Source: Capillimicrobium parvum (GTDB lineage Bacteria; Actinomycetota; Thermoleophilia; Solirubrobacterales; Solirubrobacteraceae). Taken from it: a DNA stretch of 64,000 bases. Below the pieces are notes generated by a model that was not told where the DNA came from, ran no database searches, and was given only the letters and a program-made list of their open reading frames with translations. The position numbers were made by a program, and so were the translations under genes. The DNA is taken from NCBI RefSeq assembly GCF_021172045.1, contig NZ_CP087164.1, positions 4,464,001 through 4,528,000 of the forward strand, given 5' to 3'. Each line of letters begins with the position of its first letter. The first letter of the stretch is position 1. Of the stretch, positions 1-64,000 are shown piece by piece.

Positions 1-611
1 ATCGGCAGCGCGACGAGCACGTCGCACGACGCCGCGACCCGCCGGCGCAGCCCCTTGCCCTCCGCGCCCAGCACGAGGACGACGCCGCCCGCGTAGTCCT
101 GGCGGTCGTAGGGCTCCGCGCCCTCCGCCGCCGCGCCGTAGCACCAGCACCCCGCGCGCTTCGCGTCGCCGAGGAAGTCCGCGAGGTTGCGCACCCGCGC
201 GATGCGCAGGTGCTCGACCGCGCCCGCCGAGGCCTTGCAGACCGCCGGCGTCACCTCGGCCGACCGCCGCTCGGGCAGCACGACCCCGGTCGCCCCCACC
301 GATTCCGCGGTCCGGCAGATCGCCCCGACGTTCTGCGGGTCCTCGAGCTCGTCGAGCGCGACGATCAGCGGATCGGCCGCCGCGAGCAGCTCGGCGGCGC
401 CGGCGTACGGATAGGGCCCGACCTCGGCGCAGATGCCCTGGTGGGCCGCAGACCCGCAGCGGGCCTCGATCGCTTCCGGCCGCGCGTCGCTCACCGCGAC
501 GTCTCGCAGCCACGGCTCACCGGCGGCGCGGCGCGTCGCCCACACGTGCGTCACCGGCCGCCGCCCGGCCCGCAGCGCCTCGCGCACCGGGTTGCGGCCG
601 TAGACGATCAC
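1..611 (-). CDS. rlmB: 23S rRNA (guanosine-2'-O-)-methyltransferase RlmB, partial (C-terminus beyond window)
   Basis: SpoU/TrmH-family RNA 2'-O-methyltransferase, probably modifying G2251 of 23S rRNA. The first 203 codons are visible and the end lies off the left edge. Reading leftwards, the protein opens with the substrate-binding domain (YGRNPVREALRAGRR). SpoU motif 1 follows (DPQNVGAICRTAESVGA), then the knot motif LVLGAEGKGLRR, and VALPM comes right at the edge. The start is GTG at 611. Its GTGA overlaps the TGA stop of cysS, so the two are translationally coupled. cysS-rlmB is a common actinobacterial pair. TrmH-type tRNA methylation is the alternative, but the N-terminal domain and neighbour favour RlmB. 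Confidence 0.88.
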   Translation of the reverse strand, partial: MIVYGRNPVREALRAGRRPVTHVWATRRAAGEPWLRDVAVSDARPEAIEARCGSAAHQGICAEVGPYPYAGAAELLAAADPLIVALDELEDPQNVGAICRTAESVGATGVVLPERRSAEVTPAVCKASAGAVEHLRIARVRNLADFLGDAKRAGCWCYGAAAEGAEPYDRQDYAGGVVLVLGAEGKGLRRRVAASCDVLVALP

Positions 612-1951
612 GCCGGCGTCAGCTCGAAGCCGCCCGGGCCGTCGCGCACCGTCCACCCGTTCTGCGCGATCTCGTCGCGCAGGACGTCCGCGAGCGTGAA
701 GTCCCGGCTCTCCCTCGCCTGCTGGCGCCGGCGGGCGAGGTCCACCACGTGATCCGGCGCGCCGAGCTCCGGTCCGAGCAGGTTCTCCAGCCCCAGGACC
801 TGCAGCATCTCCTCGAGATGACCGCGTCCGACCGGATCCCCGTGACGGTTGGCCTCCTTGATCCATCGCCAGAGCTCCGCCAGCGCCCCGGCGGTGTTGA
901 AGTCCTGCGCGAGGGCGTCGAAGAACGCGTCGCGGATCGGGACGAAGTCCTCGGGCGACTCCCCCGGGACGACGACGCGTGAGACCTCGCGAAGGCGGGC
1001 CACGCCCGCCGTGGCCTGGCGCATGACCCCATCGCCGAACTGCATCGGCTGGCGATAGTGGGCCGCGCAGAACGCCAGGATCACCGCATCCCGGCCCCAG
1101 CGCTCGACCACGACGTGCAGCGGCGCGATGTTGCCGGTCGACTTCGCCATCTTCTCGCCGGCGAACTGCAGCATCCCGTTGTGCATCCAGATCCGCGCGA
1201 GCTCGGCGCCCCGGCCGGCCCGGGTCTGCGCCGCCTCGTTCTCGTGGTGGGGGAAGACGAGGTCCGAGCCGCCGCCGTGGATGGCGAAGTTGACCCCGAG
1301 GAGCTCCTCGGCCATCGCCGAGCACTCGATGTGCCAGCCCGGCCGCCCCGGCCCCCACGGCGAGGCCCACCAGGTGTCCTCGTCGGGCTTGCGCGCCTTC
1401 CACAACGCGAAGTCCAGCGGGTCGCGCTTGCGCTCGGCGCCCTCGACCCCCTCGCCCTGGTCCATCTCGTCGACCGAGCGGTGCGACAGCGAGCCGTAGT
1501 CCGGGTCGCTGCGCACGCTGAACAGGACGTCGCCGCCGGCCTCGTAGGCGTGGCCGCGCTCGACGAGCGAACCGATGAGTCCGATGATCCCGTCGAGCGT
1601 CTGCGAGGCCAGCGGCTCGTGGTCCGGCCGCCCGAGCCCCAGCAGATCCGTGTCGGCCACGTAGAAGGCGGCCATCTCCCGCGCGAGCTCGTCGCTGGGC
1701 CGACCCGCCGCGCGCGCCGCGACGTAGATCTTGTCGTTGATGTCGGTGACGTTGATGACCAGCTCCGGACGCAGGCCCTCGTGCTCGAGGAACCGGCGCA
1801 GGAGCGAGAAGACGACGAACGGCCGCGCGTTGCCGATGTGGATGCGCGCGTACACCGTCGGACCGCAGGCGTATATCCCCACGCGCCCGCCGGGCGCGTC
1901 GAGGGCCGTCAGCCGGCCTGTGCGGGTGTCGTGCAGGCGGATCTCGCGCAT
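608..1951 (-). CDS. cysS: Cysteinyl-tRNA synthetase
   Basis: Class I aminoacyl-tRNA synthetase charging tRNA-Cys, 447 residues, normal length. The HIGH signature is HIGN at residues 38-41 and the KMSKS loop is KMAKS at 267-271. The zinc ligands are all present: Cys29, Cys210, His235 and Glu239. The mycothiol ligase MshC is a close relative, but the length and coupling to rlmB favour the synthetase. The ATG at 1951 has no Shine-Dalgarno sequence. A TAAATT box lies nine bases upstream, so the mRNA is probably nearly leaderless. The ispF and ispD genes that often adjoin cysS-rlmB in actinobacteria are here several kb away. Confidence 0.93.
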   Translation of the reverse strand: MREIRLHDTRTGRLTALDAPGGRVGIYACGPTVYARIHIGNARPFVVFSLLRRFLEHEGLRPELVINVTDINDKIYVAARAAGRPSDELAREMAAFYVADTDLLGLGRPDHEPLASQTLDGIIGLIGSLVERGHAYEAGGDVLFSVRSDPDYGSLSHRSVDEMDQGEGVEGAERKRDPLDFALWKARKPDEDTWWASPWGPGRPGWHIECSAMAEELLGVNFAIHGGGSDLVFPHHENEAAQTRAGRGAELARIWMHNGMLQFAGEKMAKSTGNIAPLHVVVERWGRDAVILAFCAAHYRQPMQFGDGVMRQATAGVARLREVSRVVVPGESPEDFVPIRDAFFDALAQDFNTAGALAELWRWIKEANRHGDPVGRGHLEEMLQVLGLENLLGPELGAPDHVVDLARRRQQARESRDFTLADVLRDEIAQNGWTVRDGPGGFELTPA

Positions 1952-1960
1952 ATCGTCTGC

Positions 1961-2009
1961 AATTTACGGGGAAGCCAGTGCGACTCGGATCCGGCGATCC
2001 GATTACCGT
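1961..2009. promoter_or_regulatory. Divergent promoter region of cysS and the SCP2-hydrolase gene
   Basis: On the minus strand TAAATT (1966-1961) sits 9 bases before the cysS ATG. On the plus strand TACCGT (2004-2009) sits 10 bases before a GTG at 2020. Both fit TANNNT -10 elements giving near-leaderless transcripts. Clear -35 elements are not visible. Confidence 0.4.
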
Positions 2010-2019
2010 TGAGACCTCC

Positions 2020-3252
2020 GTGTCCCGCCAGCCCTCGTCCGACGCGCTCCTGGAGGAGGTCGACCAGGCCTTCCGCACGCTCCCCGAGCGCTATCTCGGC
2101 GCCGAGCGAGGCTTCGCCGCCTGCTACCACGTGCGCCTCGGCGACGTGGGGCGCACCTGGGAGGTCCGGCTGACCGAACGCACCGCCCGCGTGCGCTCCG
2201 GGACCACCAGCTGCCGCCCGGACGTCGTCATCGGCACCGACGCGCGCACGTGGCTGCGCCTGCGCGACGGCGAGATCTCCAGCGCCGAGGCCTTCCGGCG
2301 CCGCCTGATCTACGCGCGCGGGGAGATCGACCTCGCCGTCGGCTTCGAGGGCCGGTTCCGGCTGCCGAACGGCCGCCCGCCACTCCTGCGCGTCCATCGC
2401 CTGGGCCTGCCCGGGCGCACCGTCTCGATCCTCACGATGGGCGCGGGCAGCGACGTCCTGCTCCTGCACGGCCTCGGAGGCGCCAAGAGCTCGTTCTTCG
2501 AGACCGCCGCCGCGCTGGCGGGGGCCGGGCACCGCGTCCACGCGCTCGACTTCCCCGGCTTCGGTGCGTCCTCGAAGCCGCTGACCGCGCCGTACACCGC
2601 CCGCTGGTTCGCGGAGACGGTCGTCGAGGCCATGGACGCGCTGTGCATCGACCGCGCGCACCTCGTCGGCAACTCGATGGGCGGCCGCGTGGCGATCGAG
2701 GTCGGCCTCACCGCCCCCGACCGCGTCGGCGGGCTCGCCCTGCTCTGTCCGGCCGTCGCGTTCGTCAAGCGCTCGCTGCACCCGGTCGTCCGCGTCCTGC
2801 GCCCCGAGTTCGGCCTGCTGCCCCACGCCATCCCGCGCGCGGCCGTCGCCTGGCGCCTGTGGACGCTGTTCGCCGACCGCGACGCGATCGACCCGGCCGT
2901 CGCCGACCTCGTCGTCGACGAGTTCCGCCAGACCTACCGCTCCGCGGGCGCGCGCCACGCGTTCCTCGCCTCGGGGCGCAACCTCTACCTCGACCAGCCC
3001 TGGGGCGCGAAGGGGTTCTACGCGCGCCTGAGCGACCTCCAGGCGCCGGCGCTGTTCGTCTGGGGCTCGCACGACCGCATCATCCCGGCCGGCTTTCAGA
3101 AGATCGTGGCCGAGTGGCTGCCGGGCGCCCGCCAGATCGTCCTCGACGGATGCGGCCACGTTCCGCAGGTCGAGCGCGCGCCGGAGGTCAACGACCTGCT
3201 GACGGGCTTCCTCGAGGACTGCGAGCAGTCGCTCCTCCCGCTCGCCGCCTGA
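2020..3252 (+). CDS. SCP2-like domain fused to an alpha/beta hydrolase
   Basis: About 410 residues. The first ~110 resemble a sterol-carrier-type (SCP2) domain, with a typical 'DVVIGTDARTWLRLRDGE' stretch. After it comes an alpha/beta hydrolase with oxyanion strand LLLHGLGG and nucleophile elbow GNSMGG. The acid is in VWGSHDRIIP and the catalytic histidine in GCGHVPQVE. The substrate is unknown; fusion to a lipid-binding domain suggests a lipid ester. Two GTG starts are possible, 1978 and 2020. I prefer 2020 because a TACCGT -10 box lies just upstream and the extra 14 residues look non-conserved. The gene overlaps the next by one base (TGATG), so it heads an operon with an acyltransferase and a START-like protein. 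Confidence 0.85.
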   Translation: MSRQPSSDALLEEVDQAFRTLPERYLGAERGFAACYHVRLGDVGRTWEVRLTERTARVRSGTTSCRPDVVIGTDARTWLRLRDGEISSAEAFRRRLIYARGEIDLAVGFEGRFRLPNGRPPLLRVHRLGLPGRTVSILTMGAGSDVLLLHGLGGAKSSFFETAAALAGAGHRVHALDFPGFGASSKPLTAPYTARWFAETVVEAMDALCIDRAHLVGNSMGGRVAIEVGLTAPDRVGGLALLCPAVAFVKRSLHPVVRVLRPEFGLLPHAIPRAAVAWRLWTLFADRDAIDPAVADLVVDEFRQTYRSAGARHAFLASGRNLYLDQPWGAKGFYARLSDLQAPALFVWGSHDRIIPAGFQKIVAEWLPGARQIVLDGCGHVPQVERAPEVNDLLTGFLEDCEQSLLPLAA

Positions 3253-4100
3253 TGGTCGGCGCCTCGCTCGTGCGCTCGGTCGCCGGCCGGCTCCAGCCGC
3301 GCGTGCCGGCCGCCGACCTCGACGCGCGCGACCCCGACTACATCCGCGACGCCCTGCCCCGACTCTGGCTGCTGTCCTCGCTGTGGTTCCGCGCCGAGGT
3401 GCGCGGCCTCGGCCACATCCCCGACCACGGCCCGGTGCTCCTGGTCGGCAACCACTCGGGCGGCAACGTCACGCCCGACACCGGCGTCTTCACGCTCGCC
3501 TTCAGCGCCTACTTCGGCGTCGAGCGGCCCTTCTACCAGCTCGCCCACAACCTCGTCGTGTCCTGGCCGGGGCTCCGCTTCCTGCGCAAGTTCGGCACGG
3601 TGGCCGCCTCTCCGGAGAACGCCGAGGAGGCCCTGCGCGCCGGCGCGGCGCTGCTCGTCTATCCCGGCGGCGACCACGAGGTGCACCGTCCGACGTGGGA
3701 GGGCGCCCGGATCGACTTCGCCGGCCGGCGCGGCTTCGTGCGCCTCGCGCTCGACGCGGGCGTGCCGATCGTGCCGGTGGTCTCCATCGGCGGGCAGGAG
3801 ACCGCGCTGTTCCTCTCGCGCGGCGATGCCCTCGCGCGGCTGCTGCGCCTCGACCGCCTGCTCCGGCTCAAGGTCCTGCCGATCTCGCTGGCACTGCCGT
3901 GGGGCGTGAACGTCGGCGACTTCGGCGGCCACCTCCCGCTGCCGTCGAAGATCGTCGTCGAGGTGCTCCCGTGCATCGACCTGCGCGAGGAGTTCGGCGA
4001 GGATCCCGACGTGGACGAGGTCTACGACGAGGTCGTCGCCCGCATGCAGGACGCCCTCGACGCGCTCGCCGCCGAGCGGCGCTGGCCGGTCCTGGGATGA
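3252..4100 (+). CDS. Lysophospholipid/diacylglycerol acyltransferase-like protein (PlsC/MGAT type)
   Basis: 282 residues, predicted to transfer acyl groups to a glycerolipid at the membrane. The conserved block 1 is LLVGNHSGGNVTPD. Block 3 is VYPGGDHEVHRP and a later block is VPIVPVVSIGGQE, the pattern of the MGAT/DGAT2-like branch rather than classic HX4D PlsC. The start ATG overlaps the preceding TGA, and the stop overlaps the ATG of the next gene (ATGA). The exact acceptor cannot be told from sequence. Lying between a lipid-type hydrolase and a lipid-binding START-fold protein, it suggests a small lipid-remodelling operon. Confidence 0.82.
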   Translation: MVGASLVRSVAGRLQPRVPAADLDARDPDYIRDALPRLWLLSSLWFRAEVRGLGHIPDHGPVLLVGNHSGGNVTPDTGVFTLAFSAYFGVERPFYQLAHNLVVSWPGLRFLRKFGTVAASPENAEEALRAGAALLVYPGGDHEVHRPTWEGARIDFAGRRGFVRLALDAGVPIVPVVSIGGQETALFLSRGDALARLLRLDRLLRLKVLPISLALPWGVNVGDFGGHLPLPSKIVVEVLPCIDLREEFGEDPDVDEVYDEVVARMQDALDALAAERRWPVLG

Positions 4101-4585
4101 GGGTCACGGTCGACACGGAGGTCGCCGCGCCCGCGCAGGCCGTGTGGGAGGTCGTCACCGACCCGGCCCGCTACCTGCACATCATGGACGGCGTCACGCG
4201 GTGGGAGCTGGCCGGCGGTCCCGAGCGTGGCCTCGGCGCGCGCTACCGGATGCTCATGCGCGTCGGCTCGGCCGAGGTCGGCGGCCTGGTCGAGGTCGTG
4301 GAGTTCCACGAGGCGCGCGAGCTCGCCTGGCACTCGGTCACCGGCATCGACCAGCGAGGGCGCTGGCGACTGCGCGAGCCCACGCCGGGCCGGACCCGGG
4401 TCGAGCTGCGCCTGACCTACGGCGTCGCGGGCGCCGGCGTGTTCGGATGGCTCGCCGAGCGCGTCGCCGAGCCGATCGTCCGCGGCCACCTGCGCCGTTC
4501 GCTCGCCCAGCTCAAGCGCCAGGTCGAGCACGACGAGCTGCGCCGCGCCGCCGCCCAGCGCCGTGGCGCGCGCCGGTCCGCCTGA
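4097..4585 (+). CDS. SRPBCC (START-like) family protein
   Basis: 162 residues, a polyketide-cyclase/START-like ligand-binding fold. It begins VTVDTEVAAPAQAVWEVVTD, the usual first strand and helix of SRPBCC proteins, and has central GLGARYRMLMRVG and RVELRLTYGV strands. The C-terminal helix is followed by a basic Arg/Ala-rich tail. There is no catalytic motif, so the role is probably binding or presenting a hydrophobic ligand. It is the third gene of the operon, coupled through ATGA to the acyltransferase. An inverted repeat follows its stop codon. Confidence 0.75.
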   Translation: MRVTVDTEVAAPAQAVWEVVTDPARYLHIMDGVTRWELAGGPERGLGARYRMLMRVGSAEVGGLVEVVEFHEARELAWHSVTGIDQRGRWRLREPTPGRTRVELRLTYGVAGAGVFGWLAERVAEPIVRGHLRRSLAQLKRQVEHDELRRAAAQRRGARRSA

Positions 4586-4588
4586 GTA

Positions 4589-4606
4589 CCTGACCAAGGA
4601 GTCAGG
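4589..4606. promoter_or_regulatory. Inverted repeat CCTGAC-N6-GTCAGG upstream of the secreted repeat protein
   Basis: Perfect 6-bp arms with a 6-base spacer, just after the SRPBCC stop and about 80 bases before the next start. It is too short to be a convincing terminator. It could be an operator for the following gene. Confidence 0.3.
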
Positions 4607-4687
4607 AACACACGTGGTTCGTTATCTTTGCGGGTGGGGCGGCGCGGGAACCGCTCGGATGACCCGGCAGACACTGGAGGGCAGGGA

Positions 4688-7600
4688 ATGACCTTGAGGG
4701 GGAGGCTCGCGGGCGGGCTCGGCACCGCGGCGATCGTGGCCGGGCTCGCGGCCGTCGCCCCCGCGGGCGCCTCCGCGGCACTGAGCATCAGCAGCCTGGC
4801 GACGACGCCGACGAGCACGCAGGCCGGCTCACATCCGAGCTTCACCATGGCGCTTCGCTTCAGCGGCGACAGCACGCCCAGGGCGATGACCATCCAGCTG
4901 CCGCCCGGCTTCGTCGGCAACCCGAACGCCGCGGCGAAGTGCGCCCAGGCGACCTTCCAAGCCGGCGGCTGCGGCGCCGACAGCGTCGTCGGCTCGACCA
5001 GCGTCCACGTCAGCGTGCCCGTCCTCGGGGGCGGCGGCGGAGGCGGCGGGGGTGGAGGAGGCGGCGGAGGTGGCGGGGGCGGAGGCGGCGGCAACCCCAT
5101 CTGCACCCTGCTGCCGATCCTGTGCCCCTCCTCCAGCCGGTTGATGACGCGCCCGCGGGGCATCGGCAAGCCCGTCCGCGACGGCAAACGGCGGCTGAGC
5201 GTCCCGATCACCGCGCCCGGCACCGTCTTCAACCTCGAGCCGGGCGCCGGCGAGCCCGCCCGCCTCGGCATCGACGTCCGTCCGGTCGCCGGCACGCCGA
5301 TCGGCGCCATCCGGCTGCAGTCGCCGATCGCCGTGCGCGACGGCTCCGACTTCGGCCTGACGTCCACGCTCGACAACCTGCCCGCCTCGTTCGCCGGCGT
5401 CGACACGCAGATCACCGGCATGGACCTGACGCTGAACGGGCACACGAGCAGCGGCCAGGGCTTCGTCACGCTGCCGACCTCGTGCGCCGCGGCGACCACG
5501 CGGGTCGACGTCACGCCCTACGCCGGCGCCGCCGACGGCGCGAGCGCGTCCTTCACGCCGACCGACTGCGGCGCCGTGCCGTTCACGCCGAGCCTGAACG
5601 TCGTGCCCGAGACCACCCGCGTCGACAGCACGAGCGCGTACTCGATCCGGCTCGGCATCCCGGCCGACGACGAGCCGGTCCGCCAGGCCCACGTCTCCGA
5701 GGCCCGCGTCGTCCTGCCGCTCGGCACGGCGCTGAACCCGGGCACCGCGGTCGGCCTGGAGACCTGCTCGGAGCAGCAGTTCGGCCAGGGCTCGCGCGGC
5801 GCGCCGTCGTGCCCCGCCGCGTCGGTCGTCGGCACGACGTCGTTCACGTCACCGCTCGTCGGCACCCTCAGCGGCACCGTCTACGAGGGCGAGCCGAAGC
5901 CCGGCCAGATGTTGCGGCTGTTCGTCGACGTCCCCGGCCCCGGCCTGCGGATCAAGCTCATCGGCAACGTCGACTCCGACCGGGCCACCGGCCAGATCAC
6001 CTCGACGTTCTCCAACCTGCCCCAGCTGCCGTTCACCGCCTTCGCGCTCGGCTTCCGCGGCGGCGAACGGGCGGTCCTCGTCACGCCGCCGGCGTGCGGT
6101 CCCGCGGTCAGCAGCGCCGCGCTGACGCCCTACAGCGGCAACGGCCCGGCGGGCGCGGCGAGCCGGTTCAACGTCGACTGGGACGGGGCGGGCACCGCCT
6201 GCCCCGACCCGCTCCCGTTCGCGCCGGGGCTCGCCGCGAGCGTCGACCCCGCGACGGCGGGCGCCCCGACGACGGCGGTGAGCGCGATCACGCGCGAGGA
6301 CCGCACGCAGCGCATCAAGGACATGGCGATCTCGTTCCCGCCGGGCCTGGTCGGCGGGCTCGGCAACGGCATCGGCCTGTGCGACCTCGACAGGGCCCGG
6401 GCCGCGCAGTGCCCGGCCGACAGCCGCGTCGGCTCGGCGACCCTGGTCGCCGGACCCGGATCCGCGCCCCTGCGGATCGACGGCGACGTCTTCCTGACCG
6501 CGCCCATCGACGGCTCGCTCGCCGGCCTGGCGATCACCGTCCCGGGCAAGGTCGGCCCGTTCGACCTCGGCACGACGGTCAGCTTCGCGCGCATCGTCGC
6601 GCGGCCCGGAGACTCCGGGCTCGACGTCACCGCCAACGGCCTGCCGCAGATCGTCGGCGGGATCCCGCTGGCCCTGCGCCAGATCAGGCTGACGCTCGAC
6701 CGCAAGGGCTTCATGCGCAACGCGACGAGCTGCCGGGTCCAGCAGCTGACCGCGACGTTCACCTCGACGCTCGGCGCCACCGCGCTGACCGCGGCGCCCT
6801 ACCAGGCGAGCGGCTGCGACAAGGTGCCGTTCACGCCGAAGCTCGCCGGGATCACCGGCACGCGCAAGCAGCTCAAGAGGTTCGCCAACCCGGCGGTGAC
6901 GGCCGTCGTCAGCCAGGGCGAGGGCGGGATCGCCGCGCGCAGCGTGACGGTGACCCTGCCGAAGGAGCTCGGGGTCGACACGGCGCATCTCGCGGTGACC
7001 TGCCCGGAGGGACAGGACTGCGGCGATCGCAACGTCATCGGCACCGCAACCGCGGTCACGCCGCTGCTGCCGATCCCGCTGACCGGGCCGGTGCGCCTCG
7101 TGACGCCCAAGGAGGGCGGTCTTCCGGTGCTCAAGCTGCACCTCACGGGGCTGCTCACCATCGACCTCACGGGCAAGACCGCGCTGTCGAGGCAAGGTCG
7201 CGTCCAGAACACGTTCGAGGGCATCCCGGACGTGCCGCTGTCGCGCTTCGAGCTCGCGCTGAAGGGCGGCAAGGCCGGCATCCTGAAGAACATCCGGGCG
7301 CTGAAGTGCGGCGAGACGCTGCGCGGCGACGCGGACTTCGTCGGCCACAGCGGGGCGAGCAGGGCGGTCGTCGGCCGCTTCGAGGTCTGCGGCAGGCTCA
7401 GGAACGCGACCAGCCGGTCGGGCGCCCGCGCCACCGCGCGCCTGCGCCGGGGCCGGCTCCTGCTGACCGTCCGCAGCACGAAGAAGGTCACGGGGCTGCG
7501 GGTGCGGACGCCGAAGGGCATGACCCTGCACGGCAGGCGCGGCTTCGCGGTGAAGGCGGGCCGCCGCAAGGCGCGGCTCGCGGTCGCCAAGCGGCAGATG

Positions 7601-7753
7601 ACGCTCACGCACCTGGCGGCCAGGACGGTCCGCGTGACCGTGCCCAAGCGCGCGCTGCGCGGCGCGGGCAAGGCGAAGCGCCAGGGGCGCAAGCTGTCCG
7701 TGCGCGTGTCGATGGGCAAGGCGCACACGACGCTGCGCGTGCCGGTGCGGTGA
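4688..7753 (+). CDS. Giant secreted repeat protein with poly-glycine run
   Basis: 1021 residues with a clear Sec signal peptide (about 1-34, ending PAGASA). The start ATG is preceded by GGAGGGCAGGGA, a good ribosome site. The mature part repeats a module of about 110-150 residues of beta-rich sequence with phrases such as CPAASVVGTTSFTSPL, FSNLPQLPFTAF and 'PACGPAVSSAALTPY'. Paired cysteines in each module probably form disulfides. Residues around 114-135 are 22 consecutive glycines. The last 130 residues are very basic (Arg/Lys-rich), as though binding the wall or acidic polymers. No catalytic motif is visible and no sortase or membrane anchor is seen. I recall proteins of this style from Solirubrobacterales but can name no function. 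Confidence 0.8.
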   Translation: MTLRGRLAGGLGTAAIVAGLAAVAPAGASAALSISSLATTPTSTQAGSHPSFTMALRFSGDSTPRAMTIQLPPGFVGNPNAAAKCAQATFQAGGCGADSVVGSTSVHVSVPVLGGGGGGGGGGGGGGGGGGGGGGNPICTLLPILCPSSSRLMTRPRGIGKPVRDGKRRLSVPITAPGTVFNLEPGAGEPARLGIDVRPVAGTPIGAIRLQSPIAVRDGSDFGLTSTLDNLPASFAGVDTQITGMDLTLNGHTSSGQGFVTLPTSCAAATTRVDVTPYAGAADGASASFTPTDCGAVPFTPSLNVVPETTRVDSTSAYSIRLGIPADDEPVRQAHVSEARVVLPLGTALNPGTAVGLETCSEQQFGQGSRGAPSCPAASVVGTTSFTSPLVGTLSGTVYEGEPKPGQMLRLFVDVPGPGLRIKLIGNVDSDRATGQITSTFSNLPQLPFTAFALGFRGGERAVLVTPPACGPAVSSAALTPYSGNGPAGAASRFNVDWDGAGTACPDPLPFAPGLAASVDPATAGAPTTAVSAITREDRTQRIKDMAISFPPGLVGGLGNGIGLCDLDRARAAQCPADSRVGSATLVAGPGSAPLRIDGDVFLTAPIDGSLAGLAITVPGKVGPFDLGTTVSFARIVARPGDSGLDVTANGLPQIVGGIPLALRQIRLTLDRKGFMRNATSCRVQQLTATFTSTLGATALTAAPYQASGCDKVPFTPKLAGITGTRKQLKRFANPAVTAVVSQGEGGIAARSVTVTLPKELGVDTAHLAVTCPEGQDCGDRNVIGTATAVTPLLPIPLTGPVRLVTPKEGGLPVLKLHLTGLLTIDLTGKTALSRQGRVQNTFEGIPDVPLSRFELALKGGKAGILKNIRALKCGETLRGDADFVGHSGASRAVVGRFEVCGRLRNATSRSGARATARLRRGRLLLTVRSTKKVTGLRVRTPKGMTLHGRRGFAVKAGRRKARLAVAKRQMTLTHLAARTVRVTVPKRALRGAGKAKRQGRKLSVRVSMGKAHTTLRVPVR

Positions 7754-7760
7754 GGCGGTG

Positions 7761-8237
7761 TCAGCCGGAGCGGGCGCGCAGCAGCGCGACGGCCTGGGCC
7801 TCGGCGCCCTCGCCCCGGCCGATCGGGCCCATGCCCTCCGCCGTCGTCGCCTTGACGTTCACGCGCGCCGGCGCCAGCCCGAGCGCGGCCGCCAGCCGAG
7901 CGCGGATCGCGTCGCAGTGCGGGCCCACCTTCGGGCGCTCGAGCACGACGGTCGCGTCGACGTTGACCGGCTCGAGGCCGGCCGCGGCCACGAGCGCGAC
8001 CACCTCGCGCAGGAGCTCGACCGAGTCGGCGTCGCGCCAGCGCCCGTCGTCGTCGGGGAAGTGGTGGCCGATGTCGCCGAGGCCGGCCGCGCCGAGCAGC
8101 GCGTCCATGATCGCGTGCGTGAGGACGTCGGCGTCGGAGTGGCCGGCGAGCCCGCGGTCGTAGGGGATCTCGACGCCGCCCAGCACCAGCCGCCGGCCGG
8201 CCGCGAAGCGATGCGAGTCGTAGCCGTGGCCGATCAC
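7761..8237 (-). CDS. ispF: 2-C-methyl-D-erythritol 2,4-cyclodiphosphate synthase
   Basis: MEP-pathway enzyme for isoprenoid precursors, 158 residues, exactly family length. The metal-binding start (GHGYDSHRF) and the [20 protein letters not shown] block are present. So is GDIGHHFPD. The late [15 protein letters not shown] substrate loop is also there. The start is GTG at 8237, supported by AGGGAGGT seven bases upstream; an upstream in-frame extension has no homology. ispD lies 2.5 kb away on the same strand, so the usual ispDF pair has been split by the PHP phosphatase and the FAD oxidoreductase. Confidence 0.93.
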
Positions 8238-8289
8238 GTCGAGACCTCCCTCAGGGTCCAAGCGGTTGTGTGTGCTCGCCCGCGGGGCG

Positions 8290-9126
8290 TCACGACGCCC
8301 CGATCGGCTCGAGGCGCCGCCGGCGGCGCTCGAAGACGGCGAGCTCGGTGACCCCCACCTGCTCGAGCACCTCGAGCGCCCGGTCATAGCCGAACGCGAG
8401 CTGGTCGGGCGTGTGCGCGTCGCTGGACAGGGCGATCGGGTTGCCGGCGTCCACGATCATCTCCAGGAACGCCGTCGCCGGGTACAGCTCGCCGGTGGGC
8501 TTGCGCAGGCCGGCGGTCGACAGCTCGACGGCGACGCCGGACTCGGCGATCCCGTCCATCGCGCGCTCGTAGAAGCGGCGCAGGTCGCCCTCCGGGCGGG
8601 GGCGGTCGCGCCCCCACATCTTCACGAGGTCCGGGTGGGCGAGGATGTCGAACATCCCGGTGCGCGCCGCCTCGCCGAGCCACTCGAAGTAGCGCTCCCA
8701 GACGCGGTCGGGACGCGAGGCGTTGCGCTCCCAGATGTCGTAGTCGGGATGGTCGAGGGCCTCGTCGCCGAGGAAGTGGATCGAGCCGACGACGTAGTCC
8801 CAGTCGCGGGCGGCGAGCAGCTCGGCCATCCGGTCCTCACGCCCGGGGACGAAGTCGGCCTCGATGCCCAGCCGCAGGTCGGTCTCCTCGCGCACGAAGG
8901 CGCAGTACTCGTCGAGGTCGTCGGCGGCGGACCGGCGCCACAGGTCGTGGTCCCAGACCTCGAGCGACTGGCGGAAGCGGTAGATGTGCTCGGCGACCCC
9001 GAGCTCCTGGACGCCGCGCTCGGCCGCGACCGTGCGGTAGCGCTCGGCGTTGGCGGCGGTGAAGTAGCGGTCGGCGGGCGTGTCGGGGTCGTCCGGGCGA
9101 AGGTGGACGTGGTAGTCGGTCAGCAT
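8290..9126 (-). CDS. PHP-domain phosphatase, histidinol-phosphatase (HisJ/HisK) type
   Basis: 278 residues with the polymerase-and-histidinol-phosphatase fold. It shows [11 protein letters not shown] at the N-terminus, VAEHIYRF, '[12 protein letters not shown]', [10 protein letters not shown] and [12 protein letters not shown]. These give the His/Asp/Glu set that binds two or three metals. HisJ-type histidinol phosphate phosphatase is the closest match. No other histidine biosynthesis gene is nearby, so the true substrate may differ. A TACCTT box lies ten bases before the ATG. It is divergent from the FAD oxidoreductase, with only 36 bases between starts. Confidence 0.82.
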
Positions 9127-9162
9127 GCGGCGCCAGAAGGTATCCGCCCTAGCCTGCGCTCC

Positions 9163-10653
9163 ATGGCTCAGCCGGTGGATGTCGCGATCGTCGGCGGCGG
9201 GCACAACGGGCTGGTCGCCGCGGCGCTGCTCGCGCGCGCCGGCCGATCGGTCCTGCTGCTCGAGCGCCGCGAGCACCTCGGCGGTGCGACCGTCTCCGAG
9301 CGGCCGTTCGCGGGCGTCGACGCGCGGCTGTCGCGCTACTCGTACCTCGTCTCGCTGTTCCCCCGGGCGCTGGCGCACGAGCTGGGCCTGCGCCTCGAGC
9401 TGCGCCGGCGCCGCGTCGCCTCCTACACGCCGGTCGGCGACGGCGGCGTGCTGAACCCCGACCTCGGCGCGTGGTCGTCGATGACGGGCCGGATCGCCCG
9501 TGCGCTCGCGCCCACGCTGACCCAGCCGCTGCCGGCGCGCGAGCACGCGCGGGCGCTGGTGGCCGACGACGAGGCGTGGGAGGCGGTGTTCGAACGGCCG
9601 ATCGGCGAGGCGGTCGAGCGCGCGTTCGCCGGCGACACGCTGCGCGGGATCGTCCTGACCGACGCGCTCATCGGCACCTTCGCCTCCGCACACGACGCCG
9701 ACCTGCGCCAGAACCGCTGCTTCCTCTACCACGTGGTCGGCAACGGGACGGGCGACTGGGACGTACCGGTCGGCGGGATGGGCGCGCTCACCGACGCGCT
9801 CGCGGGCGCCGCACGGGCCGCGGGCGCGCAGCTGCGCACCGGCGCCGAGGTCACCGCGGTCAGCCCCGAGGGCGAGGTCCGCTTCGAAGGCGGCGCCGTG
9901 CAGGCCGGCCGCGTGCAGGCCGGCCGCGTGCAGGCCGGCCGCGTCCTGGCCAACGTCGCGCCGGCGGTGCTCGCGCGGCTGCTCGGTGAGCCGCCGCCCG
10001 CCGATCGCCCCGAGGGCGCCCAGCTGAAGGTCAACATGGTCCTGCGCCGGCTGCCCCGCCTGCGCGACCCGGCCGTCGACCCGCGTGACGCCTTCGCGGG
10101 CACGCTGCACGTCAACGAGGGCTACGCCCAGCTGCAGCGCGCCTACGAGCAGGCGGCGTCGGGGCGCATCCCGGACCTGCCGCCCTGCGAGGTCTACTGC
10201 CACTCGCTCACCGACCCCTCGATCCTGGGGTCCGGCCTGCGGGCCGCGGGCGCGCAGACGCTCACCCTCTTCGGCCTGCACATGCCCGCCCGCCTCTTCC
10301 GCGACCACCCCGGCGCCGCCAAGCGCGCGGCCGTCGAGGCGACGCTGCGCTCGCTGGACGCCGTGCTCGCGGAGCCGATCGAGGACTGCCTGTGGCTCGA
10401 CGCCCACGGCGCGCCGTGCCTCGAGGCGCGCACCCCGCCGGAGCTCGAGGCCGAGCTCGGCCTGCCCGGCGGCCACATCTTCCACCGCGACCTCGCGTGG
10501 CCGTTCGCCGAGGACGAGGCGCAGGCCGGCACGTGGGGCGTGGAGACGCCGCACGAGCGGATCCTGCTGTGCGGCGCTGGCGCGCGGCGGGGCGGCGGCG
10601 TGAGCGGCATCCCAGGCCACAACGCGGCCCGCGCGGTGCTCGACGCCGCCTAA
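9163..10653 (+). CDS. FAD-dependent oxidoreductase, phytoene desaturase/PYROXD2-like
   Basis: 496 residues. The N-terminal dinucleotide fold is VAIVGGGHNGLVAAALLARAG followed by LLLERREHLGGAT. The C-terminal FAD contact is LLCGAGARRGGGVSGIPGHNAA. This places it in the phytoene desaturase-like amine oxidase superfamily, nearest the PYROXD2/RetSat branch. The substrate is unknown and no carotenoid genes adjoin. Residues around 247-261 are AGRVQ repeated three times, encoded by a 15-bp tandem repeat (9901-9945). A TAGCCT box seven bases before the ATG suggests a leaderless mRNA. Confidence 0.82.
   Translation: MAQPVDVAIVGGGHNGLVAAALLARAGRSVLLLERREHLGGATVSERPFAGVDARLSRYSYLVSLFPRALAHELGLRLELRRRRVASYTPVGDGGVLNPDLGAWSSMTGRIARALAPTLTQPLPAREHARALVADDEAWEAVFERPIGEAVERAFAGDTLRGIVLTDALIGTFASAHDADLRQNRCFLYHVVGNGTGDWDVPVGGMGALTDALAGAARAAGAQLRTGAEVTAVSPEGEVRFEGGAVQAGRVQAGRVQAGRVLANVAPAVLARLLGEPPPADRPEGAQLKVNMVLRRLPRLRDPAVDPRDAFAGTLHVNEGYAQLQRAYEQAASGRIPDLPPCEVYCHSLTDPSILGSGLRAAGAQTLTLFGLHMPARLFRDHPGAAKRAAVEATLRSLDAVLAEPIEDCLWLDAHGAPCLEARTPPELEAELGLPGGHIFHRDLAWPFAEDEAQAGTWGVETPHERILLCGAGARRGGGVSGIPGHNAARAVLDAA
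9901..9945 (+). repeat. 15-bp tandem repeat x3 inside the FAD oxidoreductase
   Basis: The unit CAGGCCGGCCGCGTG occurs three times, the last copy with one change at its final base. It inserts AGRVQ AGRVQ AGRVL in frame. Confidence 0.9.
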
Positions 10654-10675
10654 CGCCCCGGGACGCCCCCCGTCG

Positions 10676-10728
10676 GCGCCGAGTTGCGCTCTACGTCCAC
10701 CCTTCGGACACAAAGCGCAACTCGCGCC
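10676..10728. terminator. Bidirectional stem-loop between convergent genes
   Basis: GAGTTGCGCT (10681-10690) pairs perfectly with AGCGCAACTC (10714-10723). It is extended outward by GGCGC/GCGCC with one bulged base, and the loop is about 23 bases. It lies exactly between the ends of the oxidoreductase and ispD. There is no U-run, as is usual for high-GC actinobacterial terminators. Confidence 0.65.
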
Positions 10729-10731
10729 GGC

Positions 10732-11382
10732 TCAGCCCGCGCCGCGCTCGCGCAGCAGCAGTTCGGCCACGCGCAGGTCCAGCGGCGTCGTGACCTTGAG
10801 GTTCTCCCGCGGCGCGGGCACCACGCCCACGTGGCCGCCGAGCGCCTCGACCAGGCCGGCGTCGTCGGTGGCGGCGGCCAGCACGGCGTCCTCCTGCGCC
10901 AGCGCGCGCGCGAGCACGTCGCGCCGGAAGACCTGTGGCGTCTGCACCGCCCACAGCGCCGAGCGGTCCAGGGTGCGGCGCACGACGCGGTCGGCGCCCG
11001 CCTCCTTGATCGTGTCCGTCACCGGCGCGGCGGCGACGACCGCATCGAAGCCGGCGAGCCCCGCCACGCATGCCTCGACGAGCTGCACCGTCAGCAGCGG
11101 GCGGGCCGCGTCGTGCACGAGCACGACGTCATCGGCGCCCGCGGACGCGGACGCGAGCGCGTTGCGCACCGAGGCCGAGCGGTGCTCGCCGCCGGCCACG
11201 GCGCCCGGATACTCGACGCCGGGCGGCACGGCCACCACCACCGACGCGATCGACGGCGCGGCCCGCAGTGCGTCGAGCGACCACTCCAGCAGCGGACGGC
11301 CGGCGACCGTGACGAACGCCTTGGGCCCGGAGGCGCCAAGGCGTTCACCACGTCCGGCCGCCACGACGAGCGCGACGGCCAA
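10732..11382 (-). CDS. ispD: 2-C-methyl-D-erythritol 4-phosphate cytidylyltransferase
   Basis: 216 residues, MEP pathway. The nucleotide-binding N-terminus is ALVVAAGRGERLGASGPKAF. It is followed by VLVHDAARPLL, the CTP/metal site, and by VVRRTLDRSALWAVQTPQVF, the usual TQTPQ-like motif. The start is TTG at 11382 with AGG six bases before it. The gene begins 26 bases after the carD stop on the same strand. It is therefore probably the last gene of disA-carD-ispD. Confidence 0.92.
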   Translation of the reverse strand: MAVALVVAAGRGERLGASGPKAFVTVAGRPLLEWSLDALRAAPSIASVVVAVPPGVEYPGAVAGGEHRSASVRNALASASAGADDVVLVHDAARPLLTVQLVEACVAGLAGFDAVVAAAPVTDTIKEAGADRVVRRTLDRSALWAVQTPQVFRRDVLARALAQEDAVLAAATDDAGLVEALGGHVGVVPAPRENLKVTTPLDLRVAELLLRERGAG

Positions 11383-11408
11383 CGTCTACCTGGTGAGCCG
11401 GTCCGTCG

Positions 11409-11933
11409 TCACTTGGCGGCGACGATCCCCTTCTCCTCCGCCGAACGCGCGAGCAGGTCGTCGAGGTAGGCCTCGGCCGCCTCCTCGTCCTTGTCGAGCG
11501 CGTACATCAGCTCGGAGGCCAGGATCTTCTTGGCCCGGGTGAACATCTGCTTCTCGCCGGTCGAGAGGCCCTTCTCGGACTCGCGCAGCGCCAGGTTGCG
11601 CACAACCTCGGCCAGCTCGTAGATGTCACCGGTCTTGATCTTGTCGCGGTTGTGCTTGAACCGGCGGTTCCAGTTCTTGGGCATCTCCGAGACGTCGTCC
11701 TCGAGGACCGCCAGGACCTTCTTGACGGTCTCCTCGTCGATCACCCGGCGAAGCCCCGCAACGGCCGCGTTCTCACACGGGACCATCACGGTCATGTCGT
11801 TGTGGAGGATCTTGATGGTGAGGTACTCGCGCTCCTCACCGAACATCTTCTTGTTCTCCTTCTTGAGGACCCGGCCGGCCCCGTGATGGGGGTAGACGAC
11901 GGAGTCGCCGATCTCGAATGCGATGCACTCCAC
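11409..11933 (-). CDS. carD: CarD/CdnL family RNA polymerase-binding regulator
   Basis: CarD binds the RNA polymerase beta subunit and stabilises open complexes at rRNA and other promoters. The RNAP-interacting Tudor-like domain is FEIGDSVVYPHHGAGRV. The DNA-binding helical part carries NWNRRFKHNRDKI and GLSTGEKQMF. 174 residues are counted from GTG 11933, the first conventional start. However, 18 further in-frame acidic residues (ITDVTEEQLLEDLEVERE) precede it. An ideal AGGAGG (11999-11994) lies six bases before an ATC codon at 11987. I think ATC 11987 is the real start, giving 192 residues. It sits between disA and ispD, a classic actinobacterial arrangement. Confidence 0.92.
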   Translation of the reverse strand: MECIAFEIGDSVVYPHHGAGRVLKKENKKMFGEEREYLTIKILHNDMTVMVPCENAAVAGLRRVIDEETVKKVLAVLEDDVSEMPKNWNRRFKHNRDKIKTGDIYELAEVVRNLALRESEKGLSTGEKQMFTRAKKILASELMYALDKDEEAAEAYLDDLLARSAEEKGIVAAK

Positions 11934-12041
11934 TTCGCGCTCGACCTCGAGGTCTTCCAGGAGCTGCTCTTCAGTGACGTCGGTGATGGTCTTCCTCCTT
12001 CGGATCCTGGTCTGTGGTGAAGCTCTGAACGGGGGTGGCCG

Positions 12042-13154
12042 TCATGTCTGCAGGTAGCGGTCGACCAGGTTGATCTCCTGCAGGCGGCGAAGGCCCTCGC
12101 GAATGTCCTTGGCGCGGATCTCGCCCACGCCCTCGACGGCTTCGAGCTCGGCATCCGTGGCCGCGAGCATCTCGTCGAGCCCGCCGAAGTCGCGCACGAT
12201 CTGCGTGACGACGATCTTCGGCAGCCGCGGGATGCGCCCGAGGATCCGGTAGCCGCGCGGCGACACCGGATAGTCGAGGGTGTTCAGCTTTCGGTCGTAG
12301 CCCAGCACTTCGGCGAGGCGGCCGAAGTCGAGCAGGTCCTGATGGGGCAGGCGGCCGATCTGGTCGAGCGCGGTGGCGAACGCCTCGTCGCTCGGATCGG
12401 CGAGATAGTCGCGGATGAGGGCGGCCTTGTCGGAGGCGGTGCCGACCATCGTCTCCTCGAGCTGCATCTCGATGAGGCGGCCCTCGGTGCCGAGCTCGAC
12501 GATGTAGCGCTCGATCTCGACCGCCATGCGGGTCACGAGCTCTGACCGCTGCAGCACCGTGAGCACGTCGTGCAGCGTGGCGCCGCCCTCGAACTCGAGC
12601 GCGGTGAGGCGCGTGGAGACCTGGTCGAGGCGCGTGCGGTACTTGTCGAGCGTGGCGAGCGCCTGGTTGGCCTTGGCGAGCACCACCGGGATGTCCTCGA
12701 GGATGTACTTCGCGCCGTCGACGTAGAGCGAGACGACCTCGCGCCGCTGGGAGATCGCGATGACGAGCGAGTCGGTCTGCTTGGAGACGCGCTCGGCGGT
12801 GCGGTGGCGGGTGCCGGTCTCCAGCGAGAGGATCGTGGGGTCCGGGATGAGCTGGACGTTCGCCATCGCGATCTTCGTCGAGTTCGCGTTGCAGACGATG
12901 CCGCCGTCCATCTTCGCCACCTGGTAGAGCAGGGCGGGCGTGAAGTCCACGTCGAGCTTGATCCCGCCGGAGAAGAGGAAGCTCAGCTCCTCGGGCTCCC
13001 CGACGACGATCAGGCCGCCCGTGTGGGCGTGGAGGATGTTGTCGATCCCCTCGCGCAGGGCCGTACCGGGCGCGACCATCTCGAGCGCCTTGACGAGCCG
13101 GGGCTCCTGACGCGCTTCGAGCTCACTGAGCTCTTCCCCGGACCGTGACGACAT
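12042..13154 (-). CDS. disA: DNA integrity scanning protein / diadenylate cyclase DisA
   Basis: 370 residues. DisA scans DNA for branched structures and makes cyclic di-AMP. The N-terminal DAC domain holds the RHR motif at 116-118 (GTRHRTAERV). The usual DGA motif appears as DGG at 83-85. The long linker helix and C-terminal helix-hairpin-helix domain (VEGVGEIRAKDIREGL) are intact. Whether DGG alters cyclase activity cannot be told from sequence. A TAGAAT -10 box (13169-13164) lies nine bases before the ATG, indicating its own near-leaderless promoter. carD follows 54 bases downstream. Confidence 0.93.
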   Translation of the reverse strand: MSSRSGEELSELEARQEPRLVKALEMVAPGTALREGIDNILHAHTGGLIVVGEPEELSFLFSGGIKLDVDFTPALLYQVAKMDGGIVCNANSTKIAMANVQLIPDPTILSLETGTRHRTAERVSKQTDSLVIAISQRREVVSLYVDGAKYILEDIPVVLAKANQALATLDKYRTRLDQVSTRLTALEFEGGATLHDVLTVLQRSELVTRMAVEIERYIVELGTEGRLIEMQLEETMVGTASDKAALIRDYLADPSDEAFATALDQIGRLPHQDLLDFGRLAEVLGYDRKLNTLDYPVSPRGYRILGRIPRLPKIVVTQIVRDFGGLDEMLAATDAELEAVEGVGEIRAKDIREGLRRLQEINLVDRYLQT

Positions 13155-13163
13155 GAGACCTAC

Positions 13164-13169
13164 ATTCTA
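13164..13169 (-). promoter_or_regulatory. disA: disA -10 element
   Basis: TAGAAT on the minus strand, nine bases upstream of the disA ATG. It is the best match to TATAAT among the near-leaderless genes here. No convincing -35 is seen. Confidence 0.5.
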
Positions 13170-13211
13170 GCGGTCTCAGCGGCAGATTAATCGCCTGCAA
13201 ATCGGCGGCTT

Positions 13212-13976
13212 TTACGAACCCGTCGCCACCGGGCGCTCCGGATTGGCGCTCCACTGTGACCAGGATCCGGGGTAAAGGCGGCCAGGCCCGAGCCCCGCCG
13301 CCTCGAGGGCGAGCAGGACGTGGCAGGCGGTGACCCCCGAGCCGCAGTAGGCGATCGGCGCCTCGGCGGCGCCCGGCCGGACCCCCGCCGCGGCGAACTG
13401 CGACTGCAGCGTCTCGGCTGGGCGGAAGCGGCCGGCCTCGTCGAGGGTCGACGCCCAGGGGACGTTCGCCGCACCCGGGATGTGGCCCGGTCGCGGGTCG
13501 ATCGGCTCGGTCTCGCCGCGGTAGCGCTCGGGCGCCCGGGCGTCGAGGACCGGGACGCCGGCCGCTGCGACCTCACCGGCCTCGGCGAGGCGGTCGGCGG
13601 GCCAGGCGACGACGGCCCGGGCGGCGGGCGGCCGCCGCGCCGGTGCGGTCTCGAGCGCCCCCGGCCACGCGGCCAGGCCGCCGTCGAGCACCGCCGCGCG
13701 GCCGCCGATCGCGCGCAGCAGCCACACGAGCCGCGCCGCGACCGACCCGCCGGCGTCGTCGTAGGCGACCACCGTGTCGTCGTCGCCGACGCCGAGCGCG
13801 GCGAGCCCGGCGGCGAAGCGCTCCGGATCGGGCAGCGGGTGGCGCCCGCGCTCGGGCGAGGGCGGCCCCGCGAGCACCGTGTCGAGGTCCACCCAGACCG
13901 CGCCGGGAATGTGGCCGGCGTCGTAGGCGGCACGGCCGGAGCGGCCGTCGAGGTACCAGCGCACGTCGGCGACCAC
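13212..13976 (-). CDS. Thiosulfate/3-mercaptopyruvate sulfurtransferase (two rhodanese domains)
   Basis: 254 residues from GTG 13976. It has two rhodanese domains in the order of SseA/TST proteins. The inactive N-terminal domain has 'AYDAGHIPGAVWVDLD'. The catalytic C-terminal domain has GHIPGAANVPW and the active-site loop YCGSGVTACH, where Cys carries the persulfide. From GTG 13976 the protein lacks the first strand and helix. The missing piece is present in frame just upstream (GPLVDAAWLQAHAGDVVVAD). No ATG, GTG or TTG occurs between it and the preceding gene, so the true start is unresolved. The region up to about 14102 stays open in this frame. Confidence 0.8.
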   Translation of the reverse strand: MVADVRWYLDGRSGRAAYDAGHIPGAVWVDLDTVLAGPPSPERGRHPLPDPERFAAGLAALGVGDDDTVVAYDDAGGSVAARLVWLLRAIGGRAAVLDGGLAAWPGALETAPARRPPAARAVVAWPADRLAEAGEVAAAGVPVLDARAPERYRGETEPIDPRPGHIPGAANVPWASTLDEAGRFRPAETLQSQFAAAGVRPGAAEAPIAYCGSGVTACHVLLALEAAGLGPGRLYPGSWSQWSANPERPVATGS

Positions 13977-14094
13977 GACGTCGCCGGCGTGCGCCTGCAG
14001 CCACGCAGCGTCGACGAGCGGGCCGAAGGCCGAACCGGGCGCCGCCTCGTGGTGCCGGCCGTCCGGCGGTCCGGCGGCGCCGGTGGGCCGCCCG

Positions 14095-15423
14095 CTAGAA
14101 ATCGCCGCCTCCGCCGAAGTCCCCGCCTCCGCCGAAGTCGCCGCCGCCGCCCCAGTCGCCGCCGCCGCCGAGGTCGCCGCCGCCGCCCCAGTCCCCGCCG
14201 CCGTCGCCGCCGCTGCCGCTCCAGTCGCCGCCGTAGGCCGGGGTGTCCCAGCCGCCGGCCAGCAGCGAGCCGGCCAGGAACCCGGTCAGCAGGCCGGAGC
14301 CGCCGAAGCCGCCGTAGAAGCCCCCCGCGTACGGGCCGTAGTAGGCGGGCGCCTGCCAGTAGGGCACGCGGCCCTGTCCGGCGATCTCGACCTCGCGGGC
14401 GTTCGGGTCCTCGCCGGCCTCGACGCGCAGCGCGTCGGCCTCGCAGGCCGGGACCATCCGCGGGGCGCCGAACGGCGGCGTCCACTCCACGTCCCGGGTC
14501 GACGGGCCGTGGCGCGGGTCGAAGAAGCACGGCGGCCGGTGCTCGGGCGGCTCACGGCCCTCCAGGCGCGCCTTGGCCGCCTCCATCGCGTACCGGCCCT
14601 CCTCGAGCGTCTGGCCGATCGGCCGGAAGTCCTCGGGGCGGCGGGCCTCGCGCAGGCCGGCGGACGCCTGCTCGAAGGCCTGCAGCGTGCGGGCGTACTG
14701 CTCCTTGGCCCGAGGGTCGACATTCGGCATCTCGACGTCGATGTCGAGCGCGCGGATGTCGTCGCCGAGCGCCACGAGGTCCTCGTCGGCGACCTTGCGC
14801 AGCTCGGCGGTCTGCTCGGCCTGCGCGCGCCGCTTCACGCGCGAGCGCCAGAAGAAGAAGCCGCCGCCGACGAGGAACAGCGCGGCGATCACGACGATGA
14901 ACGCGGCGCCGGAGCTCGAGCTGTCCTTCGGCTTGCCGCCGTTGATGCGGGCCTCGCCGACGCGGTCGATGAAGTCGGTGAGGATGGCGGTCGCCCCGTT
15001 CGAGCGCTCGGCCGAGAGCGCCTCGTCGGCGAGCCGCGGCGCCACCCCCCGAGCCAGCCCGGAGTTCGGCCCGCTGCCGCCCGCGAAGGAGCGCCCGCTC
15101 GGGCCAGCGATGATTGCGTACACGCCGTCGGCGTCGAGCGCCCGCACGAGCTGGCGGCCGAACTGGGCCGGCTCGCCCTGCCCCGGCCCGAAGACGGCAA
15201 CGTAGATCGGTCCTTCGCCCTTGTTGCGGATCTCGGCCCGGATGCGGTCGGCGTCGGCCGGGGTGATGCCGGCGTTGTTGTCGGGCGCGACGTAGACCGA
15301 GTCCGACTGCAGCGCCTGCGCGGCGTCCTGCACCGCCGGCGAGGCGGACGTCGTCTGCGCGCGGGCGCCCGCCGGCGCGAGCATCAGCAGCGCAAGCAGG
15401 AGCGCGAGAAGGAGGCGGCGCAT
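14095..15423 (-). CDS. Secreted, membrane-anchored protein with TPM-like domain and Gly/Asp-repeat tail
   Basis: 442 residues starting at ATG 15423. There is a signal peptide (RRLLLALLLALLMLAP...ARA). An extracellular alpha/beta domain of about 120 residues follows (GPIYVAVFGPGQGEPA, AIIAGPSGRSFAGG), resembling TPM/DUF6676-type domains. A transmembrane segment comes at about residues 177-197 (AAFIVVIAALFLVGGGFFFW), then a basic coiled coil. The last 45 residues are near-perfect repeats of GGGGDF/GGGGDW. The tail would lie in the cytoplasm. Function is unknown. It overlaps nothing upstream and is divergent from the DUF427 gene. Confidence 0.72.
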   Translation of the reverse strand: MRRLLLALLLALLMLAPAGARAQTTSASPAVQDAAQALQSDSVYVAPDNNAGITPADADRIRAEIRNKGEGPIYVAVFGPGQGEPAQFGRQLVRALDADGVYAIIAGPSGRSFAGGSGPNSGLARGVAPRLADEALSAERSNGATAILTDFIDRVGEARINGGKPKDSSSSGAAFIVVIAALFLVGGGFFFWRSRVKRRAQAEQTAELRKVADEDLVALGDDIRALDIDVEMPNVDPRAKEQYARTLQAFEQASAGLREARRPEDFRPIGQTLEEGRYAMEAAKARLEGREPPEHRPPCFFDPRHGPSTRDVEWTPPFGAPRMVPACEADALRVEAGEDPNAREVEIAGQGRVPYWQAPAYYGPYAGGFYGGFGGSGLLTGFLAGSLLAGGWDTPAYGGDWSGSGGDGGGDWGGGGDLGGGGDWGGGGDFGGGGDFGGGGDF

Positions 15424-15466
15424 CGCCACCAGACTCCCAGATCCCGCCGACCGGCAAACTTCACGC

Positions 15467-16240
15467 ATGAGCCTCACCCTTGGAAGCGGTCCCCTCGCCG
15501 CCCGGCCCGCGGCGGCGAACTACGAGATCGCCGGTCCCGCGCACCGTATTGCCTTCGAGCCGCATCCGCGCCGCATCCGCGCCGAGCTCGCCGGTCACAC
15601 CGTGCTCGACACGACGCGCGGGCACCTCCTGCACGAGACGGCGATCCTGCCGGTGCTCTACGCCCCGCTGGAGGACTTCGACCCCGCGCTGCTGGAGCGC
15701 ACCGACCACCGCACGACCTGCCCGTTCAAGGGCGAGGCGAGCTACTGGAGCGTGCGCGCCGCGGGCCGCGTGGCGGAGAACGCCCTATGGTCCTACGAGG
15801 CTCCCCTGCCCGACGCGCACTGGCTCGCCGGCTTCGGCGCCCTCTACGTCAACCGCATGGACCGCTGGCTGGAGGAGGACGAGGAGGTCGGGCCGACGTT
15901 GCGCGACCCGTACCACCGCGTCGACGCCCGGCGCTCCAGCCGCCCGGTCGAGGTGACCCTCGGCGGCGAGCTCGTGCTCCGCGACGCGGCGTCGGTGCTC
16001 GTCTTCGAGACCGGCGCCGAGCCACGGGCGTACGTGGACCGCGGCGGCCTCGACCTGGTCGCGAGCGAGCGGCGCACCGCGTGCCCGTACAAGGGCGAGG
16101 CGACCTGGTGGTCGCTGCGGGTGGGCGGCCGCCTGCTCGAGGACGCCGCCTGGTCCTACGAGACGCCGCTCGAGGGCATGGGCGCGATCGCCGGGCTCGT
16201 CTCGCTCGAGCACGACGAGCTCGAGGTCAGCATCGGGTGA
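15467..16240 (+). CDS. DUF427 family protein with two tandem domains
   Basis: 257 residues containing two copies of the DUF427 beta-tent domain. Copy one has VLYAPLEDFDPALLERTD then TTCPFKGEASYWSV and WSYEAPLPDA. Copy two has VLVFETGAEPRAYVDRGG then TACPYKGEATWWSL and WSYETPLEG. The C-P-(F/Y)-K-G-E-A signature is conserved in both. DUF427 has no assigned reaction that I know. The stop overlaps the GTG of the methyltransferase gene (GTGA), so the two form an operon. Confidence 0.82.
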   Translation: MSLTLGSGPLAARPAAANYEIAGPAHRIAFEPHPRRIRAELAGHTVLDTTRGHLLHETAILPVLYAPLEDFDPALLERTDHRTTCPFKGEASYWSVRAAGRVAENALWSYEAPLPDAHWLAGFGALYVNRMDRWLEEDEEVGPTLRDPYHRVDARRSSRPVEVTLGGELVLRDAASVLVFETGAEPRAYVDRGGLDLVASERRTACPYKGEATWWSLRVGGRLLEDAAWSYETPLEGMGAIAGLVSLEHDELEVSIG

Positions 16241-16995
16241 GCCCGGCGCGCTACGACGCCATCGGGCGCGGCTACAGCGGCACGCGCCGCGAGGATCCGG
16301 CGCTGCGGGCGCAGCTGCACGCGGCGCTCGGCGACGCGCGGACGGTGGTGAACGTCGGGGCCGGTGCCGGCGCCTACGAGCCGCGCGACCGCCACGTCGT
16401 GGCGATCGAGCCGAGCGACGTCATGGCCGCGCAGCGGCCTCGCGAGCTGGCGCCGGCGATCCGGGCGACCGCCGATGCGCTGCCGCTGCGCGACGCGAGC
16501 GTCGACGCGGGCCTCTCGGTCCTCTCGCTGCACCACTGGGACGCGGGACAGGAACGCGGCGTGCACGAGCTGCGCCGGGTCGCCCGCGGACCCGTGGTGC
16601 TGCTGACGTTCGACCGCGACGTCAGCGGCGCGATGTGGCTCGTGGCCGATTACGTCCCGGAGATCGCCGCGCTGGACCGCCGCATCTTCCCGCCGATGGA
16701 CGTCCTGGCCAGATGGCTCGGCGGCGACGTGCGCGTCGAGGTGGTCCCCATCTCGCGCGACACGCCGGACTGGACGCTCGGGGCGTTCTGGGCGCACCCG
16801 GAGCGCGTCCTGGACCCCGTCGCCCGGGCGAACACCTCCGGGTTCGCGCGAATGCCGACGCCCATCGTCGAGCGCGCCGTCGCGGCGCTCGAGCGCGACC
16901 TGGCCGACGGGACGTGGGACGACCGCCACGGAGACCTGCGCGAGCTCGACGAGTTCGACGCCGGGATGCGGATGCTGGTGGCCGAGCCCGGCTGA
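16237..16995 (+). CDS. Class I SAM-dependent methyltransferase
   Basis: 252 residues, GTG start overlapping the DUF427 stop. The SAM site is VVNVGAGAGAYEP followed by acidic VVAIEPSDVM, then ADALPLRDASVDAGLSVLSLHHW, typical of ubiE/methyltransferase-11 enzymes. The N-terminus RYDAIGRGYSGTRREDP is a common small-molecule methyltransferase cap. The substrate is unknown. The gene converges on radA with six bases between stops. Confidence 0.82.
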   Translation: MSPARYDAIGRGYSGTRREDPALRAQLHAALGDARTVVNVGAGAGAYEPRDRHVVAIEPSDVMAAQRPRELAPAIRATADALPLRDASVDAGLSVLSLHHWDAGQERGVHELRRVARGPVVLLTFDRDVSGAMWLVADYVPEIAALDRRIFPPMDVLARWLGGDVRVEVVPISRDTPDWTLGAFWAHPERVLDPVARANTSGFARMPTPIVERAVAALERDLADGTWDDRHGDLRELDEFDAGMRMLVAEPG

Positions 16996-17001
16996 GCGCC
17001 G

Positions 17002-18393
17002 TCAGGCCGCGCGCGGCGCGGCGGCCGGCAGGGCAACGCGCAGGGCCGCGCGCAGCGAGCTCGCCTCGCGGCACCCATCGCCGCTGCCGGTGGGCGCGAT
17101 GACGCCCTTCAGCCCGAACTTCGCCGCCTCCTCGAGCCGCCGCTCGGGATGCGCCACGGAGCGCAGCTCGCCGGTCAGCCCGACCTCGCCGAAGCAGGCG
17201 AGCGGCACCGGCGCGTCGCCGCCGAGCGAGGCGCCCCGCACCGCGCTGGCCACGGCGAGCGCGACCGCCAGGTCGGCCCCCGGCTCGTCGATGCGCACGC
17301 CGCCGACGACGTTGACGAAGACGTCCGCGCTGCCGGTCGCCACCCCGGCGTGCCGCGCCAGCACCGCCAGGACGAGCGCCAGGCGGTTGCGGTCGAGCCC
17401 GGTCACGAGCCGTCGCGGGGGGACCAGCTCGCTCGGCGACACGAGCGCTTGGACCTCGACGAGCAGCGGGCGCGTGCCCTCCATCGACGCGAGGACCACG
17501 CTGCCGGGCGCGCGCGTCGCCTCGCCGACGAACCGGCCCGACGCGTCGAGCACCTCGACGAGGCCGCCGGAGCGCATCTCGAAGACCCCGGCCTCGTTCG
17601 TCGAGCCGAAGCGGTTCTTCAGCGCGCGCAGCGTGCGGTAGGTGCGCTCGCGCTCACCCTCGAACTGCAGCACGCAGTCGACGAGATGCTCGAGCACGCG
17701 CGGCCCCGCGAGCGCGCCCTCCTTCGTGACGTGGCCGACGAGCAGCACCGCGGTGCCGATCTCCTTGGCGACCCGCGCGATCCGGCCGGCGACCTCGCGC
17801 ACCTGCCCCACCGAGCCGGGCGCGCCGGTGAGCTCGGCCGCGTGCAGCGTCTGCACCGAGTCGATGACGCACACCTCGGGCCGCTCGGCCTCGATCGTCG
17901 CGACGACCGTGTCGAGGTCGGTCTCGGCCAGCACGGGCACGTCGAGCGCCGCGCCCGGCAGACGCGCCGCGCGCAGCCGGACCTGGGCGGCGGACTCCTC
18001 GCCGGAGACGTAGAGCGTGCCGTGGCCGGCGCCGGCGACGTTGCCCATCGCCATGCCGGTCAGCGTCGACTTGCCGATGCCGGGCGAGCCGCCGAGCAGC
18101 ACGAGCGAACCGGGGACGAGTCCGCCGCCCAGGACGCGGTCGAACTCGCCGATGCCGGTCGACAGGCGGGCGAGCTTCGGCGTCTGGACGTCACGCAGGC
18201 GCACCGGCCGCGCCGCCCCGGCCCCGGCGCGCGCAGCGCCGCCGCCCCCGCCGCCCCGGCGCCCGCCCGCCGGCGCGGGCGCGCGCTCCTCAACGAACGT
18301 GTTCCACTCGCCGCAGCCCGGGCAGCGGCCCTGCCAGCGCGGCTCGACATGCCCGCAGGAGGAGCAGACGTGGATGGTGGCGGAGCGGGCCAT
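17002..18393 (-). CDS. radA: DNA repair protein RadA
   Basis: 463 residues. RadA (Sms) promotes branch migration during recombination. The N-terminal C4 zinc finger is CSSCGH...CPGCGEW. The RecA-like ATPase has Walker A GGSPGIGKST and Walker B VCVIDSVQTL. The family-specific KNRFG motif (LKNRFGST) follows, and then the C-terminal Lon-protease-like domain (DLAVALAVASAVRG). Start ATG at 18393; a TACGGT box lies 11 bases upstream. A Gly/Ala-rich linker of about 25 residues after the zinc finger is longer than usual. The promoter faces that of the heme ABC operon. Confidence 0.93.
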   Translation of the reverse strand: MARSATIHVCSSCGHVEPRWQGRCPGCGEWNTFVEERAPAPAGGRRGGGGGGAARAGAGAARPVRLRDVQTPKLARLSTGIGEFDRVLGGGLVPGSLVLLGGSPGIGKSTLTGMAMGNVAGAGHGTLYVSGEESAAQVRLRAARLPGAALDVPVLAETDLDTVVATIEAERPEVCVIDSVQTLHAAELTGAPGSVGQVREVAGRIARVAKEIGTAVLLVGHVTKEGALAGPRVLEHLVDCVLQFEGERERTYRTLRALKNRFGSTNEAGVFEMRSGGLVEVLDASGRFVGEATRAPGSVVLASMEGTRPLLVEVQALVSPSELVPPRRLVTGLDRNRLALVLAVLARHAGVATGSADVFVNVVGGVRIDEPGADLAVALAVASAVRGASLGGDAPVPLACFGEVGLTGELRSVAHPERRLEEAAKFGLKGVIAPTGSGDGCREASSLRAALRVALPAAAPRAA

Positions 18394-18451
18394 GAGCCTG
18401 GTGAACCGTAGGGCAGGGACCCGACGGCTTCGCCCCCGCGACACCACCTTC

Positions 18452-18465
18452 TTAGGGTGCCCTAA
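18452..18465. promoter_or_regulatory. Palindromic operator TTAGGG-TG-CCCTAA upstream of the heme/iron ABC operon
   Basis: Perfect 6-bp inverted repeat with a 2-base centre, 22 bases before the ATG of the substrate-binding protein gene. A TACAGT -10 box (18474-18479) lies eight bases before that ATG. The palindrome covers the expected -35 position, a good place for repression. The same element recurs at 22323-22336. It resembles a shortened DtxR/IdeR iron box. Confidence 0.6.
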
Positions 18466-18487
18466 TGACCCGCTACAGTTCCGGCGC

Positions 18488-19372
18488 ATGACTGCCGCCC
18501 GCTCCCTGCTGCTCGTCTTCGCCGCCGCCCTCGTCGTCAGCCTCGCCGCCTCGGCTCCCGCTCCCGCCGCGTCGAAGCGGATCGTCGCGCTGACCCCGTT
18601 CACGGCGAACGTCCTCGCCGAGCTCGGCGTGCGCCCCATCGCGGTCGGCGACCCCGGCGCGAGCGCCGCGCAGCTCTCCGGCAGGCTCAACGGCGTCCGC
18701 CGGCTGAAGCTCTCGCATCCGAACGGTCCGAACCTCGAGCAGCTCGCCGCGCTGCGCCCCGACATCGTGTTCTCCTCCCCGACGTGGCGGCCGGGCACCC
18801 CGCGCATCCAGCGGCTCGGCATCAAGGTCCACGACGGGTTCGACCCGCAGCGCCTGGGCACCGTTCCGCTCGGCATCCGCTACATCGCCGGCGCCGTCGG
18901 CCGGGGCCGCGCCGGGCGCGACCTCACCAACCGCGTCCAGGCCGCCTACCGGGCCGCGTCAGCCAAGCCGCGCTCGCACCCGCGCGTGCTGCTCGTGATG
19001 GGCCTGGCCCGCTCGACGATGGCGCTGCTCGGCCAGTCGTGGGGCGGCGACATCATCCGCGCCGCCGGCGGCCGGCTCGTCACCGAGGGCATCAAGCCGA
19101 TCGGCAGCCGCGGTGAGGACGCGCTCGTCGGAAACCTCTCCAACGAGGCGGTCGTGCGGATGAACCCGGACGTGATCATCGTCGTGCCCCACGGCAACGC
19201 GCAGGACATCGGCGCCATCGCCCGCTTCTACCGCAGCTACCGCCCGTGGCGGACCACGAAGGCGGCCAGGCGCGGGCGCATCCACGTGCCGACCGACGAC
19301 TCGCTGCTGCAGGCCAACCTGAACCCGGCGGCGCTGATCCGGCACGTCCGCCAGGCCTATCTGCACAACTGA
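18488..19372 (+). CDS. Heme/iron-type ABC transporter substrate-binding protein
   Basis: 294 residues, class III periplasmic-binding fold. A signal peptide (about 1-29) is followed by KRIVALTPFTANVLAELGVRPIAVGD, the standard opening of FecB/BtuF/HmuT-like proteins. 'LEQLAALRPDIVFSSP' and 'VVRMNPDVIIVVPHGNA' follow. There is no lipobox cysteine, which is unusual for a monoderm-type actinobacterium, so anchoring is unclear. It is the first gene of a three-gene transporter operon. With the HtaA-like and HugZ-like neighbours, heme is the most likely cargo. A siderophore or cobalamin remains possible. Confidence 0.82.
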   Translation: MTAARSLLLVFAAALVVSLAASAPAPAASKRIVALTPFTANVLAELGVRPIAVGDPGASAAQLSGRLNGVRRLKLSHPNGPNLEQLAALRPDIVFSSPTWRPGTPRIQRLGIKVHDGFDPQRLGTVPLGIRYIAGAVGRGRAGRDLTNRVQAAYRAASAKPRSHPRVLLVMGLARSTMALLGQSWGGDIIRAAGGRLVTEGIKPIGSRGEDALVGNLSNEAVVRMNPDVIIVVPHGNAQDIGAIARFYRSYRPWRTTKAARRGRIHVPTDDSLLQANLNPAALIRHVRQAYLHN

Positions 19373-19375
19373 GCC

Positions 19376-20437
19376 GTGACGCCGCCGCCCAGCGTGGTCG
19401 CCGGACCGGACCGCGCGTTCGGCGCCGTCCTCGCCGCCGCCGGCCGGCGCGCGCTGACCCGGCGCGTGCTCGTCGTCGCGGGCGTCCTCGCGGCGCTGCT
19501 CGCGGCCGTCGCCTGCTCGCTCGCGCTCGGCGCCGTGCGCATCCCGCTCCACGCGGTCGTGGACGTCCTCCTCGGCCGCGACGCGCACCCGATCGACCGC
19601 GAGATCCTGCTGCAGCTGCGCCTGCCGCGAACGGTCACGGCGCTCGCGGTCGGCGCGGCCCTCGGCGTCGCGGGCGCGCTGCTGCAGGGCTCGCTGGGCA
19701 ACCCGCTCGCATCCCCCGACGTCATCGGCGTCACCGGCGGCGCGGCCTTCGGGGCGATGCTCATCATCCTGCTCGCGCCGGGGAAGATCGCGCTGCTGCC
19801 GCTCAGCGCGATGGGCTTCGGCCTGCTCGCCGCCGCCATGGTCGCCCTCGTGGCCTGGACCGGCGCCAACCGCGGCTCGGTGACCCGGCTGATCCTGTCC
19901 GGCATCGCGGTGGGCGCCATGTTCACCGCCGCGACGTCGATGCTCATGGCGCTGTACCCGAGCCGCGTGCCGTCGGCGGTCATGTGGCTGGCCGGTGGGC
20001 TCGTCTCCGACGGCTGGGAGACGATCGCCGCGGTCGGCCCCTACCTCGCGGGCGGGCTGCTCGTCGCGGTCGCACTCGTCCGCCCGCTCGACCGGCTCGC
20101 GCTCGGCGACGAGGTCGCGGCCTCGCTCGGCACGCATCCGCGCACCGTGCGGCTCGTCGCGATCGCCGCGGCCGCGGTGCTGGCCGCCGGTTCCGCCGCC
20201 CTCGCCGGCCTGCTCGGCTTCCTCGGCATCGTCGTCCCCCATGCCGTCCGCCTGCTCGGCGGCACGTCGAGCCACGGCTTCGTCGTGCCGGTGTCGGCGC
20301 TGGCGGGCGCCGCGCTGCTGACCGGCGGCGACGTCGTCGCCCGCACGATCAAGGCCCCGCTCGAGCTGCCAGTCGGGCCGATGATGGTCGTCATCGGCGT
20401 GCCGCTGTTCCTCTGGCTGCTGCGCCGCGCGGTGTGA
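19376..20437 (+). CDS. FecCD-family ABC transporter permease
   Basis: 353 residues with about ten transmembrane helices. The family motif LPRTVTALAVGAALGVAGALLQG is present. LGNPLASPDVIGVTGGAA follows. The ATPase-contacting stretch is LLGFLGIVVPHAVRLLGG. The GTG start lies four bases after the binding-protein stop. Its stop overlaps the ATPase ATG by one base. It forms the membrane channel of the heme/iron importer (HmuU-like). Confidence 0.88.
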   Translation: MTPPPSVVAGPDRAFGAVLAAAGRRALTRRVLVVAGVLAALLAAVACSLALGAVRIPLHAVVDVLLGRDAHPIDREILLQLRLPRTVTALAVGAALGVAGALLQGSLGNPLASPDVIGVTGGAAFGAMLIILLAPGKIALLPLSAMGFGLLAAAMVALVAWTGANRGSVTRLILSGIAVGAMFTAATSMLMALYPSRVPSAVMWLAGGLVSDGWETIAAVGPYLAGGLLVAVALVRPLDRLALGDEVAASLGTHPRTVRLVAIAAAAVLAAGSAALAGLLGFLGIVVPHAVRLLGGTSSHGFVVPVSALAGAALLTGGDVVARTIKAPLELPVGPMMVVIGVPLFLWLLRRAV

Positions 20438-21258
20438 TGGCCGAGCCGCTGCTCGAGGTCCGCGACGCGCGCGTGACGATCGCCGGCAGGCCGATCCTCC
20501 ACGGTGCCGACCTCACCGCGCGCGCCGGGGAGCTCGTCGCGGTCGTCGGGCCCAACGGCGCGGGCAAGTCGACGCTCGCCCGGGCCGCCGCCGGGTTGCA
20601 GAGGCTGGCGGGCGGGAGCGTCCGGGTGGGCGGCGAGGACCTCGGCCGGATCCGCGCCCGGCGGCTCGCCCGCCTGCGCGCGTTCGTGCCGCAGCGCCCC
20701 CGGGTGCCCGAGGGCATCCTCGTCCGCGACGCCGTGCTCATCGGCCGTTCGCCGCACCTGCGCCCGCTCGAGCGGCTCTCCCGGGGCGATCGCGCCGCCG
20801 CCGAGCGAGCGATGGAGCGCGCGGGCGTCCTGGAGTTCGCCGAGCGGCGCCTCACGACGCTCTCGGGCGGCGAGCTGCAGCGCGTCCAGGTCGCGGTCGG
20901 GCTGGCCCAGGACGCACCTTTGCTCATGGCCGACGAGCCGACGTCCGCGCTCGACCTCGGGGCGACGGCGGCCATGGCGCAGCTGCTGCGCGGGCTCGCC
21001 GACGACGGGCTGGCCGTCGTGCTCGTCGTCCACGACCTGGCGCTGGCCGCCGCGGTGGCTGACAGCGCCGTCGTCATCTCGCGCGGCCGGTCGGTCGCCT
21101 GCGGGCCGCCGGGCGACGTGCTGCACCGCGAGCGGCTGCGCGAGGTGTGGCACGTGGGCGCCGAGCTCGAGGCGGACGGCACCGGGCGCACGGCGCTGCA
21201 CGTCGAGTGGCTCGCCGGCGTTCAGCCCAGCGAAGCCTCGATCGTGATCCGGCCCTGA
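20437..21258 (+). CDS. Heme/iron ABC transporter ATP-binding protein
   Basis: 273 residues. Walker A is GPNGAGKST, the Q-loop is FVPQRPRVPEG, the signature is LSGGELQRVQVA, Walker B is LLMADEPTSALD and the switch histidine is in VVHDLAL. It belongs to the FecE/HmuV branch. The last 37 bases overlap the end of the convergent htaA-like gene. Confidence 0.9.
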   Translation: MAEPLLEVRDARVTIAGRPILHGADLTARAGELVAVVGPNGAGKSTLARAAAGLQRLAGGSVRVGGEDLGRIRARRLARLRAFVPQRPRVPEGILVRDAVLIGRSPHLRPLERLSRGDRAAAERAMERAGVLEFAERRLTTLSGGELQRVQVAVGLAQDAPLLMADEPTSALDLGATAAMAQLLRGLADDGLAVVLVVHDLALAAAVADSAVVISRGRSVACGPPGDVLHRERLREVWHVGAELEADGTGRTALHVEWLAGVQPSEASIVIRP

Positions 21259-22316
21259 TCGCTGTCGTAGAGATAGGCGAGGAAGAGCTCGACGCCCTCG
21301 GCCGAGAGGGTGACCGGCAGGTCGGTCCACGTGACGGTCTCGCCGGCCGCGCCGGCCGCGAGCGCGCCCGGACCCGCGCCCTTGACGAGCTGGATCGGCC
21401 GGCGGCGGCCGGCGAGGCCCGGGATGCCGGACGAGTCGCGCTCGATCGTCGCGACCGCCTTGGGCGTCGTCGCGGCGAGGTCGTACGTCCACGCCCCGTA
21501 GGCGGAGTCGATGTCGTGGGCGCCGTAGCGGAAGCGGGTCGTCCCGGTGGTGGCGATCACGCCGCGGCCGGTCGCGCGGTCGAACCAGCCTCCGGAGACC
21601 GGCAGGGCGTACGTGGCGCCGTCGAAGGCGGCGCCGCCCTCGGCCGACGCGCCCTCGCCCTGCTGCAGGTAGCCGAGCCAGGAGGCGCGCGGGGACCAGC
21701 GGACGCGGCCGCCGACGATGGGGACCGCGGTGGCGGGGCGGGCGGTGAGCGCGGCGCCGCCGGGCGTGGGCGGGCCGGTGACCGTGGGGGCCGTGGGCGC
21801 GCCGGCGGGAGCGGTCGTCGCGTCGGCGTCGAGGTCGATGCGGCCGATCTGGCCGGGGCGGACGGCCGGCGCACGCAGGCGCTCGCGCAGAAGGGCGGCT
21901 CCGGAGCGGGTGAGGCGAAGCGGGGCATCGGTGATCGAGGCGCCGGTCGCGTCGACGGTACGGCGCGTGGCCGGCGCGGCGATGACGAACAGCCGGCGGC
22001 GCTGGCCGGCCACCCGCGCGGTCAGCGCCGACCGGGCCCCGATGCGCACCCGGATGGCCGACAGCTCGAGCGTGCGCCCGCGGGAGCGCAGCCGCAGGGC
22101 GCCGCGATGCGTCACGGTCGCGCGCGGGCCCGCGACGGTGACGGTCCGGGTCGGCAGCGCGGCGCCCCGGCTCGACGCCGTCGCCGGGGCGACGGCCACC
22201 GCGGTCAGGCCGGCTCGCTCGTCGAGCGCGATGCGGGTGGGCTGGGCCGCGGCGAGGGCGGCGGGGGCGAGCAGCGCGGCGAGCGACAGCGCGGCGGCGG
22301 AAAGAGCACGCGACAT
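21222..22316 (-). CDS. Secreted HtaA-like heme-binding protein
   Basis: 364 residues. A signal peptide (1-24, ALAAAQ) is followed by two regions resembling HtaA domains, known from heme uptake in corynebacteria. The clearer one spans about residues 200-330 (GGRVRWSPRASWLGYLQ, FDGATYALPVSGGWFD, TTRFRYGAHDIDSAYGAW). The N-terminal part resembles the second half of such a domain. The C-terminus has no membrane anchor. The heme-binding tyrosine/histidine positions cannot be assigned without an alignment. The start is divergent from the HugZ-like gene with only 19 bases between, filled by the TTAGGG-TA-CCCTAA palindrome. Confidence 0.7.
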   Translation of the reverse strand: MSRALSAAALSLAALLAPAALAAAQPTRIALDERAGLTAVAVAPATASSRGAALPTRTVTVAGPRATVTHRGALRLRSRGRTLELSAIRVRIGARSALTARVAGQRRRLFVIAAPATRRTVDATGASITDAPLRLTRSGAALLRERLRAPAVRPGQIGRIDLDADATTAPAGAPTAPTVTGPPTPGGAALTARPATAVPIVGGRVRWSPRASWLGYLQQGEGASAEGGAAFDGATYALPVSGGWFDRATGRGVIATTGTTRFRYGAHDIDSAYGAWTYDLAATTPKAVATIERDSSGIPGLAGRRRPIQLVKGAGPGALAAGAAGETVTWTDLPVTLSAEGVELFLAYLYDSDQGRITIEASLG

Positions 22317-22322
22317 GGTGAA

Positions 22323-22336
22323 TTAGGGTACCCTAA
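22323..22336. promoter_or_regulatory. Palindromic operator TTAGGG-TA-CCCTAA between divergent heme genes
   Basis: Fourteen-base perfect palindrome. Read on the plus strand it contains TAGGGT six bases before the HugZ-like ATG. On the minus strand it contains TACCCT eight bases before the HtaA-like ATG. A single element could therefore supply both -10 boxes and the repressor site. It is identical to 18452-18465 except for one central base. Confidence 0.65.
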
Positions 22337-23172
22337 TGCACGTGACCGAGACCTCTGCTCCCCCCTCGTGGGATCCTCACGACGTGCCGTCCGGCCAGGC
22401 TTCTCAGGCTCCGCCGGAGCCGTTGCATCCCGTCGCCGACGAGCCCCGCCGGCGCAGCGCCGCCGAGGAGGCGCGCACGATCGTCGCCGGCACCAACCAG
22501 GCAACCCTGGCCACGCTGAGCGTCGACGGGCATCCCTGGGGCTCGTTCGTCACCTACGGCACGCTGCGCGACGGCTCGCCGGTGCTCTGCCTCTCCACGC
22601 TGGCCGAGCACGGGCGCAACCTGCCCGCCGACCCGCGCGCCAGCCTCGTGGTCTCGGCCCCGACCACCGACGGCGACCCGCTCGAGAGCGGGCGCGTGAC
22701 GCTCGCCGGCCGCGCGCACGTCCCGGAGGGCGCCGAGCTCGACGACGCGCGGGCCGCCCACCTCGCCGCCGTGCCGGGCGCCGCGATCTACATGGACTTC
22801 GGCGACTTCACGATCTGGGTGCTGCGCGTCGAGCGGGTGCGCTGGGTCGGCGGCTTCGGCCGCATGGCGTCCACCAATGCCGCCGAGTATGCGGCCGCCG
22901 AGCCCGACCCCGTCGCCGCCGCGGCGCCGTACGCGGTCGCCCACCTCAACGAGGACCACGCGGACGCGCTGCTCGACATGGCGCACGCGCTAGCCGGCTA
23001 TCCGGACGCGACCTCGTCGCGCTGCACCGGCGCCGACCGCTACGGCCTGGACCTCGTCATCCACACGCCCCGCGGGCGCGCCGAGCGGCGCGTGGGTTTC
23101 GCGGCGCCGATCACCACCGCGAACGGCCTGCGCTCCGCGACGGTCGAGCTGGCCCGGCGGGCGCGGGCGTAG
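22336..23172 (+). CDS. HugZ-like pyridoxamine 5'-phosphate oxidase-fold protein with DUF2470 domain
   Basis: 278 residues. The split-barrel flavin/heme-binding domain starts at about residue 45 (ARTIVAGTNQATLATLSV, GHPWGSFVTYG, LCLSTLAEHGRNL). The C-terminal DUF2470 domain holds AVAHLNEDHADALLDMAHALAG. This architecture is that of HugZ/HutZ heme utilisation proteins, which bind or degrade heme. The ATG at 22336 shares its A with the operator palindrome, implying a leaderless transcript. A later GTG is possible because the first 40 residues are Pro-rich and unlike the family. Confidence 0.8.
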   Translation: MHVTETSAPPSWDPHDVPSGQASQAPPEPLHPVADEPRRRSAAEEARTIVAGTNQATLATLSVDGHPWGSFVTYGTLRDGSPVLCLSTLAEHGRNLPADPRASLVVSAPTTDGDPLESGRVTLAGRAHVPEGAELDDARAAHLAAVPGAAIYMDFGDFTIWVLRVERVRWVGGFGRMASTNAAEYAAAEPDPVAAAAPYAVAHLNEDHADALLDMAHALAGYPDATSSRCTGADRYGLDLVIHTPRGRAERRVGFAAPITTANGLRSATVELARRARA

Positions 23173-23242
23173 CGGCCTGCTCCACGCGCTCCCGCGACGG
23201 TCGAGCGGGCCCGGCGGCCGCGGGCGTAGCGGCTACTCCACG
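23131..23242. repeat. 56-bp tandem duplication at the end of the HugZ-like gene
   Basis: Units 23131-23186 and 23187-23242 match over nearly their whole length (CGACGGTCGAG, GCGGGCGTAGCGGC and TCCACGCG recur). Each copy contains the TAG that ends the HugZ-like frame. The second copy supplies the stop of the convergent CDGSH gene. Confidence 0.8.
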
Positions 23243-23457
23243 CGCTCCGCGCGCTCGCAGCTCGTGAAGCCCGCCGTCCTGTGGCTGGCGTCGCAGAACG
23301 GCTTGGTGGCCGACTGCCCGCACCGGCACAGGGCGATCGCGCTGCCCTCGGGCAGCGTGTACGGCGCGCCGTCGGCGTCGATGAGCCGCACCGGGCCCGT
23401 CACCTTGTAGGGCCCGTCGTCGCGGACCTTGATCTCGACCAGCGGCTCGTCGCTCAT
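23233..23457 (-). CDS. CDGSH-type [2Fe-2S] protein
   Basis: 74 residues. The cluster motif is CRCGQSATKPFCDASH, giving the Cys3-His ligand set of mitoNEET-like proteins. The canonical CDGSH tetrad reads CDASH. Small stand-alone proteins of this type carry redox-labile clusters. A TAGGCT box six bases before the ATG suggests a leaderless mRNA. It lies immediately beside the heme genes, so a link to iron metabolism is reasonable. It lacks the palindromic operator. Confidence 0.85.
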   Translation of the reverse strand: MSDEPLVEIKVRDDGPYKVTGPVRLIDADGAPYTLPEGSAIALCRCGQSATKPFCDASHRTAGFTSCERAERVE

Positions 23458-23552
23458 CCCGCCAGCCTACGGCGCGCGACCGGTCCCGGCGCCGACGCGA
23501 AGAGGGCGGCCGGCAGGCCGCCCTCTCACGTCACGTCACAGGATCTGCGCGC

Positions 23553-26138
<2,586 letters not shown>

Positions 26139-26194
26139 GGGGTACGTCCTTCCTACTGTGGGCGGCGCTGGGGTCTGGTCGTAGGGACGGTGAA

Positions 26195-26263
26195 CTACCC
26201 GCCACTCAGGTAATCGGCCCCGGAGGGCGAAACGATGAGTGGGCGGGCTCCTTTCGCGGGCAT
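26195..26263 (-). CDS. Possible 22-residue leader peptide upstream of clpC
   Basis: ATG at 26263 lies five bases after a TAGACT box and encodes a 22-residue frame starting MPAKGARPLIVSPSG. It stops 57 bases before the clpC start. It fits the leaderless pattern of this genome and could be a regulatory leader. It may equally be chance. Confidence 0.2.
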   Translation of the reverse strand: MPAKGARPLIVSPSGADYLSGG

Positions 26264-26353
26264 GAGCCAGTCTACCAACGGGTTCCGGCGGCCATGACGG
26301 GTTCCGCGCCAGCCTTCGGCCGGAGCGCGGGCCCGCCGGCCGCCGGCCCTCCC

Positions 26354-28468
26354 CTATGCGAGCGTGAACCGCCCCACGAGGCCCTCGAGCTCCTCGGCCG
26401 TGCGGGCCAGTTCCTGCGCGGATGCCGCGATCTGCTGCGTGGACGCGCTGGTCTCCTGGGTGGACGCCGACACCTGCTCGGTCGAGGCGCTCGACTCCTC
26501 GGCGACCGCCGCGACCTCGCCGGCCGTCTCCGCGATGTCGGCGATCCTCGCGCTGACGTCGCGGACCGCCTCGCCGATGCGGGCGAACGCGGCGCGTGCC
26601 TCCTCGACGACGCGGGCGCCCTCCTCGGAGCGTGCGGCGCCGTCATCGACGACCGCCACCGCGGCGGCCGTCTCGCCCTGGATCTGGGTGACGAGCCCGG
26701 CGATCGTGCCGGCCGCCGCCTGCGACTCCTCCGCGAGCTTGCGGACCTCCTCGGCCACGACCGCGAAGCCGCGGCCCTGCTCGCCGGCGCGCGCGGCCTC
26801 GATCGCCGCGTTGAGCGCCAGCAGGTTCGTCTGCTCGGCGATCCCGGTGATCGTCGCGACGATGCCGCCGATCTCGTCGGACTTGCCGGCGAGGGAGCTG
26901 ATCGTCTCGGTCACCTGGCCGGACGCATCGCGCACGGCGGTCATCGCCGCCGACGCCTTCTCCGAGGCGGCCGCGCCCTCCTCGGCGAGCCGGCGGGCCT
27001 CCTCGGCGGCCTGCGACGTCGCCTCGGCGGACGCCCGCGCGCCGTCGACCATCCGCACCTGGCGCTCGGCGCCCTGCGCGACGTCGGAGACGGCGTTGGC
27101 GATCTCGCCCACCGCACGGCCGGCCTCCTCCGAGGACGAGGCCATCTGCTGCGAGGACGCGGACACCGCCGACGCGGAGGCCGCGACCTGGCCGAGCATC
27201 GCGCCGAGATGCTCGCGCGACTCGTTGTAGCCGTCGACGGAGTCGGTCGTGCGCTCGATCAGCTCGTTGAGCGTCTCGGACGCGCGGGCGACCTCGTCAC
27301 GGCCGTGGACAGGCACCGGCTCGACCTGTGCGTGGGCCGGGACGGTCAGGTCGCCGCGCGCAAGCGCCGCGATGCCGTCCTTCAGGCTGGCGACGGCCTG
27401 CGCGTTCAGCGTCCGCAGGCGGTCGACGAAGACGCCGAGCGGCCGGGTCAGCCGCGTGGCGATCAGCGCGACGGCCCCGCCGATCAGCAGGACCCCGAGG
27501 AGCCCGGTGATGAGCAGCTTGGTGCGCAGCGCATGCGCCTTCGCCATGACCTCGGCGGTCGGGACGCTCAGGACGAGGCCCCAGTTGCCGCTCGCCACCG
27601 GGGTCCAGAAGACCTCGGAGCGCTTGCCGGTGAACGGGTCGGTCGTCTGGAGGTGGCCGCCGCGGCCGGCCTTGATCGCGGCGGCGATCCGGGCGACGTC
27701 CGCGTTGTCGCCCTCACGGGCCACCTGCTGCAGGGTCTTGCGGCCGATGAGCTTGTCGTCGGGCGCGGAGATGAACGTGCCCGCGTTGGACACCAGGAAC
27801 GCGTAGCCCGAGTCGAGCGCGTGGATCTTCGCGACGTCGGCGTGCATCTGGTCGAGCGTCAGGTCGACGCCGGCGATCCCGCGGAAGCGGTCGCCCTGGA
27901 GGATGGGCGACAGGAAGGCGTTCAGGAGCTTGCCCGCGTAGAGGTCGGGCTCGAGGATCGTGTCGCGCCTCGTCCGCTTGGGCACCGTGTAGTAGTCGGA
28001 CGTGTCGAGGTCGACGAGCGGCTCGAGCGCCAGGTCGCCCTTGAGGCGGTTCCAATACGGGGCGTAGCGCCCGCCGTCGCCGCGGCTGGCGTCCTTCGGC
28101 GCGGCGGCGTCGCGGCCGTCGAAGGCGTCGGGCTCGAACGCGACGTAGACGCTCGCGACCTGCGGGTTGCGCTGCGCCACGCGCCGCAGCATCGCCGTGA
28201 CCTCGGCACGACTGGCGCTGCGGTACGCCTCGAGGCTCGCCCCGACGCTGCGTGCGATCGAGGTCGTGCGCTGCAGTTGGGCGTCGAACGCGTTGGCCCG
28301 GGCGGACGCCTGCTCGCGCAGCCCTTCGTAGTCGGCGTCGCGCTGGGCGCCGGTCATGCTCGTGACGGCCAGCCAGGTCATGGCGCCGACGACGAGGACG
28401 GCGAGCGGGACGAGGGACACGATCATCTTCGTCCGCAGCGATCTCGGACTGAAGGAGGGAGGCTTCAT
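26354..28468 (-). CDS. Methyl-accepting chemotaxis protein
   Basis: 704 residues. Transmembrane helix one is at about 15-37. A double-Cache (dCache_1) sensor covers about 40-305 ([15 protein letters not shown], '[18 protein letters not shown]', [14 protein letters not shown]). Helix two is at about 313-337, then HAMP. The long coiled-coil signalling domain has the hairpin tip [20 protein letters not shown]. dCache receptors often sense amino acids or other small carboxylates. There are no cheA, cheW, cheR or flagellar genes in the window. GGAGAT precedes the ATG. It sits alone between clpC and lysS. Confidence 0.92.
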
Positions 28469-28537
28469 GCGATCTCCGGGTCGGGTGGTCGCCCTGTTCC
28501 GTCGGTCGCCCGCTCCGGAAATTGAGGAGGTACGGAC

Positions 28538-29989
28538 CTACGACTGGTCGCGCATCGCGGGGAAGAGCACGACGTCGCGGATCGAGCGGCGCTCGCCGAG
28601 CACCATCACGAGCCGGTCGATGCCCATGCCCAGGCCGCCGGTCGGCGGCATCCCGTGCTCGAGCGCGGTGAGGAACAGCTCGTCGAACGGCTGCGCCTCC
28701 TCGTCGCCCTGCGCCGCGTAGCGGACCTGCGCCTCGAAGCGCGCCCGCTGGTCGTCGGGGTCGTTGAGCTCGCTGAACGCGTTGGCGATCTCCATGCCGC
28801 TGACGAACGCCTCGAAGCGCTCGACCAGGCCGGGCTCGGTCCGGTGCGCCTTGGCGAACGGCGACAGCTCCACGGGATAGTCCATGACGATCGTCGGCTG
28901 GATCAGCTCGGGCTCGACGAACTTCGACAGCAGGTCGTCGACGAGCTGCGGCCACGTGCGCTCGGCGGTCGGCAGGCGGTCGCCGATCGCGACCGCGAGC
29001 TCGTGGCGCTCGCGGTGGGCGAGGACGTCCACGCCGGCCTTCTCGAGGATGGCGTCGCGCAGCGTCACGCGCCGCCACGGCGGCGTGAAGTCGATCTCGC
29101 CCGCGTAGCCGACCTCGCGCGCGACGTCGTCGACGAGCGTCTCGAGCCGGCGGGCCGCGTCGCCGTAGTCCGCGTACGCCTCGTACCACTCGACCATCGT
29201 GAACTCGGGGTTGTGCTTCGGCGACAGCCCCTCGTTGCGGAAGTCCTTGCCGAGCTCGTAGACGCGCTCGAGGCCGCCGACGATGAGCCGCTTGAGGTAG
29301 AGCTCGGTGGCGATGCGCAGGTAGAACGGCCGGTCGAGCGCGTTGAAGTGCGTGACGAACGGCCGGGCCAGCGCGCCGCCGTAGAGCGGCTGCAGGACCG
29401 GTGTCTCGACCTCGACGAAGCCGTCGGCGTCGAGCGCCCGCCGGACCGCCGCGATGACCTTGGCGCGCAGCATGAACAGGGCCCGCGCCTCCTCGTTGGC
29501 GATGAGGTCGAGCTCGCGCTGGCGCAGGCGCGTCTCGACGTCCGCGAGGCCGTGGTGCTTGTCGGGCGGAGGGCGCAGCGACTTCGCCAGCACGGCGAAG
29601 TCGTCGACGCGCAGCGTCATCTCGCCGCGCCGCGAGCGCAGCGCGGTGCCGTCGACGCCGATGAGGTCGCCGAGGTCGAGGGCCAGCAGGCGCTCCATGC
29701 GCTCCTCGCCGAGCACGTCGAGCCGCGCCTGCAGCTGCAGCCGGCCCGAGCGGTCGACGAGGTCGAGGAACGCCATCCGGCCCTGGCCGCGCCGCGCCGC
29801 GAGCCGGCCCGCCACCCGGTAGCGGGCCTCGGTCTCCTCTCCGGCGGGCAGGTCGGCGTGGCGCTCGGCGATCACGCTCACCGGCATGACGCCCGGGTAG
29901 GCGTGCGGGAACGGGTCGATGCCGTCCGCGCGCAGCCGGTCGAGCTTCGCGCGGCGGACGGCGAAGAGGTCCGGCGGCTCCTGGGCCAT
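28538..29989 (-). CDS. lysS: Lysyl-tRNA synthetase (class II)
   Basis: 483 residues from ATG 29989. An N-terminal OB-fold anticodon domain leads into the class II core. The core shows motif 1 'FVEVETPVLQPLYGG', motif 2 FRNEGLSPKHNPEFTMVEWYEAY and motif 3 GGLGMGIDRLVM. An upstream in-frame extension to 30046 looks non-coding and was left out. greA lies directly upstream on the same strand, as in many actinobacteria and firmicutes. Confidence 0.94.
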   Translation of the reverse strand: MAQEPPDLFAVRRAKLDRLRADGIDPFPHAYPGVMPVSVIAERHADLPAGEETEARYRVAGRLAARRGQGRMAFLDLVDRSGRLQLQARLDVLGEERMERLLALDLGDLIGVDGTALRSRRGEMTLRVDDFAVLAKSLRPPPDKHHGLADVETRLRQRELDLIANEEARALFMLRAKVIAAVRRALDADGFVEVETPVLQPLYGGALARPFVTHFNALDRPFYLRIATELYLKRLIVGGLERVYELGKDFRNEGLSPKHNPEFTMVEWYEAYADYGDAARRLETLVDDVAREVGYAGEIDFTPPWRRVTLRDAILEKAGVDVLAHRERHELAVAIGDRLPTAERTWPQLVDDLLSKFVEPELIQPTIVMDYPVELSPFAKAHRTEPGLVERFEAFVSGMEIANAFSELNDPDDQRARFEAQVRYAAQGDEEAQPFDELFLTALEHGMPPTGGLGMGIDRLVMVLGERRSIRDVVLFPAMRDQS

Positions 29990-30076
29990 CGGAGGGCTAG
30001 AGACCCCTCGGGGGCCCGCCTCCGCACGCACCGGCCAGCCCTCCACCTTCGTGCGCGTGGGCGTCCATCGGCACCC

Positions 30077-30556
30077 CTAGAGCCCGACGTCGATCTTCGT
30101 GATCTTCAGCCGGCGCTTCTTCCCGTTGGGCAGCACCACCTCGACGACGTCGCCCTTGGTGCGGCCGACGAGCGCCTTGCCGACCGGCGACTCGTTGCTC
30201 AGGCGCTCGGGCGGCTGGGCCTCGGCGGACCCGACGATCATGAACTTGGAGCTCGTTCCGGTGTCCTCGTCCTTGACGTTGACCGCCGAGCCGACACGGA
30301 CCACGTCGGTGTCGAGCTCCTTGGCGTCGATCACGGTCGCGGAACGCAGCCGCTCCTCGAGCTGGGCGATGCGCTGCTCGAGCATCGCCTGCTCGTTCTT
30401 CGCATCGTCGTACTCCGAGTTCTCCGAGATGTCACCGAACTCGCGTGCTTCCTTGATTCGCGAGGCGACCTCACGACGCTTGGTCGTCGACAGCTCCTCG
30501 AGCTCGTCCTTGAGCTTCTGCAGTCCGTCGGGGGTGAGGATGACGTCCTTCGGCAT
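30077..30556 (-). CDS. greA: Transcription elongation factor GreA
   Basis: 159 residues, family length. The N-terminal coiled-coil finger contains the catalytic acidic tip DISENSEYDDAK, which reaches into RNA polymerase to trigger transcript cleavage. The C-terminal FKBP-like domain ends SPVGKALVGRTKGDVVEV. It is located upstream of lysS with an 87-base gap, so it is likely co-transcribed. The start ATG at 30556 is preferred over an upstream in-frame extension without resemblance to the family. Confidence 0.94.
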   Translation of the reverse strand: MPKDVILTPDGLQKLKDELEELSTTKRREVASRIKEAREFGDISENSEYDDAKNEQAMLEQRIAQLEERLRSATVIDAKELDTDVVRVGSAVNVKDEDTGTSSKFMIVGSAEAQPPERLSNESPVGKALVGRTKGDVVEVVLPNGKKRRLKITKIDVGL

Positions 30557-30642
30557 GGGTGTGCGGCAATCCCTTGGCTGGGGTCTGAAAGGCGGGACAC
30601 TGTAGCAACGGGCCGAGCGCACGGCGATACCCTGCGTCGACC

Positions 30643-31782
30643 TTGCCCGACGTCCTCATCCACGCCGGCACGCTGGACTGCGCCGAGATGCGCCACGAGA
30701 TACCCGCGGCCATCCTCGATCCGTTCCTCTACGGCGAGCATGACGGCGCCGCGTTCGCGCTGCTGTCGGTCCTCGACGAGGGGTCCGTGCGCGAGGTGCG
30801 CCCGGAGGTCGAGATCGTCGATCCGCTCGAGCTCGGGCTCATGGATCTGCTCGAGCAGGGCATGGACCGCGACGCCGCGCTGACCGAGATCGCGCTGCGG
30901 GCGTGCGAGCGCGCGGGGCTGCGCTCGGCAGTCGTGCCGCGCCGGTTCCCGCTGGGCATCGCCGACCGGCTGCGCGCCGGCGGGATCGAGCTGGCGGTCG
31001 ACGGCGCGCAGTTCGACGGGCGCCGCCGCGTGAAGGCGGGCGCCGAGCTCGAGGGGGTCCGCCGCGCCGCGCGGGCGGCCGGCGCGGGCATGGCGGCGGC
31101 CGCGGCGCTGTTGGCGAGCGCGGAGCCGGGCGGCGACGGGACGCTGCAGGCGGGGGGAGAGCCGCTGACCGCCGAGCGCGTCCAGGCCGAGGTGCGCGCC
31201 GCCTTCGAGCTCGCGGGCGCGGTCGGCGACGAGGTGCTCGTGGCGCCGGGGCCGCAGGGCGCGACCGGCCATGACCTCGGCTCCGGCCCCATCGCCGCCG
31301 GCGTGCCGGTGGTCGTCGACCTCTGGCCGCAGGACCGCGCGTCGCGCTGCTGGGCGGACATGACCCGCACGTTCGTCGCCGGCGAGCCCGCCGACGACGT
31401 CGTGCGCTGGCACAACCTCTGCCGCGACGCGCTGGCCCGGGTGCTCGACGCGCTCGCGCCGGGCGTGACCGGGCGCGAGCTGTGGGAGGTCTGCTGCGAC
31501 GTCTTCGAGGCGGCGGGCGAGCCGACGCAGCGCGACCCGCAGGGCCGGACGCCGCTGCGCGACGGGTTCTTCCACTCGCTCGGCCACGGCGTCGGGCTCG
31601 AGGTCCACGAGGCGCCCGGGCTGGGCCGCAGCGGCGAGGCGCTCGTCGCCGGCGACGTCGTCGCGATCGAGCCGGGCCTGTACCGCCACGGCTACGGCGG
31701 CGTGCGCATCGAGGACCTGTTCCTCGTCACCGAGGACGGCTACGAGGCGCTGACCTCGTTCTCGCTCGAGATGCGACCCTAA
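30643..31782 (+). CDS. M24 family metallopeptidase (Xaa-Pro aminopeptidase-like)
   Basis: 379 residues. The creatinase-type N-terminal domain precedes a pita-bread catalytic domain. Metal ligands are visible in PVVVDLWPQ, CWADMTRTFV, HSLGHGVGLEVHEAPG and VVAIEPGLY, the usual Asp-Asp-His-Glu-Glu set. The TTG start at 30643 is preceded by TACCCT nine bases upstream. The first conventional ATG (30688) would delete the conserved opening strand. It overlaps the convergent dusB by four bases. Confidence 0.85.
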   Translation: MPDVLIHAGTLDCAEMRHEIPAAILDPFLYGEHDGAAFALLSVLDEGSVREVRPEVEIVDPLELGLMDLLEQGMDRDAALTEIALRACERAGLRSAVVPRRFPLGIADRLRAGGIELAVDGAQFDGRRRVKAGAELEGVRRAARAAGAGMAAAAALLASAEPGGDGTLQAGGEPLTAERVQAEVRAAFELAGAVGDEVLVAPGPQGATGHDLGSGPIAAGVPVVVDLWPQDRASRCWADMTRTFVAGEPADDVVRWHNLCRDALARVLDALAPGVTGRELWEVCCDVFEAAGEPTQRDPQGRTPLRDGFFHSLGHGVGLEVHEAPGLGRSGEALVAGDVVAIEPGLYRHGYGGVRIEDLFLVTEDGYEALTSFSLEMRP

Positions 31783-32768
31783 GCGGCCGCGCTCAGCGTG
31801 AAGCGCCCGGCGAGCACCGCGCGCGCGGCGGCGACCGTGTCGGTCTGCTGCATCGCGCCCTGAAGCGCCTTGCCGCCGCCGAGGCGCTCGACGTACCACG
31901 GGTACGCCTTGCGCAGCCAGCGCCCGGCGCGCACCTCGCCGAGGTGCTCGACGGCACGGTCCATGAGCCAGTCGAGCTCGGCGAGGACCTCGGACTCCGA
32001 CGGCTCGTCCTCCCGGTCGCCGAGCAGCTGGGCGAACAGCCAGGGGTTGCCGAGCGACCCGCGCGCGAGCATGATCGCCGCCGCCCCGGTCCGCTCGTAG
32101 GCGGCTTGCGCGGACGCCGCGTCGCTCAGCCCGCCGGAGAGGATCACCGGCGCGGGCAGCTCCTCGACGAGCTGCGCCGCGAGGGCGTAGTCCGGCGTGC
32201 CCTTGTGGTGGACCTGGGCCGAGCGCGGGTGGAAGCCGATGCCCGCGACGCCCGCGTCCTCCACGAGCCGGCGGGCGAGCTGCGCGCCGCTGCGCTCCCC
32301 GGCGCGCTGGCCGGAGCGCAGCTTCACCGTGACCGGCAGGCCCGAGCCCTCGCGGGCGGCCCTGGCGACGGCCACCGCGGTGCCGGGATCGGCGAGCAGC
32401 GCGGCGCCGGCGCCGGTCTTGCAGACCTTCGGGACCGGGCAGCCCATGTTGATGTCGATGACGTCGACGTCGGTGTGCTCGCGCACGTAGGCCGCCGCCG
32501 AGCGCATGATCTCGGGGTCCTGGCCGAACAGCTGCAGGGAGACCGGCCCGGTCCCGCGCTCCCGCGGATCCACGCGCAGCATCTCCCCGAGCGTCTTCTC
32601 GTTGCGGTGGTGGATCGCGAAGCTCGAGACCATCTCCGAGGTCGCCATGCCGGCGCCGTAGCGCTTGGCCTGCAGGCGCACGAACCACGTGCCGATGCCG
32701 GCCAGCGGCGCCAGCACCACGCGGTTGGGGACGGTCAGGCCGCCGAGGGTCCAGGGCTCGGTGAGCAC
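31779..32768 (-). CDS. dusB: tRNA-dihydrouridine synthase (DusB type)
   Basis: 329 residues. FMN-dependent TIM barrel reducing uridines in tRNA. It opens with VPNRVVLAPLAGIGTW. The catalytic cysteine is in DINMGCPVPKVCKTGAGAAL. The phosphate/FMN site is VILSGGLSD...AAAIMLARGSLGNPWLF. The GTG start at 32768 has TACGAT six bases before it, so it is probably leaderless. Actinobacteria usually have one dus gene of this type. Confidence 0.9.
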   Translation of the reverse strand: MLTEPWTLGGLTVPNRVVLAPLAGIGTWFVRLQAKRYGAGMATSEMVSSFAIHHRNEKTLGEMLRVDPRERGTGPVSLQLFGQDPEIMRSAAAYVREHTDVDVIDINMGCPVPKVCKTGAGAALLADPGTAVAVARAAREGSGLPVTVKLRSGQRAGERSGAQLARRLVEDAGVAGIGFHPRSAQVHHKGTPDYALAAQLVEELPAPVILSGGLSDAASAQAAYERTGAAAIMLARGSLGNPWLFAQLLGDREDEPSESEVLAELDWLMDRAVEHLGEVRAGRWLRKAYPWYVERLGGGKALQGAMQQTDTVAAARAVLAGRFTLSAAA

Positions 32769-32901
32769 GTGGTCATCGTAGGCGCCTTCACGCTCCGTCC
32801 GTGGCCGGTTTGGCGTGCCGGGGCGCACGGAACGGCTCATCGGCGGGGTTCGGTGCGGTTGCGCGTCCACGCTGGGACCGCGGGGCGGGACGCGGGGCCG
32901 A

Positions 32902-32944
32902 TCCTGTCGCGTTCACGGCGCCCCACGCCGTCGATGCGACAGGA
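32902..32944. terminator. Long two-stage hairpin between coaX and dusB
   Basis: TCCTGTCGC (32902-32910) pairs with GCGACAGGA (32936-32944). Inside, ACGGCG (32915-32920) pairs with CGCCGT (32926-32931) across a 5-base loop. It lies in a 293-base gap downstream of coaX (minus strand) that holds no other gene I can support. It may be a coaX terminator or a small structured RNA. No U-run is present. Confidence 0.45.
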
Positions 32945-33061
32945 CCGCCCACACGGGCCGCCCGGCCGCGCCGGGCGGGGGACCAGGCCCGTCCCCTTCG
33001 ATGCTGCGTTCTGCGCGGCCGCGCCCCTGGCCCGGGCGCGAACGGAGCGCGAAGCGGCCCG

Positions 33062-33829
33062 TCAGGACCGGTTGCGCTCCCACAAGAGCCGCAGCCCCGT
33101 CAGCGTCAGCAGGTCGTCGACCTCGTCGATCGACTCCGTGAACGGCACGATCGCCCCCGCGAGCCCGCCCGTGGCGATCGCGGCGGTCTCCTCGCCGAGC
33201 TCCGCGCGCAGCCGGCCGACGATCGCGTCGACCATCCCCGCGAAGCCGTAGATGACCCCGGAGCGGATCGCGTCGATCGTCGTCTTGCCGATCAGCGCGC
33301 GCGGGGCGGTGAGCTCGATCTTCGGCAGCGCGGCGGCGCGCTCGGTGAGCGCCTCCATCGAGATCTCGACACCGGGGAAGATGATCCCGCCGAGGTACTC
33401 GCCCGTCGCGCTGACCGGGTCGAACGTGATCGCCGTGCCGAAGTCGACGCAGATGCAGGCGCCGCCGACCCGGTCGAAGGACGCCACCGCGTTGACGAGC
33501 CGGTCCGGCCCGATCTCGCGCGGGTTGTCGTAGCGCAGCGCCATCCCGGTCTTGATGCCGGGCCCGACGATGACGGTCTCGTGGCGCAGGTAGCGCTGGC
33601 CGACCGCCCCCCACTCGGGCCGCAGCTGCGGAACCGTCGAGGAGACGATCGATCCGTCGAGGTCGGCCAGGCCGAGCCCGCGCAGCTCGAGCAGGTTGCG
33701 CAGCGCCGCGCCGAGCTCGTCCGCCGTGGACGTCCGCACCGTCGCGAAGCGCCAGTGCTCGACGAGCCGGTCGCCGTCGAAGGTGCCGAAATGGGTCTGG
33801 GTGTTGCCGACGTCGACGACCAGGAGCAT
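33062..33829 (-). CDS. coaX: Type III pantothenate kinase
   Basis: 255 residues, first step of coenzyme A synthesis. The ASKHA fold signatures are LLVVDVGNTQTHFG at the N-terminus, GPDRLVNAVAS and ICVDFGTAITFD. Pantothenate-site residues lie in the 'GGIIFPGVEISMEAL' block. Length fits exactly. ATG at 33829 was chosen over an upstream in-frame ATG with an unlike extension. It is a stand-alone gene here, without coaBC or panCD neighbours. Confidence 0.93.
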   Translation of the reverse strand: MLLVVDVGNTQTHFGTFDGDRLVEHWRFATVRTSTADELGAALRNLLELRGLGLADLDGSIVSSTVPQLRPEWGAVGQRYLRHETVIVGPGIKTGMALRYDNPREIGPDRLVNAVASFDRVGGACICVDFGTAITFDPVSATGEYLGGIIFPGVEISMEALTERAAALPKIELTAPRALIGKTTIDAIRSGVIYGFAGMVDAIVGRLRAELGEETAAIATGGLAGAIVPFTESIDEVDDLLTLTGLRLLWERNRS

Positions 33830-33985
33830 GGGGCGGGAAGTATCCTCGAACGCCGTGGCCGAGCGGATGAAGCCGTACGCCGTGCCCACCTCGCATCCGT
33901 GCGCCGCCATGGAGGCGCCGGCGTCCCGCAGGAGCTCGCCCGCCAGATCGCGTCGCCCGTGCGACTCCTCACTACCGTGGAGGAC

Positions 33986-34105
33986 GTGAGACCTCTGATC
34001 GACGGGCGGCCGGCCGGCGAGCCGGCGCGGCGCCTGTTCGAGCGCTATCCCGGCATGACCCCCGCCGGCGCGCTGCCGGGCGGCTGGCTGCCGGCCACCG
34101 CGTGA
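33986..34105 (+). CDS. Possible 39-residue peptide upstream of the CNNM gene
   Basis: GTG 33986 opens a 39-codon frame (RPLIDGRPAGEPARRLFERYPG...). Its TGA overlaps the GTG of the next gene (GTGA). GGAGG precedes it but only two bases away, so initiation would be weak. The rest of the gap from 33830 holds nothing I can identify. It may be a coupling leader or chance. Confidence 0.25.
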   Translation: MRPLIDGRPAGEPARRLFERYPGMTPAGALPGGWLPATA

Positions 34106-35403
34106 CCTGGCTGCAGATCGTCATCGCGTTCGCCCTCGTCGCGGCGAACGGCTTCTTCGTGGCCAGCGAGTTCGCGATCACCCGCGTGCGCCCCACGCAG
34201 GTCGACGACTGGCTCGCCCACGGCCGCCCGGGCGCGAAGTCCGTCAAGCACGCCGTCGACCACATCGACGCCTATCTCGCGGCCTGCCAGCTCGGCATCA
34301 CGCTCGCCTCCCTGGGCCTCGGCGTCGCCGGCGAGCGTGCCTTCCACCAGGTCTTCTCCGACCTGCTCGGCGAGGGCGCGGCGGTCGCCGGCGTCGCGCT
34401 CGCGGGCGCGCTGGCCTTCGCCCTCATCACGGTCCTGCACGTCGTGGTCGGCGAGCTCGCGCCCAAGAGCGCGGCGATCTCGCGCACCGAGCCCGTCGTG
34501 CTCGCGCTCGCGCCGCCGATGCGCGGCTTCTACCTGGTCACGCGGCCGATCGTCGACCTGTTCAACGGCCTGGGCAACCTGCTGCTCAAGCCGTTCGGCA
34601 TCCCGCCCGCCAACGAGGCCGGCCACGCGCCGCACACCGAGGACGAGCTGCGCGCGCTCGTGCGCCAGTCCTCCCGCGAGGGGCTGATCGAGCCCGAGGA
34701 GGGCGTGTTCACCGACAACGTGCTCACGTTCGGCGACCGCCGGGCGCGCGAGGTGATGGTGCCGCGGCCGCAGGTCAGGTCCGTGACCACCGACCAGTCG
34801 CTCGAGGACGTCGTCGCGCGCATCCGGGAGACCGGGGTGACGCGCCTGCCGCTGTGCCGGCCCGACGGCGGCCTCGACAGCGCGGTCGGCATGATCCACG
34901 CGAAGGACCTGCTCGTGGCGATCGTCGGCGCGGAGCGCCCGACGCTCGAGAGCGTCGCCCGGCCCGTCGAGCACGTCCCCGACTCGCTGCTCATCGACGA
35001 GCTGCTCGAGCAGCTGCGCCGGCAGCGCGAGCACCTCGCGATCGTGGTCGACGAGCACGGCACCGCGGTCGGCATCGTCACGCTCGAGGACGTCCTGGAG
35101 GAGATCGTCGGCGAGATCGAGGACGAGTTCGACCCGGAGGGACCGCCGCCGATCTCCGAGGTCGACGGCGAGCTGCGCCTCAGCGGCGGAGCCCCGGTCC
35201 GCGACGTCGCCGACGCCCTCGGGGTCGGCCTCGACGACATCCACGAGGCGACGCTGTCGGGCTACGTCATCGAGCAGCTCGGCCGCATGCCGGACGTCGG
35301 CGAGCAGGTGCAGTTCGACAGCGTCGCGCTCGAGGTGACGAAGGTCAGCGAGGCGCGCGTGGAGGAACTGCGGGCGCGACGGGATCCGGTCAGCTCGGGC
35401 TGA
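34102..35403 (+). CDS. CNNM/CorC-family transporter (hemolysin family protein)
   Basis: 433 residues. Three to four transmembrane helices form the DUF21/CNNM domain (ANGFFVASEFAITRVR, CQLGITLASLGLGVAGE, VVVGELAPKSAA). Two CBS domains follow (VMVPRPQVRSVT; EHLAIVVDEHGTAVGIVTLEDVLEEIVGEI). The C-terminal CorC_HlyC domain comes last. The family moves or regulates magnesium and related cations. Despite the old name it is not a toxin. Its 3' end overlaps folK by 14 bases on the opposite strand. Confidence 0.9.
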   Translation: MTWLQIVIAFALVAANGFFVASEFAITRVRPTQVDDWLAHGRPGAKSVKHAVDHIDAYLAACQLGITLASLGLGVAGERAFHQVFSDLLGEGAAVAGVALAGALAFALITVLHVVVGELAPKSAAISRTEPVVLALAPPMRGFYLVTRPIVDLFNGLGNLLLKPFGIPPANEAGHAPHTEDELRALVRQSSREGLIEPEEGVFTDNVLTFGDRRAREVMVPRPQVRSVTTDQSLEDVVARIRETGVTRLPLCRPDGGLDSAVGMIHAKDLLVAIVGAERPTLESVARPVEHVPDSLLIDELLEQLRRQREHLAIVVDEHGTAVGIVTLEDVLEEIVGEIEDEFDPEGPPPISEVDGELRLSGGAPVRDVADALGVGLDDIHEATLSGYVIEQLGRMPDVGEQVQFDSVALEVTKVSEARVEELRARRDPVSSG

Positions 35404-35899
35404 CGCGCAGCGGATCGCCCGCGCGCCGCACGCCCTCGTCGACCGGCAGCACGGCCAGCGCCTCGGCGAGCGACGCGCCGGCCGGGGTGCGCAGCCCGAA
35501 GTCGAGCTCGAGCAGCGGGACGAGGACGAAGCGCCGTGCGAGGACCTGCTCATGGGGCAGCGTCAGCCGCGGTGAGCGGAGCTCGCGGTCGCCGAGCAGC
35601 AGCAGGTCGACGTCGATCGGCCGCGGGCTGTGGCGGGCGTACTCGGCCGGGCGCCCGAGCTCGCGCTCGACCGCTTTGCAGGCGTCGAGCAGCGCCTCGG
35701 GATCGAGGTCGGTGGCGATGCGCAGACAGGCGTTGAGGAAGCTCGGCTGGTCGAGGATCTCGCCGACGGGATCGGTGTCGTAGGTGGCCGAGGAGGCGAG
35801 GACGCGAACGCCGTGGGCGCCCAGCGCGTCGGTCGCCGCCTGCAGGTTCGCCCGGCGGTCGCCGACGTTCGAGCCGAGGCCGAGGTAGCCGATCGCCAT
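35390..35899 (-). CDS. folK: 6-hydroxymethyl-7,8-dihydropterin pyrophosphokinase
   Basis: 169 residues. It opens YLGLGSNVGDRRANL. The second signature PRPIDVDLLLLGDRELRSPRLTLPHEQVLARRFVLVPL is complete, including the two magnesium-binding aspartates. It transfers pyrophosphate from ATP to the pterin just before FolP acts. It is the fourth gene of folP-folB-thioesterase-folK on the minus strand, five bases after the thioesterase stop. Confidence 0.93.
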   Translation of the reverse strand: MAIGYLGLGSNVGDRRANLQAATDALGAHGVRVLASSATYDTDPVGEILDQPSFLNACLRIATDLDPEALLDACKAVERELGRPAEYARHSPRPIDVDLLLLGDRELRSPRLTLPHEQVLARRFVLVPLLELDFGLRTPAGASLAEALAVLPVDEGVRRAGDPLRVSPS

Positions 35900-35903
35900 C
35901 GCG

Positions 35904-36692
35904 TCAGAGGGCCAGGGCGAGCTGGCGGCCGTGGGCGAGCAGCGTCCCGTCGCGGTGGAACAGGCGCACGTCCTCCTCGAAGTAGCCGTCGCGCGCGGAG
36001 TCCGAGCGCACCTCGATGAGGACGTAGTCGTGCTCGCGCGGCAGAGGCGCGCGCAGGTGCACGGTGAGGTCGATCGTCGGCGCGGCGAAGAAGCGCTCGA
36101 CGACCATGTACGGCGCCGGCCACCACGCGTCGGCGAGGGCCACGAGCGCGGCCTCGTCGATCGGGCGCGGCTCCCTGAGGCGGATCCAGCCCAGCGTCTG
36201 CGCGCGCGGCGCGGACCGAAACGGCGGCGAGCCGACGGGGAGGTAGTCGAAGCGCTCGGCGAACTCCGGGCCGCCGCCCGGGCCGGTCCAGGGCTGCGGC
36301 GCGCCGAGCTCCTCGGGCGGCGGGGCGCCGGGCATCTCGACGTCGTGGTAGTCGACCGCCGGCGGGAAGGCCCCGCCGAGCGCGGCGAGCGCGAGCGCGA
36401 CCGTCCGGCCGCCCTGCTCGCAGCGCACGGACGCAAACGTCATCGTGCGCCCGGAGCGCTCCACGCGGACGGTGGCCTCGGCCCTGCCTGCCGCCGGCGC
36501 GGCGAGGTAGTGGACGGTGAGCGAGCGCAGCGGGCGCTCGGGGCCGACCTCCGCCCGCAGCGCCCGGGCGAGCACGGCCGCGACGTAGCCGCCGTTGGGC
36601 CCGCGGATGACGAACCACCCCGGGTCGAAGCCGATGCGGTAGCGGCCCTCGCTCAGCGGCTCGGGCTCGGTGTCGCGGTCGAAGCGCGTCAC
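35904..36692 (-). CDS. Acyl-CoA thioesterase, double hot-dog (TesB-like)
   Basis: 262 residues with two hot-dog halves. The first has GPNGGYVAAVLARALRAEV and RPLRSLTVHYLAAPAAGRAE. The second has PIDEAALVALADAWWPAPY and TIDLTVHLRAPLP. This matches the acyl-CoA thioesterase-like (4HBT_3) group. The GTG start overlaps the folB stop (GTGA). Its place inside the folate operon is unexpected and may reflect coupling only. The acyl substrate is unknown. Confidence 0.82.
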   Translation of the reverse strand: MTRFDRDTEPEPLSEGRYRIGFDPGWFVIRGPNGGYVAAVLARALRAEVGPERPLRSLTVHYLAAPAAGRAEATVRVERSGRTMTFASVRCEQGGRTVALALAALGGAFPPAVDYHDVEMPGAPPPEELGAPQPWTGPGGGPEFAERFDYLPVGSPPFRSAPRAQTLGWIRLREPRPIDEAALVALADAWWPAPYMVVERFFAAPTIDLTVHLRAPLPREHDYVLIEVRSDSARDGYFEEDVRLFHRDGTLLAHGRQLALAL

Positions 36693-37123
36693 TCCGCGGG
36701 CTCGCGGGAGACCTCGACGGAGACCTCCTCGACCGGCAGCGGGATCGGCGGCTCGGGCTTGGCGGCCTTCACCCACACGTACTCGACGGGGAAGTCGTCG
36801 AGGATGCGGTCGGCGATGACGCTGCACAGGCGCTCCAGCGTGCGGTACGACTGCTGCTGCGCGACGAAGTGGGCGGTCTCGCAGACCTTCCCGTAGTCCA
36901 CCGTGTCCTCGACCATGTCGGTGACGGTCGCGTCGCACTCCCCGACGTCCATGCGCAGGTCGAGCAGGATGCGCGTGCCCAGCTTGCGCTCCTCGTCGCT
37001 GACGCCGACGGCCGCGAAGATCGACAGGCCGGTGATCTCGACGGTGACGACGGTCTCCGCCGCCGAGTCGTCGTCGTCCTCGTAGCCGTCGTCGTCGGTC
37101 AGGTCGTCGTCGTCGGCCGCCAT
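36689..37123 (-). CDS. folB: Dihydroneopterin aldolase
   Basis: 144 residues. The FolB tunnelling fold covers about residues 25-135 (VEITGLSIFAAVGVSDEERKLG, DTVDYGKVCETAHF, LERLCSVIADRIL). The first ~22 residues are an acidic extension rich in Asp (AADDDDLTDDDGYEDDDD) not usual in FolB. A further ~15-residue tail follows the core. The first 25 bases overlap the end of folP in another frame. There the GAC repeat encodes Asp4 in folB and Thr4 in folP. Confidence 0.9.
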   Translation of the reverse strand: MAADDDDLTDDDGYEDDDDSAAETVVTVEITGLSIFAAVGVSDEERKLGTRILLDLRMDVGECDATVTDMVEDTVDYGKVCETAHFVAQQQSYRTLERLCSVIADRILDDFPVEYVWVKAAKPEPPIPLPVEEVSVEVSREPAE

Positions 37124-37914
37124 CGCCCGGCCAACGTAGCAGTCGCCACGGCGAGTGCATCGACGACCGGCGCGACGTCGTGGACGCGGAAGATCGCGGC
37201 GCCGCGCTCGAGCGCGAGCACGTTCGTCGCGATGGTGCCCCCGAGGCGCTGGTTGACGTCGCGCCCCGCGATCCGGCCGAGGAAGCTCTTGCGGGACGTG
37301 CCGATGACGAGCGGCCTTCCGATGGCGACGAGCTCGTCGAGGCGGCTGAGGAGCTCCAGGTTGTGGTCGACGGTCTTGCCGAAGCCGATGCCCGGATCGA
37401 GCAGGACCTTGTCCTCGGGCACCCCGGCGCCCACGGCGAACGCGAGGCGTTCCTCGAGGAACGCCTTGACGTCGGAGACCACGTCGTCGTAGCGCGGCGC
37501 GTCCTGCATCGTGCCGGGCTCGCCGAGCATGTGCATGAGGCACAGCTCGCAGCCGCGGTCGGCGACGAGGCCGGCGATGTCGGGCTCGTTGCGAAGCGCG
37601 GTCACGTCGTTGACGATCGTGGCGCCGCGCTCGATCGCCGCCTGCGCCACCGACCGCTTGAACGTGTCGATCGAGAGCTGCGCGCCGGTGTCGGCGAGGC
37701 CCTCGATGACCGGCAGCACGCGCCGCATCTCCACCTGCTCGGTGACCGGCGCGGCGCCCGGGCGCGTGGACTCGCCGCCGACGTCGAGGATGTCGGCCCC
37801 TTCGGCGACGAGCTCGTAGCCGTGCGCGATGGCCGCCCGGGGCTCCAGGAACGCGCCGCCGTCCGAGAACGAGTCGGGGGTGACGTTGACGATGCCCATC
37901 ACGCGTACGGCCAT
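37099..37914 (-). CDS. folP: Dihydropteroate synthase
   Basis: 271 residues, the sulfonamide target of folate synthesis. MGIVNVTPDSFSDGG, DILDVGGESTRPGA, IDTFKRSVAQAAIERGA, 'LLDPGIGFGKTVDHN' and IGTSRKSFLGR are all present. These cover the pterin and para-aminobenzoate sites. It is the first gene of the folate operon. The 256 bases upstream hold a long structured inverted repeat (37942-38094). On this strand that could be part of its leader. Confidence 0.95.
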   Translation of the reverse strand: MAVRVMGIVNVTPDSFSDGGAFLEPRAAIAHGYELVAEGADILDVGGESTRPGAAPVTEQVEMRRVLPVIEGLADTGAQLSIDTFKRSVAQAAIERGATIVNDVTALRNEPDIAGLVADRGCELCLMHMLGEPGTMQDAPRYDDVVSDVKAFLEERLAFAVGAGVPEDKVLLDPGIGFGKTVDHNLELLSRLDELVAIGRPLVIGTSRKSFLGRIAGRDVNQRLGGTIATNVLALERGAAIFRVHDVAPVVDALAVATATLAGRWRPTTTT

Positions 37915-37941
37915 GTGAGGTCAGATTGTGACGGCAGTGGT

Positions 37942-38094
37942 CCGTCTCGTATCCGTCGTTTCCGAAAGGGCGTCCAGCGGCGCCGCCAGGCAAGGACGCA
38001 GACCCGAAGGCATCCGCCTGGGATCTCGAGCGGTCGAGGACGCGGCGTGGCGGTGATCGATGGGCGTCATTTCGGAACGAGGGGTACGAGACGG
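37942..38094. other. Structured inverted repeat between folP and tal (candidate RNA or small element)
   Basis: Arm 37942-37967 (CCGTCTCGTATCC...TTTCCGAAA) is complementary to arm 38070-38094 with about 23 of 26 positions pairing. The 102 bases between can form at least three local hairpins. One has CTCGA-GCGG-TCGAG. One has AGGC-ATCC-GCCT inside CCC/GGG. One has CGTCC/GGACG. No open frame of interest lies inside. It could be a folP leader on the minus strand, an independent RNA, or a MITE-like relic. Confidence 0.5.
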
Positions 38095-38102
38095 GCCACG
38101 GG

Positions 38103-38130
38103 TTGACGCCAATGTTGCGTGGGGTAGCTT
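38103..38130 (+). promoter_or_regulatory. tal: Sigma-70-type promoter of tal
   Basis: TTGACG (38103-38108), a 16-base spacer and TAGCTT (38125-38130). It is the best two-part promoter in the window. The predicted start is near 38137, giving a leader of about 34 bases that carries GAGGAG before the ATG. Confidence 0.6.
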
Positions 38131-38170
38131 CTGACCGAGAGAACGACGACGAGAAAGAGGAGCAGAGCGC

Positions 38171-39274
38171 ATGCCCGATACGCCGCTTGACCGCTTGTCC
38201 GCGGAGGGCCAGTCCGTCTGGCTCGACTCCATCTCCCGCCAAGCGCTGCGCTCCGGGGAGCTCGCCGGCATGGTGCGTGACGACGACGTCGTCGGCGTGA
38301 CGTCCAACCCGACCATCTTCCAGAAGGCGATGGCCGAGGGCGACGCCTACGACGACCAGCTGCGCGAGGTCCTCGAGAACGAGCGCGATCCGAAGGAGAT
38401 CTTCTACGCGCTCGCGCACGCGGACATCACCGAGGGCTGCGACCTCCTGCGCCCCGTCTGGGACGAGGGCGATGGCCTCGACGGCTACATCTCGTGGGAG
38501 GTCGATCCCCGCTTCGCCAACGATACCCAGGCGACCATCGACGAGGCCAAGCGCCTGCACGAGTGGGTCGACCGCCCGAACCTGCTCGTGAAGATCCCGG
38601 CGACGAAGGAGGGCCTGCCCGCGATCGAGGAGTCGATCGCCAAGGGCCGCGCCATCAACGTCACGCTCATCTTCGGGCTCGAGCGCTACCGCGAGGTCGC
38701 CGAGGCCTACCTGCGCGGGCTCGAGCGGCTCGTCGAGGGCGGCGGCGACCCGTCCAAGATCGCCTCGGTGGCGAGCTTCTTCGTGTCGCGCGTCGACACC
38801 GAGGCCGACAAGCGCCTCGAGAAGCTCGGCAACAAGGAGCTCCAGGGCAAGCTGGCGATCGCCAACGCGAAGCTGGCCTACGAGGCCTACAAGGAGATCT
38901 TCGCCGGCGACCGCTGGGAGGCGCTGAAGGCCAAGGGCGCCAGCCCGCAGCGCTGCCTCTGGGCGTCGACGTCGACGAAGAACCCGGCCTACCGCGACGT
39001 CATCTACGTCGAGGAGCTCATCGGCCCCGAGACGGTCAACACGATGCCGATCCAGACGGTCAAGGACTTCCAGGACCACGGGCGGGTGGAGCGCACGATC
39101 GACAAGGACGTGGACGCCGCCCACCAGGTGTTCAAGGACCTCGAGGCGGCGGGCGTCGACTACGAGGACGTGACGAACACCCTCGAGCTCGAGGGCGTGG
39201 AGAAGTTCAAGGACTCGATGCACGAGCTGCTGGCCGGCATCGAGGCCAAGCGCGATTCGATGGTGGCGGCCTGA
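38171..39274 (+). CDS. tal: Transaldolase
   Basis: 367 residues, pentose phosphate pathway, the long actinobacterial/cyanobacterial type. VGVTSNPTIFQKAMAEG and RAINVTLIFGLERYREV are family signatures. The Schiff-base lysine is probably Lys141 in LLVKIPATKEG. FFVSRVDTEADKRL and VNTMPIQTVKDFQDHG are also typical. A ribosome site GAGGAG lies eight bases before the ATG. The stop TGA overlaps a CTG that seems to start the next small gene. Confidence 0.93.
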   Translation: MPDTPLDRLSAEGQSVWLDSISRQALRSGELAGMVRDDDVVGVTSNPTIFQKAMAEGDAYDDQLREVLENERDPKEIFYALAHADITEGCDLLRPVWDEGDGLDGYISWEVDPRFANDTQATIDEAKRLHEWVDRPNLLVKIPATKEGLPAIEESIAKGRAINVTLIFGLERYREVAEAYLRGLERLVEGGGDPSKIASVASFFVSRVDTEADKRLEKLGNKELQGKLAIANAKLAYEAYKEIFAGDRWEALKAKGASPQRCLWASTSTKNPAYRDVIYVEELIGPETVNTMPIQTVKDFQDHGRVERTIDKDVDAAHQVFKDLEAAGVDYEDVTNTLELEGVEKFKDSMHELLAGIEAKRDSMVAA

Positions 39275-39558
39275 CCCGCGCACGCTGGATCGGGCCGCCG
39301 CTGGCGCTCGTCATCGCCGGGATCGTGCTGCTCGCGATCCCGGGCGAGTCGACCGCGCTCGCCGTCGTGGCGATGGTGCTGCTCGGCGGCGGACTGATCC
39401 TCGCGGTGTCCCTGGCGTTCTTCGCGGTGGGCCGGTCCGAGGACCGCGAGCGCGCCGCGCAGGACGACGACCGCGCCGGCCGCTTCAGGTCGCCGCGCAC
39501 GCCGCCGGACGGAACGCCGCCGCGGCGCGCGGCGACGCGCCGGCGCGACCACGACTAG
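39271..39558 (+). CDS. Small two-helix membrane protein
   Basis: 95 residues if started at CTG 39271, which overlaps the tal stop as CTGA. Two transmembrane helices are clear (IGPPLALVIAGIVLLAIPG and VVAMVLLGGGLILAVSLAFFAVG). They are followed by a charged, Arg-rich cytoplasmic tail. No ATG, GTG or TTG lies before the first helix. The first usable one, GTG 39325, would cut the helix in half. Function is unknown. It shares an operon with tal and ends at a strong hairpin. Confidence 0.6.
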   Translation: MTRARWIGPPLALVIAGIVLLAIPGESTALAVVAMVLLGGGLILAVSLAFFAVGRSEDRERAAQDDDRAGRFRSPRTPPDGTPPRRAATRRRDHD

Positions 39559-39587
39559 CGCGGGGCGGCCGCCCCGGCGCGTCGAGC

Positions 39588-39622
39588 GTCGAGTTCCTGC
39601 GCCTCCGGCTCAGGAACTCGAC
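39588..39622. terminator. Bidirectional terminator hairpin
   Basis: GTCGAGTTCCTG (39588-39599) pairs perfectly with CAGGAACTCGAC (39611-39622) across an 11-base loop. It sits between the small membrane protein gene and the convergent phospholipase gene. Its right arm overlaps that gene's stop codon. Confidence 0.75.
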
Positions 39623-41430
39623 GGTCGATGCCCGGCGGCACGCTTCGTCTTCTTCGGCTTCGGCTTCGGCGGCGGCGGCAGGGCGACCGTCCGCTTGAGG
39701 ACCCGCTGCGGCCCGATGCGGCTGTCGAACACCAGCCGCAGGCGGATGTGGCGCGCCCGCCCGCGCTGGAGCTGGGCGATCCGGCTGGGGCTCATCCGCA
39801 GGGTGAAGCGCCGGGTCTCCCCCGCCTCGACCTCGAGCCGGTGCTCGCGCAGCCCGATCTGCTCGCCGTTGGTGATCGCCGCCGGCGTGACCGTGCAGCG
39901 GTCGTTGCAGCCGATGGTCACGCCCACCACGTCCGCGTTGCCCACCCGGCGGACGGCCGGGTCGGCGTCCAGCGTCGCCGCGAGCGCGGCCGCCGGCCCC
40001 GGAGGCGGATGCTCATCGAGCAGGAGCGGGCCGCGCGTCTTCTGGGTGAAGTCGAACTCGCGGCTGAGGTCGCCGAGCCGGCGGACGTTCTCGCGCACCG
40101 TCGGCCGTGGGTCGTACCGGCCGTCGTTGCGCGGGTCGAGCCGCTGCCCGCGCAGGAACACGTCCTCGATGAACTTCAGGTAGGCGTCGGAGCTCAGGGT
40201 CTGCCGGTCGACCACCCCGCGGCGGGCGTAGGGGCTGATGAGCAGCCCCGGAACGCGCGGCCCGTAGCCGTTGCCGTCGATCCACGGCGGCTTGACGTGG
40301 TCGTAGAACCCGCCCCACTCGTCCCACGTCACGAAGATCGCGGTGCTCTTCCATTGTGGGCCGCGCATCACCGCGTTGATGAGGTCCGTGACGTACGCCT
40401 GGCCGGCGGCGACCGACGACGGCGGATGCTCCGACACCGTGCTGTTGGGGACGAGCCAGGAGACGGCGGGCAGCATCCCGGTGGCCGCCGCGGTGTAGAA
40501 CTGCGACGTCGGCACGACGTTGCCCTGCTGGCCGTTGGCGACGACGGTCGAGAACAGCGGCAGCGGGTTGAAGCCGCTGGGCTTCGATGCCGCCTGCTCG
40601 GGCTGCACGCAGCTCTGCTCGTCGCCGTCCGTGCAATCAGGCTGGCGGCCGGCGAGCACGTAGTAGCGCCAGCTCACGTTCGCCCGGTACAGCAGCCAGG
40701 TGATGTCCGTCCACGCGTACTGGCCGACGACCTGCCGCGAGGGCGACTCGGGGCTGTTGAGCGCGCTGACGCAGCTCGCGGAGTCGCCGGGCACCGAGCA
40801 GCGGGCTGACCATCCCGACACGATCGCCAGGTGCGCCGGCACGCTCCACGAGGACACCGACGAGAACATGTGGTCCTGCAGGACAAAGTTCTGCGCGTAG
40901 GCCCAGTAGTTGGGGATCTCGCGCGCGTCGTGCCAGCTGAGCACGTCGGGCGTGGTCTGCACGGCGCACCGCGGAAGGCCCAGGTCGGCGGGGCGGCAGT
41001 TCTTGGGCCGGACCTGCGCCTCGCGGAGGAAGCCGTCCATCGCCCCACCGTTGACGTCACCGACCGCCGCCCGGTGGTCGTGGGGACCCCCGCCGTTGAC
41101 GTCCCCGATGTTGTGAAACGGCCGCTGGCAGGCGCCCTGCAGCGCGTCCGGAAGACACGCCGTGGGCACGCCGTCGAACATCGGGAGGCCGTCCGCGCCC
41201 GGATACGTGCCGAAGTAGTGGTCGAAGGACCGGTTCTCCTGCACGATGAAGATGACGTGCTTGATCTTCTGCAGGTCGCTGCGCGACGCGGGCTCCGGGG
41301 CGATCTGCGGCCCGGGGATGCGGTCCGGCGGCGGCGCCGTCGCCGCGAGCGCGGGCGCGGGCGACGCCGCCGCGGCCAGCGCGGCAGCGCCGGCGATCAG
41401 GCCGGCACGGAGGCGATGAGCGAGCGCCAC
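39610..41430 (-). CDS. Secreted phosphoesterase, phospholipase C / acid phosphatase family (PF04185 type)
   Basis: 606 residues from GTG 41430, which has GAGG six bases upstream. A TTG at 41466 is the alternative. A signal peptide (about 1-30) leads to IKHVIFIVQENRSFDHYFGTYPG, the metal/nucleophile region of bacterial phospholipase C-type phosphoesterases. WDEWGGFYDHVKPP and GPRVPGLLISPYARRG follow. The C-terminal ~120 residues form an extra beta domain and an Arg/Lys-rich tail. It probably hydrolyses phospholipids or phosphate esters outside the cell. No twin-arginine motif is seen. Confidence 0.85.
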   Translation of the reverse strand: MALAHRLRAGLIAGAAALAAAASPAPALAATAPPPDRIPGPQIAPEPASRSDLQKIKHVIFIVQENRSFDHYFGTYPGADGLPMFDGVPTACLPDALQGACQRPFHNIGDVNGGGPHDHRAAVGDVNGGAMDGFLREAQVRPKNCRPADLGLPRCAVQTTPDVLSWHDAREIPNYWAYAQNFVLQDHMFSSVSSWSVPAHLAIVSGWSARCSVPGDSASCVSALNSPESPSRQVVGQYAWTDITWLLYRANVSWRYYVLAGRQPDCTDGDEQSCVQPEQAASKPSGFNPLPLFSTVVANGQQGNVVPTSQFYTAAATGMLPAVSWLVPNSTVSEHPPSSVAAGQAYVTDLINAVMRGPQWKSTAIFVTWDEWGGFYDHVKPPWIDGNGYGPRVPGLLISPYARRGVVDRQTLSSDAYLKFIEDVFLRGQRLDPRNDGRYDPRPTVRENVRRLGDLSREFDFTQKTRGPLLLDEHPPPGPAAALAATLDADPAVRRVGNADVVGVTIGCNDRCTVTPAAITNGEQIGLREHRLEVEAGETRRFTLRMSPSRIAQLQRGRARHIRLRLVFDSRIGPQRVLKRTVALPPPPKPKPKKTKRAAGHRPSSS

Positions 41431-41473
41431 AGCGGTCCTCGAGCGAAACGAGCGACCGGCGGGCAAGGCCCGA

Positions 41474-43450
<1,977 letters not shown>

Positions 43451-43552
43451 GTAAGGGATTCGCTTCCCGAGGGGGGTGGCGGAGGACTTAGGCTACCAAG
43501 CTGTATTCGGCTGACTGACCGCTTCGGATGAGCGATTCCCGACCGGCGGTGC

Positions 43553-44080
43553 CTACTCCTCCAACGCGGCCACGTACGGAAGGTTCCGGTAGCGCTCGTC
43601 GTGGTCGAGGCCGTAGCCGATCGCAAAGCGGTCCGCGATCTCGAAGCCGAGGTAGCGCATCGGCAGGTTGACCTTGCGACGATCGGGCTTCGTCAGCAGG
43701 GCGCAGACCTCGAGCGACTCGGGGTTGCGGGCGCCGAGGTTGCGCATCAGGTACTGCAGCGTGAGGCCGGAGTCCACGATGTCCTCGACGATCAGGACGT
43801 GGCGGCCCTCGATGGGCGCGTCGAGGTCCTTGAGGATCCGCACGACCCCGCTCGACGCGGTCGACGAGCCGTAGGACGAGATCGCCATGAAGTCGACCTC
43901 GCACGGGCAGGCGATCTCGCGCATGAGATCCGACAGGAAGAAGATCGCCCCCTTGAGGACGCCGACGAGCAGCGGGTTGCGATCCTCGTAGTCGGCGGTG
44001 ATCTCCGCGCCGAGCTCCTGCACCCGGCGTTGCAGCTGGTCGGGCTGGACGAGGATCTCGCCGATCTGGGCGTCGCGCAT
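43553..44080 (-). CDS. hpt: Hypoxanthine phosphoribosyltransferase
   Basis: 175 residues, purine salvage. The PRPP-binding loop is VLIVEDIVDSGLTL. LVGVLKGAIFFLSDLMREI and the later 'RYLGFEIADRFAIGYGLDHDERYRNLPYV' are typical of bacterial HPRT. TAGACT lies nine bases before the ATG, so it may have its own promoter as well as read-through from tilS. The order tilS-hpt-ftsH is strongly conserved in bacteria. Confidence 0.94.
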   Translation of the reverse strand: MRDAQIGEILVQPDQLQRRVQELGAEITADYEDRNPLLVGVLKGAIFFLSDLMREIACPCEVDFMAISSYGSSTASSGVVRILKDLDAPIEGRHVLIVEDIVDSGLTLQYLMRNLGARNPESLEVCALLTKPDRRKVNLPMRYLGFEIADRFAIGYGLDHDERYRNLPYVAALEE

Positions 44081-44092
44081 GCGGGGCGGAGT

Positions 44093-45025
44093 CTATGCCG
44101 AGGCCTGCAGCCGCAGCACGCCGCCCTCGACGACAGCGCGCACGCCGTCGCCGATGTCGAGCGCGGTCCACGTGCGGGCGGGGTCGAGGGCCAGGATCTC
44201 CTCGGTGCGGGAGGCCGCCCGGGGGACCAGCGCACCGGCCGCGTCCTCGGCCAGGCGCACGACGACGAGCCGCGCGAGCGCGATGGGCAGCCCGCGCAGC
44301 CGGGCGAGCGCGATGGCGGACCCGTCCTCGTCGAGTACCGCGTCGACCGCCGCGTCGAGCACCGCCGCCTCGTCGCGCAGCAGCTCGGCGGTGCGCACGA
44401 CGTTCGCCTCGGCCGCCGGGTGCACCGCCCTCAGCGCCGGGACCAGCGCCGCGCGGACCCGGTTGCGGGCGAAGCGCGGATCGGTGTTCGAGGCGTCCTC
44501 GACCCACGGCAGGCCGCGCGCTTCGCACCAGGCCGCGGTCTCCTCGCGGGTGACGGCGAGCAGCGGGCGCACGAGCCGGCCGGCGCGCGGGGCCATCCCG
44601 AGCAGTGCCCGGCGCCCGGGCGACGACGCCAGGCGGTAGAGGACCGTCTCGGCCTGGTCGGTCGCGGTGTGGCCGGCGGCGACGTCGGCGCGGCGGTCCT
44701 GCGCGAGCTCGTCCGCCCGCCGGTAGCGGACGTCGCGCGCCCAGGCCTGCAGGTTGCCGCCGCCGGCCGGCGCCGGGGGCGCGGCCATGACCTCGAGCGC
44801 CACGCCGAGCCGGGCGCACAGGTCCCGGCACAGCTCGGCGTCGGCCCCGGAGCCGGGCCTCAGCCCGTAGTCGACGTGCAGGGCGGCCACCGCGCCGGTT
44901 CCCGCGACCTCGGCGGCCACGCCGAGCAGGCACACGGAGTCGCGCCCGCCGGACAACAGCACGACCACGGGACGGCCGGCCGTGAGCAGGCCCTCGGCGC
45001 GGACGCGCTCGGCGAGGTCAGTCAT
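44093..45025 (-). CDS. tilS: tRNA(Ile)-lysidine synthase
   Basis: 310 residues. The PP-loop ATPase motif is VLLSGGRDSVCLL, followed by LHVDYGLRPGSGADAELC. GHTATDQAETVLYRLASSPGRRALLGM and 'WVEDASNTDPRFARNRVR' complete the N-type ligase domain. It lacks the long C-terminal domains of E. coli TilS, as is usual in actinobacteria. Its ATG overlaps the end of the cyclase remnant by eight bases. Translation may therefore depend on that small frame. Confidence 0.92.
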   Translation of the reverse strand: MTDLAERVRAEGLLTAGRPVVVLLSGGRDSVCLLGVAAEVAGTGAVAALHVDYGLRPGSGADAELCRDLCARLGVALEVMAAPPAPAGGGNLQAWARDVRYRRADELAQDRRADVAAGHTATDQAETVLYRLASSPGRRALLGMAPRAGRLVRPLLAVTREETAAWCEARGLPWVEDASNTDPRFARNRVRAALVPALRAVHPAAEANVVRTAELLRDEAAVLDAAVDAVLDEDGSAIALARLRGLPIALARLVVVRLAEDAAGALVPRAASRTEEILALDPARTWTALDIGDGVRAVVEGGVLRLQASA

Positions 45026-45215
45026 CGGCGACCGGGGCGAGGAGGAGCTCGGTCGGGCCCGTGAAGCCCTTCACGCCCGCGTCGCTGCCGACGGCCATCA
45101 CCTCGTCGCCGATCGTCTTGATCACGCGCGCGTCGTCGGGGAGCGTCATCTCGACCGCCTCGATGAGCCGCTCGACCGCGTCGACCGCCTCCTCGTCGCC
45201 CTCCGGCTCGGTCAT
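45018..45215 (-). pseudogene. Remnant of a class III nucleotide cyclase (65-codon frame)
   Basis: The frame MTEPEGDEEAVDAVERL... contains RVIKTIGDEVMAVGSDAG, the second metal/beta-hairpin block of class III adenylate/guanylate cyclases. It jumps directly to VKGFTGPTELLLAP, the usual C-terminal end of such proteins. The first metal site, dimerisation arm and transition-state residues are missing. It cannot be an active cyclase. The frame remains open and overlaps tilS, so it may survive as a coupling leader. Identification rests on motif recognition only. Confidence 0.6.
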
Positions 45216-45371
45216 GCGCGGGTACCCCGCACCGCGACGATCCCGTCGCGGACCCAGCGGCGCAGGCTCCTCGGGGTGACCCCGGCCAGGCGTGCGACGT
45301 CGGCGGTGGTCAGCCCTCGGGGTGACCCCGGCCAGGCGTGCGATGTCGGCGGTGGTCAGCCCTTCGGTCAT
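45216..45371 (-). pseudogene. Broken MerR-like helix-turn-helix segment with 46-bp duplication
   Basis: ATG 45371 opens TEGLTTADIARLAGVTPR, a MerR-type HTH start. A second copy of the same 46 bases follows in another frame and continues SLRRWVRDGIVAVRGTRA to a TGA that overlaps the next ATG. Because 46 is not a multiple of three, the duplication shifts the frame. Removing one copy restores a clean HTH frame. In this bacterial group such an HTH often heads nucleotide cyclase proteins, consistent with the adjoining remnant. Confidence 0.6.
45272..45363. repeat. 46-bp tandem duplication
   Basis: Units 45272-45317 and 45318-45363 are identical except for one base (GCGACGTC versus GCGATGTC). They lie in the HTH remnant. 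Confidence 0.92.
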
Positions 45372-45372
45372 G

Positions 45373-45407
45373 AAAACGGCGGGACCTCGTATCGAGAAGC
45401 CCCGCCG
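45373..45407 (-). terminator. Intrinsic terminator downstream of the SCP2-like gene
   Basis: On the minus strand CGGCGGG (45407-45401) pairs with CCCGCCG (45383-45377), with a smaller CTCG/CGAG hairpin inside. A TTTT run follows (45376-45373). It is the only hairpin-plus-U-run terminator I see. The U-run ends two bases before the ATG of the HTH remnant. The 155-base gap to 45527 otherwise holds only a second GCGGGC/GCCCGC hairpin. Confidence 0.65.
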
Positions 45408-45526
45408 CCAGCGGGCACGGCCCGCGGTGTCAGCCGGCGTTCCACAGTCGTCGCCGGTGCTGATGCCATCGTGGTCCTTCTTGGTCTACTCCTCGAATCC
45501 ACCCCTGTCAACGGCATGGTTCTCGG

Positions 45527-45955
45527 TCAGACGGCGAGGTGCGGGTACTCCTCGACGAGCATGTCGTGGTAGCGCGCATAGATCGGCTTCGTGATCGGGA
45601 TGAGCGAGAGCGCCGCCTTGACGTCGCCGCCGGTCTTGATCCGGCGCCGGGCGATCGCCATCGCGACGTTCTCCTTGCCCTGGAAGTACTTGTTCGCCGT
45701 CTCGCTGGACATCTCCATCTTGACCTTCGGCTCCCAGTCGATGTCGTCCGTCCACTCCCAGTGGAGGTTGCCCTGCTCGCCGTCGCGGGCGGCGCGGATG
45801 TTGATGACCATGTCGACGTCGTTGAAGTCGAAGCGCTGGGGGACGTCGGCGTCACGCAGCTTCGGACCCATCTCCGGGTCCTCGCTCATCATCGTGAACA
45901 CGCGATCCATCACCTCGCGGAACTCCTTCGGCGACGAGAACTCGGGCGTGGCCAT
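45527..45955 (-). CDS. SCP2 sterol-binding domain protein
   Basis: 142 residues forming a single sterol-carrier-type domain. RFDFNDVDMVINIRAARDGEQGNLHWEW and the 'VKMEMSSETANKYFQGKENVAMAIARRRIKTGGD' stretch match the end of SCP2 domains, where the hydrophobic tunnel lies. It likely binds a lipid or acyl-CoA. GGAGGAG precedes the ATG. It ends at an intrinsic terminator. Confidence 0.82.
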   Translation of the reverse strand: MATPEFSSPKEFREVMDRVFTMMSEDPEMGPKLRDADVPQRFDFNDVDMVINIRAARDGEQGNLHWEWTDDIDWEPKVKMEMSSETANKYFQGKENVAMAIARRRIKTGGDVKAALSLIPITKPIYARYHDMLVEEYPHLAV

Positions 45956-46006
45956 GGACTCTCCTCCTCACGGCGCGCGATCCGTGCGCGCGCCATTCGC
46001 GATGGG

Positions 46007-46258
46007 CTACCGGCGCTCGAGAGCGCTGATGCGCTCCGACAGGACTTCGAGCTGTTCACGCAGCTCACGCAGCTCGCCGCTCGTGGCCGGCCGCAGGTCG
46101 TCGATCGCGCCGCGCACCCCGCCGGCGGCGTGCGTGAGGTCGCCGACGAGGTCCTGCGCGCGCTCGCGGGTGCTGCTGGCCTGACCGGCGGCCGCGGCGA
46201 ACGCCTCGTCGACCGCGCTGCGCACCGCGTCGGCCCGGGTCTGCTTGCGATCGGGCAT
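46007..46258 (-). CDS. Small coiled-coil protein, phasin-like
   Basis: 83 residues, almost all helical, with a C-terminal heptad stretch (GELRELREQLEVLSERISALERR). Small polar helical proteins like this resemble phasins of polyhydroxyalkanoate granules, but no PHA genes are present. TAGACT lies eight bases before the ATG. The nucleoside phosphorylase gene is divergent, only 39 bases away. Function is unknown. Confidence 0.6.
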   Translation of the reverse strand: MPDRKQTRADAVRSAVDEAFAAAAGQASSTRERAQDLVGDLTHAAGGVRGAIDDLRPATSGELRELREQLEVLSERISALERR

Positions 46259-46297
46259 GGGCCGCGAGTCTAGATCGTGGCTCTACACTCGCGCGCC

Positions 46298-47029
46298 GTG
46301 GCGGCGCCCCATCCGCACCCCATCCACCTGCGCCCGACGGCCGAGCTCGCGCCGCGCGTGCTGCTGCCCGGCGATCCCGGGCGGGCGCTGCAGCTCGCGA
46401 CGCTCCTGCTCGACGCGCCGCTGATGTTCAACCACCACCGCGGCCTGTGGGGCTACAGCGGCACGGCGTCCGACGGCGAGCCGTTGACGATCCAGTCGAC
46501 GGGCATGGGCGGGCCGAGCGCCGCGATCGTGGTGTCGGAGCTGGCGATGCTCGGCGCACAGCGGATCGTCCGCGTCGGGACGTGCGGATCGCTGCGCGCG
46601 GACGTCCGGCTCGGCGCCCTCGTGGTCGCGACCGAGGCGCTCGCCGGGGACGGGACGAGCCGCGCGCTCGGGGCCGGGGCCCGGGTGGCCCCCGATCTCG
46701 ACCTGCTCGCGGCGCTGCGGGCGGGCGCCCCCGACGCGGTGTGCGGCCCGGTGCTGACGACCGACGTCTTCTACGGCGGCGAGCTCGACGCGCCGCGGGA
46801 CGCGGTCGCGGTCGAGATGGAGGCGGCGGCGATCTTCCAGGTCGCGGCGAGGACCGGGCTCGCGGCGGGGTGCGTGCTCGCGGTGACCGACGAGCTGGCG
46901 GGCGGGGAGCGCCGCCGGATGGACGACGAGGCGGTCGAGGCCGCAGGCGAGGCGGTCGGGCGGGCCGGGGCCGCCGCGCTGCTGGCGATGGCCCGGAGCG
47001 GCCGGCCCGGGCCTACGCGCCCTCGCTGA
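46298..47029 (+). CDS. Nucleoside phosphorylase (PNP/UDP family)
   Basis: 243 residues. ELAPRVLLPGDPGRALQLATLL, STGMGGPSAAIVVSELAMLGAQRIVRVGTCGSL and AVEMEAAAIFQVAARTGLAAGCVLAVTDEL are the phosphate-, ribose- and base-binding blocks of the uridine/purine phosphorylase family. It splits nucleosides to base and ribose 1-phosphate. Purine versus uridine specificity is not clear from sequence. GTG 46298 is preferred over GTG 46277 because a TACACT -10 box (46284-46289) falls between them. Confidence 0.87.
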   Translation: MAAPHPHPIHLRPTAELAPRVLLPGDPGRALQLATLLLDAPLMFNHHRGLWGYSGTASDGEPLTIQSTGMGGPSAAIVVSELAMLGAQRIVRVGTCGSLRADVRLGALVVATEALAGDGTSRALGAGARVAPDLDLLAALRAGAPDAVCGPVLTTDVFYGGELDAPRDAVAVEMEAAAIFQVAARTGLAAGCVLAVTDELAGGERRRMDDEAVEAAGEAVGRAGAAALLAMARSGRPGPTRPR

Positions 47030-47468
47030 CCTCCAGGCGCTCCTGCTCGCGCGGCTGCGGCGACGGGGAGTCCGGCAGATCCTCGTGCAGCGCGGCGATC
47101 TGGCGGCGCAGCGCGTCGAGGGCCTCTTCGATGTGGCCGAGCCGGGTGTCCAGGCCGCCCGCGGCGCTCGCGTTCGCCAGCGTGGCGAGGCGCTCGTCGA
47201 GGCGGTCGACCCCATCCTCGATGCCCTCGAGCCGCTGGGACACCGATCGCAGCCGGCGCGTCAGGCGCTCGACGTCGGCCGCCGAGGGGATGTTCAGGGC
47301 CCCCATCGCGACCTCCTGGGCCGCCGCGGCCTTCTCGCGCGCCTCGAACGCCCGCGCGATCGCTCCGCTCACCAGCGGGTTCTCGAGCAGATCCTGGGCG
47401 AGCTTGCCCAGCGCGTCCTCTCCCGAGCGGCCGAGCCGCTGCTTGATCCCGTCGCCGCCTTCGGACAT
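47013..47468 (-). CDS. Coiled-coil protein of unknown function
   Basis: 151 residues from ATG 47468. An N-terminal helical segment (LGKLAQDLLENPLVSGAIARAFEAREKAA) precedes a heptad region (VERLTRRLRSVSQRLEGIEDGVDRLDERL) and an acidic, Pro-rich tail. It resembles the 83-residue neighbour in style and may act with it. TACCCT six bases before the ATG suggests leaderless expression. Its 3' end overlaps the phosphorylase gene by 17 bases. Confidence 0.62.
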   Translation of the reverse strand: MSEGGDGIKQRLGRSGEDALGKLAQDLLENPLVSGAIARAFEAREKAAAAQEVAMGALNIPSAADVERLTRRLRSVSQRLEGIEDGVDRLDERLATLANASAAGGLDTRLGHIEEALDALRRQIAALHEDLPDSPSPQPREQERLEVSEGA

Positions 47469-47474
47469 GCCCAC

Positions 47475-47803
47475 AGGGTACCCGCGGAGGCCGGCCCGAG
47501 ACAGACCTCGACCTCAGATGGAGGGTTCGGCTGAGAAGATCTCGTGAACCGACCGGAACAAACGCTTCAGTCCGCCGTTGGGGACGCCGATGCCTGTTGT
47601 GGGATGGCCGGCCGACCGCACCGCCTCACGCGCGCGCGCAAGAACTCGTCGCTGTGCAGCGCAAGTTCGACGGCGGTTGCGCGTTGCAGCCTCCGATCGA
47701 GATGGGTACCGTCCTGCGCCGTCGGTCCCGTGCCCGTGCTAGCTTCGAGCGCGCTGGTGCGGTCGTCGGCCCCGACGGGTGACCGGAGGAGGAGTCGGCG
47801 ATC
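47475..47803. other. 329-base gene-free region upstream of the wall hydrolase
   Basis: It holds the TACCCT box of the preceding minus-strand gene. It also holds a possible plus-strand -10, TAGCTT (47740-47745), about 60 bases before the hydrolase start. GGAGGAGGAG (47785-47794) serves as ribosome site. GGTTCGG can pair with a later GAACCGACC, hinting at leader structure. I looked for a cyclic di-AMP (ydaO-type) riboswitch and could not find its conserved segments. Confidence 0.4.
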
Positions 47804-50389
47804 TTGAACATGATCAGGCGCAAGCTGCTCATTCTGCTGTTCGGCGTCGCCCTCGTGGCGGCGCTCGTCGCATTGCCGACCGGCTCAGCATCCGCCGAGC
47901 AGCGCACGCTCCTGGTCACCCTCCTGGGCGGTCAGCAGATCACCGTGACCGTCGACGTGCCGCCCGGCACGCCGCTCGACCAGATCCAGATCCCCGGGGT
48001 CAACGGCGTGATCGTCTCGGTCTCCGAGATCGGCGGCCCGCCCGCCGCACCCGAGGCGCCGGCGACCGCGCCCGCCGAGACGACCCCGCAGGCCACGACA
48101 CCGGCCGAGACGACCCCGGCCACACCGACGACGCCCACCACGCCGTCGACGACGCCCACGACTCCCTCCACCACGACGCCGGCCACCTCCGGCGACGCCA
48201 AGCAGCCGGCCGGCGGCGATCCGGCGCGCGGCCCCAAGGCCGCGAAGGACGACAAGTCCCAGCGCGAGTCGCAGAAGACCACGACGTCCGACCCTAAGGC
48301 TCAACGCGAGGATGAGACCAAGGCCGACGCCAAGTCCCGGAAGGGCAGGAAGAAGAAGGGCCGCAACGGCATGACCGACCCCCGGGCCGACGGCGGCGAG
48401 CCCACGCCGGCGAACCCGACCTACACCCTCGCCGAGCCCGGCCCGGCGCCGATCGGCGTCCCGAACTTCTTCATCGAGAAGTTCCGCATCCCACCCTTCC
48501 TCCTGCCCATCTACCAGGCCGCCGGCATCGAGTACGGCGTGCGCTGGGAGGTCCTCGCGGCGATCAACGAGATCGAGACCGACTACGGCCGCAACCTCAA
48601 CGTGTCCACCGCCGGCGCGGTCGGCTGGATGCAGTTCCTGCCCTCGACGTGGAAGCAGTACGGCGTCGACGCCAACGACGACGGCCGCAAGGACCCGTAC
48701 AACCCGGTCGACGCGATCTTCGGCGCGGCGCGCTACCTCAAGGCGGCCGGCGCCTCCGGCGACCTGCGCAAGGCGATCTTCGCCTACAACCACGCCGACT
48801 GGTACGTCGACTCCGTCGTCCTGCGCGCCCGGCTCCTCGGCGGCCTGCCCGCGGACTTCGTCGGCTCGCTCACCGGCCTCACCCAGGGACGCTTCCCGGT
48901 CCACGCGCGCGCCGCCTACGCCGACGACATCTCCGAGCGCGAGGCGCTTCGCCGCGTCAAGCGCGGCCAGAACGCCGCGGTGCCCGTCGAGTCCCAGGAC
49001 AACCGGCGCTCCATCGACATCTTCGCCAAGGCCGGATCCCCCGTCGTCGCGGTCCAGGACGGCAGGATCGTCGCGATGGGCCGCTCCAAGCGCCTGGGCC
49101 GCTACATCCGCCTGCGCGACGCCTACGGCAACGTCTACACGTACGCGAACCTGAAGTCGCTCTCCACCGAGTACCCCGTGCCGAAGGCCCCGGCCGCCCC
49201 GTCGGGCGCGAAGGCCGCCAAGCCCGAGCAGGACGCCGCGTCGGCGAAGGAGCCGAAGGATCCGGTTCCCACGGCGCCCGCCACCGCCGGCCGCCAGACG
49301 GCAGACGCCCAGCGCCGGGGCAGGACGCGCCTGCACGCCAACCCGACGCGCCCGAGCGCGAAGAAGCAGACCGGCGCCACGAAGGCGCGCCTGTTCGCCA
49401 ACCCGTCGCGGCCCAACGTCCTCGACGCCGGCGGCCGGGAGCAGATCCTCGACGGCGGCGGCGCGCTCGGCGGCCTCACCACCGTCAAGGGCTACGTCGC
49501 CGGCGTGTACGGGCTCAAGAGCAAGGACGTCGTCCTCAAGCGCCTGAGGGTCGGCTCGCGCGTCATCGGCGGCACGATCCTCGGCCGCGTCGGCCGCCTC
49601 GCCGACGGCCGCTCGCCGCGGGTCACCTTCGCCATCCGCCCGGCGGGCCGCGGCGCGCCGCTCATCGATCCCAAGCCGATCCTCGACGGCTGGAAGCTGC
49701 TCGAGTCGACCGCCATCTACCGCGCCGAAGGCCGCAACGCGCTGACCGGGTCCGGCGACGACCCGAGCGTCGGCCAGGTCCTGCTGATGAGCAAGGACGA
49801 GCTCACGCGGCGCGTCCTCACCGACCCGCGCGTCGAGATCTACGACTGCGGCCAGAGCGACATCCGCAGCGGCGCCGTCGACCGCCGGGTCCTCGCCACG
49901 CTCGAGTTCCTGTCGGCCTCCGGCCTGCGCCCCACGGTGACCAGCATGCGCTGCGGGCACTCGTACCTCACGGCGTCGGGCAACGTCTCCGAGCACTCCA
50001 GCGGCGACGCGGTCGACATCGCGAAGATCAACGGCATCCCGATCCTCGGCCACCAGGGCGCCGGGTCGATCACCGACATCACGATCCGCCGCCTGCTCAC
50101 CCTGCAGGGCGTCATGGAGCCGCACCAGATCATCAGCCTCATGACCTACCCGGGCGCCGACAACACGCTGTCGCTGCCCGACCACGCGGACCACATCCAC
50201 GTCGGGTTCCGGCCGCTCGGCATCGCGGCGTCGCAGAAGTTCGACTCGGTCCTCAAGCCCGGCCAGTGGACCAGGTTGATCGATCGCCTCAATTCCCTGG
50301 ACAATCCGACGGTGTCCTTGCAGCCGTCGAAGTACGCGGTGACGGTCCCTGCGTCCGAGCGGGCGACCTCCGCCCACGACTCGGAATAG
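47804..50389 (+). CDS. Secreted cell-wall enzyme: lytic transglycosylase + degenerate M23 + M15-type peptidase
   Basis: 861 residues. TTG 47804 is nine bases after GGAGGAGGAG; ATG 47810 is the alternative. Signal peptide 1-32. A Thr/Pro spacer (about 83-130) and a Lys-rich stretch precede an MltB-like transglycosylase, with catalytic Glu258 in ETDYG and AVGWMQFLPSTW. Residues 394-455 and 560-632 look like the two halves of an M23 (LytM) domain. Its metal ligands are gone: FAKAGSPV, YTYANL and PRVTFAIRP replace the usual His positions. The halves are split by a 100-residue Ala/Lys linker. Residues 670-805 are an M15/VanY-like peptidase with SEHSSGDAVD (His731, Asp738) and HADHIH (797-799). Confidence 0.82.
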   Translation: MNMIRRKLLILLFGVALVAALVALPTGSASAEQRTLLVTLLGGQQITVTVDVPPGTPLDQIQIPGVNGVIVSVSEIGGPPAAPEAPATAPAETTPQATTPAETTPATPTTPTTPSTTPTTPSTTTPATSGDAKQPAGGDPARGPKAAKDDKSQRESQKTTTSDPKAQREDETKADAKSRKGRKKKGRNGMTDPRADGGEPTPANPTYTLAEPGPAPIGVPNFFIEKFRIPPFLLPIYQAAGIEYGVRWEVLAAINEIETDYGRNLNVSTAGAVGWMQFLPSTWKQYGVDANDDGRKDPYNPVDAIFGAARYLKAAGASGDLRKAIFAYNHADWYVDSVVLRARLLGGLPADFVGSLTGLTQGRFPVHARAAYADDISEREALRRVKRGQNAAVPVESQDNRRSIDIFAKAGSPVVAVQDGRIVAMGRSKRLGRYIRLRDAYGNVYTYANLKSLSTEYPVPKAPAAPSGAKAAKPEQDAASAKEPKDPVPTAPATAGRQTADAQRRGRTRLHANPTRPSAKKQTGATKARLFANPSRPNVLDAGGREQILDGGGALGGLTTVKGYVAGVYGLKSKDVVLKRLRVGSRVIGGTILGRVGRLADGRSPRVTFAIRPAGRGAPLIDPKPILDGWKLLESTAIYRAEGRNALTGSGDDPSVGQVLLMSKDELTRRVLTDPRVEIYDCGQSDIRSGAVDRRVLATLEFLSASGLRPTVTSMRCGHSYLTASGNVSEHSSGDAVDIAKINGIPILGHQGAGSITDITIRRLLTLQGVMEPHQIISLMTYPGADNTLSLPDHADHIHVGFRPLGIAASQKFDSVLKPGQWTRLIDRLNSLDNPTVSLQPSKYAVTVPASERATSAHDSE

Positions 50390-51258
50390 CCAGGCAGTTC
50401 CGCTTCGCGCAGTTCGAGTTCCCGTGGGCGCTGGGACCGCCCGATGGGCGCTACGTGCTGCGCCCCCACGCCGGCGAGGACCCCAGCCACGTCCTCGTGC
50501 TCGGCACGCTGGGCGCCCAGCAGCGCCGGTTCGTGCGCCGGCGCCGGGCCAGGGCGGTCGCGCCGCAGCCCGCTCCCGCGGCCGTCCCGGTGACGCGGGC
50601 GACCGTGATCGACGCGGCGGCCCTCGACAGCGAGGCGGCCGCCCAGCGCTGGCTGGACGGCGCCGACCACGAGGCCCACGTCGCCGCGGCGATCGTCACC
50701 CTCAACCGGGTGCTCCAGGCCCATCGCATCGCGACCGCGGACGCGACCCCGCGCGACGTCGGCCGCGCCCAGGCGCTGGCGGTGCGCGTCGGCTACGGCG
50801 CGGGCGAGGAGGTGGCCGACGGCCGCCACAGCGCCGCGCTCGAGCTGCCGCCACCGTCCGGCGACGCCTCCGGGCTCGTGCCCGGCGGGCGGCGCTCCGC
50901 GGCGCTGCGTCCGCAGGAGCGCCTCGCCGCACTGCTCAGCGGCCGCGATGCCGCGCTCGCCTGCGAGGAGCTCGCCCTGCGCGCCCGGGCCGACCTGGCG
51001 GCGGGCCGCTGGCGGGAGGCCGCCCTGACCCTGCGCGTGGCGGTGGAGGCGGCCCTGTCGGAGCTCGACCCGTGGCGCGACCGCGGCGACCTCGCCACCC
51101 GACTCATCCAGCTGGCCGCCGCGCGCGAGGAGGTGGCCGCCGCCGCGCACCGGGCGCTCGAGGGCGGGTTGGACGCGACCGAGCAGGAGATCGTCGACCG
51201 CGTGCTCAGCTGGCTGGAGGCGGCGCTGCGCGCCCGGACCGCGAGCGGGATCGAATGA
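50386..51258 (+). CDS. Conserved helical protein of unknown function
   Basis: About 290 residues. The N-terminal part (RQFRFAQFEFPWALGPPDGRY, VLRPHAG, HVLVLGTLGA) is aromatic-rich and clearly coding. A middle helical region and a C-terminal all-alpha bundle (DLATRLIQLAAAREEVAAAAHRALE) follow. No ATG, GTG or TTG precedes the N-terminal block. An ATA at 50386 overlaps the TAG of the previous gene (ATAG) and is the likely start; the first conventional one is GTG 50455. I recognise no family. It is co-transcribed with the wall hydrolase. Confidence 0.65.
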   Translation: MARQFRFAQFEFPWALGPPDGRYVLRPHAGEDPSHVLVLGTLGAQQRRFVRRRRARAVAPQPAPAAVPVTRATVIDAAALDSEAAAQRWLDGADHEAHVAAAIVTLNRVLQAHRIATADATPRDVGRAQALAVRVGYGAGEEVADGRHSAALELPPPSGDASGLVPGGRRSAALRPQERLAALLSGRDAALACEELALRARADLAAGRWREAALTLRVAVEAALSELDPWRDRGDLATRLIQLAAAREEVAAAAHRALEGGLDATEQEIVDRVLSWLEAALRARTASGIE

Positions 51259-51301
51259 GACCCCGCGGGTCCTCGTTCGCCGGCACCACGGAGGATGACG
51301 G

Positions 51302-51865
51302 GTGAGCGACCTGGTCGACGGGCCCGACGGCCGCCCGCGCTGCGCGTGGGCCACGTCCACGGAGGACTACCTGCGCTACCACGACGAGGAGTGGGGCCGG
51401 CCGGTGCACGGCGACGACGCCCTCTTCGAACGCCTCTGCCTGGAAGCGTTCCAGTCCGGGCTGTCGTGGCTGACCATCCTGCGCAAGCGCGAGAGCTTCC
51501 GCGCGGCGTTCGCCGGCTTCCACATCCCCGCCGTCGCCGCGTTCGGCGAGAGGGACCGCGCGCGCCTGCTCGCCGATGCCGGCATCGTGCGCAACCGGGC
51601 GAAGGTCGACGCGGCGATCCGCAACGCGCAGGCCGCCGCCGCGCTCGACGGGGCGCTCACGGATCTGGTCTGGTCCTTCGCGCCCCCGCCGCGCCCGGCG
51701 CCGGGGACCTTCGCCGACGTCCCGGCGAACACGCCGGAGTCCGCGGCGCTCGCCAAGGAGCTCAAGCGGCGCGGCTTCGTCTTCGTCGGGCCGACCACCG
51801 CCTACGCGACGATGCAGGCCTGCGGGCTGGTCAACGACCACCTCGCCGGCTGCGCCGCGCGCTGA
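51302..51865 (+). CDS. tag: DNA-3-methyladenine glycosylase I
   Basis: 187 residues. RCAWATSTEDYLRYHDEEWGRPVHGDDALFERLCLEAFQSGLSWLTIL is the classic Tag opening, with the base-binding Glu/Trp residues. GFVFVGPTTAYATMQACGLVNDH is the closing zinc-binding block. It removes alkylated adenine from DNA. GGAGG lies six bases before the GTG start. The nearest genes are unrelated. Confidence 0.93.
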   Translation: MSDLVDGPDGRPRCAWATSTEDYLRYHDEEWGRPVHGDDALFERLCLEAFQSGLSWLTILRKRESFRAAFAGFHIPAVAAFGERDRARLLADAGIVRNRAKVDAAIRNAQAAAALDGALTDLVWSFAPPPRPAPGTFADVPANTPESAALAKELKRRGFVFVGPTTAYATMQACGLVNDHLAGCAAR

Positions 51866-51936
51866 GCGGCGGCCGAGGCCCCCGCCGCCGCGCCCGCCCC
51901 GGTTTCCGGGCCGCGCCACCGGGCAGTGGACCGGCC

Positions 51937-53118
51937 ATGAGAGCTCTGACATGGCATGGCAAGCGCGACGTGCGCGTCGACACGGTCCCCGACCCGAAGA
52001 TCGAGCAGCCGACCGACGTCGTCATCCGCGTGACGACGTCGGGCATCTGCGGCTCGGACCTGCACCTGTACGAGGTCCTCGGCCCGTTCCTCGACGTCGG
52101 CGACATCCTCGGTCACGAGCCGATGGGCATCGTCGAGGAGGTCGGCAGCGCCGTCACCGCGGTCGAGCCCGGCGACCGCGTCGTCGTCCCCTTCAACGTC
52201 TCCTGCGGCACCTGCTTCATGTGCGGACAGGGGCTGCACTCGCAGTGCGAGACGACGCAGGTCCACGAGAAGGGCACCGGCGCCTCGCTGTTCGGCTACA
52301 CGAAGCTCTACGGCCAGGTGCCCGGCGGCCAGGCCGAGCTCCTGCGCGTGCCGTTCGGCAACAAGCTGCCGATCAAGGTCCCCGCGGGGCCGCCCGACGA
52401 GCGCTTCGTCTACCTGTCCGACGTGATGCCGACCGCCTGGCAGGCGGTCGAGTACGCCGCCATCCCGGACGGCGGCGCGGTCGCGGTGCTCGGCCTCGGC
52501 CCGATCGGCGACATGTGCTGCCGCATCGCGATGCACAAGGGCCACCGGGTGATCGGCGTCGACCTCGTGGACGAGCGCCTGCAGCGCGCCCGGCTGCGCG
52601 GCGTCGAGACGGTCGACCTGCGCGAGCACGAGGACGACCTCGGCGACGCGATCCGCGAGATGACCGACGGCCGCGGACCGGACTCCGTCATCGACGCGGT
52701 CGGCATGGAGGCCCACGGGTCGCCGGTCGGCAGGTTCGCCCAGCAGATGGCGGGGCTGCTCCCCGACGCGATCAGCCGGCCGATCATGGAGAAGGCGGGC
52801 ATCGACTCGCTCGCCGCCCTCTACGAGGCGATCGACATCGTCCGTCGCGGCGGCACCATCTCGCTGAGCGGCGTGTACGGCGGCATGGCCGACCCGATGC
52901 CGATGCTGCAGCTGTTCGACAAGCAGATCCAGCTGCGCATGGGCCAGGCCAACGTGCACCGCTGGGCGCCGGAGATCCTGCCGCTGCTGACCGACGGCGA
53001 CCCGCTCGGCGCGGAGGGCTTCGCCACCCACCACGTGCCGCTCGAGGAGGCGCCGCAGGCCTACGAGACGTTCCAGAAGAAGCAGGACGGCGCCGTCAAG
53101 ATCCTGCTGCACCCGTAG
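51937..53118 (+). CDS. Zinc-dependent alcohol dehydrogenase (formaldehyde/threonine dehydrogenase-like)
   Basis: 393 residues. Catalytic zinc residues lie in TSGICGSDLHLYE and LGHEPMGIVEEVGSAV. The structural zinc loop is present as SCGTCFMCGQGLHSQC. The NAD site is VAVLGLGPIGDMCCRIA. An insertion after the Rossmann core (PVGRFAQQMAGLLPDAISRPIMEK) is typical of glutathione-independent formaldehyde dehydrogenase-like enzymes. The real substrate is open. The last 23 bases overlap the convergent sirtuin gene. Confidence 0.88.
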   Translation: MRALTWHGKRDVRVDTVPDPKIEQPTDVVIRVTTSGICGSDLHLYEVLGPFLDVGDILGHEPMGIVEEVGSAVTAVEPGDRVVVPFNVSCGTCFMCGQGLHSQCETTQVHEKGTGASLFGYTKLYGQVPGGQAELLRVPFGNKLPIKVPAGPPDERFVYLSDVMPTAWQAVEYAAIPDGGAVAVLGLGPIGDMCCRIAMHKGHRVIGVDLVDERLQRARLRGVETVDLREHEDDLGDAIREMTDGRGPDSVIDAVGMEAHGSPVGRFAQQMAGLLPDAISRPIMEKAGIDSLAALYEAIDIVRRGGTISLSGVYGGMADPMPMLQLFDKQIQLRMGQANVHRWAPEILPLLTDGDPLGAEGFATHHVPLEEAPQAYETFQKKQDGAVKILLHP

Positions 53119-53857
53119 CGGCGAGCACGGCCTCCAGCTCGGAGACGACGTCGCCGGTCAGCTTGACCGCCGCGACGTCGTCGTAGGGCGTGGGGCCCTG
53201 CGTGACGATCGCCACCGCGCCGCCGGCGTCGAGCGTCACGTCGACGAGCCCCGCCACCGGCCACACCTCGAGCGACGAGCCGACGCACAGCAGCACGTCG
53301 GCGAACGCGGCCAGCCGGGTCGCCTCGGCGATCGCGGCCTCCGGCAGCATCTCGCCGAACAGGACGACGTCGGGCTTCAGCGGCCGCGCGCAGTCACAGC
53401 GCGGCACGCCGGCGGCGTCGGCCTCCAAGCGCTCGCGCACGTCGGCCAGCGGGTAGCGCGCCCCGCAGGCCAGGCACGACGACGTCTCGATCGTCCCGTG
53501 CACCTCGATGAGCCGCCGGGTGCCCGCCTTGCGGTGCAGCACGTCGATGTTCTGGGTGACGACCGCGTCGACCACGCCGCAGCGCTCGAGCTCCGCGAGC
53601 GCGGCGTGGGCCCCGTTGGGCTCCTTGCCCTCCAGGACGTGGAACCGGTGGCCGTAGAACGCCCAGAAGCGCTGGGGGTCGCGCCGCCAGGCGTCGATGT
53701 GGGCGACCTCCATCGGGTTCACGTTCTCCCACAGGCCGGTCTGCGGCGTGCGGAAGTCGGGGATCCCCGACGGCACCGAGATGCCCGCGCCGGTGAGCGC
53801 GACGACCGAGCCGGCGCCGCGCAGCATCCCGGCGAGCTGGGCTACTTCCCCCGCCAC
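53096..53857 (-). CDS. SIR2-family NAD-dependent protein deacylase
   Basis: 253 residues from GTG 53857; ATG 53827 is the alternative. VVALTGAGISVPSGIPDFRTPQTGLWE and 'TQNIDVLHRKAG' and the active-site histidine in VHGTIETSSC are intact. Zinc cysteines appear as CLAC...CDC. This is slightly non-standard, because the second pair is C-D-C rather than C-x-x-C. It removes acyl groups from lysines and so may regulate acyl-CoA metabolism. Its start overlaps the end of the beta-oxidation gene by 16 bases, so the two are coupled. Confidence 0.9.
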   Translation of the reverse strand: MAGEVAQLAGMLRGAGSVVALTGAGISVPSGIPDFRTPQTGLWENVNPMEVAHIDAWRRDPQRFWAFYGHRFHVLEGKEPNGAHAALAELERCGVVDAVVTQNIDVLHRKAGTRRLIEVHGTIETSSCLACGARYPLADVRERLEADAAGVPRCDCARPLKPDVVLFGEMLPEAAIAEATRLAAFADVLLCVGSSLEVWPVAGLVDVTLDAGGAVAIVTQGPTPYDDVAAVKLTGDVVSELEAVLAATGAAGS

Positions 53858-55842
53858 GTCGGCTGCCGCTTGCCCAGGAACGCGCCGATGCCCTCCCGGG
53901 CGTCCTCGGTGACGAACACGTCGATGAACGCGGCGCGCTCGGCCGCCAGCCCCGCGTCGAGGTCGGCCGCCGCGGAGACCCGCTTGATCTGCGCGACCGC
54001 CAGCGGCGCCTGGCCGGCGAGCCTGCGCGCCCAGGCCAGCGCGGTGTCGAGCAGCTCGTGGTCGGGCACGACCGCCGCGGCGAGGCCGAACTCGAACGCC
54101 TCCTCGCCGGTGATCGCGTCGCCGGTGAGGTTCATCTCGAGCGCCTTGCTCGCCCCCACCAGCCGCGGCAGGCGCTGGGTGCCGCCGAAGCCGGGGACGA
54201 TGCCGAGGTTGATCTCCGGCTGGCCGAAGAGCGCGGACTCCGCGGCGATGCGCACGTCGCACGCCATCGCCAGCTCGCAGCCGCCGCCGTAGGCGATCGC
54301 GTTGACCGCGGCGATCGTCGCGATCCCGCTGCGCTCCATGTCGCGGAACAGGCCGTGGATCTGGTCGAGCATCGCGCGCCCGCTCTTCTCGTCGAGCGTC
54401 GTGAACGCCTTGATGTCGGCGCCCGCGCAGAACAGGAGCGGGTTGCCCGAGGCGATGACGAGCGCGCGCACGCCGGAGCCCTTCACGCGCTCCCAGGTGC
54501 GGCTCAGCGCCTCGATGACCGCGGGCGACAGCGAGTTCGCCGGCGGGTTGTTCAGCCACGCGATCGCCACGTCGCCGCGCGTCTCGAGCTGCACCGGGCC
54601 CTCCGCGAAGCCCTCGTCGGGGCGCGGCCACGGGAAGAAGCCCTGACCGGACTTCTGGCCCAGGCGGCCCTGCGCGACAAGGCGCTTGAGGATCGCCGGC
54701 GGGGCGAAGCGGTCGCCGTGGCGCTCCTCGGCGGCCTGGAGGCGCTCGAGCGTCGCGTCGAGGCCCTCGACGTCGGCGCGCAGCAGCGGCGGCATGATCC
54801 CGCGCCGCGGGTCCAGCCCGGCACCGGCCATCAGGCCGAGGTCGATCGCCCGGGTCTGCGCGACGCGCTCCTCGAGCACGAGGCAGGCCTCGATCAGCAT
54901 CTTGAGGATGTAGAGCTCGGCCAACTCGTCGGCGTCGGCATCGGCGTCGCCGGCGATCTGCGGCTCGCCGTCCTTGTAGAAGCCGGCGCCGCCCGTCTTC
55001 GCGCCGAGCTGGCGGTCGGCGACGAGCCGCCTCATCCCCTCGTGGACGTAGAAGCGCTCGGGCCCGTAGGACTCGAGCAGGTGCTCGCCGACGTGCAGGA
55101 CGGTGTCGAGGCCGAGCAGGTCGATGAGGAAGAACGGCCCCATCGGCGCGACGTTCCTCGCGCCGACGCCCTCGTCGATCTGCTTGATCGACAGCCCACG
55201 CTCCTCCTGGGCGCGGAAGATCTCCGACAGCCCGGAGGTCAGGATGCGGTTCACGACGAACCCGGGGGCGTCTGCGCAGGCGATCGGCTGCTTGCGGATG
55301 GCCTGGGCGAAGTTGATCGCCGCGGTCAGGGTCTCCGGGGAGGTCTCGTCGCCCTCGACGATCTCGATGAGCGGCATGACGCTCGCCGGGTAGAAGAAGT
55401 GGAACCCGCAGACCTGCTCCGGGCGGCCCGTGGCGTCGGCGATCTCGGTGATCGACAGCGACGAGGTGTTCGTCGCCAGGATGGCGTGGCCGGGCGTCAC
55501 CGTGTCGAGATCGGCGAAGACGGCCTGCTTGATCTCCATCCGCTCGGGCACGGCCTCGATCACGAGGTCGACGTCGCCGAATCCGTCGTAGGACGTCGTG
55601 CCCGTGATGCGGCCGAGGATCTCCTGCACCGCGGCGTCCGCCTGCTCCTGGGTGATCTTCTCCTTCTCGACCAGGCGCGCCTGCGCCCCGGCGGTCACCT
55701 CGCGCGCCCTTTCGAGGCCGACGTCGACGAACTTCCGGTCGATGTCCTTGAGGACGACGGGGATGCCCGCGGCGGCGATGACCTGGGCGATCTCTCCGCC
55801 CATGGTGCCGGCGCCGACGACGGCGGCCTTGAAGACGAACAT
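53842..55842 (-). CDS. Fused 3-hydroxyacyl-CoA dehydrogenase / enoyl-CoA hydratase
   Basis: 666 residues, two steps of beta-oxidation in one chain. The N-terminal dehydrogenase has AVVGAGTMGGEIAQVIAAAG, 'ATNTSSLSITEIA' and HFFYPASVMPLIEIV. The C-terminal crotonase has FCAGADIKAFTTL and NAIAYGGGCELAMACDVRIA, with oxyanion glycines and the second glutamate near FGQPEINLGIVPG. The order is dehydrogenase first, the reverse of E. coli FadB. TACCCT eight bases before the ATG suggests a leaderless mRNA. The sirtuin follows in the same operon. Confidence 0.93.
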   Translation of the reverse strand: MFVFKAAVVGAGTMGGEIAQVIAAAGIPVVLKDIDRKFVDVGLERAREVTAGAQARLVEKEKITQEQADAAVQEILGRITGTTSYDGFGDVDLVIEAVPERMEIKQAVFADLDTVTPGHAILATNTSSLSITEIADATGRPEQVCGFHFFYPASVMPLIEIVEGDETSPETLTAAINFAQAIRKQPIACADAPGFVVNRILTSGLSEIFRAQEERGLSIKQIDEGVGARNVAPMGPFFLIDLLGLDTVLHVGEHLLESYGPERFYVHEGMRRLVADRQLGAKTGGAGFYKDGEPQIAGDADADADELAELYILKMLIEACLVLEERVAQTRAIDLGLMAGAGLDPRRGIMPPLLRADVEGLDATLERLQAAEERHGDRFAPPAILKRLVAQGRLGQKSGQGFFPWPRPDEGFAEGPVQLETRGDVAIAWLNNPPANSLSPAVIEALSRTWERVKGSGVRALVIASGNPLLFCAGADIKAFTTLDEKSGRAMLDQIHGLFRDMERSGIATIAAVNAIAYGGGCELAMACDVRIAAESALFGQPEINLGIVPGFGGTQRLPRLVGASKALEMNLTGDAITGEEAFEFGLAAAVVPDHELLDTALAWARRLAGQAPLAVAQIKRVSAAADLDAGLAAERAAFIDVFVTEDAREGIGAFLGKRQPTWRGK

Positions 55843-55858
55843 GGTGCCGGAGGGTAGG

Positions 55859-56302
55859 TCAGTCGGGCTCGATCTGCGCGTCGGCCTCGAGCTCGATCCG
55901 GAAGCGGTTGAGGGTCCGCTGCAGGGAGTCGCCCATCGCCCTGCGGACGAACAGCCAGTTGAGCACCCGGTTGTAGTCCTTGAGCTGGTAGTCGAGCTCG
56001 AGCGTCGCGCCGCCGGGGGCGAACCGCAGCCGCTGGACGCCGGTCATCCTCGGGTCCTCGACGTCGGCGTCCTGGCCCGTGCGCGCCTCGAACCAGGTGA
56101 CGCGTTCGACCACCCGCCCGCGACCGCCGGGGTGCGAGTCCCAGATGAGCGATCCGTCGCGCGGCCACCCGGCGTCCTGCTTGGCCACGGTGCCGAAGCC
56201 GTCGACGAACGCAGGCCAGCGGGCGAGGTCGTACCAGAGCTCCTCCATCGCGAACACGGACACCTCCGGGTCGATCCGGACGCGCGCGCGCACGCGGGTC
56301 AT
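55859..56302 (-). CDS. SRPBCC family protein (polyketide cyclase/dehydrase-like)
   Basis: 147 residues. RARVRIDPEVSVFAMEELWYDLARWPAF and 'DYQLKDYNRVLNWLFVRRAM' fit the START-like fold, with a closing helix. The ATG overlaps the PadR stop (ATGA), so it is regulated together with that repressor. The ligand is unknown. It lies just upstream of the beta-oxidation gene on the same strand, separated by the latter's own -10 box. Confidence 0.72.
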   Translation of the reverse strand: MTRVRARVRIDPEVSVFAMEELWYDLARWPAFVDGFGTVAKQDAGWPRDGSLIWDSHPGGRGRVVERVTWFEARTGQDADVEDPRMTGVQRLRFAPGGATLELDYQLKDYNRVLNWLFVRRAMGDSLQRTLNRFRIELEADAQIEPD

Positions 56303-56826
56303 GCGCCGGTCCTCAGCTCGCGGCGCACGGCGGCGATCGCCTCGGCGGCCGCGTCCAGGCGCGGCTCCAGCGCGCCGGCAAGGCGCACGCGTTCGTCCTC
56401 GCCGGCCTCGGTCAGCCGGTAGAAGCGCCGCGACCGGCGCTCCGGGTGCTCCCATTCGCCCCGGATCAGGCCGTCGGCCTCGAGCTGGCGCAGCAGCGGG
56501 TACATCGTGTTCGGGTTGACCGCGACGAGCCCGCCGCTGAGGCCCGAGATGCGGTCCATGAGCTGGTTGCCGTAGCACGGCTCCTGCCCGCAGAGGTGCA
56601 GGACCAGCAGGCGCAGGAGGCCCGCGCGGCGCAGGCCCGCGACGAGCGGGTCGGAGGATCCGGTGCCGCCCGCGGCGCGGCGCGCATCCTCGAGCGAGGC
56701 CGTCTCGGCGACGGCCTGCTCGGTCGGGTTCTCGGTGCGCCGGGGGGACAGGGCGCGGACGTTACCGCCCGTCCGCGAGCGCTCGCGGCGCCGCTCGGCG
56801 GCGACGGCGGCACGTTGGATCGGCAT
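56299..56826 (-). CDS. PadR-family transcriptional regulator
   Basis: 175 residues from ATG 56826; ATG 56892 in frame would add 22 residues made by a DNA duplication. The winged helix covers about 60-140 (LLRLLVLHLCGQEPCYGNQLMDRI, PNTMYPLLRQLEADGLIRGEWEHPERRSRRFYRLTEAG). The first ~55 residues are unlike other PadR proteins and may be translated poorly. PadR proteins usually repress nearby genes in response to a ligand. The coupled SRPBCC protein may be its partner. Confidence 0.82.
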   Translation of the reverse strand: MPIQRAAVAAERRRERSRTGGNVRALSPRRTENPTEQAVAETASLEDARRAAGGTGSSDPLVAGLRRAGLLRLLVLHLCGQEPCYGNQLMDRISGLSGGLVAVNPNTMYPLLRQLEADGLIRGEWEHPERRSRRFYRLTEAGEDERVRLAGALEPRLDAAAEAIAAVRRELRTGA

Positions 56827-56923
56827 GGCCGGCCGGACGCCACCGGCCCCGAGGACGCGCTCGGCGGCGACGCCGGCGCGCCGGATCGGCATGGCCGGCC
56901 GGACGCGAGCGGCCCCGAAGACG
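56792..56923. repeat. 66-bp tandem duplication before padR
   Basis: Units 56792-56857 and 56858-56923 share CGCTCGGCGGCGACG, GGATCGGCATGGCCGGCC and CGGCCCCGA blocks with a handful of changes. Each carries an in-frame ATG for padR. 66 is a multiple of three, so the frame is kept. Confidence 0.85.
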
Positions 56924-56924
56924 C

Positions 56925-56953
56925 GTAGTGCCCGCGCGACAGGCGGGCACTAC
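56925..56953 (-). terminator. Terminator hairpin of the acyl-CoA dehydrogenase gene
   Basis: GTAGTGCCCGC (56925-56935) pairs perfectly with GCGGGCACTAC (56943-56953) across a 7-base loop, 29 bases downstream of the dehydrogenase stop. Confidence 0.75.
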
Positions 56954-56981
56954 GGGCCTTCGGTGAGGAAGCGTTCGACGG

Positions 56982-58148
56982 CTACGCGGCGGCGTGCTCC
57001 TCGACGCGGCGCGGCAGCAGCGTCTCGCGCGCGATGACGAGGCGCTGGATCTGCGACGTGCCCTCGTACAGCTGCATGATCTTCGCGTCGCGCATGAGCT
57101 TCTCGACGGGGTACTCCTTGATGAAGCCGTAACCGCCGTAGACCTGCACGGCGTCCGTGGTCACCTCCATCGCGGTGTCCGCGGCGAAGCGCTTGGCGTG
57201 CGAGGACTCGATCGTGTTGCGCTGGCCCTGGTCGAGCAGCACCGCCGAGTGCCAGGTGGCCAGGCGCGACAGGTGCACCTTGGTCGCCATGTCGGCGATC
57301 ATGAACTGGATCGCCTGGTGCATCGCGATCGGCACGCCGAACTGCACGCGCTCCTTGGAGTACGCGGTGGCGAACTCGAACGCTGCACGGGCGATCCCGG
57401 TGGCCATCGCCGCCACGCCGGGGCGCGTCCGGTCGAGGGTCATCATCGCGAGGCGGAAGCCGTGGTTCTCCTCGCCCAGCATGTACTTGGCGTCGACCTC
57501 GGTCTCGTTGAACGTGATGGTCGCGGTGTTCGAGGCCCGCTGACCCATCTTGTCCTCCTTCTTGTCCACGGTGACGGTGTCGTCACGGCGGACCAGGAAG
57601 GCCGAGATGCCGCGGTGGCCGGCGTCCGGGTCGGTCTTCGCGTAGACCGTGTACCAGTCGGCGTAGGTGCCGTTCGTGATGAAGCACTTCGAGCCGTTGA
57701 TGACGTACTTGTCGCCCTGGCGAACGGCGCGGGTCCGCATGCCCGAGACGTCGGAGCCGGCGTCCGGCTCGGTGAGGCAGAACGACGCGAGCTGCTTGGC
57801 CTCGGTCAGCGCCGTGTAGTACTCCTTCTGGACCTCGTCGGAGCCGCCGAGGGCGACCGGGGCGGCGGCGAGGCCGTTGGCGCTGATCGACGTGGCGATG
57901 CCGGAGCAGCCCCACGCGAGCTCCTCCTCGATGAGCGTGCCGTCCAGGAACGAGAGGCCGGGCCCGCCGTACTGCTCGGGCGCGTGGGTGTTCATCAGGC
58001 CCACCTCCCACGCCTTGTCGATGACCTCCTGGGGCCAGCTGCCGTCCTTGTCGTGCTCCCACGCGACCGGGCGGATCTCCTTCTCCGCGAAGTCGTGGGC
58101 CATCTCGCGGAGCGCCTTCTGCTCGTCGGTAAGCGTGAAATCGACCAT
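56982..58148 (-). CDS. Acyl-CoA dehydrogenase
   Basis: 388 residues. FAD flavoenzyme for the first step of beta-oxidation or branched-chain acyl oxidation. Signatures are CLTEPDAGSDVSGM and CFITNGTYADWYTVYAK. The late QVYGGYGFIKEYPVEKLMRDAKIMQLYEGTSQIQ carries the catalytic Glu. ATG 58148 was chosen with GAGGA upstream. The promoter region has TACGAT (-10) and a TTGACT-CGTC-AGTCAA inverted repeat. The sequence is most like short-chain or glutaryl-type enzymes, but chain specificity is open. Confidence 0.93.
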   Translation of the reverse strand: MVDFTLTDEQKALREMAHDFAEKEIRPVAWEHDKDGSWPQEVIDKAWEVGLMNTHAPEQYGGPGLSFLDGTLIEEELAWGCSGIATSISANGLAAAPVALGGSDEVQKEYYTALTEAKQLASFCLTEPDAGSDVSGMRTRAVRQGDKYVINGSKCFITNGTYADWYTVYAKTDPDAGHRGISAFLVRRDDTVTVDKKEDKMGQRASNTATITFNETEVDAKYMLGEENHGFRLAMMTLDRTRPGVAAMATGIARAAFEFATAYSKERVQFGVPIAMHQAIQFMIADMATKVHLSRLATWHSAVLLDQGQRNTIESSHAKRFAADTAMEVTTDAVQVYGGYGFIKEYPVEKLMRDAKIMQLYEGTSQIQRLVIARETLLPRRVEEHAAA

Positions 58149-58174
58149 GTGGCTGTCCTCGTGGTTCGAAGCGA

Positions 58175-58209
58175 TTGACTCGTCAGTCAACGAACTGCCC
58201 ACATCGTAC
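58175..58209 (-). promoter_or_regulatory. Promoter and TetR-type operator of the acyl-CoA dehydrogenase gene
   Basis: TTGACT-CGTC-AGTCAA (58175-58190) is a perfect 6-bp inverted repeat. On the minus strand it lies just downstream of a TACGAT box (58209-58204), covering about +7 to +22. The placement suits repression by a TetR-type fatty-acid regulator, which is not encoded in this window. Confidence 0.5.
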
Positions 58210-58276
58210 CCGAGGCAACGGTGTCCGAACCCCGTACAAGCCCGCACGGAGCGCCCGCCTTCGCCACAATGACCTC

Positions 58277-58681
58277 GTGGAGAGTGCCCTGGAGGTCGTG
58301 GTGATCGGCGTCGTGGCGCTCTCGGCGCTCATCGGCGTGGCCACGTTCGCCGCTCGCTCGAGCGCGTACGACGAGATCGGGCGCGGCGGGCTGTCCATCG
58401 ACCGCCCGCCCCCCGGGCCGGTGCCGGCGTCCGGGATGGTCCGCGACGCGGAGATCCGCCAGATGCTCGAGGCGGCCAACGACCGCCGCATCCGCCGCGG
58501 CGAGGCGCCCCGCGACGTCGAGGCCGAGCTGGCCCGGCTCACCCGGCCGGCGGTCGATCCACAGCTCGAGTCCGAGGTCCGCTCGCTCGTCGTGGCGAGC
58601 AACGAGCGCCGCGAGCGCCGCGGCGAGGCGCCGCTCGACGTGGAGGCCGAGGTCCGCCGGCAGCTGGAGGCGCTGTCATAG
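58277..58681 (+). CDS. Small membrane-anchored protein with a repeated motif
   Basis: 134 residues from GTG 58277. One N-terminal transmembrane helix (VVVIGVVALSALIGVATFAA) is followed by a soluble helical tail. The tail repeats a motif twice: ANDRRIRRGEAPRDVEAELARL, then ASNERRERRGEAPLDVEAEVRRQL. A CACAAT box eight bases before the GTG hints at leaderless expression. Function is unknown. Confidence 0.7.
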   Translation: MESALEVVVIGVVALSALIGVATFAARSSAYDEIGRGGLSIDRPPPGPVPASGMVRDAEIRQMLEAANDRRIRRGEAPRDVEAELARLTRPAVDPQLESEVRSLVVASNERRERRGEAPLDVEAEVRRQLEALS

Positions 58682-58707
58682 CGCCGGATAGCTGGTAGAA
58701 ACCGCGT

Positions 58708-59037
58708 ATGGCGGATCCGCGCGTATTCGAGCTCGAAGACCTGGTCATCCGGCCGGGGACCTACTTCAACCCGCAGACCGAGGTCCTCCTCGTCATCGAC
58801 GACTCCCCGGAGATGGACCAGGAGATCTTCAACATGGAGGACTACGAGGGGGCCGACTGGGTCCTCGTGTCCGACGAGGTTCCCGTCGACGAGCATCGTC
58901 GCGACGAGCTCATCGAGTCCTTCCAGGTCCGCTACCACCCGGGCTCCGAGCACGCGCTGAACGCCTCGGAGGACGAGGAGGAGGACGTCGAGGTCGACGA
59001 GCTCGAGCCCGACGACCAGGAAGTCGGGCGCGACTGA
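58708..59037 (+). CDS. Conserved acidic protein of unknown function
   Basis: 109 residues. ELEDLVIRPGTYFNPQTEVLLVIDDS and DWVLVSDEVPVDEHRRDELIESFQVRYH are well-ordered coding sequence. The last 30 residues are mainly Glu and Asp. No known domain. The low content of Arg/Ala-type shadow residues supports it as real. It follows the small membrane protein by 26 bases and may share its transcript. Confidence 0.72.
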   Translation: MADPRVFELEDLVIRPGTYFNPQTEVLLVIDDSPEMDQEIFNMEDYEGADWVLVSDEVPVDEHRRDELIESFQVRYHPGSEHALNASEDEEEDVEVDELEPDDQEVGRD

Positions 59038-59062
59038 CGCCGCACCGGACCTTACGGCCCGC

Positions 59063-59836
59063 TCAGCGCCGCCGGTAGACCTCGGCCGCCGCGCGGTGGA
59101 AGCCCTCGGGCTGGCCGGCGGCGCGCAACGTGTCCGCGATCTCCTCCATCTCGCCCGTCCAGCGCCAGCCCTTGGCCGCGGCGGCACGCGCTGCCGCGTC
59201 CCAGCGCTCCTCGAGCCCGGGCTGCGAGCGCTCCCACTCCGCCAGCAGCTCGTCCTCGACGCCCAGCTCGCGGGCCGCCGCCCGCACCGCCAGCAGCAGC
59301 GCGGCGCTGCCCTTCGTCCACCCCGCGTAGGCCATCTTCAGCGCCGACGCCGCGGTGGCGTCGTCCGCCGAGACCACCCGCGCGTCGACGACCGTCCCCG
59401 CGAACAGCGCCGCCGCCTCGTGCGCCGCGCCGCCGGCCAGGAACAGCCGGGCGTCCGCGCGCCGGCGCGGGGGCGGCCCGACGATGCCGCCGTCGACGTA
59501 CCGCGCCCCCGGGCCGGCCACGATCGCCGCGACCGCCGCCGCCGTCGCCGGCGACACCGCGTTGGCATCGACGAACAGCCCGCCGAAGCCGGCCCCCGCG
59601 ACCGCCGAAGCCACCTCCCGCGCGGCGTGCGGCGGGCACACCGACAGCACGACGTCGGACGCGCCGGCGAGCTGCGCGACGGAGCCGGCGTCCTCCAGCC
59701 CCGCCGCGTCCGCACGGGCCGCGCTCGCCGCCGAGCGCCCCTCCGACGCCCACAGCACGCGCGTTCCCGCCGCCGTCAGCCCGCCGCCCAGCGCCGCCCC
59801 CATCTCCCCCGGATGCAGGACGCCGACGGTCGCCAT
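59063..59836 (-). CDS. NAD(P)-binding reductase, 6-phosphogluconate dehydrogenase-like with DUF1932
   Basis: 257 residues. The Rossmann start TVGVLHPGEMGAALGGGLTAAG is followed by VVLSVCPPHAAREVASAVA and 'FVDANAVSPATAAAVAAIV'. The catalytic-type lysine lies in ALKMAYAGWTKGSAALL. The C-terminal half matches the DUF1932 domain of hydroxyacid dehydrogenase-like proteins. The substrate is unknown. It ends convergently with the acidic protein gene. TerC lies eight bases upstream on the same strand. Confidence 0.83.
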   Translation of the reverse strand: MATVGVLHPGEMGAALGGGLTAAGTRVLWASEGRSAASAARADAAGLEDAGSVAQLAGASDVVLSVCPPHAAREVASAVAGAGFGGLFVDANAVSPATAAAVAAIVAGPGARYVDGGIVGPPPRRRADARLFLAGGAAHEAAALFAGTVVDARVVSADDATAASALKMAYAGWTKGSAALLLAVRAAARELGVEDELLAEWERSQPGLEERWDAAARAAAAKGWRWTGEMEEIADTLRAAGQPEGFHRAAAEVYRRR

Positions 59837-59843
59837 CTCGAGA

Positions 59844-60755
59844 TCAGGCGGTGCGGGCCGCGCGCTCGGCGCGCTTGGCCTCGGCGTCCGGATCGCGGCG
59901 GTCGGCGATGGTCGAGGCGATCATGCCGATCGCGAACGCGACCACGACGATGCCCAGGCTCACGACGGGGCCGATGTGGACGAGGTCCTCGATGAGCAGC
60001 TTGACCGCGACGATCGCGAGCACCACGGCGATCGTCTCGTCGAGGAAGCGGAAGCGCCGGATCAGCCCCTCGACGAGCACGAACAGCGCCCGCAGGCCGA
60101 GCAGCGCGAACGCGTTCGCCATCCAGATCGCGAACGCGTCGGTGGTGATGGCGAAGGCGGCCGGGATCGAGTCGATCGCGAACGCGATGTCGGCGACGAC
60201 GATCGAGACGAGGCAGAGGGCCAGCGGCGACGCCGACGGCCGGAGCTTGCGGGCCATCCGCACGGCGAGCGTCTGCTCGGGATCCTGGTCGTGCCCGACG
60301 CCCTTGAACATCCGGTAGGCCAGGAACAGCAGCGTCACGCCGAGGATGTAGATGACGATGTGGAAGCGCTCGATGAGCGCCGTGCCGCCGAGGATCGCCG
60401 CACCGCGCAGCACGAGGGCGAGCGCGATGCCCCAGAACAGGAGCCGCGGCCGCTCCGAGCTGCCGATCCCGAAGTACGCGAACAGCAGCAGGAAGACGAA
60501 GAGGTTGTCGAGCGACAGCGTGCGCTCGATGAGGTAGACGGTCGTGTAGTCGACCGCGGCCGCGCTGTCGTCGAGGACCGCGATGAGCGGGGCGACGGCG
60601 AGGCTCAGGACGAGCCAGCCGACGGACCACGCCACGCCCTCCCTGAACGTCGGCTCGCGGCCGCGCGCGAACAGCAGCAGGTCCACGAGCAGCAGCCCCA
60701 CGATCACGGCGGCGGCCCCGAGGATGGGCAGGGGTCCGGAGATGACGGCGGTCAT
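59844..60755 (-). CDS. TerC family integral membrane protein
   Basis: 303 residues with about nine transmembrane helices. The family signatures are LIERTLSLDNLFVFLLLFAYF and VVADIAFAIDSIPAAFAITTDAF, each with conserved acidic residues in the membrane. TerC proteins are linked to tellurite resistance and, in several bacteria, to manganese export or metalation of exported proteins. The ATG overlaps the stop of the cation/proton antiporter gene (ATGA). The pairing suggests a shared role in metal-ion homeostasis. Confidence 0.9.
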   Translation of the reverse strand: MTAVISGPLPILGAAAVIVGLLLVDLLLFARGREPTFREGVAWSVGWLVLSLAVAPLIAVLDDSAAAVDYTTVYLIERTLSLDNLFVFLLLFAYFGIGSSERPRLLFWGIALALVLRGAAILGGTALIERFHIVIYILGVTLLFLAYRMFKGVGHDQDPEQTLAVRMARKLRPSASPLALCLVSIVVADIAFAIDSIPAAFAITTDAFAIWMANAFALLGLRALFVLVEGLIRRFRFLDETIAVVLAIVAVKLLIEDLVHIGPVVSLGIVVVAFAIGMIASTIADRRDPDAEAKRAERAARTA

Positions 60756-61870
60756 GCGAAGAAGAAGGCCAGGGCGAGGACAGCGTAGACCGCGAGCAGC
60801 TGGACGCCCTCGAACCAGGTCGACTCGCCCTCGTTCGTGACGTGCGTCGCGACGAGCACGGCGATGATCAGCGCGCCCAGCTCGAAGCCGTTGAAGACGA
60901 GCGCCAGCGGACCGGGGCCGATGAAGAACGAGGCGATGACGAGGAAGGGCACCGCGAACAGGGCGATCTGCGCGCTCGAGCCGATGGCGATGTTCACGGC
61001 CAGGTCCATCTTGTTCTTGGACGCCACGAGGACCGCGACCCAGTGCTCGGCCGCGTTGCCGACGATCGCCACGACGATGACGCCGACGAAGAACTCGCTC
61101 AGGCCGATGGTGTGCGCGGCCTCGGAGATCGAGCCGACCAGGATCTCCGACATGACGCCGACGGCCACGCCGGCGATCGCCAGCGCGATGACCGCCTTGC
61201 GGACGCTCCACGGCTGCTCATGATGCTCGTCGGGGTCGTCCTCGCGCACCGGGTTGAACAGCGCCCGGTGCGTCTTGAGCGAGAACAGCAGGCCGAGCCC
61301 GTAGGAGATCATCAGGACGATCGCCACCGCCAGCGACAGGTGCTCGACCGTCGGGCCGTAGTCCACGCGCTCGGCGCCGGGCGTCGGCAGCCCCTTGCCC
61401 TCGACGAGCTCGAAGATCGCGGGCATCGTCATCGCCGCGACGGCGAGCAGCAGCATGAGCGACTGGGAGCTCGCGGCGGTGCGGTCGAAGTACTGGCGGT
61501 CGCGGCGCAGGCCGCCGACCACCATCGACGCGCCCAGCACGAGCAGGATGTTGCCGAGGATCGAGCCGACCAGCGACGCCTTGACGACCTCGTGCAGCCC
61601 GGCGCCGAGGGCGAACAGCGCGATGATGATCTCGGGCGCGTTGCCGAACGTGACGTTCAGCAGGCCGCCGATGCCGGGGCCGGAACGCGTCGCGAGCTCC
61701 TCGGTCGCACGGCCCATGAGCGCGGCGGTGGGGATGACCCCGGCGGCGGAGACGAAGAAGACGAGCACGGAGCCCGCGTGGGCGAGATCGAGCGCCACCG
61801 CGAGCGGGATGCACGGCACGAGCAGGTACGGCCAGCCTTCGGAGCTCAGCAGGAAGGAGCGCAGGCGCAC
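60752..61870 (-). CDS. Calcium/proton (cation/H+) antiporter, CaCA family
   Basis: 372 residues, about eleven transmembrane helices. The two inverted alpha-repeats are GLLNVTFGNAPEIIIALFAL and VVAIVGNAAEHWVAVLVASKN, with the GNAPE and GNAAEHW cores of CAX exchangers. An acidic/His-rich cytoplasmic loop (REDDPDEHHEQ) lies between the halves. It exports calcium or a similar cation in exchange for protons. The GTG start at 61870 has TATCGT seven bases before it. It is followed by terC in the same operon. Confidence 0.93.
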   Translation of the reverse strand: MRLRSFLLSSEGWPYLLVPCIPLAVALDLAHAGSVLVFFVSAAGVIPTAALMGRATEELATRSGPGIGGLLNVTFGNAPEIIIALFALGAGLHEVVKASLVGSILGNILLVLGASMVVGGLRRDRQYFDRTAASSQSLMLLLAVAAMTMPAIFELVEGKGLPTPGAERVDYGPTVEHLSLAVAIVLMISYGLGLLFSLKTHRALFNPVREDDPDEHHEQPWSVRKAVIALAIAGVAVGVMSEILVGSISEAAHTIGLSEFFVGVIVVAIVGNAAEHWVAVLVASKNKMDLAVNIAIGSSAQIALFAVPFLVIASFFIGPGPLALVFNGFELGALIIAVLVATHVTNEGESTWFEGVQLLAVYAVLALAFFFA

Positions 61871-61898
61871 CGCGGGGACGATAGGGGTCGCCGCTCGC

Positions 61899-62915
61899 TT
61901 ACAGGTACTTCGCGCAGGCCTGGACCTGGGCGATGTCGTTGCCGGCCGCCTGGACGCAGTCGAGGTAGCGCTGGTTCGAGGAGCCCGAGGGGGCGGTGGT
62001 CGACGGCGGCGTCGCCGAGCCGGACCCGGACGTCGCGCCCGCGCCGAGCGCGGAGAGCAGCCCCGTGATCGACTTCGCGTCCGCGGGCGCCGTGACGTCC
62101 TGCGGCTGGTTGAGCTCGTCGAACTGCAGCGTGAGCGCCACGTGGCCGGTGGCGAGCTGCAGGTCGAGCACGAACTTGCGCAGCTTCCGGTCGTCCGCGC
62201 CCGTGTAGATGTCGACCTTCGCCGACTTGACGGACTTCGCGAGCTGCTGCACGTCGGCCTGGCTGAGCTGCTGCGCCTGGCTGGACGCCGAGCCCACCTT
62301 GCCCGCCGCGGTGCGCACGTCGCCGAGCAGCTTCGGGACGTCGATGCCGGCGGTCAGGTGCACGGTCCTGACGCCGCCCACGTCGGTCTCCCCCGCCCTG
62401 CGCGGGTCGGTCAGCCACTTCAGCGGGTCGATGCCGAGCGAGGTCAGCGACGGGGCCGAGCCCTGCTTGGCGCCCTGCTGGGCGGACTGGCGGTAGCCGT
62501 CGGCGAACTGCTTGAACAGGTCGTCGGGGACCGCGTAGTCGACGCCCTTGTAGCTGAGGAACCCCTTGTCGCCGGTCGACGTCGCGCCGATGCGCTGGGT
62601 CGCCCCGCCCGACGTGACGGCGAGCTCGAAGGAGAACTTCGGCAGCTCCGTCTTGGACTCGCTGGTCTCGAACGGGCCGCTCAGCTTGAACGTGACCGGC
62701 TTGGCGACGCCCTGCACGTCGGCGTCGAGCGCCAGGGTCAGCCGGCCGGACCGGATGCTCGTGTCCCCGCCGAACGTCGTGTTCAGCAGCTCGGTGGGCG
62801 ACGCGCCGGCCGCATCGCCGCCGCCGCCGTTGCCGCCACCGCCGCACCCGGCCGCGGCGAACGCGGCGAGCAGGAGCGCGATCAGCAGGGACGGCAACGC
62901 AACTTGCAGCCTCAT
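61899..62915 (-). CDS. Lipoprotein (LppX/LprG-like)
   Basis: 338 residues. The lipobox FAAAGC is at about residues 18-23. A Gly-rich linker is followed by a large beta-rich domain (RSGRLTLALDADVQG, FKLSGPFETSESKTELPKFSFELAV, VRTVHLTAGIDV, LTLQFDELNQP). This is the fold style of LppX/LprG lipid-carrier lipoproteins. A Ser/Thr/Gly stretch and a C-terminal mini-domain with a Cys pair (YLDCVQAAGNDIAQVQACAKYL) end the protein. Its ligand is unknown. TAGGTT lies nine bases before the ATG. Confidence 0.82.
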   Translation of the reverse strand: MRLQVALPSLLIALLLAAFAAAGCGGGGNGGGGDAAGASPTELLNTTFGGDTSIRSGRLTLALDADVQGVAKPVTFKLSGPFETSESKTELPKFSFELAVTSGGATQRIGATSTGDKGFLSYKGVDYAVPDDLFKQFADGYRQSAQQGAKQGSAPSLTSLGIDPLKWLTDPRRAGETDVGGVRTVHLTAGIDVPKLLGDVRTAAGKVGSASSQAQQLSQADVQQLAKSVKSAKVDIYTGADDRKLRKFVLDLQLATGHVALTLQFDELNQPQDVTAPADAKSITGLLSALGAGATSGSGSATPPSTTAPSGSSNQRYLDCVQAAGNDIAQVQACAKYL

Positions 62916-62938
62916 CGGCGGTTGAACCTAGCATCGAG

Positions 62939-64000
62939 ATGGTGCTCCGCACGGCAGTCCTGCTGGCGCTGCTGAGCCTGGCGCTCACCGCCACCGCCAC
63001 CGCCGCACCGGTGCACGTGCTGTCCCCGGGCGGTCGTGAGGTGGTCCGCCAGGATCGGCATCTGCCGCCGCCCGACCCCCGGCCCTCCGCCCTGCGGACG
63101 GGTCCGCACGCGCACGCCGCCGCGGCGAGGAAGACGCCGCGCAAGACGACCGGCACCGAGCTGCTGCGCCTGCGCGACGAGGGCGCGATCGCCCCCGAGC
63201 TCTACGACGCGGCCCTGGCGACGTGGAAGGACGCGCGCTCGACGCTGCGCAAGCTCACGGGCCGCCGCGCGGTCGAGCTCGGCAACGTCATGAAGGCGGT
63301 CGACGCGCTCGCCGCCACCGGCCAGCTGACGCCCGGGCGCATCCCGGTGCTGTTCGAGATCATCGGGCGCAACCGCGAGTGGTGGGGCGGCAACGGCTCG
63401 CTGCTCTCCTACGGCGCGCGGGCGAAGTTCACCGGCAGCCGGATCGTCTGGCAGTCGTATCCCGGCATGGGCATCCAGCCGCAGTGGCTGGGCACGTTCG
63501 GCGACGCCAACGCGCTGTGGAAGTCGAAGCGCAAGAGCAACGCCGTCGCGCTGACGGAGCTGCTCGACGAGGTCCTGCGCTTCGCCTCGCCGCGCGCCGG
63601 CGGGATCGCCTGGGAGAGCTTCTTCTCCTTCAGCGGGGCGCCGCCGGTCTGGGTGAGCGCGCTGTCGCAGGGGACGGGCATCCAGGCGCTCGCCCGCGCC
63701 TCCCAGAAGCTGGCGCGACCCGACTACCTCGAGGCGGCGACCGCGGCGCTCGGCATCTTCAAGGCCCCGCCGCCGGAGGGCGTCGCGCTGAGGACGGACG
63801 GCGGGACGCACTACCTGATCTACTCGACGAACTCGAAGCTGCTCGTCCTCAACGGGTTCCTGCAGTCGCTGATCGGCCTCTTCGACTACACGCAGATCAC
63901 GGGCAGCGCCGAGGGCCGCGCGCTGTTCGACGCGGGCGACCGCGCCGCGCAGGCCGAGGTCGGCAACTACGACACGGGCGCGTGGTCGCTCTACGACGGC
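62939..64000 (+). CDS. Secreted D-glucuronyl C5-epimerase-like protein, partial
   Basis: 354 codons are visible and the end lies beyond the window. ATG 62939 or the next codon GTG 62942 starts it. A signal peptide (about 1-22) leads to a linker, then 'PVLFEIIGRNREWWGGNGSLLSYGARAKFTGSRIVWQSYPGMGIQPQWLGTFG', then LIYSTNSKLLVLNGFLQSLIGLFDY. This resembles the C-terminal catalytic domain of D-glucuronyl C5-epimerases, an (alpha/alpha) barrel. The substrate in a bacterium is unknown. It is divergent from the lipoprotein gene with 23 bases between starts. Confidence 0.75.
   Translation, partial: MVLRTAVLLALLSLALTATATAAPVHVLSPGGREVVRQDRHLPPPDPRPSALRTGPHAHAAAARKTPRKTTGTELLRLRDEGAIAPELYDAALATWKDARSTLRKLTGRRAVELGNVMKAVDALAATGQLTPGRIPVLFEIIGRNREWWGGNGSLLSYGARAKFTGSRIVWQSYPGMGIQPQWLGTFGDANALWKSKRKSNAVALTELLDEVLRFASPRAGGIAWESFFSFSGAPPVWVSALSQGTGIQALARASQKLARPDYLEAATAALGIFKAPPPEGVALRTDGGTHYLIYSTNSKLLVLNGFLQSLIGLFDYTQITGSAEGRALFDAGDRAAQAEVGNYDTGAWSLYDG

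What the first reader, a model, noticed from the sequence alone, without database searches (positions are those of the whole stretch)
47804..50389. Three-module wall hydrolase with a dead, split M23 domain in the middle
An MltB-like transglycosylase, an M23 fold that has lost its metal histidines and is interrupted by a 100-residue linker, and an M15/VanY-like peptidase lie in one secreted chain. Dead M23 domains in other systems act as activators or binding modules. Here one could position or switch a glycan-cutting and a peptide-cutting site on the same molecule.
Basis: partly seen in the sequence, partly recalled or inferred. Interest (0 to 1): 0.6.

Follow-up and report, generated by a model that had tools for sequence, protein, structure and literature searches.

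The report
Cell-wall cutter with dead middle domain
This gene makes a secreted bacterial cell-wall enzyme with an intact sugar-chain cutter at the front, an intact peptide cutter at the back, and between them a third enzyme fold that lost its metal site in the ancestor of a whole bacterial order yet is still maintained, probably as a regulator or docking surface.

Summary
The 861-aa ORF at 47804-50389 encodes a signal peptide, an MltB-type lytic transglycosylase (LT) core with E258, an M23/LytM fold split by an insert of about 100 residues, and a C-terminal zinc-peptidase domain of the LAS fold with an intact site (H731, D738, DHxH to H799). AlphaFold puts both M23 halves into one fold. Neither half contains a His or Cys, so no His/Cys metal site is possible. 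This is not a one-off: 74 aligned homologues, nearly all Solirubrobacterales, share the architecture. E258 is invariant and the C-terminal site is nearly so. No aligned member keeps the first M23 ligand His (66/74 have Arg), so the inactivation is ancestral. The dead domain is under purifying selection at a level similar to the active peptidase. Its insert carries a conserved motif, R-L-F-A-x-P-x-R, in 60/74 members. LT fusions to M23 domains with intact motifs exist in sister families, and two nested paralogues lack the M23. Dead LytM domains that regulate LTs are known (DipM in trans, PrgK in cis), so this is a new, order-wide variant of a known kind. The regulatory mechanism is inferred, not shown. 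"VanY-like" is too specific; MepA and VldE are the nearest solved folds.

The parts
47804..50389 (+). whole gene, 861 aa (TTG start; an ATG two codons in at 47810 is an alternative)
47804..47896 (+). Sec-type signal peptide (RRK, hydrophobic stretch, ASA cleavage motif)
   Evidence: read from the sequence; no predictor was run
48041..48388 (+). low-complexity Thr/Pro/Ala then Lys/Arg-rich linker (about residues 80-195)
48470..48898 (+). lytic transglycosylase core (about residues 223-365), MltB/Slt35-type
   Evidence: Pfam SLT_2 E 8e-17; PDB profile match to Slt35 E 4e-13; VIA Z 12.9 to 1d0k
48575..48577 (+). E258, catalytic Glu of the transglycosylase
   Evidence: 74/74 in the family; aligns with VET of Slt35
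48668..48712 (+). EF-hand-like loop DANDDGRKDPYNPVD (289-303), in register with the Slt35 loop
   Evidence: alignment; calcium binding inferred
48983..49171 (+). first half of the degenerate M23/LytM domain (residues 394-456); R401, D405, N449 at ligand/catalytic positions
49172..49498 (+). insert inside the M23 fold (residues 457-565), mostly disordered with two predicted helices; 53-202 aa across the family
49388..49411 (+). conserved insert motif RLFANPSR (residues 529-536)
   Evidence: 60/74 members versus 0.38 expected by shuffling
49328..49351 (+). second copy of the motif, RLHANPTR (509-516); only the window protein has two copies among 74
49499..49678 (+). second half of the M23/LytM domain (residues 566-625); R606 and T608 in place of HxH
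49769..50233 (+). LAS-fold zinc peptidase domain (about residues 656-810)
   Evidence: AlphaFold pLDDT 86; VIA Z 8.8 to MepA, 8.3 to VldE, 7.1 to 1lbu and Ply500
49994..50017 (+). H731-x6-D738, zinc ligands
   Evidence: 72/74 and 74/74
50189..50200 (+). D796-H797-x-H799, HxH motif with preceding acid
   Evidence: 69/74, 72/74, 72/74; same D-H-x-H order as VldE D372-H373-x-H375 (PMC11667670)

Best explanation
A secreted bifunctional peptidoglycan hydrolase of Solirubrobacterales. Step 1 (shown by sequence and fold, activity inferred): the N-terminal MltB-type core cuts glycan strands using E258. Step 2 (shown by sequence and fold, activity and cleaved bond inferred): the C-terminal LAS-fold zinc peptidase cuts stem peptides or crosslinks. 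Step 3 (shown): the middle M23/LytM domain keeps its fold but has lost the zinc site, and did so before the family radiated. Step 4 (inferred): the dead groove now works as a binding surface, in the manner of DipM or PrgK. It holds or gates one of the two active domains in cis, or a wall partner. The insert next to the groove, with its conserved R-L-F-A-x-P-x-R motif, acts as a tether or plug that controls access. Cutting by the two active sites would thus be coupled and restrained until the enzyme is engaged on the wall.
For: Both active sites are conserved while the M23 site is not: E258 74/74, H731 72/74, D738 74/74, H799 72/74, against position 401 His 0/74, 405 Asp 21/74, 449 His 28/74, 608 His 17/74. 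The M23 halves are kept: mean identity 53% and 60%, against 60% for the peptidase and 30% for the insert; close-pair dN/dS is 0.08-0.25 for the M23 halves in L009/L010, L031/L043, L056/L060 and L012/L013. The insert motif is in 60/74 members versus 0.38 expected. The fold spans both halves, with EnvC (Z 13.6-13.8) and DipM (Z 14.0) among the best matches. Precedents: a dead LytM domain stimulates an LT through its groove (DipM, PMC10336132); a dead LytM in the same chain lowers SLT activity (PrgK, PMC11323569).
Against: No activity, binding or inter-domain contact was tested. Two nested paralogues (L091, L092) go without the M23, so it is not needed for every LT-peptidase fusion. Groove residues at the old ligand positions vary a lot between members, apart from Arg401. 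The dN/dS estimates are rough because third positions are nearly saturated with G/C, and other close pairs run higher (up to about 0.6 for the M23 halves). The domain could equally bind glycan or stem peptide.
Confidence: 0.5

Rival explanations
1. The dead M23 is a peptidoglycan-binding module: it keeps affinity for stem peptides or bridges without cutting and simply anchors the two active domains on their substrate.
For: The groove fold is retained. [quoted passage not shown] No recognised wall-binding domain such as LysM or SH3 was found in the chain.
Against: The groove is variable at the former active-site positions. The conserved insert motif is not explained by substrate binding alone.
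Confidence: 0.25
2. The dead M23 docks a separate partner such as an amidase or a divisome protein, as EnvC and NlpD do, and the two active domains are its cargo.
For: EnvC and DipM LytM domains are among the closest folds. Degenerate M23 folds commonly act as protein hubs (PMC9662197).
Against: No partner gene with a recognised wall function sits beside the gene; the conserved neighbours are a phosphorylase, a coiled-coil protein, an uncharacterised protein and Sir2.
Confidence: 0.15
3. The M23 is a decaying relic or a mere spacer between two enzymes.
For: The ligand positions are scrambled in different ways between members. L091 and L092 dispense with it.
Against: Strand residues are conserved and dN/dS is well below 1 in close pairs. 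The site loss is ancestral, yet the fold has persisted across four families of the order.
Confidence: 0.08
4. The M23 domain is still active through an unusual metal site.
For: Many relatives keep His at 606 (57/74), and some keep 449 or 608.
Against: The window protein has no His or Cys in either M23 half, and no aligned member has His at 401.
Confidence: 0.02

Closest known systems
PrgK of pCF10 (Enterococcus faecalis)
   Same: three wall-hydrolase modules in one chain, one of them a LytM/M23 domain lacking HxxxD and HxH; SLT-like module active; dead domain influences it (PMC11323569)
   Different: order LytM-SLT-CHAP, with a CHAP rather than a LAS zinc peptidase; plasmid conjugation protein; in the passages read, no insert like the one here is described for PrgK
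DipM (Caulobacter crescentus)
   Same: degenerate LytM domain whose groove binds autolysins, including lytic transglycosylases and a putative carboxypeptidase, and stimulates SdpA (PMC10336132); VIA Z 14.0
   Different: acts in trans with LysM domains; not fused to an enzyme
EnvC / NlpD LytM activators (E. coli)
   Same: dead M23 fold used for regulation; EnvC LytM Z 13.6-13.8
   Different: separate activators of amidases, with no hydrolase in the same chain
LT-M23 fusions in sister families of the class (L104, L105)
   Same: MltB-like LT followed by an M23 domain in one chain
   Different: M23 motifs intact (HxnD, xHL, HLH), no insert, no C-terminal LAS peptidase
VldE (Spr1875) MT3 domain and MepA
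   Same: LAS fold; H-x6-D and D-H-x-H as in VldE H301/D308 and D372-H373-x-H375 (PMC11667670); VIA Z 8.3-8.8
   Different: no significant sequence match in PDB; VldE is an L,D-endopeptidase of a different chain, and the bond cut here is unknown

Membership tests
MltB/Slt35-type lytic transglycosylase (SLT_2) | SLT_2 profile above curated cut-off | tested here: met
   61.8 bits against 24.3
MltB/Slt35-type lytic transglycosylase (SLT_2) | catalytic Glu in the E-T/S context | tested here: met
   E258, 74/74; aligned with Slt35 VET
MltB/Slt35-type lytic transglycosylase (SLT_2) | full-length MltB equivalog score | tested here: not met
   47-49 bits against cut-offs of 248-449; only the catalytic core is shared, so MltB-like and not MltB
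Peptidase M23 (active enzyme) | M23 fold | tested here: met
Peptidase M23 (active enzyme) | zinc ligands HxnD and HxH | tested here: not met
   R401, D405, R606, T608; no His or Cys in either half
Degenerate LytM regulators (DipM, EnvC, PrgK LytM) | M23 fold without a zinc site | tested here: met
Degenerate LytM regulators (DipM, EnvC, PrgK LytM) | binds and modulates a wall hydrolase | not testable with these tools
   needs biochemistry
LAS (clan MD) zinc peptidase | LAS fold | tested here: met
   MepA Z 8.8 over 133 residues, VldE Z 8.3, hedgehog 8.2, 1lbu 7.1; scores are moderate but agree in fold family
LAS (clan MD) zinc peptidase | H-x6-D and HxH ligands | tested here: met
   H731, D738, H799
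M15 / VanY carboxypeptidase | M15 family profile above cut-off | tested here: not met
   no M15 hit for the window protein; weak Peptidase_M15_4 in 10/74 members, best E 0.021
M15 / VanY carboxypeptidase | VanY-like fold closest among LAS members | tested here: inconclusive
   VanXY chains score Z 4.6-4.9, MepA and VldE above 8

The most novel reading that the evidence does not exclude
An order-wide family in which a pseudo-M23 domain fused between a lytic transglycosylase and a peptidase acts as an internal coordinator: its insert motif plugs the dead groove and is released on the wall, so that glycan and peptide cutting are switched on together within one molecule.
Probability: 0.2. Interest if true: 0.65.

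Novelty: new variant of a known kind. Interest (0 to 1): 0.42.

Why it matters
Regulation of wall hydrolases by dead LytM domains has mostly been studied in trans in Gram-negative bacteria. Here the regulator-like domain is built between two active hydrolases and has been kept across an order of Actinomycetota. Natural comparison sets exist: LT fusions to M23 domains with intact motifs in sister families, and nested paralogues without the M23. The family therefore lets the cis-regulation idea, and the replacement of one peptidase site by another in the same chain, be tested with defined constructs.

Tried and rejected
An intact zinc site at other positions is rejected: there is no His or Cys in the M23 halves. 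A lone degenerate copy or sequencing artefact is rejected: 74 aligned homologues share the loss. A phage origin of the whole chain was not supported: PHROGs match only the LT part. Conclusions on M23 loss in L091 and L092 therefore rest on FastTree with moderate supports. The genome search failed three times at first. No paper was found on wall hydrolases of this order. A first pass at picking ORFs by overlap took wrong frames for some loci and was discarded (corrected). VanY/VanX were not among the closest folds, though absence from a Foldseek shortlist excludes nothing.

Full report
What is there. The ORF at 47804-50389 (+) encodes 861 residues from a TTG, or 859 from an ATG two codons in; a GGAGGAGGAG lies 9 nt before the TTG. 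The chain begins with a plausible Sec signal peptide, followed by a small conserved beta-rich stretch, a Thr/Pro/Ala then Lys/Arg linker, and three modules. Pfam sees SLT_2 and SLT over 238-330 and the first part of Peptidase_M23 at 402-454. NCBIfam matches MltB models only partially and far below their equivalog cut-offs, so the module is MltB-like but not MltB.

The transglycosylase core. A profile of 74 homologues matches Slt35/MltB in the PDB (E 4e-13), with the catalytic-Glu region and the EF-hand-like loop in register. E258 is invariant in the family. VIA-align gives Z 12.9 to 1d0k.

The split, dead M23. The same profile hits solved M23 domains in two places, residues 399-456 (DipM and Neisseria M23 proteins) and residues 577-624 (StM23, lysostaphin, EnvC). 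AlphaFold on the 668-residue core gives strands at 404-460 and 576-612 with pLDDT mostly 82-96, an insert mostly below 50, and two predicted helices before the second half. Alignments of 116-124 residues to Csd3, EnvC and others run from the first half through to the second, so both halves belong to one fold. At the LytM positions this protein has R401, D405, N449, R606 and T608.

The C-terminal peptidase. AlphaFold (pLDDT 86) gives a LAS fold. The best VIA matches are MepA (Z 8.8, 133 residues), VldE (8.3), hedgehog (8.2), and 1lbu and Ply500 (7.1); VanXY is lower at 4.6-4.9. H731-x6-D738 and D796-H-x-H799 match the VldE site pattern H301/D308 and D372-H373-x-H375 (PMC11667670).

A family, not an oddity. 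A scan of GTDB genomes gave 297 relatives; the best 80 were kept, nearly all from Solirubrobacterales/Thermoleophilia. In 74 aligned members E258 is 74/74, H731 72/74, D738 74/74, D796 69/74 and H799 72/74. The M23 positions are 401 His 0/74 (Arg 66), 405 Asp 21, 449 His 28, 606 His 57 and 608 His 17. The M23 was therefore inactivated before the family radiated. In a sample of 149 genomes of the class, 30 of 33 genomes of the same order have a match; outside the order the matches are to single modules. One genome outside the class (G331) carries the full architecture on a short contig, which could be transfer or mis-binning. The window's own complete genome has one copy and several other M23 proteins that keep HxHF motifs.

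Evolution. In sister families of the class, an LT is fused to an M23 that keeps its HxnD, xHL and HLH motifs (L104, L105). Two LT-peptidase fusions without the M23 (L091, L092) are nested within the family in both the LT and the peptidase trees, so they look like losses. L048 and L055 have in turn lost the C-terminal zinc site. The M23 tree could not place the dead domains next to a particular active relative.

Is the dead domain maintained? Mean pairwise identity is 77% (LT), 53% (M23 first half), 30% (insert), 60% (M23 second half) and 60% (peptidase). In close pairs with usable dS (L009/L010, L031/L043, L056/L060, L012/L013) dN/dS is 0.08-0.25 for the M23 halves, similar to the peptidase (0.12-0.25), and 0.26-0.57 for the insert; other close pairs run higher for every module, M23 halves up to about 0.6. 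The insert is otherwise variable (53-202 aa), yet 60 of 74 members carry [RK]-[LMTV]-x-A-x-P-x-[RK], usually RLFANPxR, against 0.38 expected by shuffling; most of the rest keep a near match. Shuffling ignores relatedness, so the excess is not a probability. The window protein has two copies.

How it probably works. Shown here: two conserved catalytic sites, a conserved dead fold between them, and a conserved motif in the insert. That the insert lies beside the groove follows from its place in the M23 fold, after the YxHL strand; no coordinates were measured. Inferred: the groove is now a binding surface, and the insert a tether or plug. Precedents are DipM, whose dead LytM groove binds autolysins and stimulates the LT SdpA (PMC10336132), and PrgK, where a dead LytM in the same chain lowers the activity of the SLT-like domain (PMC11323569). 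Extra loops at degenerate M23 centres are known (LECT2), and a flexible loop inhibits latent LytM (PMC9662197). Rivals are a substrate-binding role, a trans-docking role and a spacer role; none is excluded.

Neighbourhood. Conserved neighbours are a nucleoside phosphorylase upstream, a divergent coiled-coil gene, and an uncharacterised gene directly downstream (homologues beside about 32-40 of the loci), then Sir2 and fatty-acid oxidation genes. None has a recognised wall function.

Verdict. It is a new variant of a known kind, of moderate interest because it is an order-wide cis arrangement with natural comparison sets.

Noticed in passing
window 50392-51258 (+): A gene directly downstream of the hydrolase, with no Pfam, NCBIfam or PHROG match; homologues sit in the same place in about 32 of the loci, in some starting 4 nt after the stop. 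A conserved operon partner of unknown function.
   Followed up: partly
window 47013-47474 (-): Divergent gene for a small coiled-coil, phasin-like protein, conserved next to the hydrolase in about 40 loci.
   Followed up: partly
window 49328-49351 and 49388-49411 (residues 509-516 and 529-536): The conserved insert motif is duplicated in the window protein, unlike in the other 73 aligned members.
   Followed up: yes
L048 3231-5867 and L055 2-2251: Paralogues that have also lost the C-terminal zinc site (H731 to G, HxH to RxQ), leaving only the transglycosylase site intact.
   Followed up: partly
L098, minus strand, ORF of at least 1178 aa: Distant member with a dead M23 lacking the insert at this junction and with repeat-like sequence, possibly a propeller, after the peptidase.
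   Followed up: partly
L104 781-2466; L105 minus strand: Transglycosylase fused to an M23 domain with intact motifs in sister families of the class; possible active counterparts.
   Followed up: partly
L091 694-2826; L092 413-2761: Transglycosylase joined to the LAS peptidase without any M23, nested inside the family in domain trees.
   Followed up: partly
L016 and L066: Records titled Bifidobacterium breve MAG carry typical Solirubrobacterales-like copies, suggesting mislabelled genome records.
   Followed up: no
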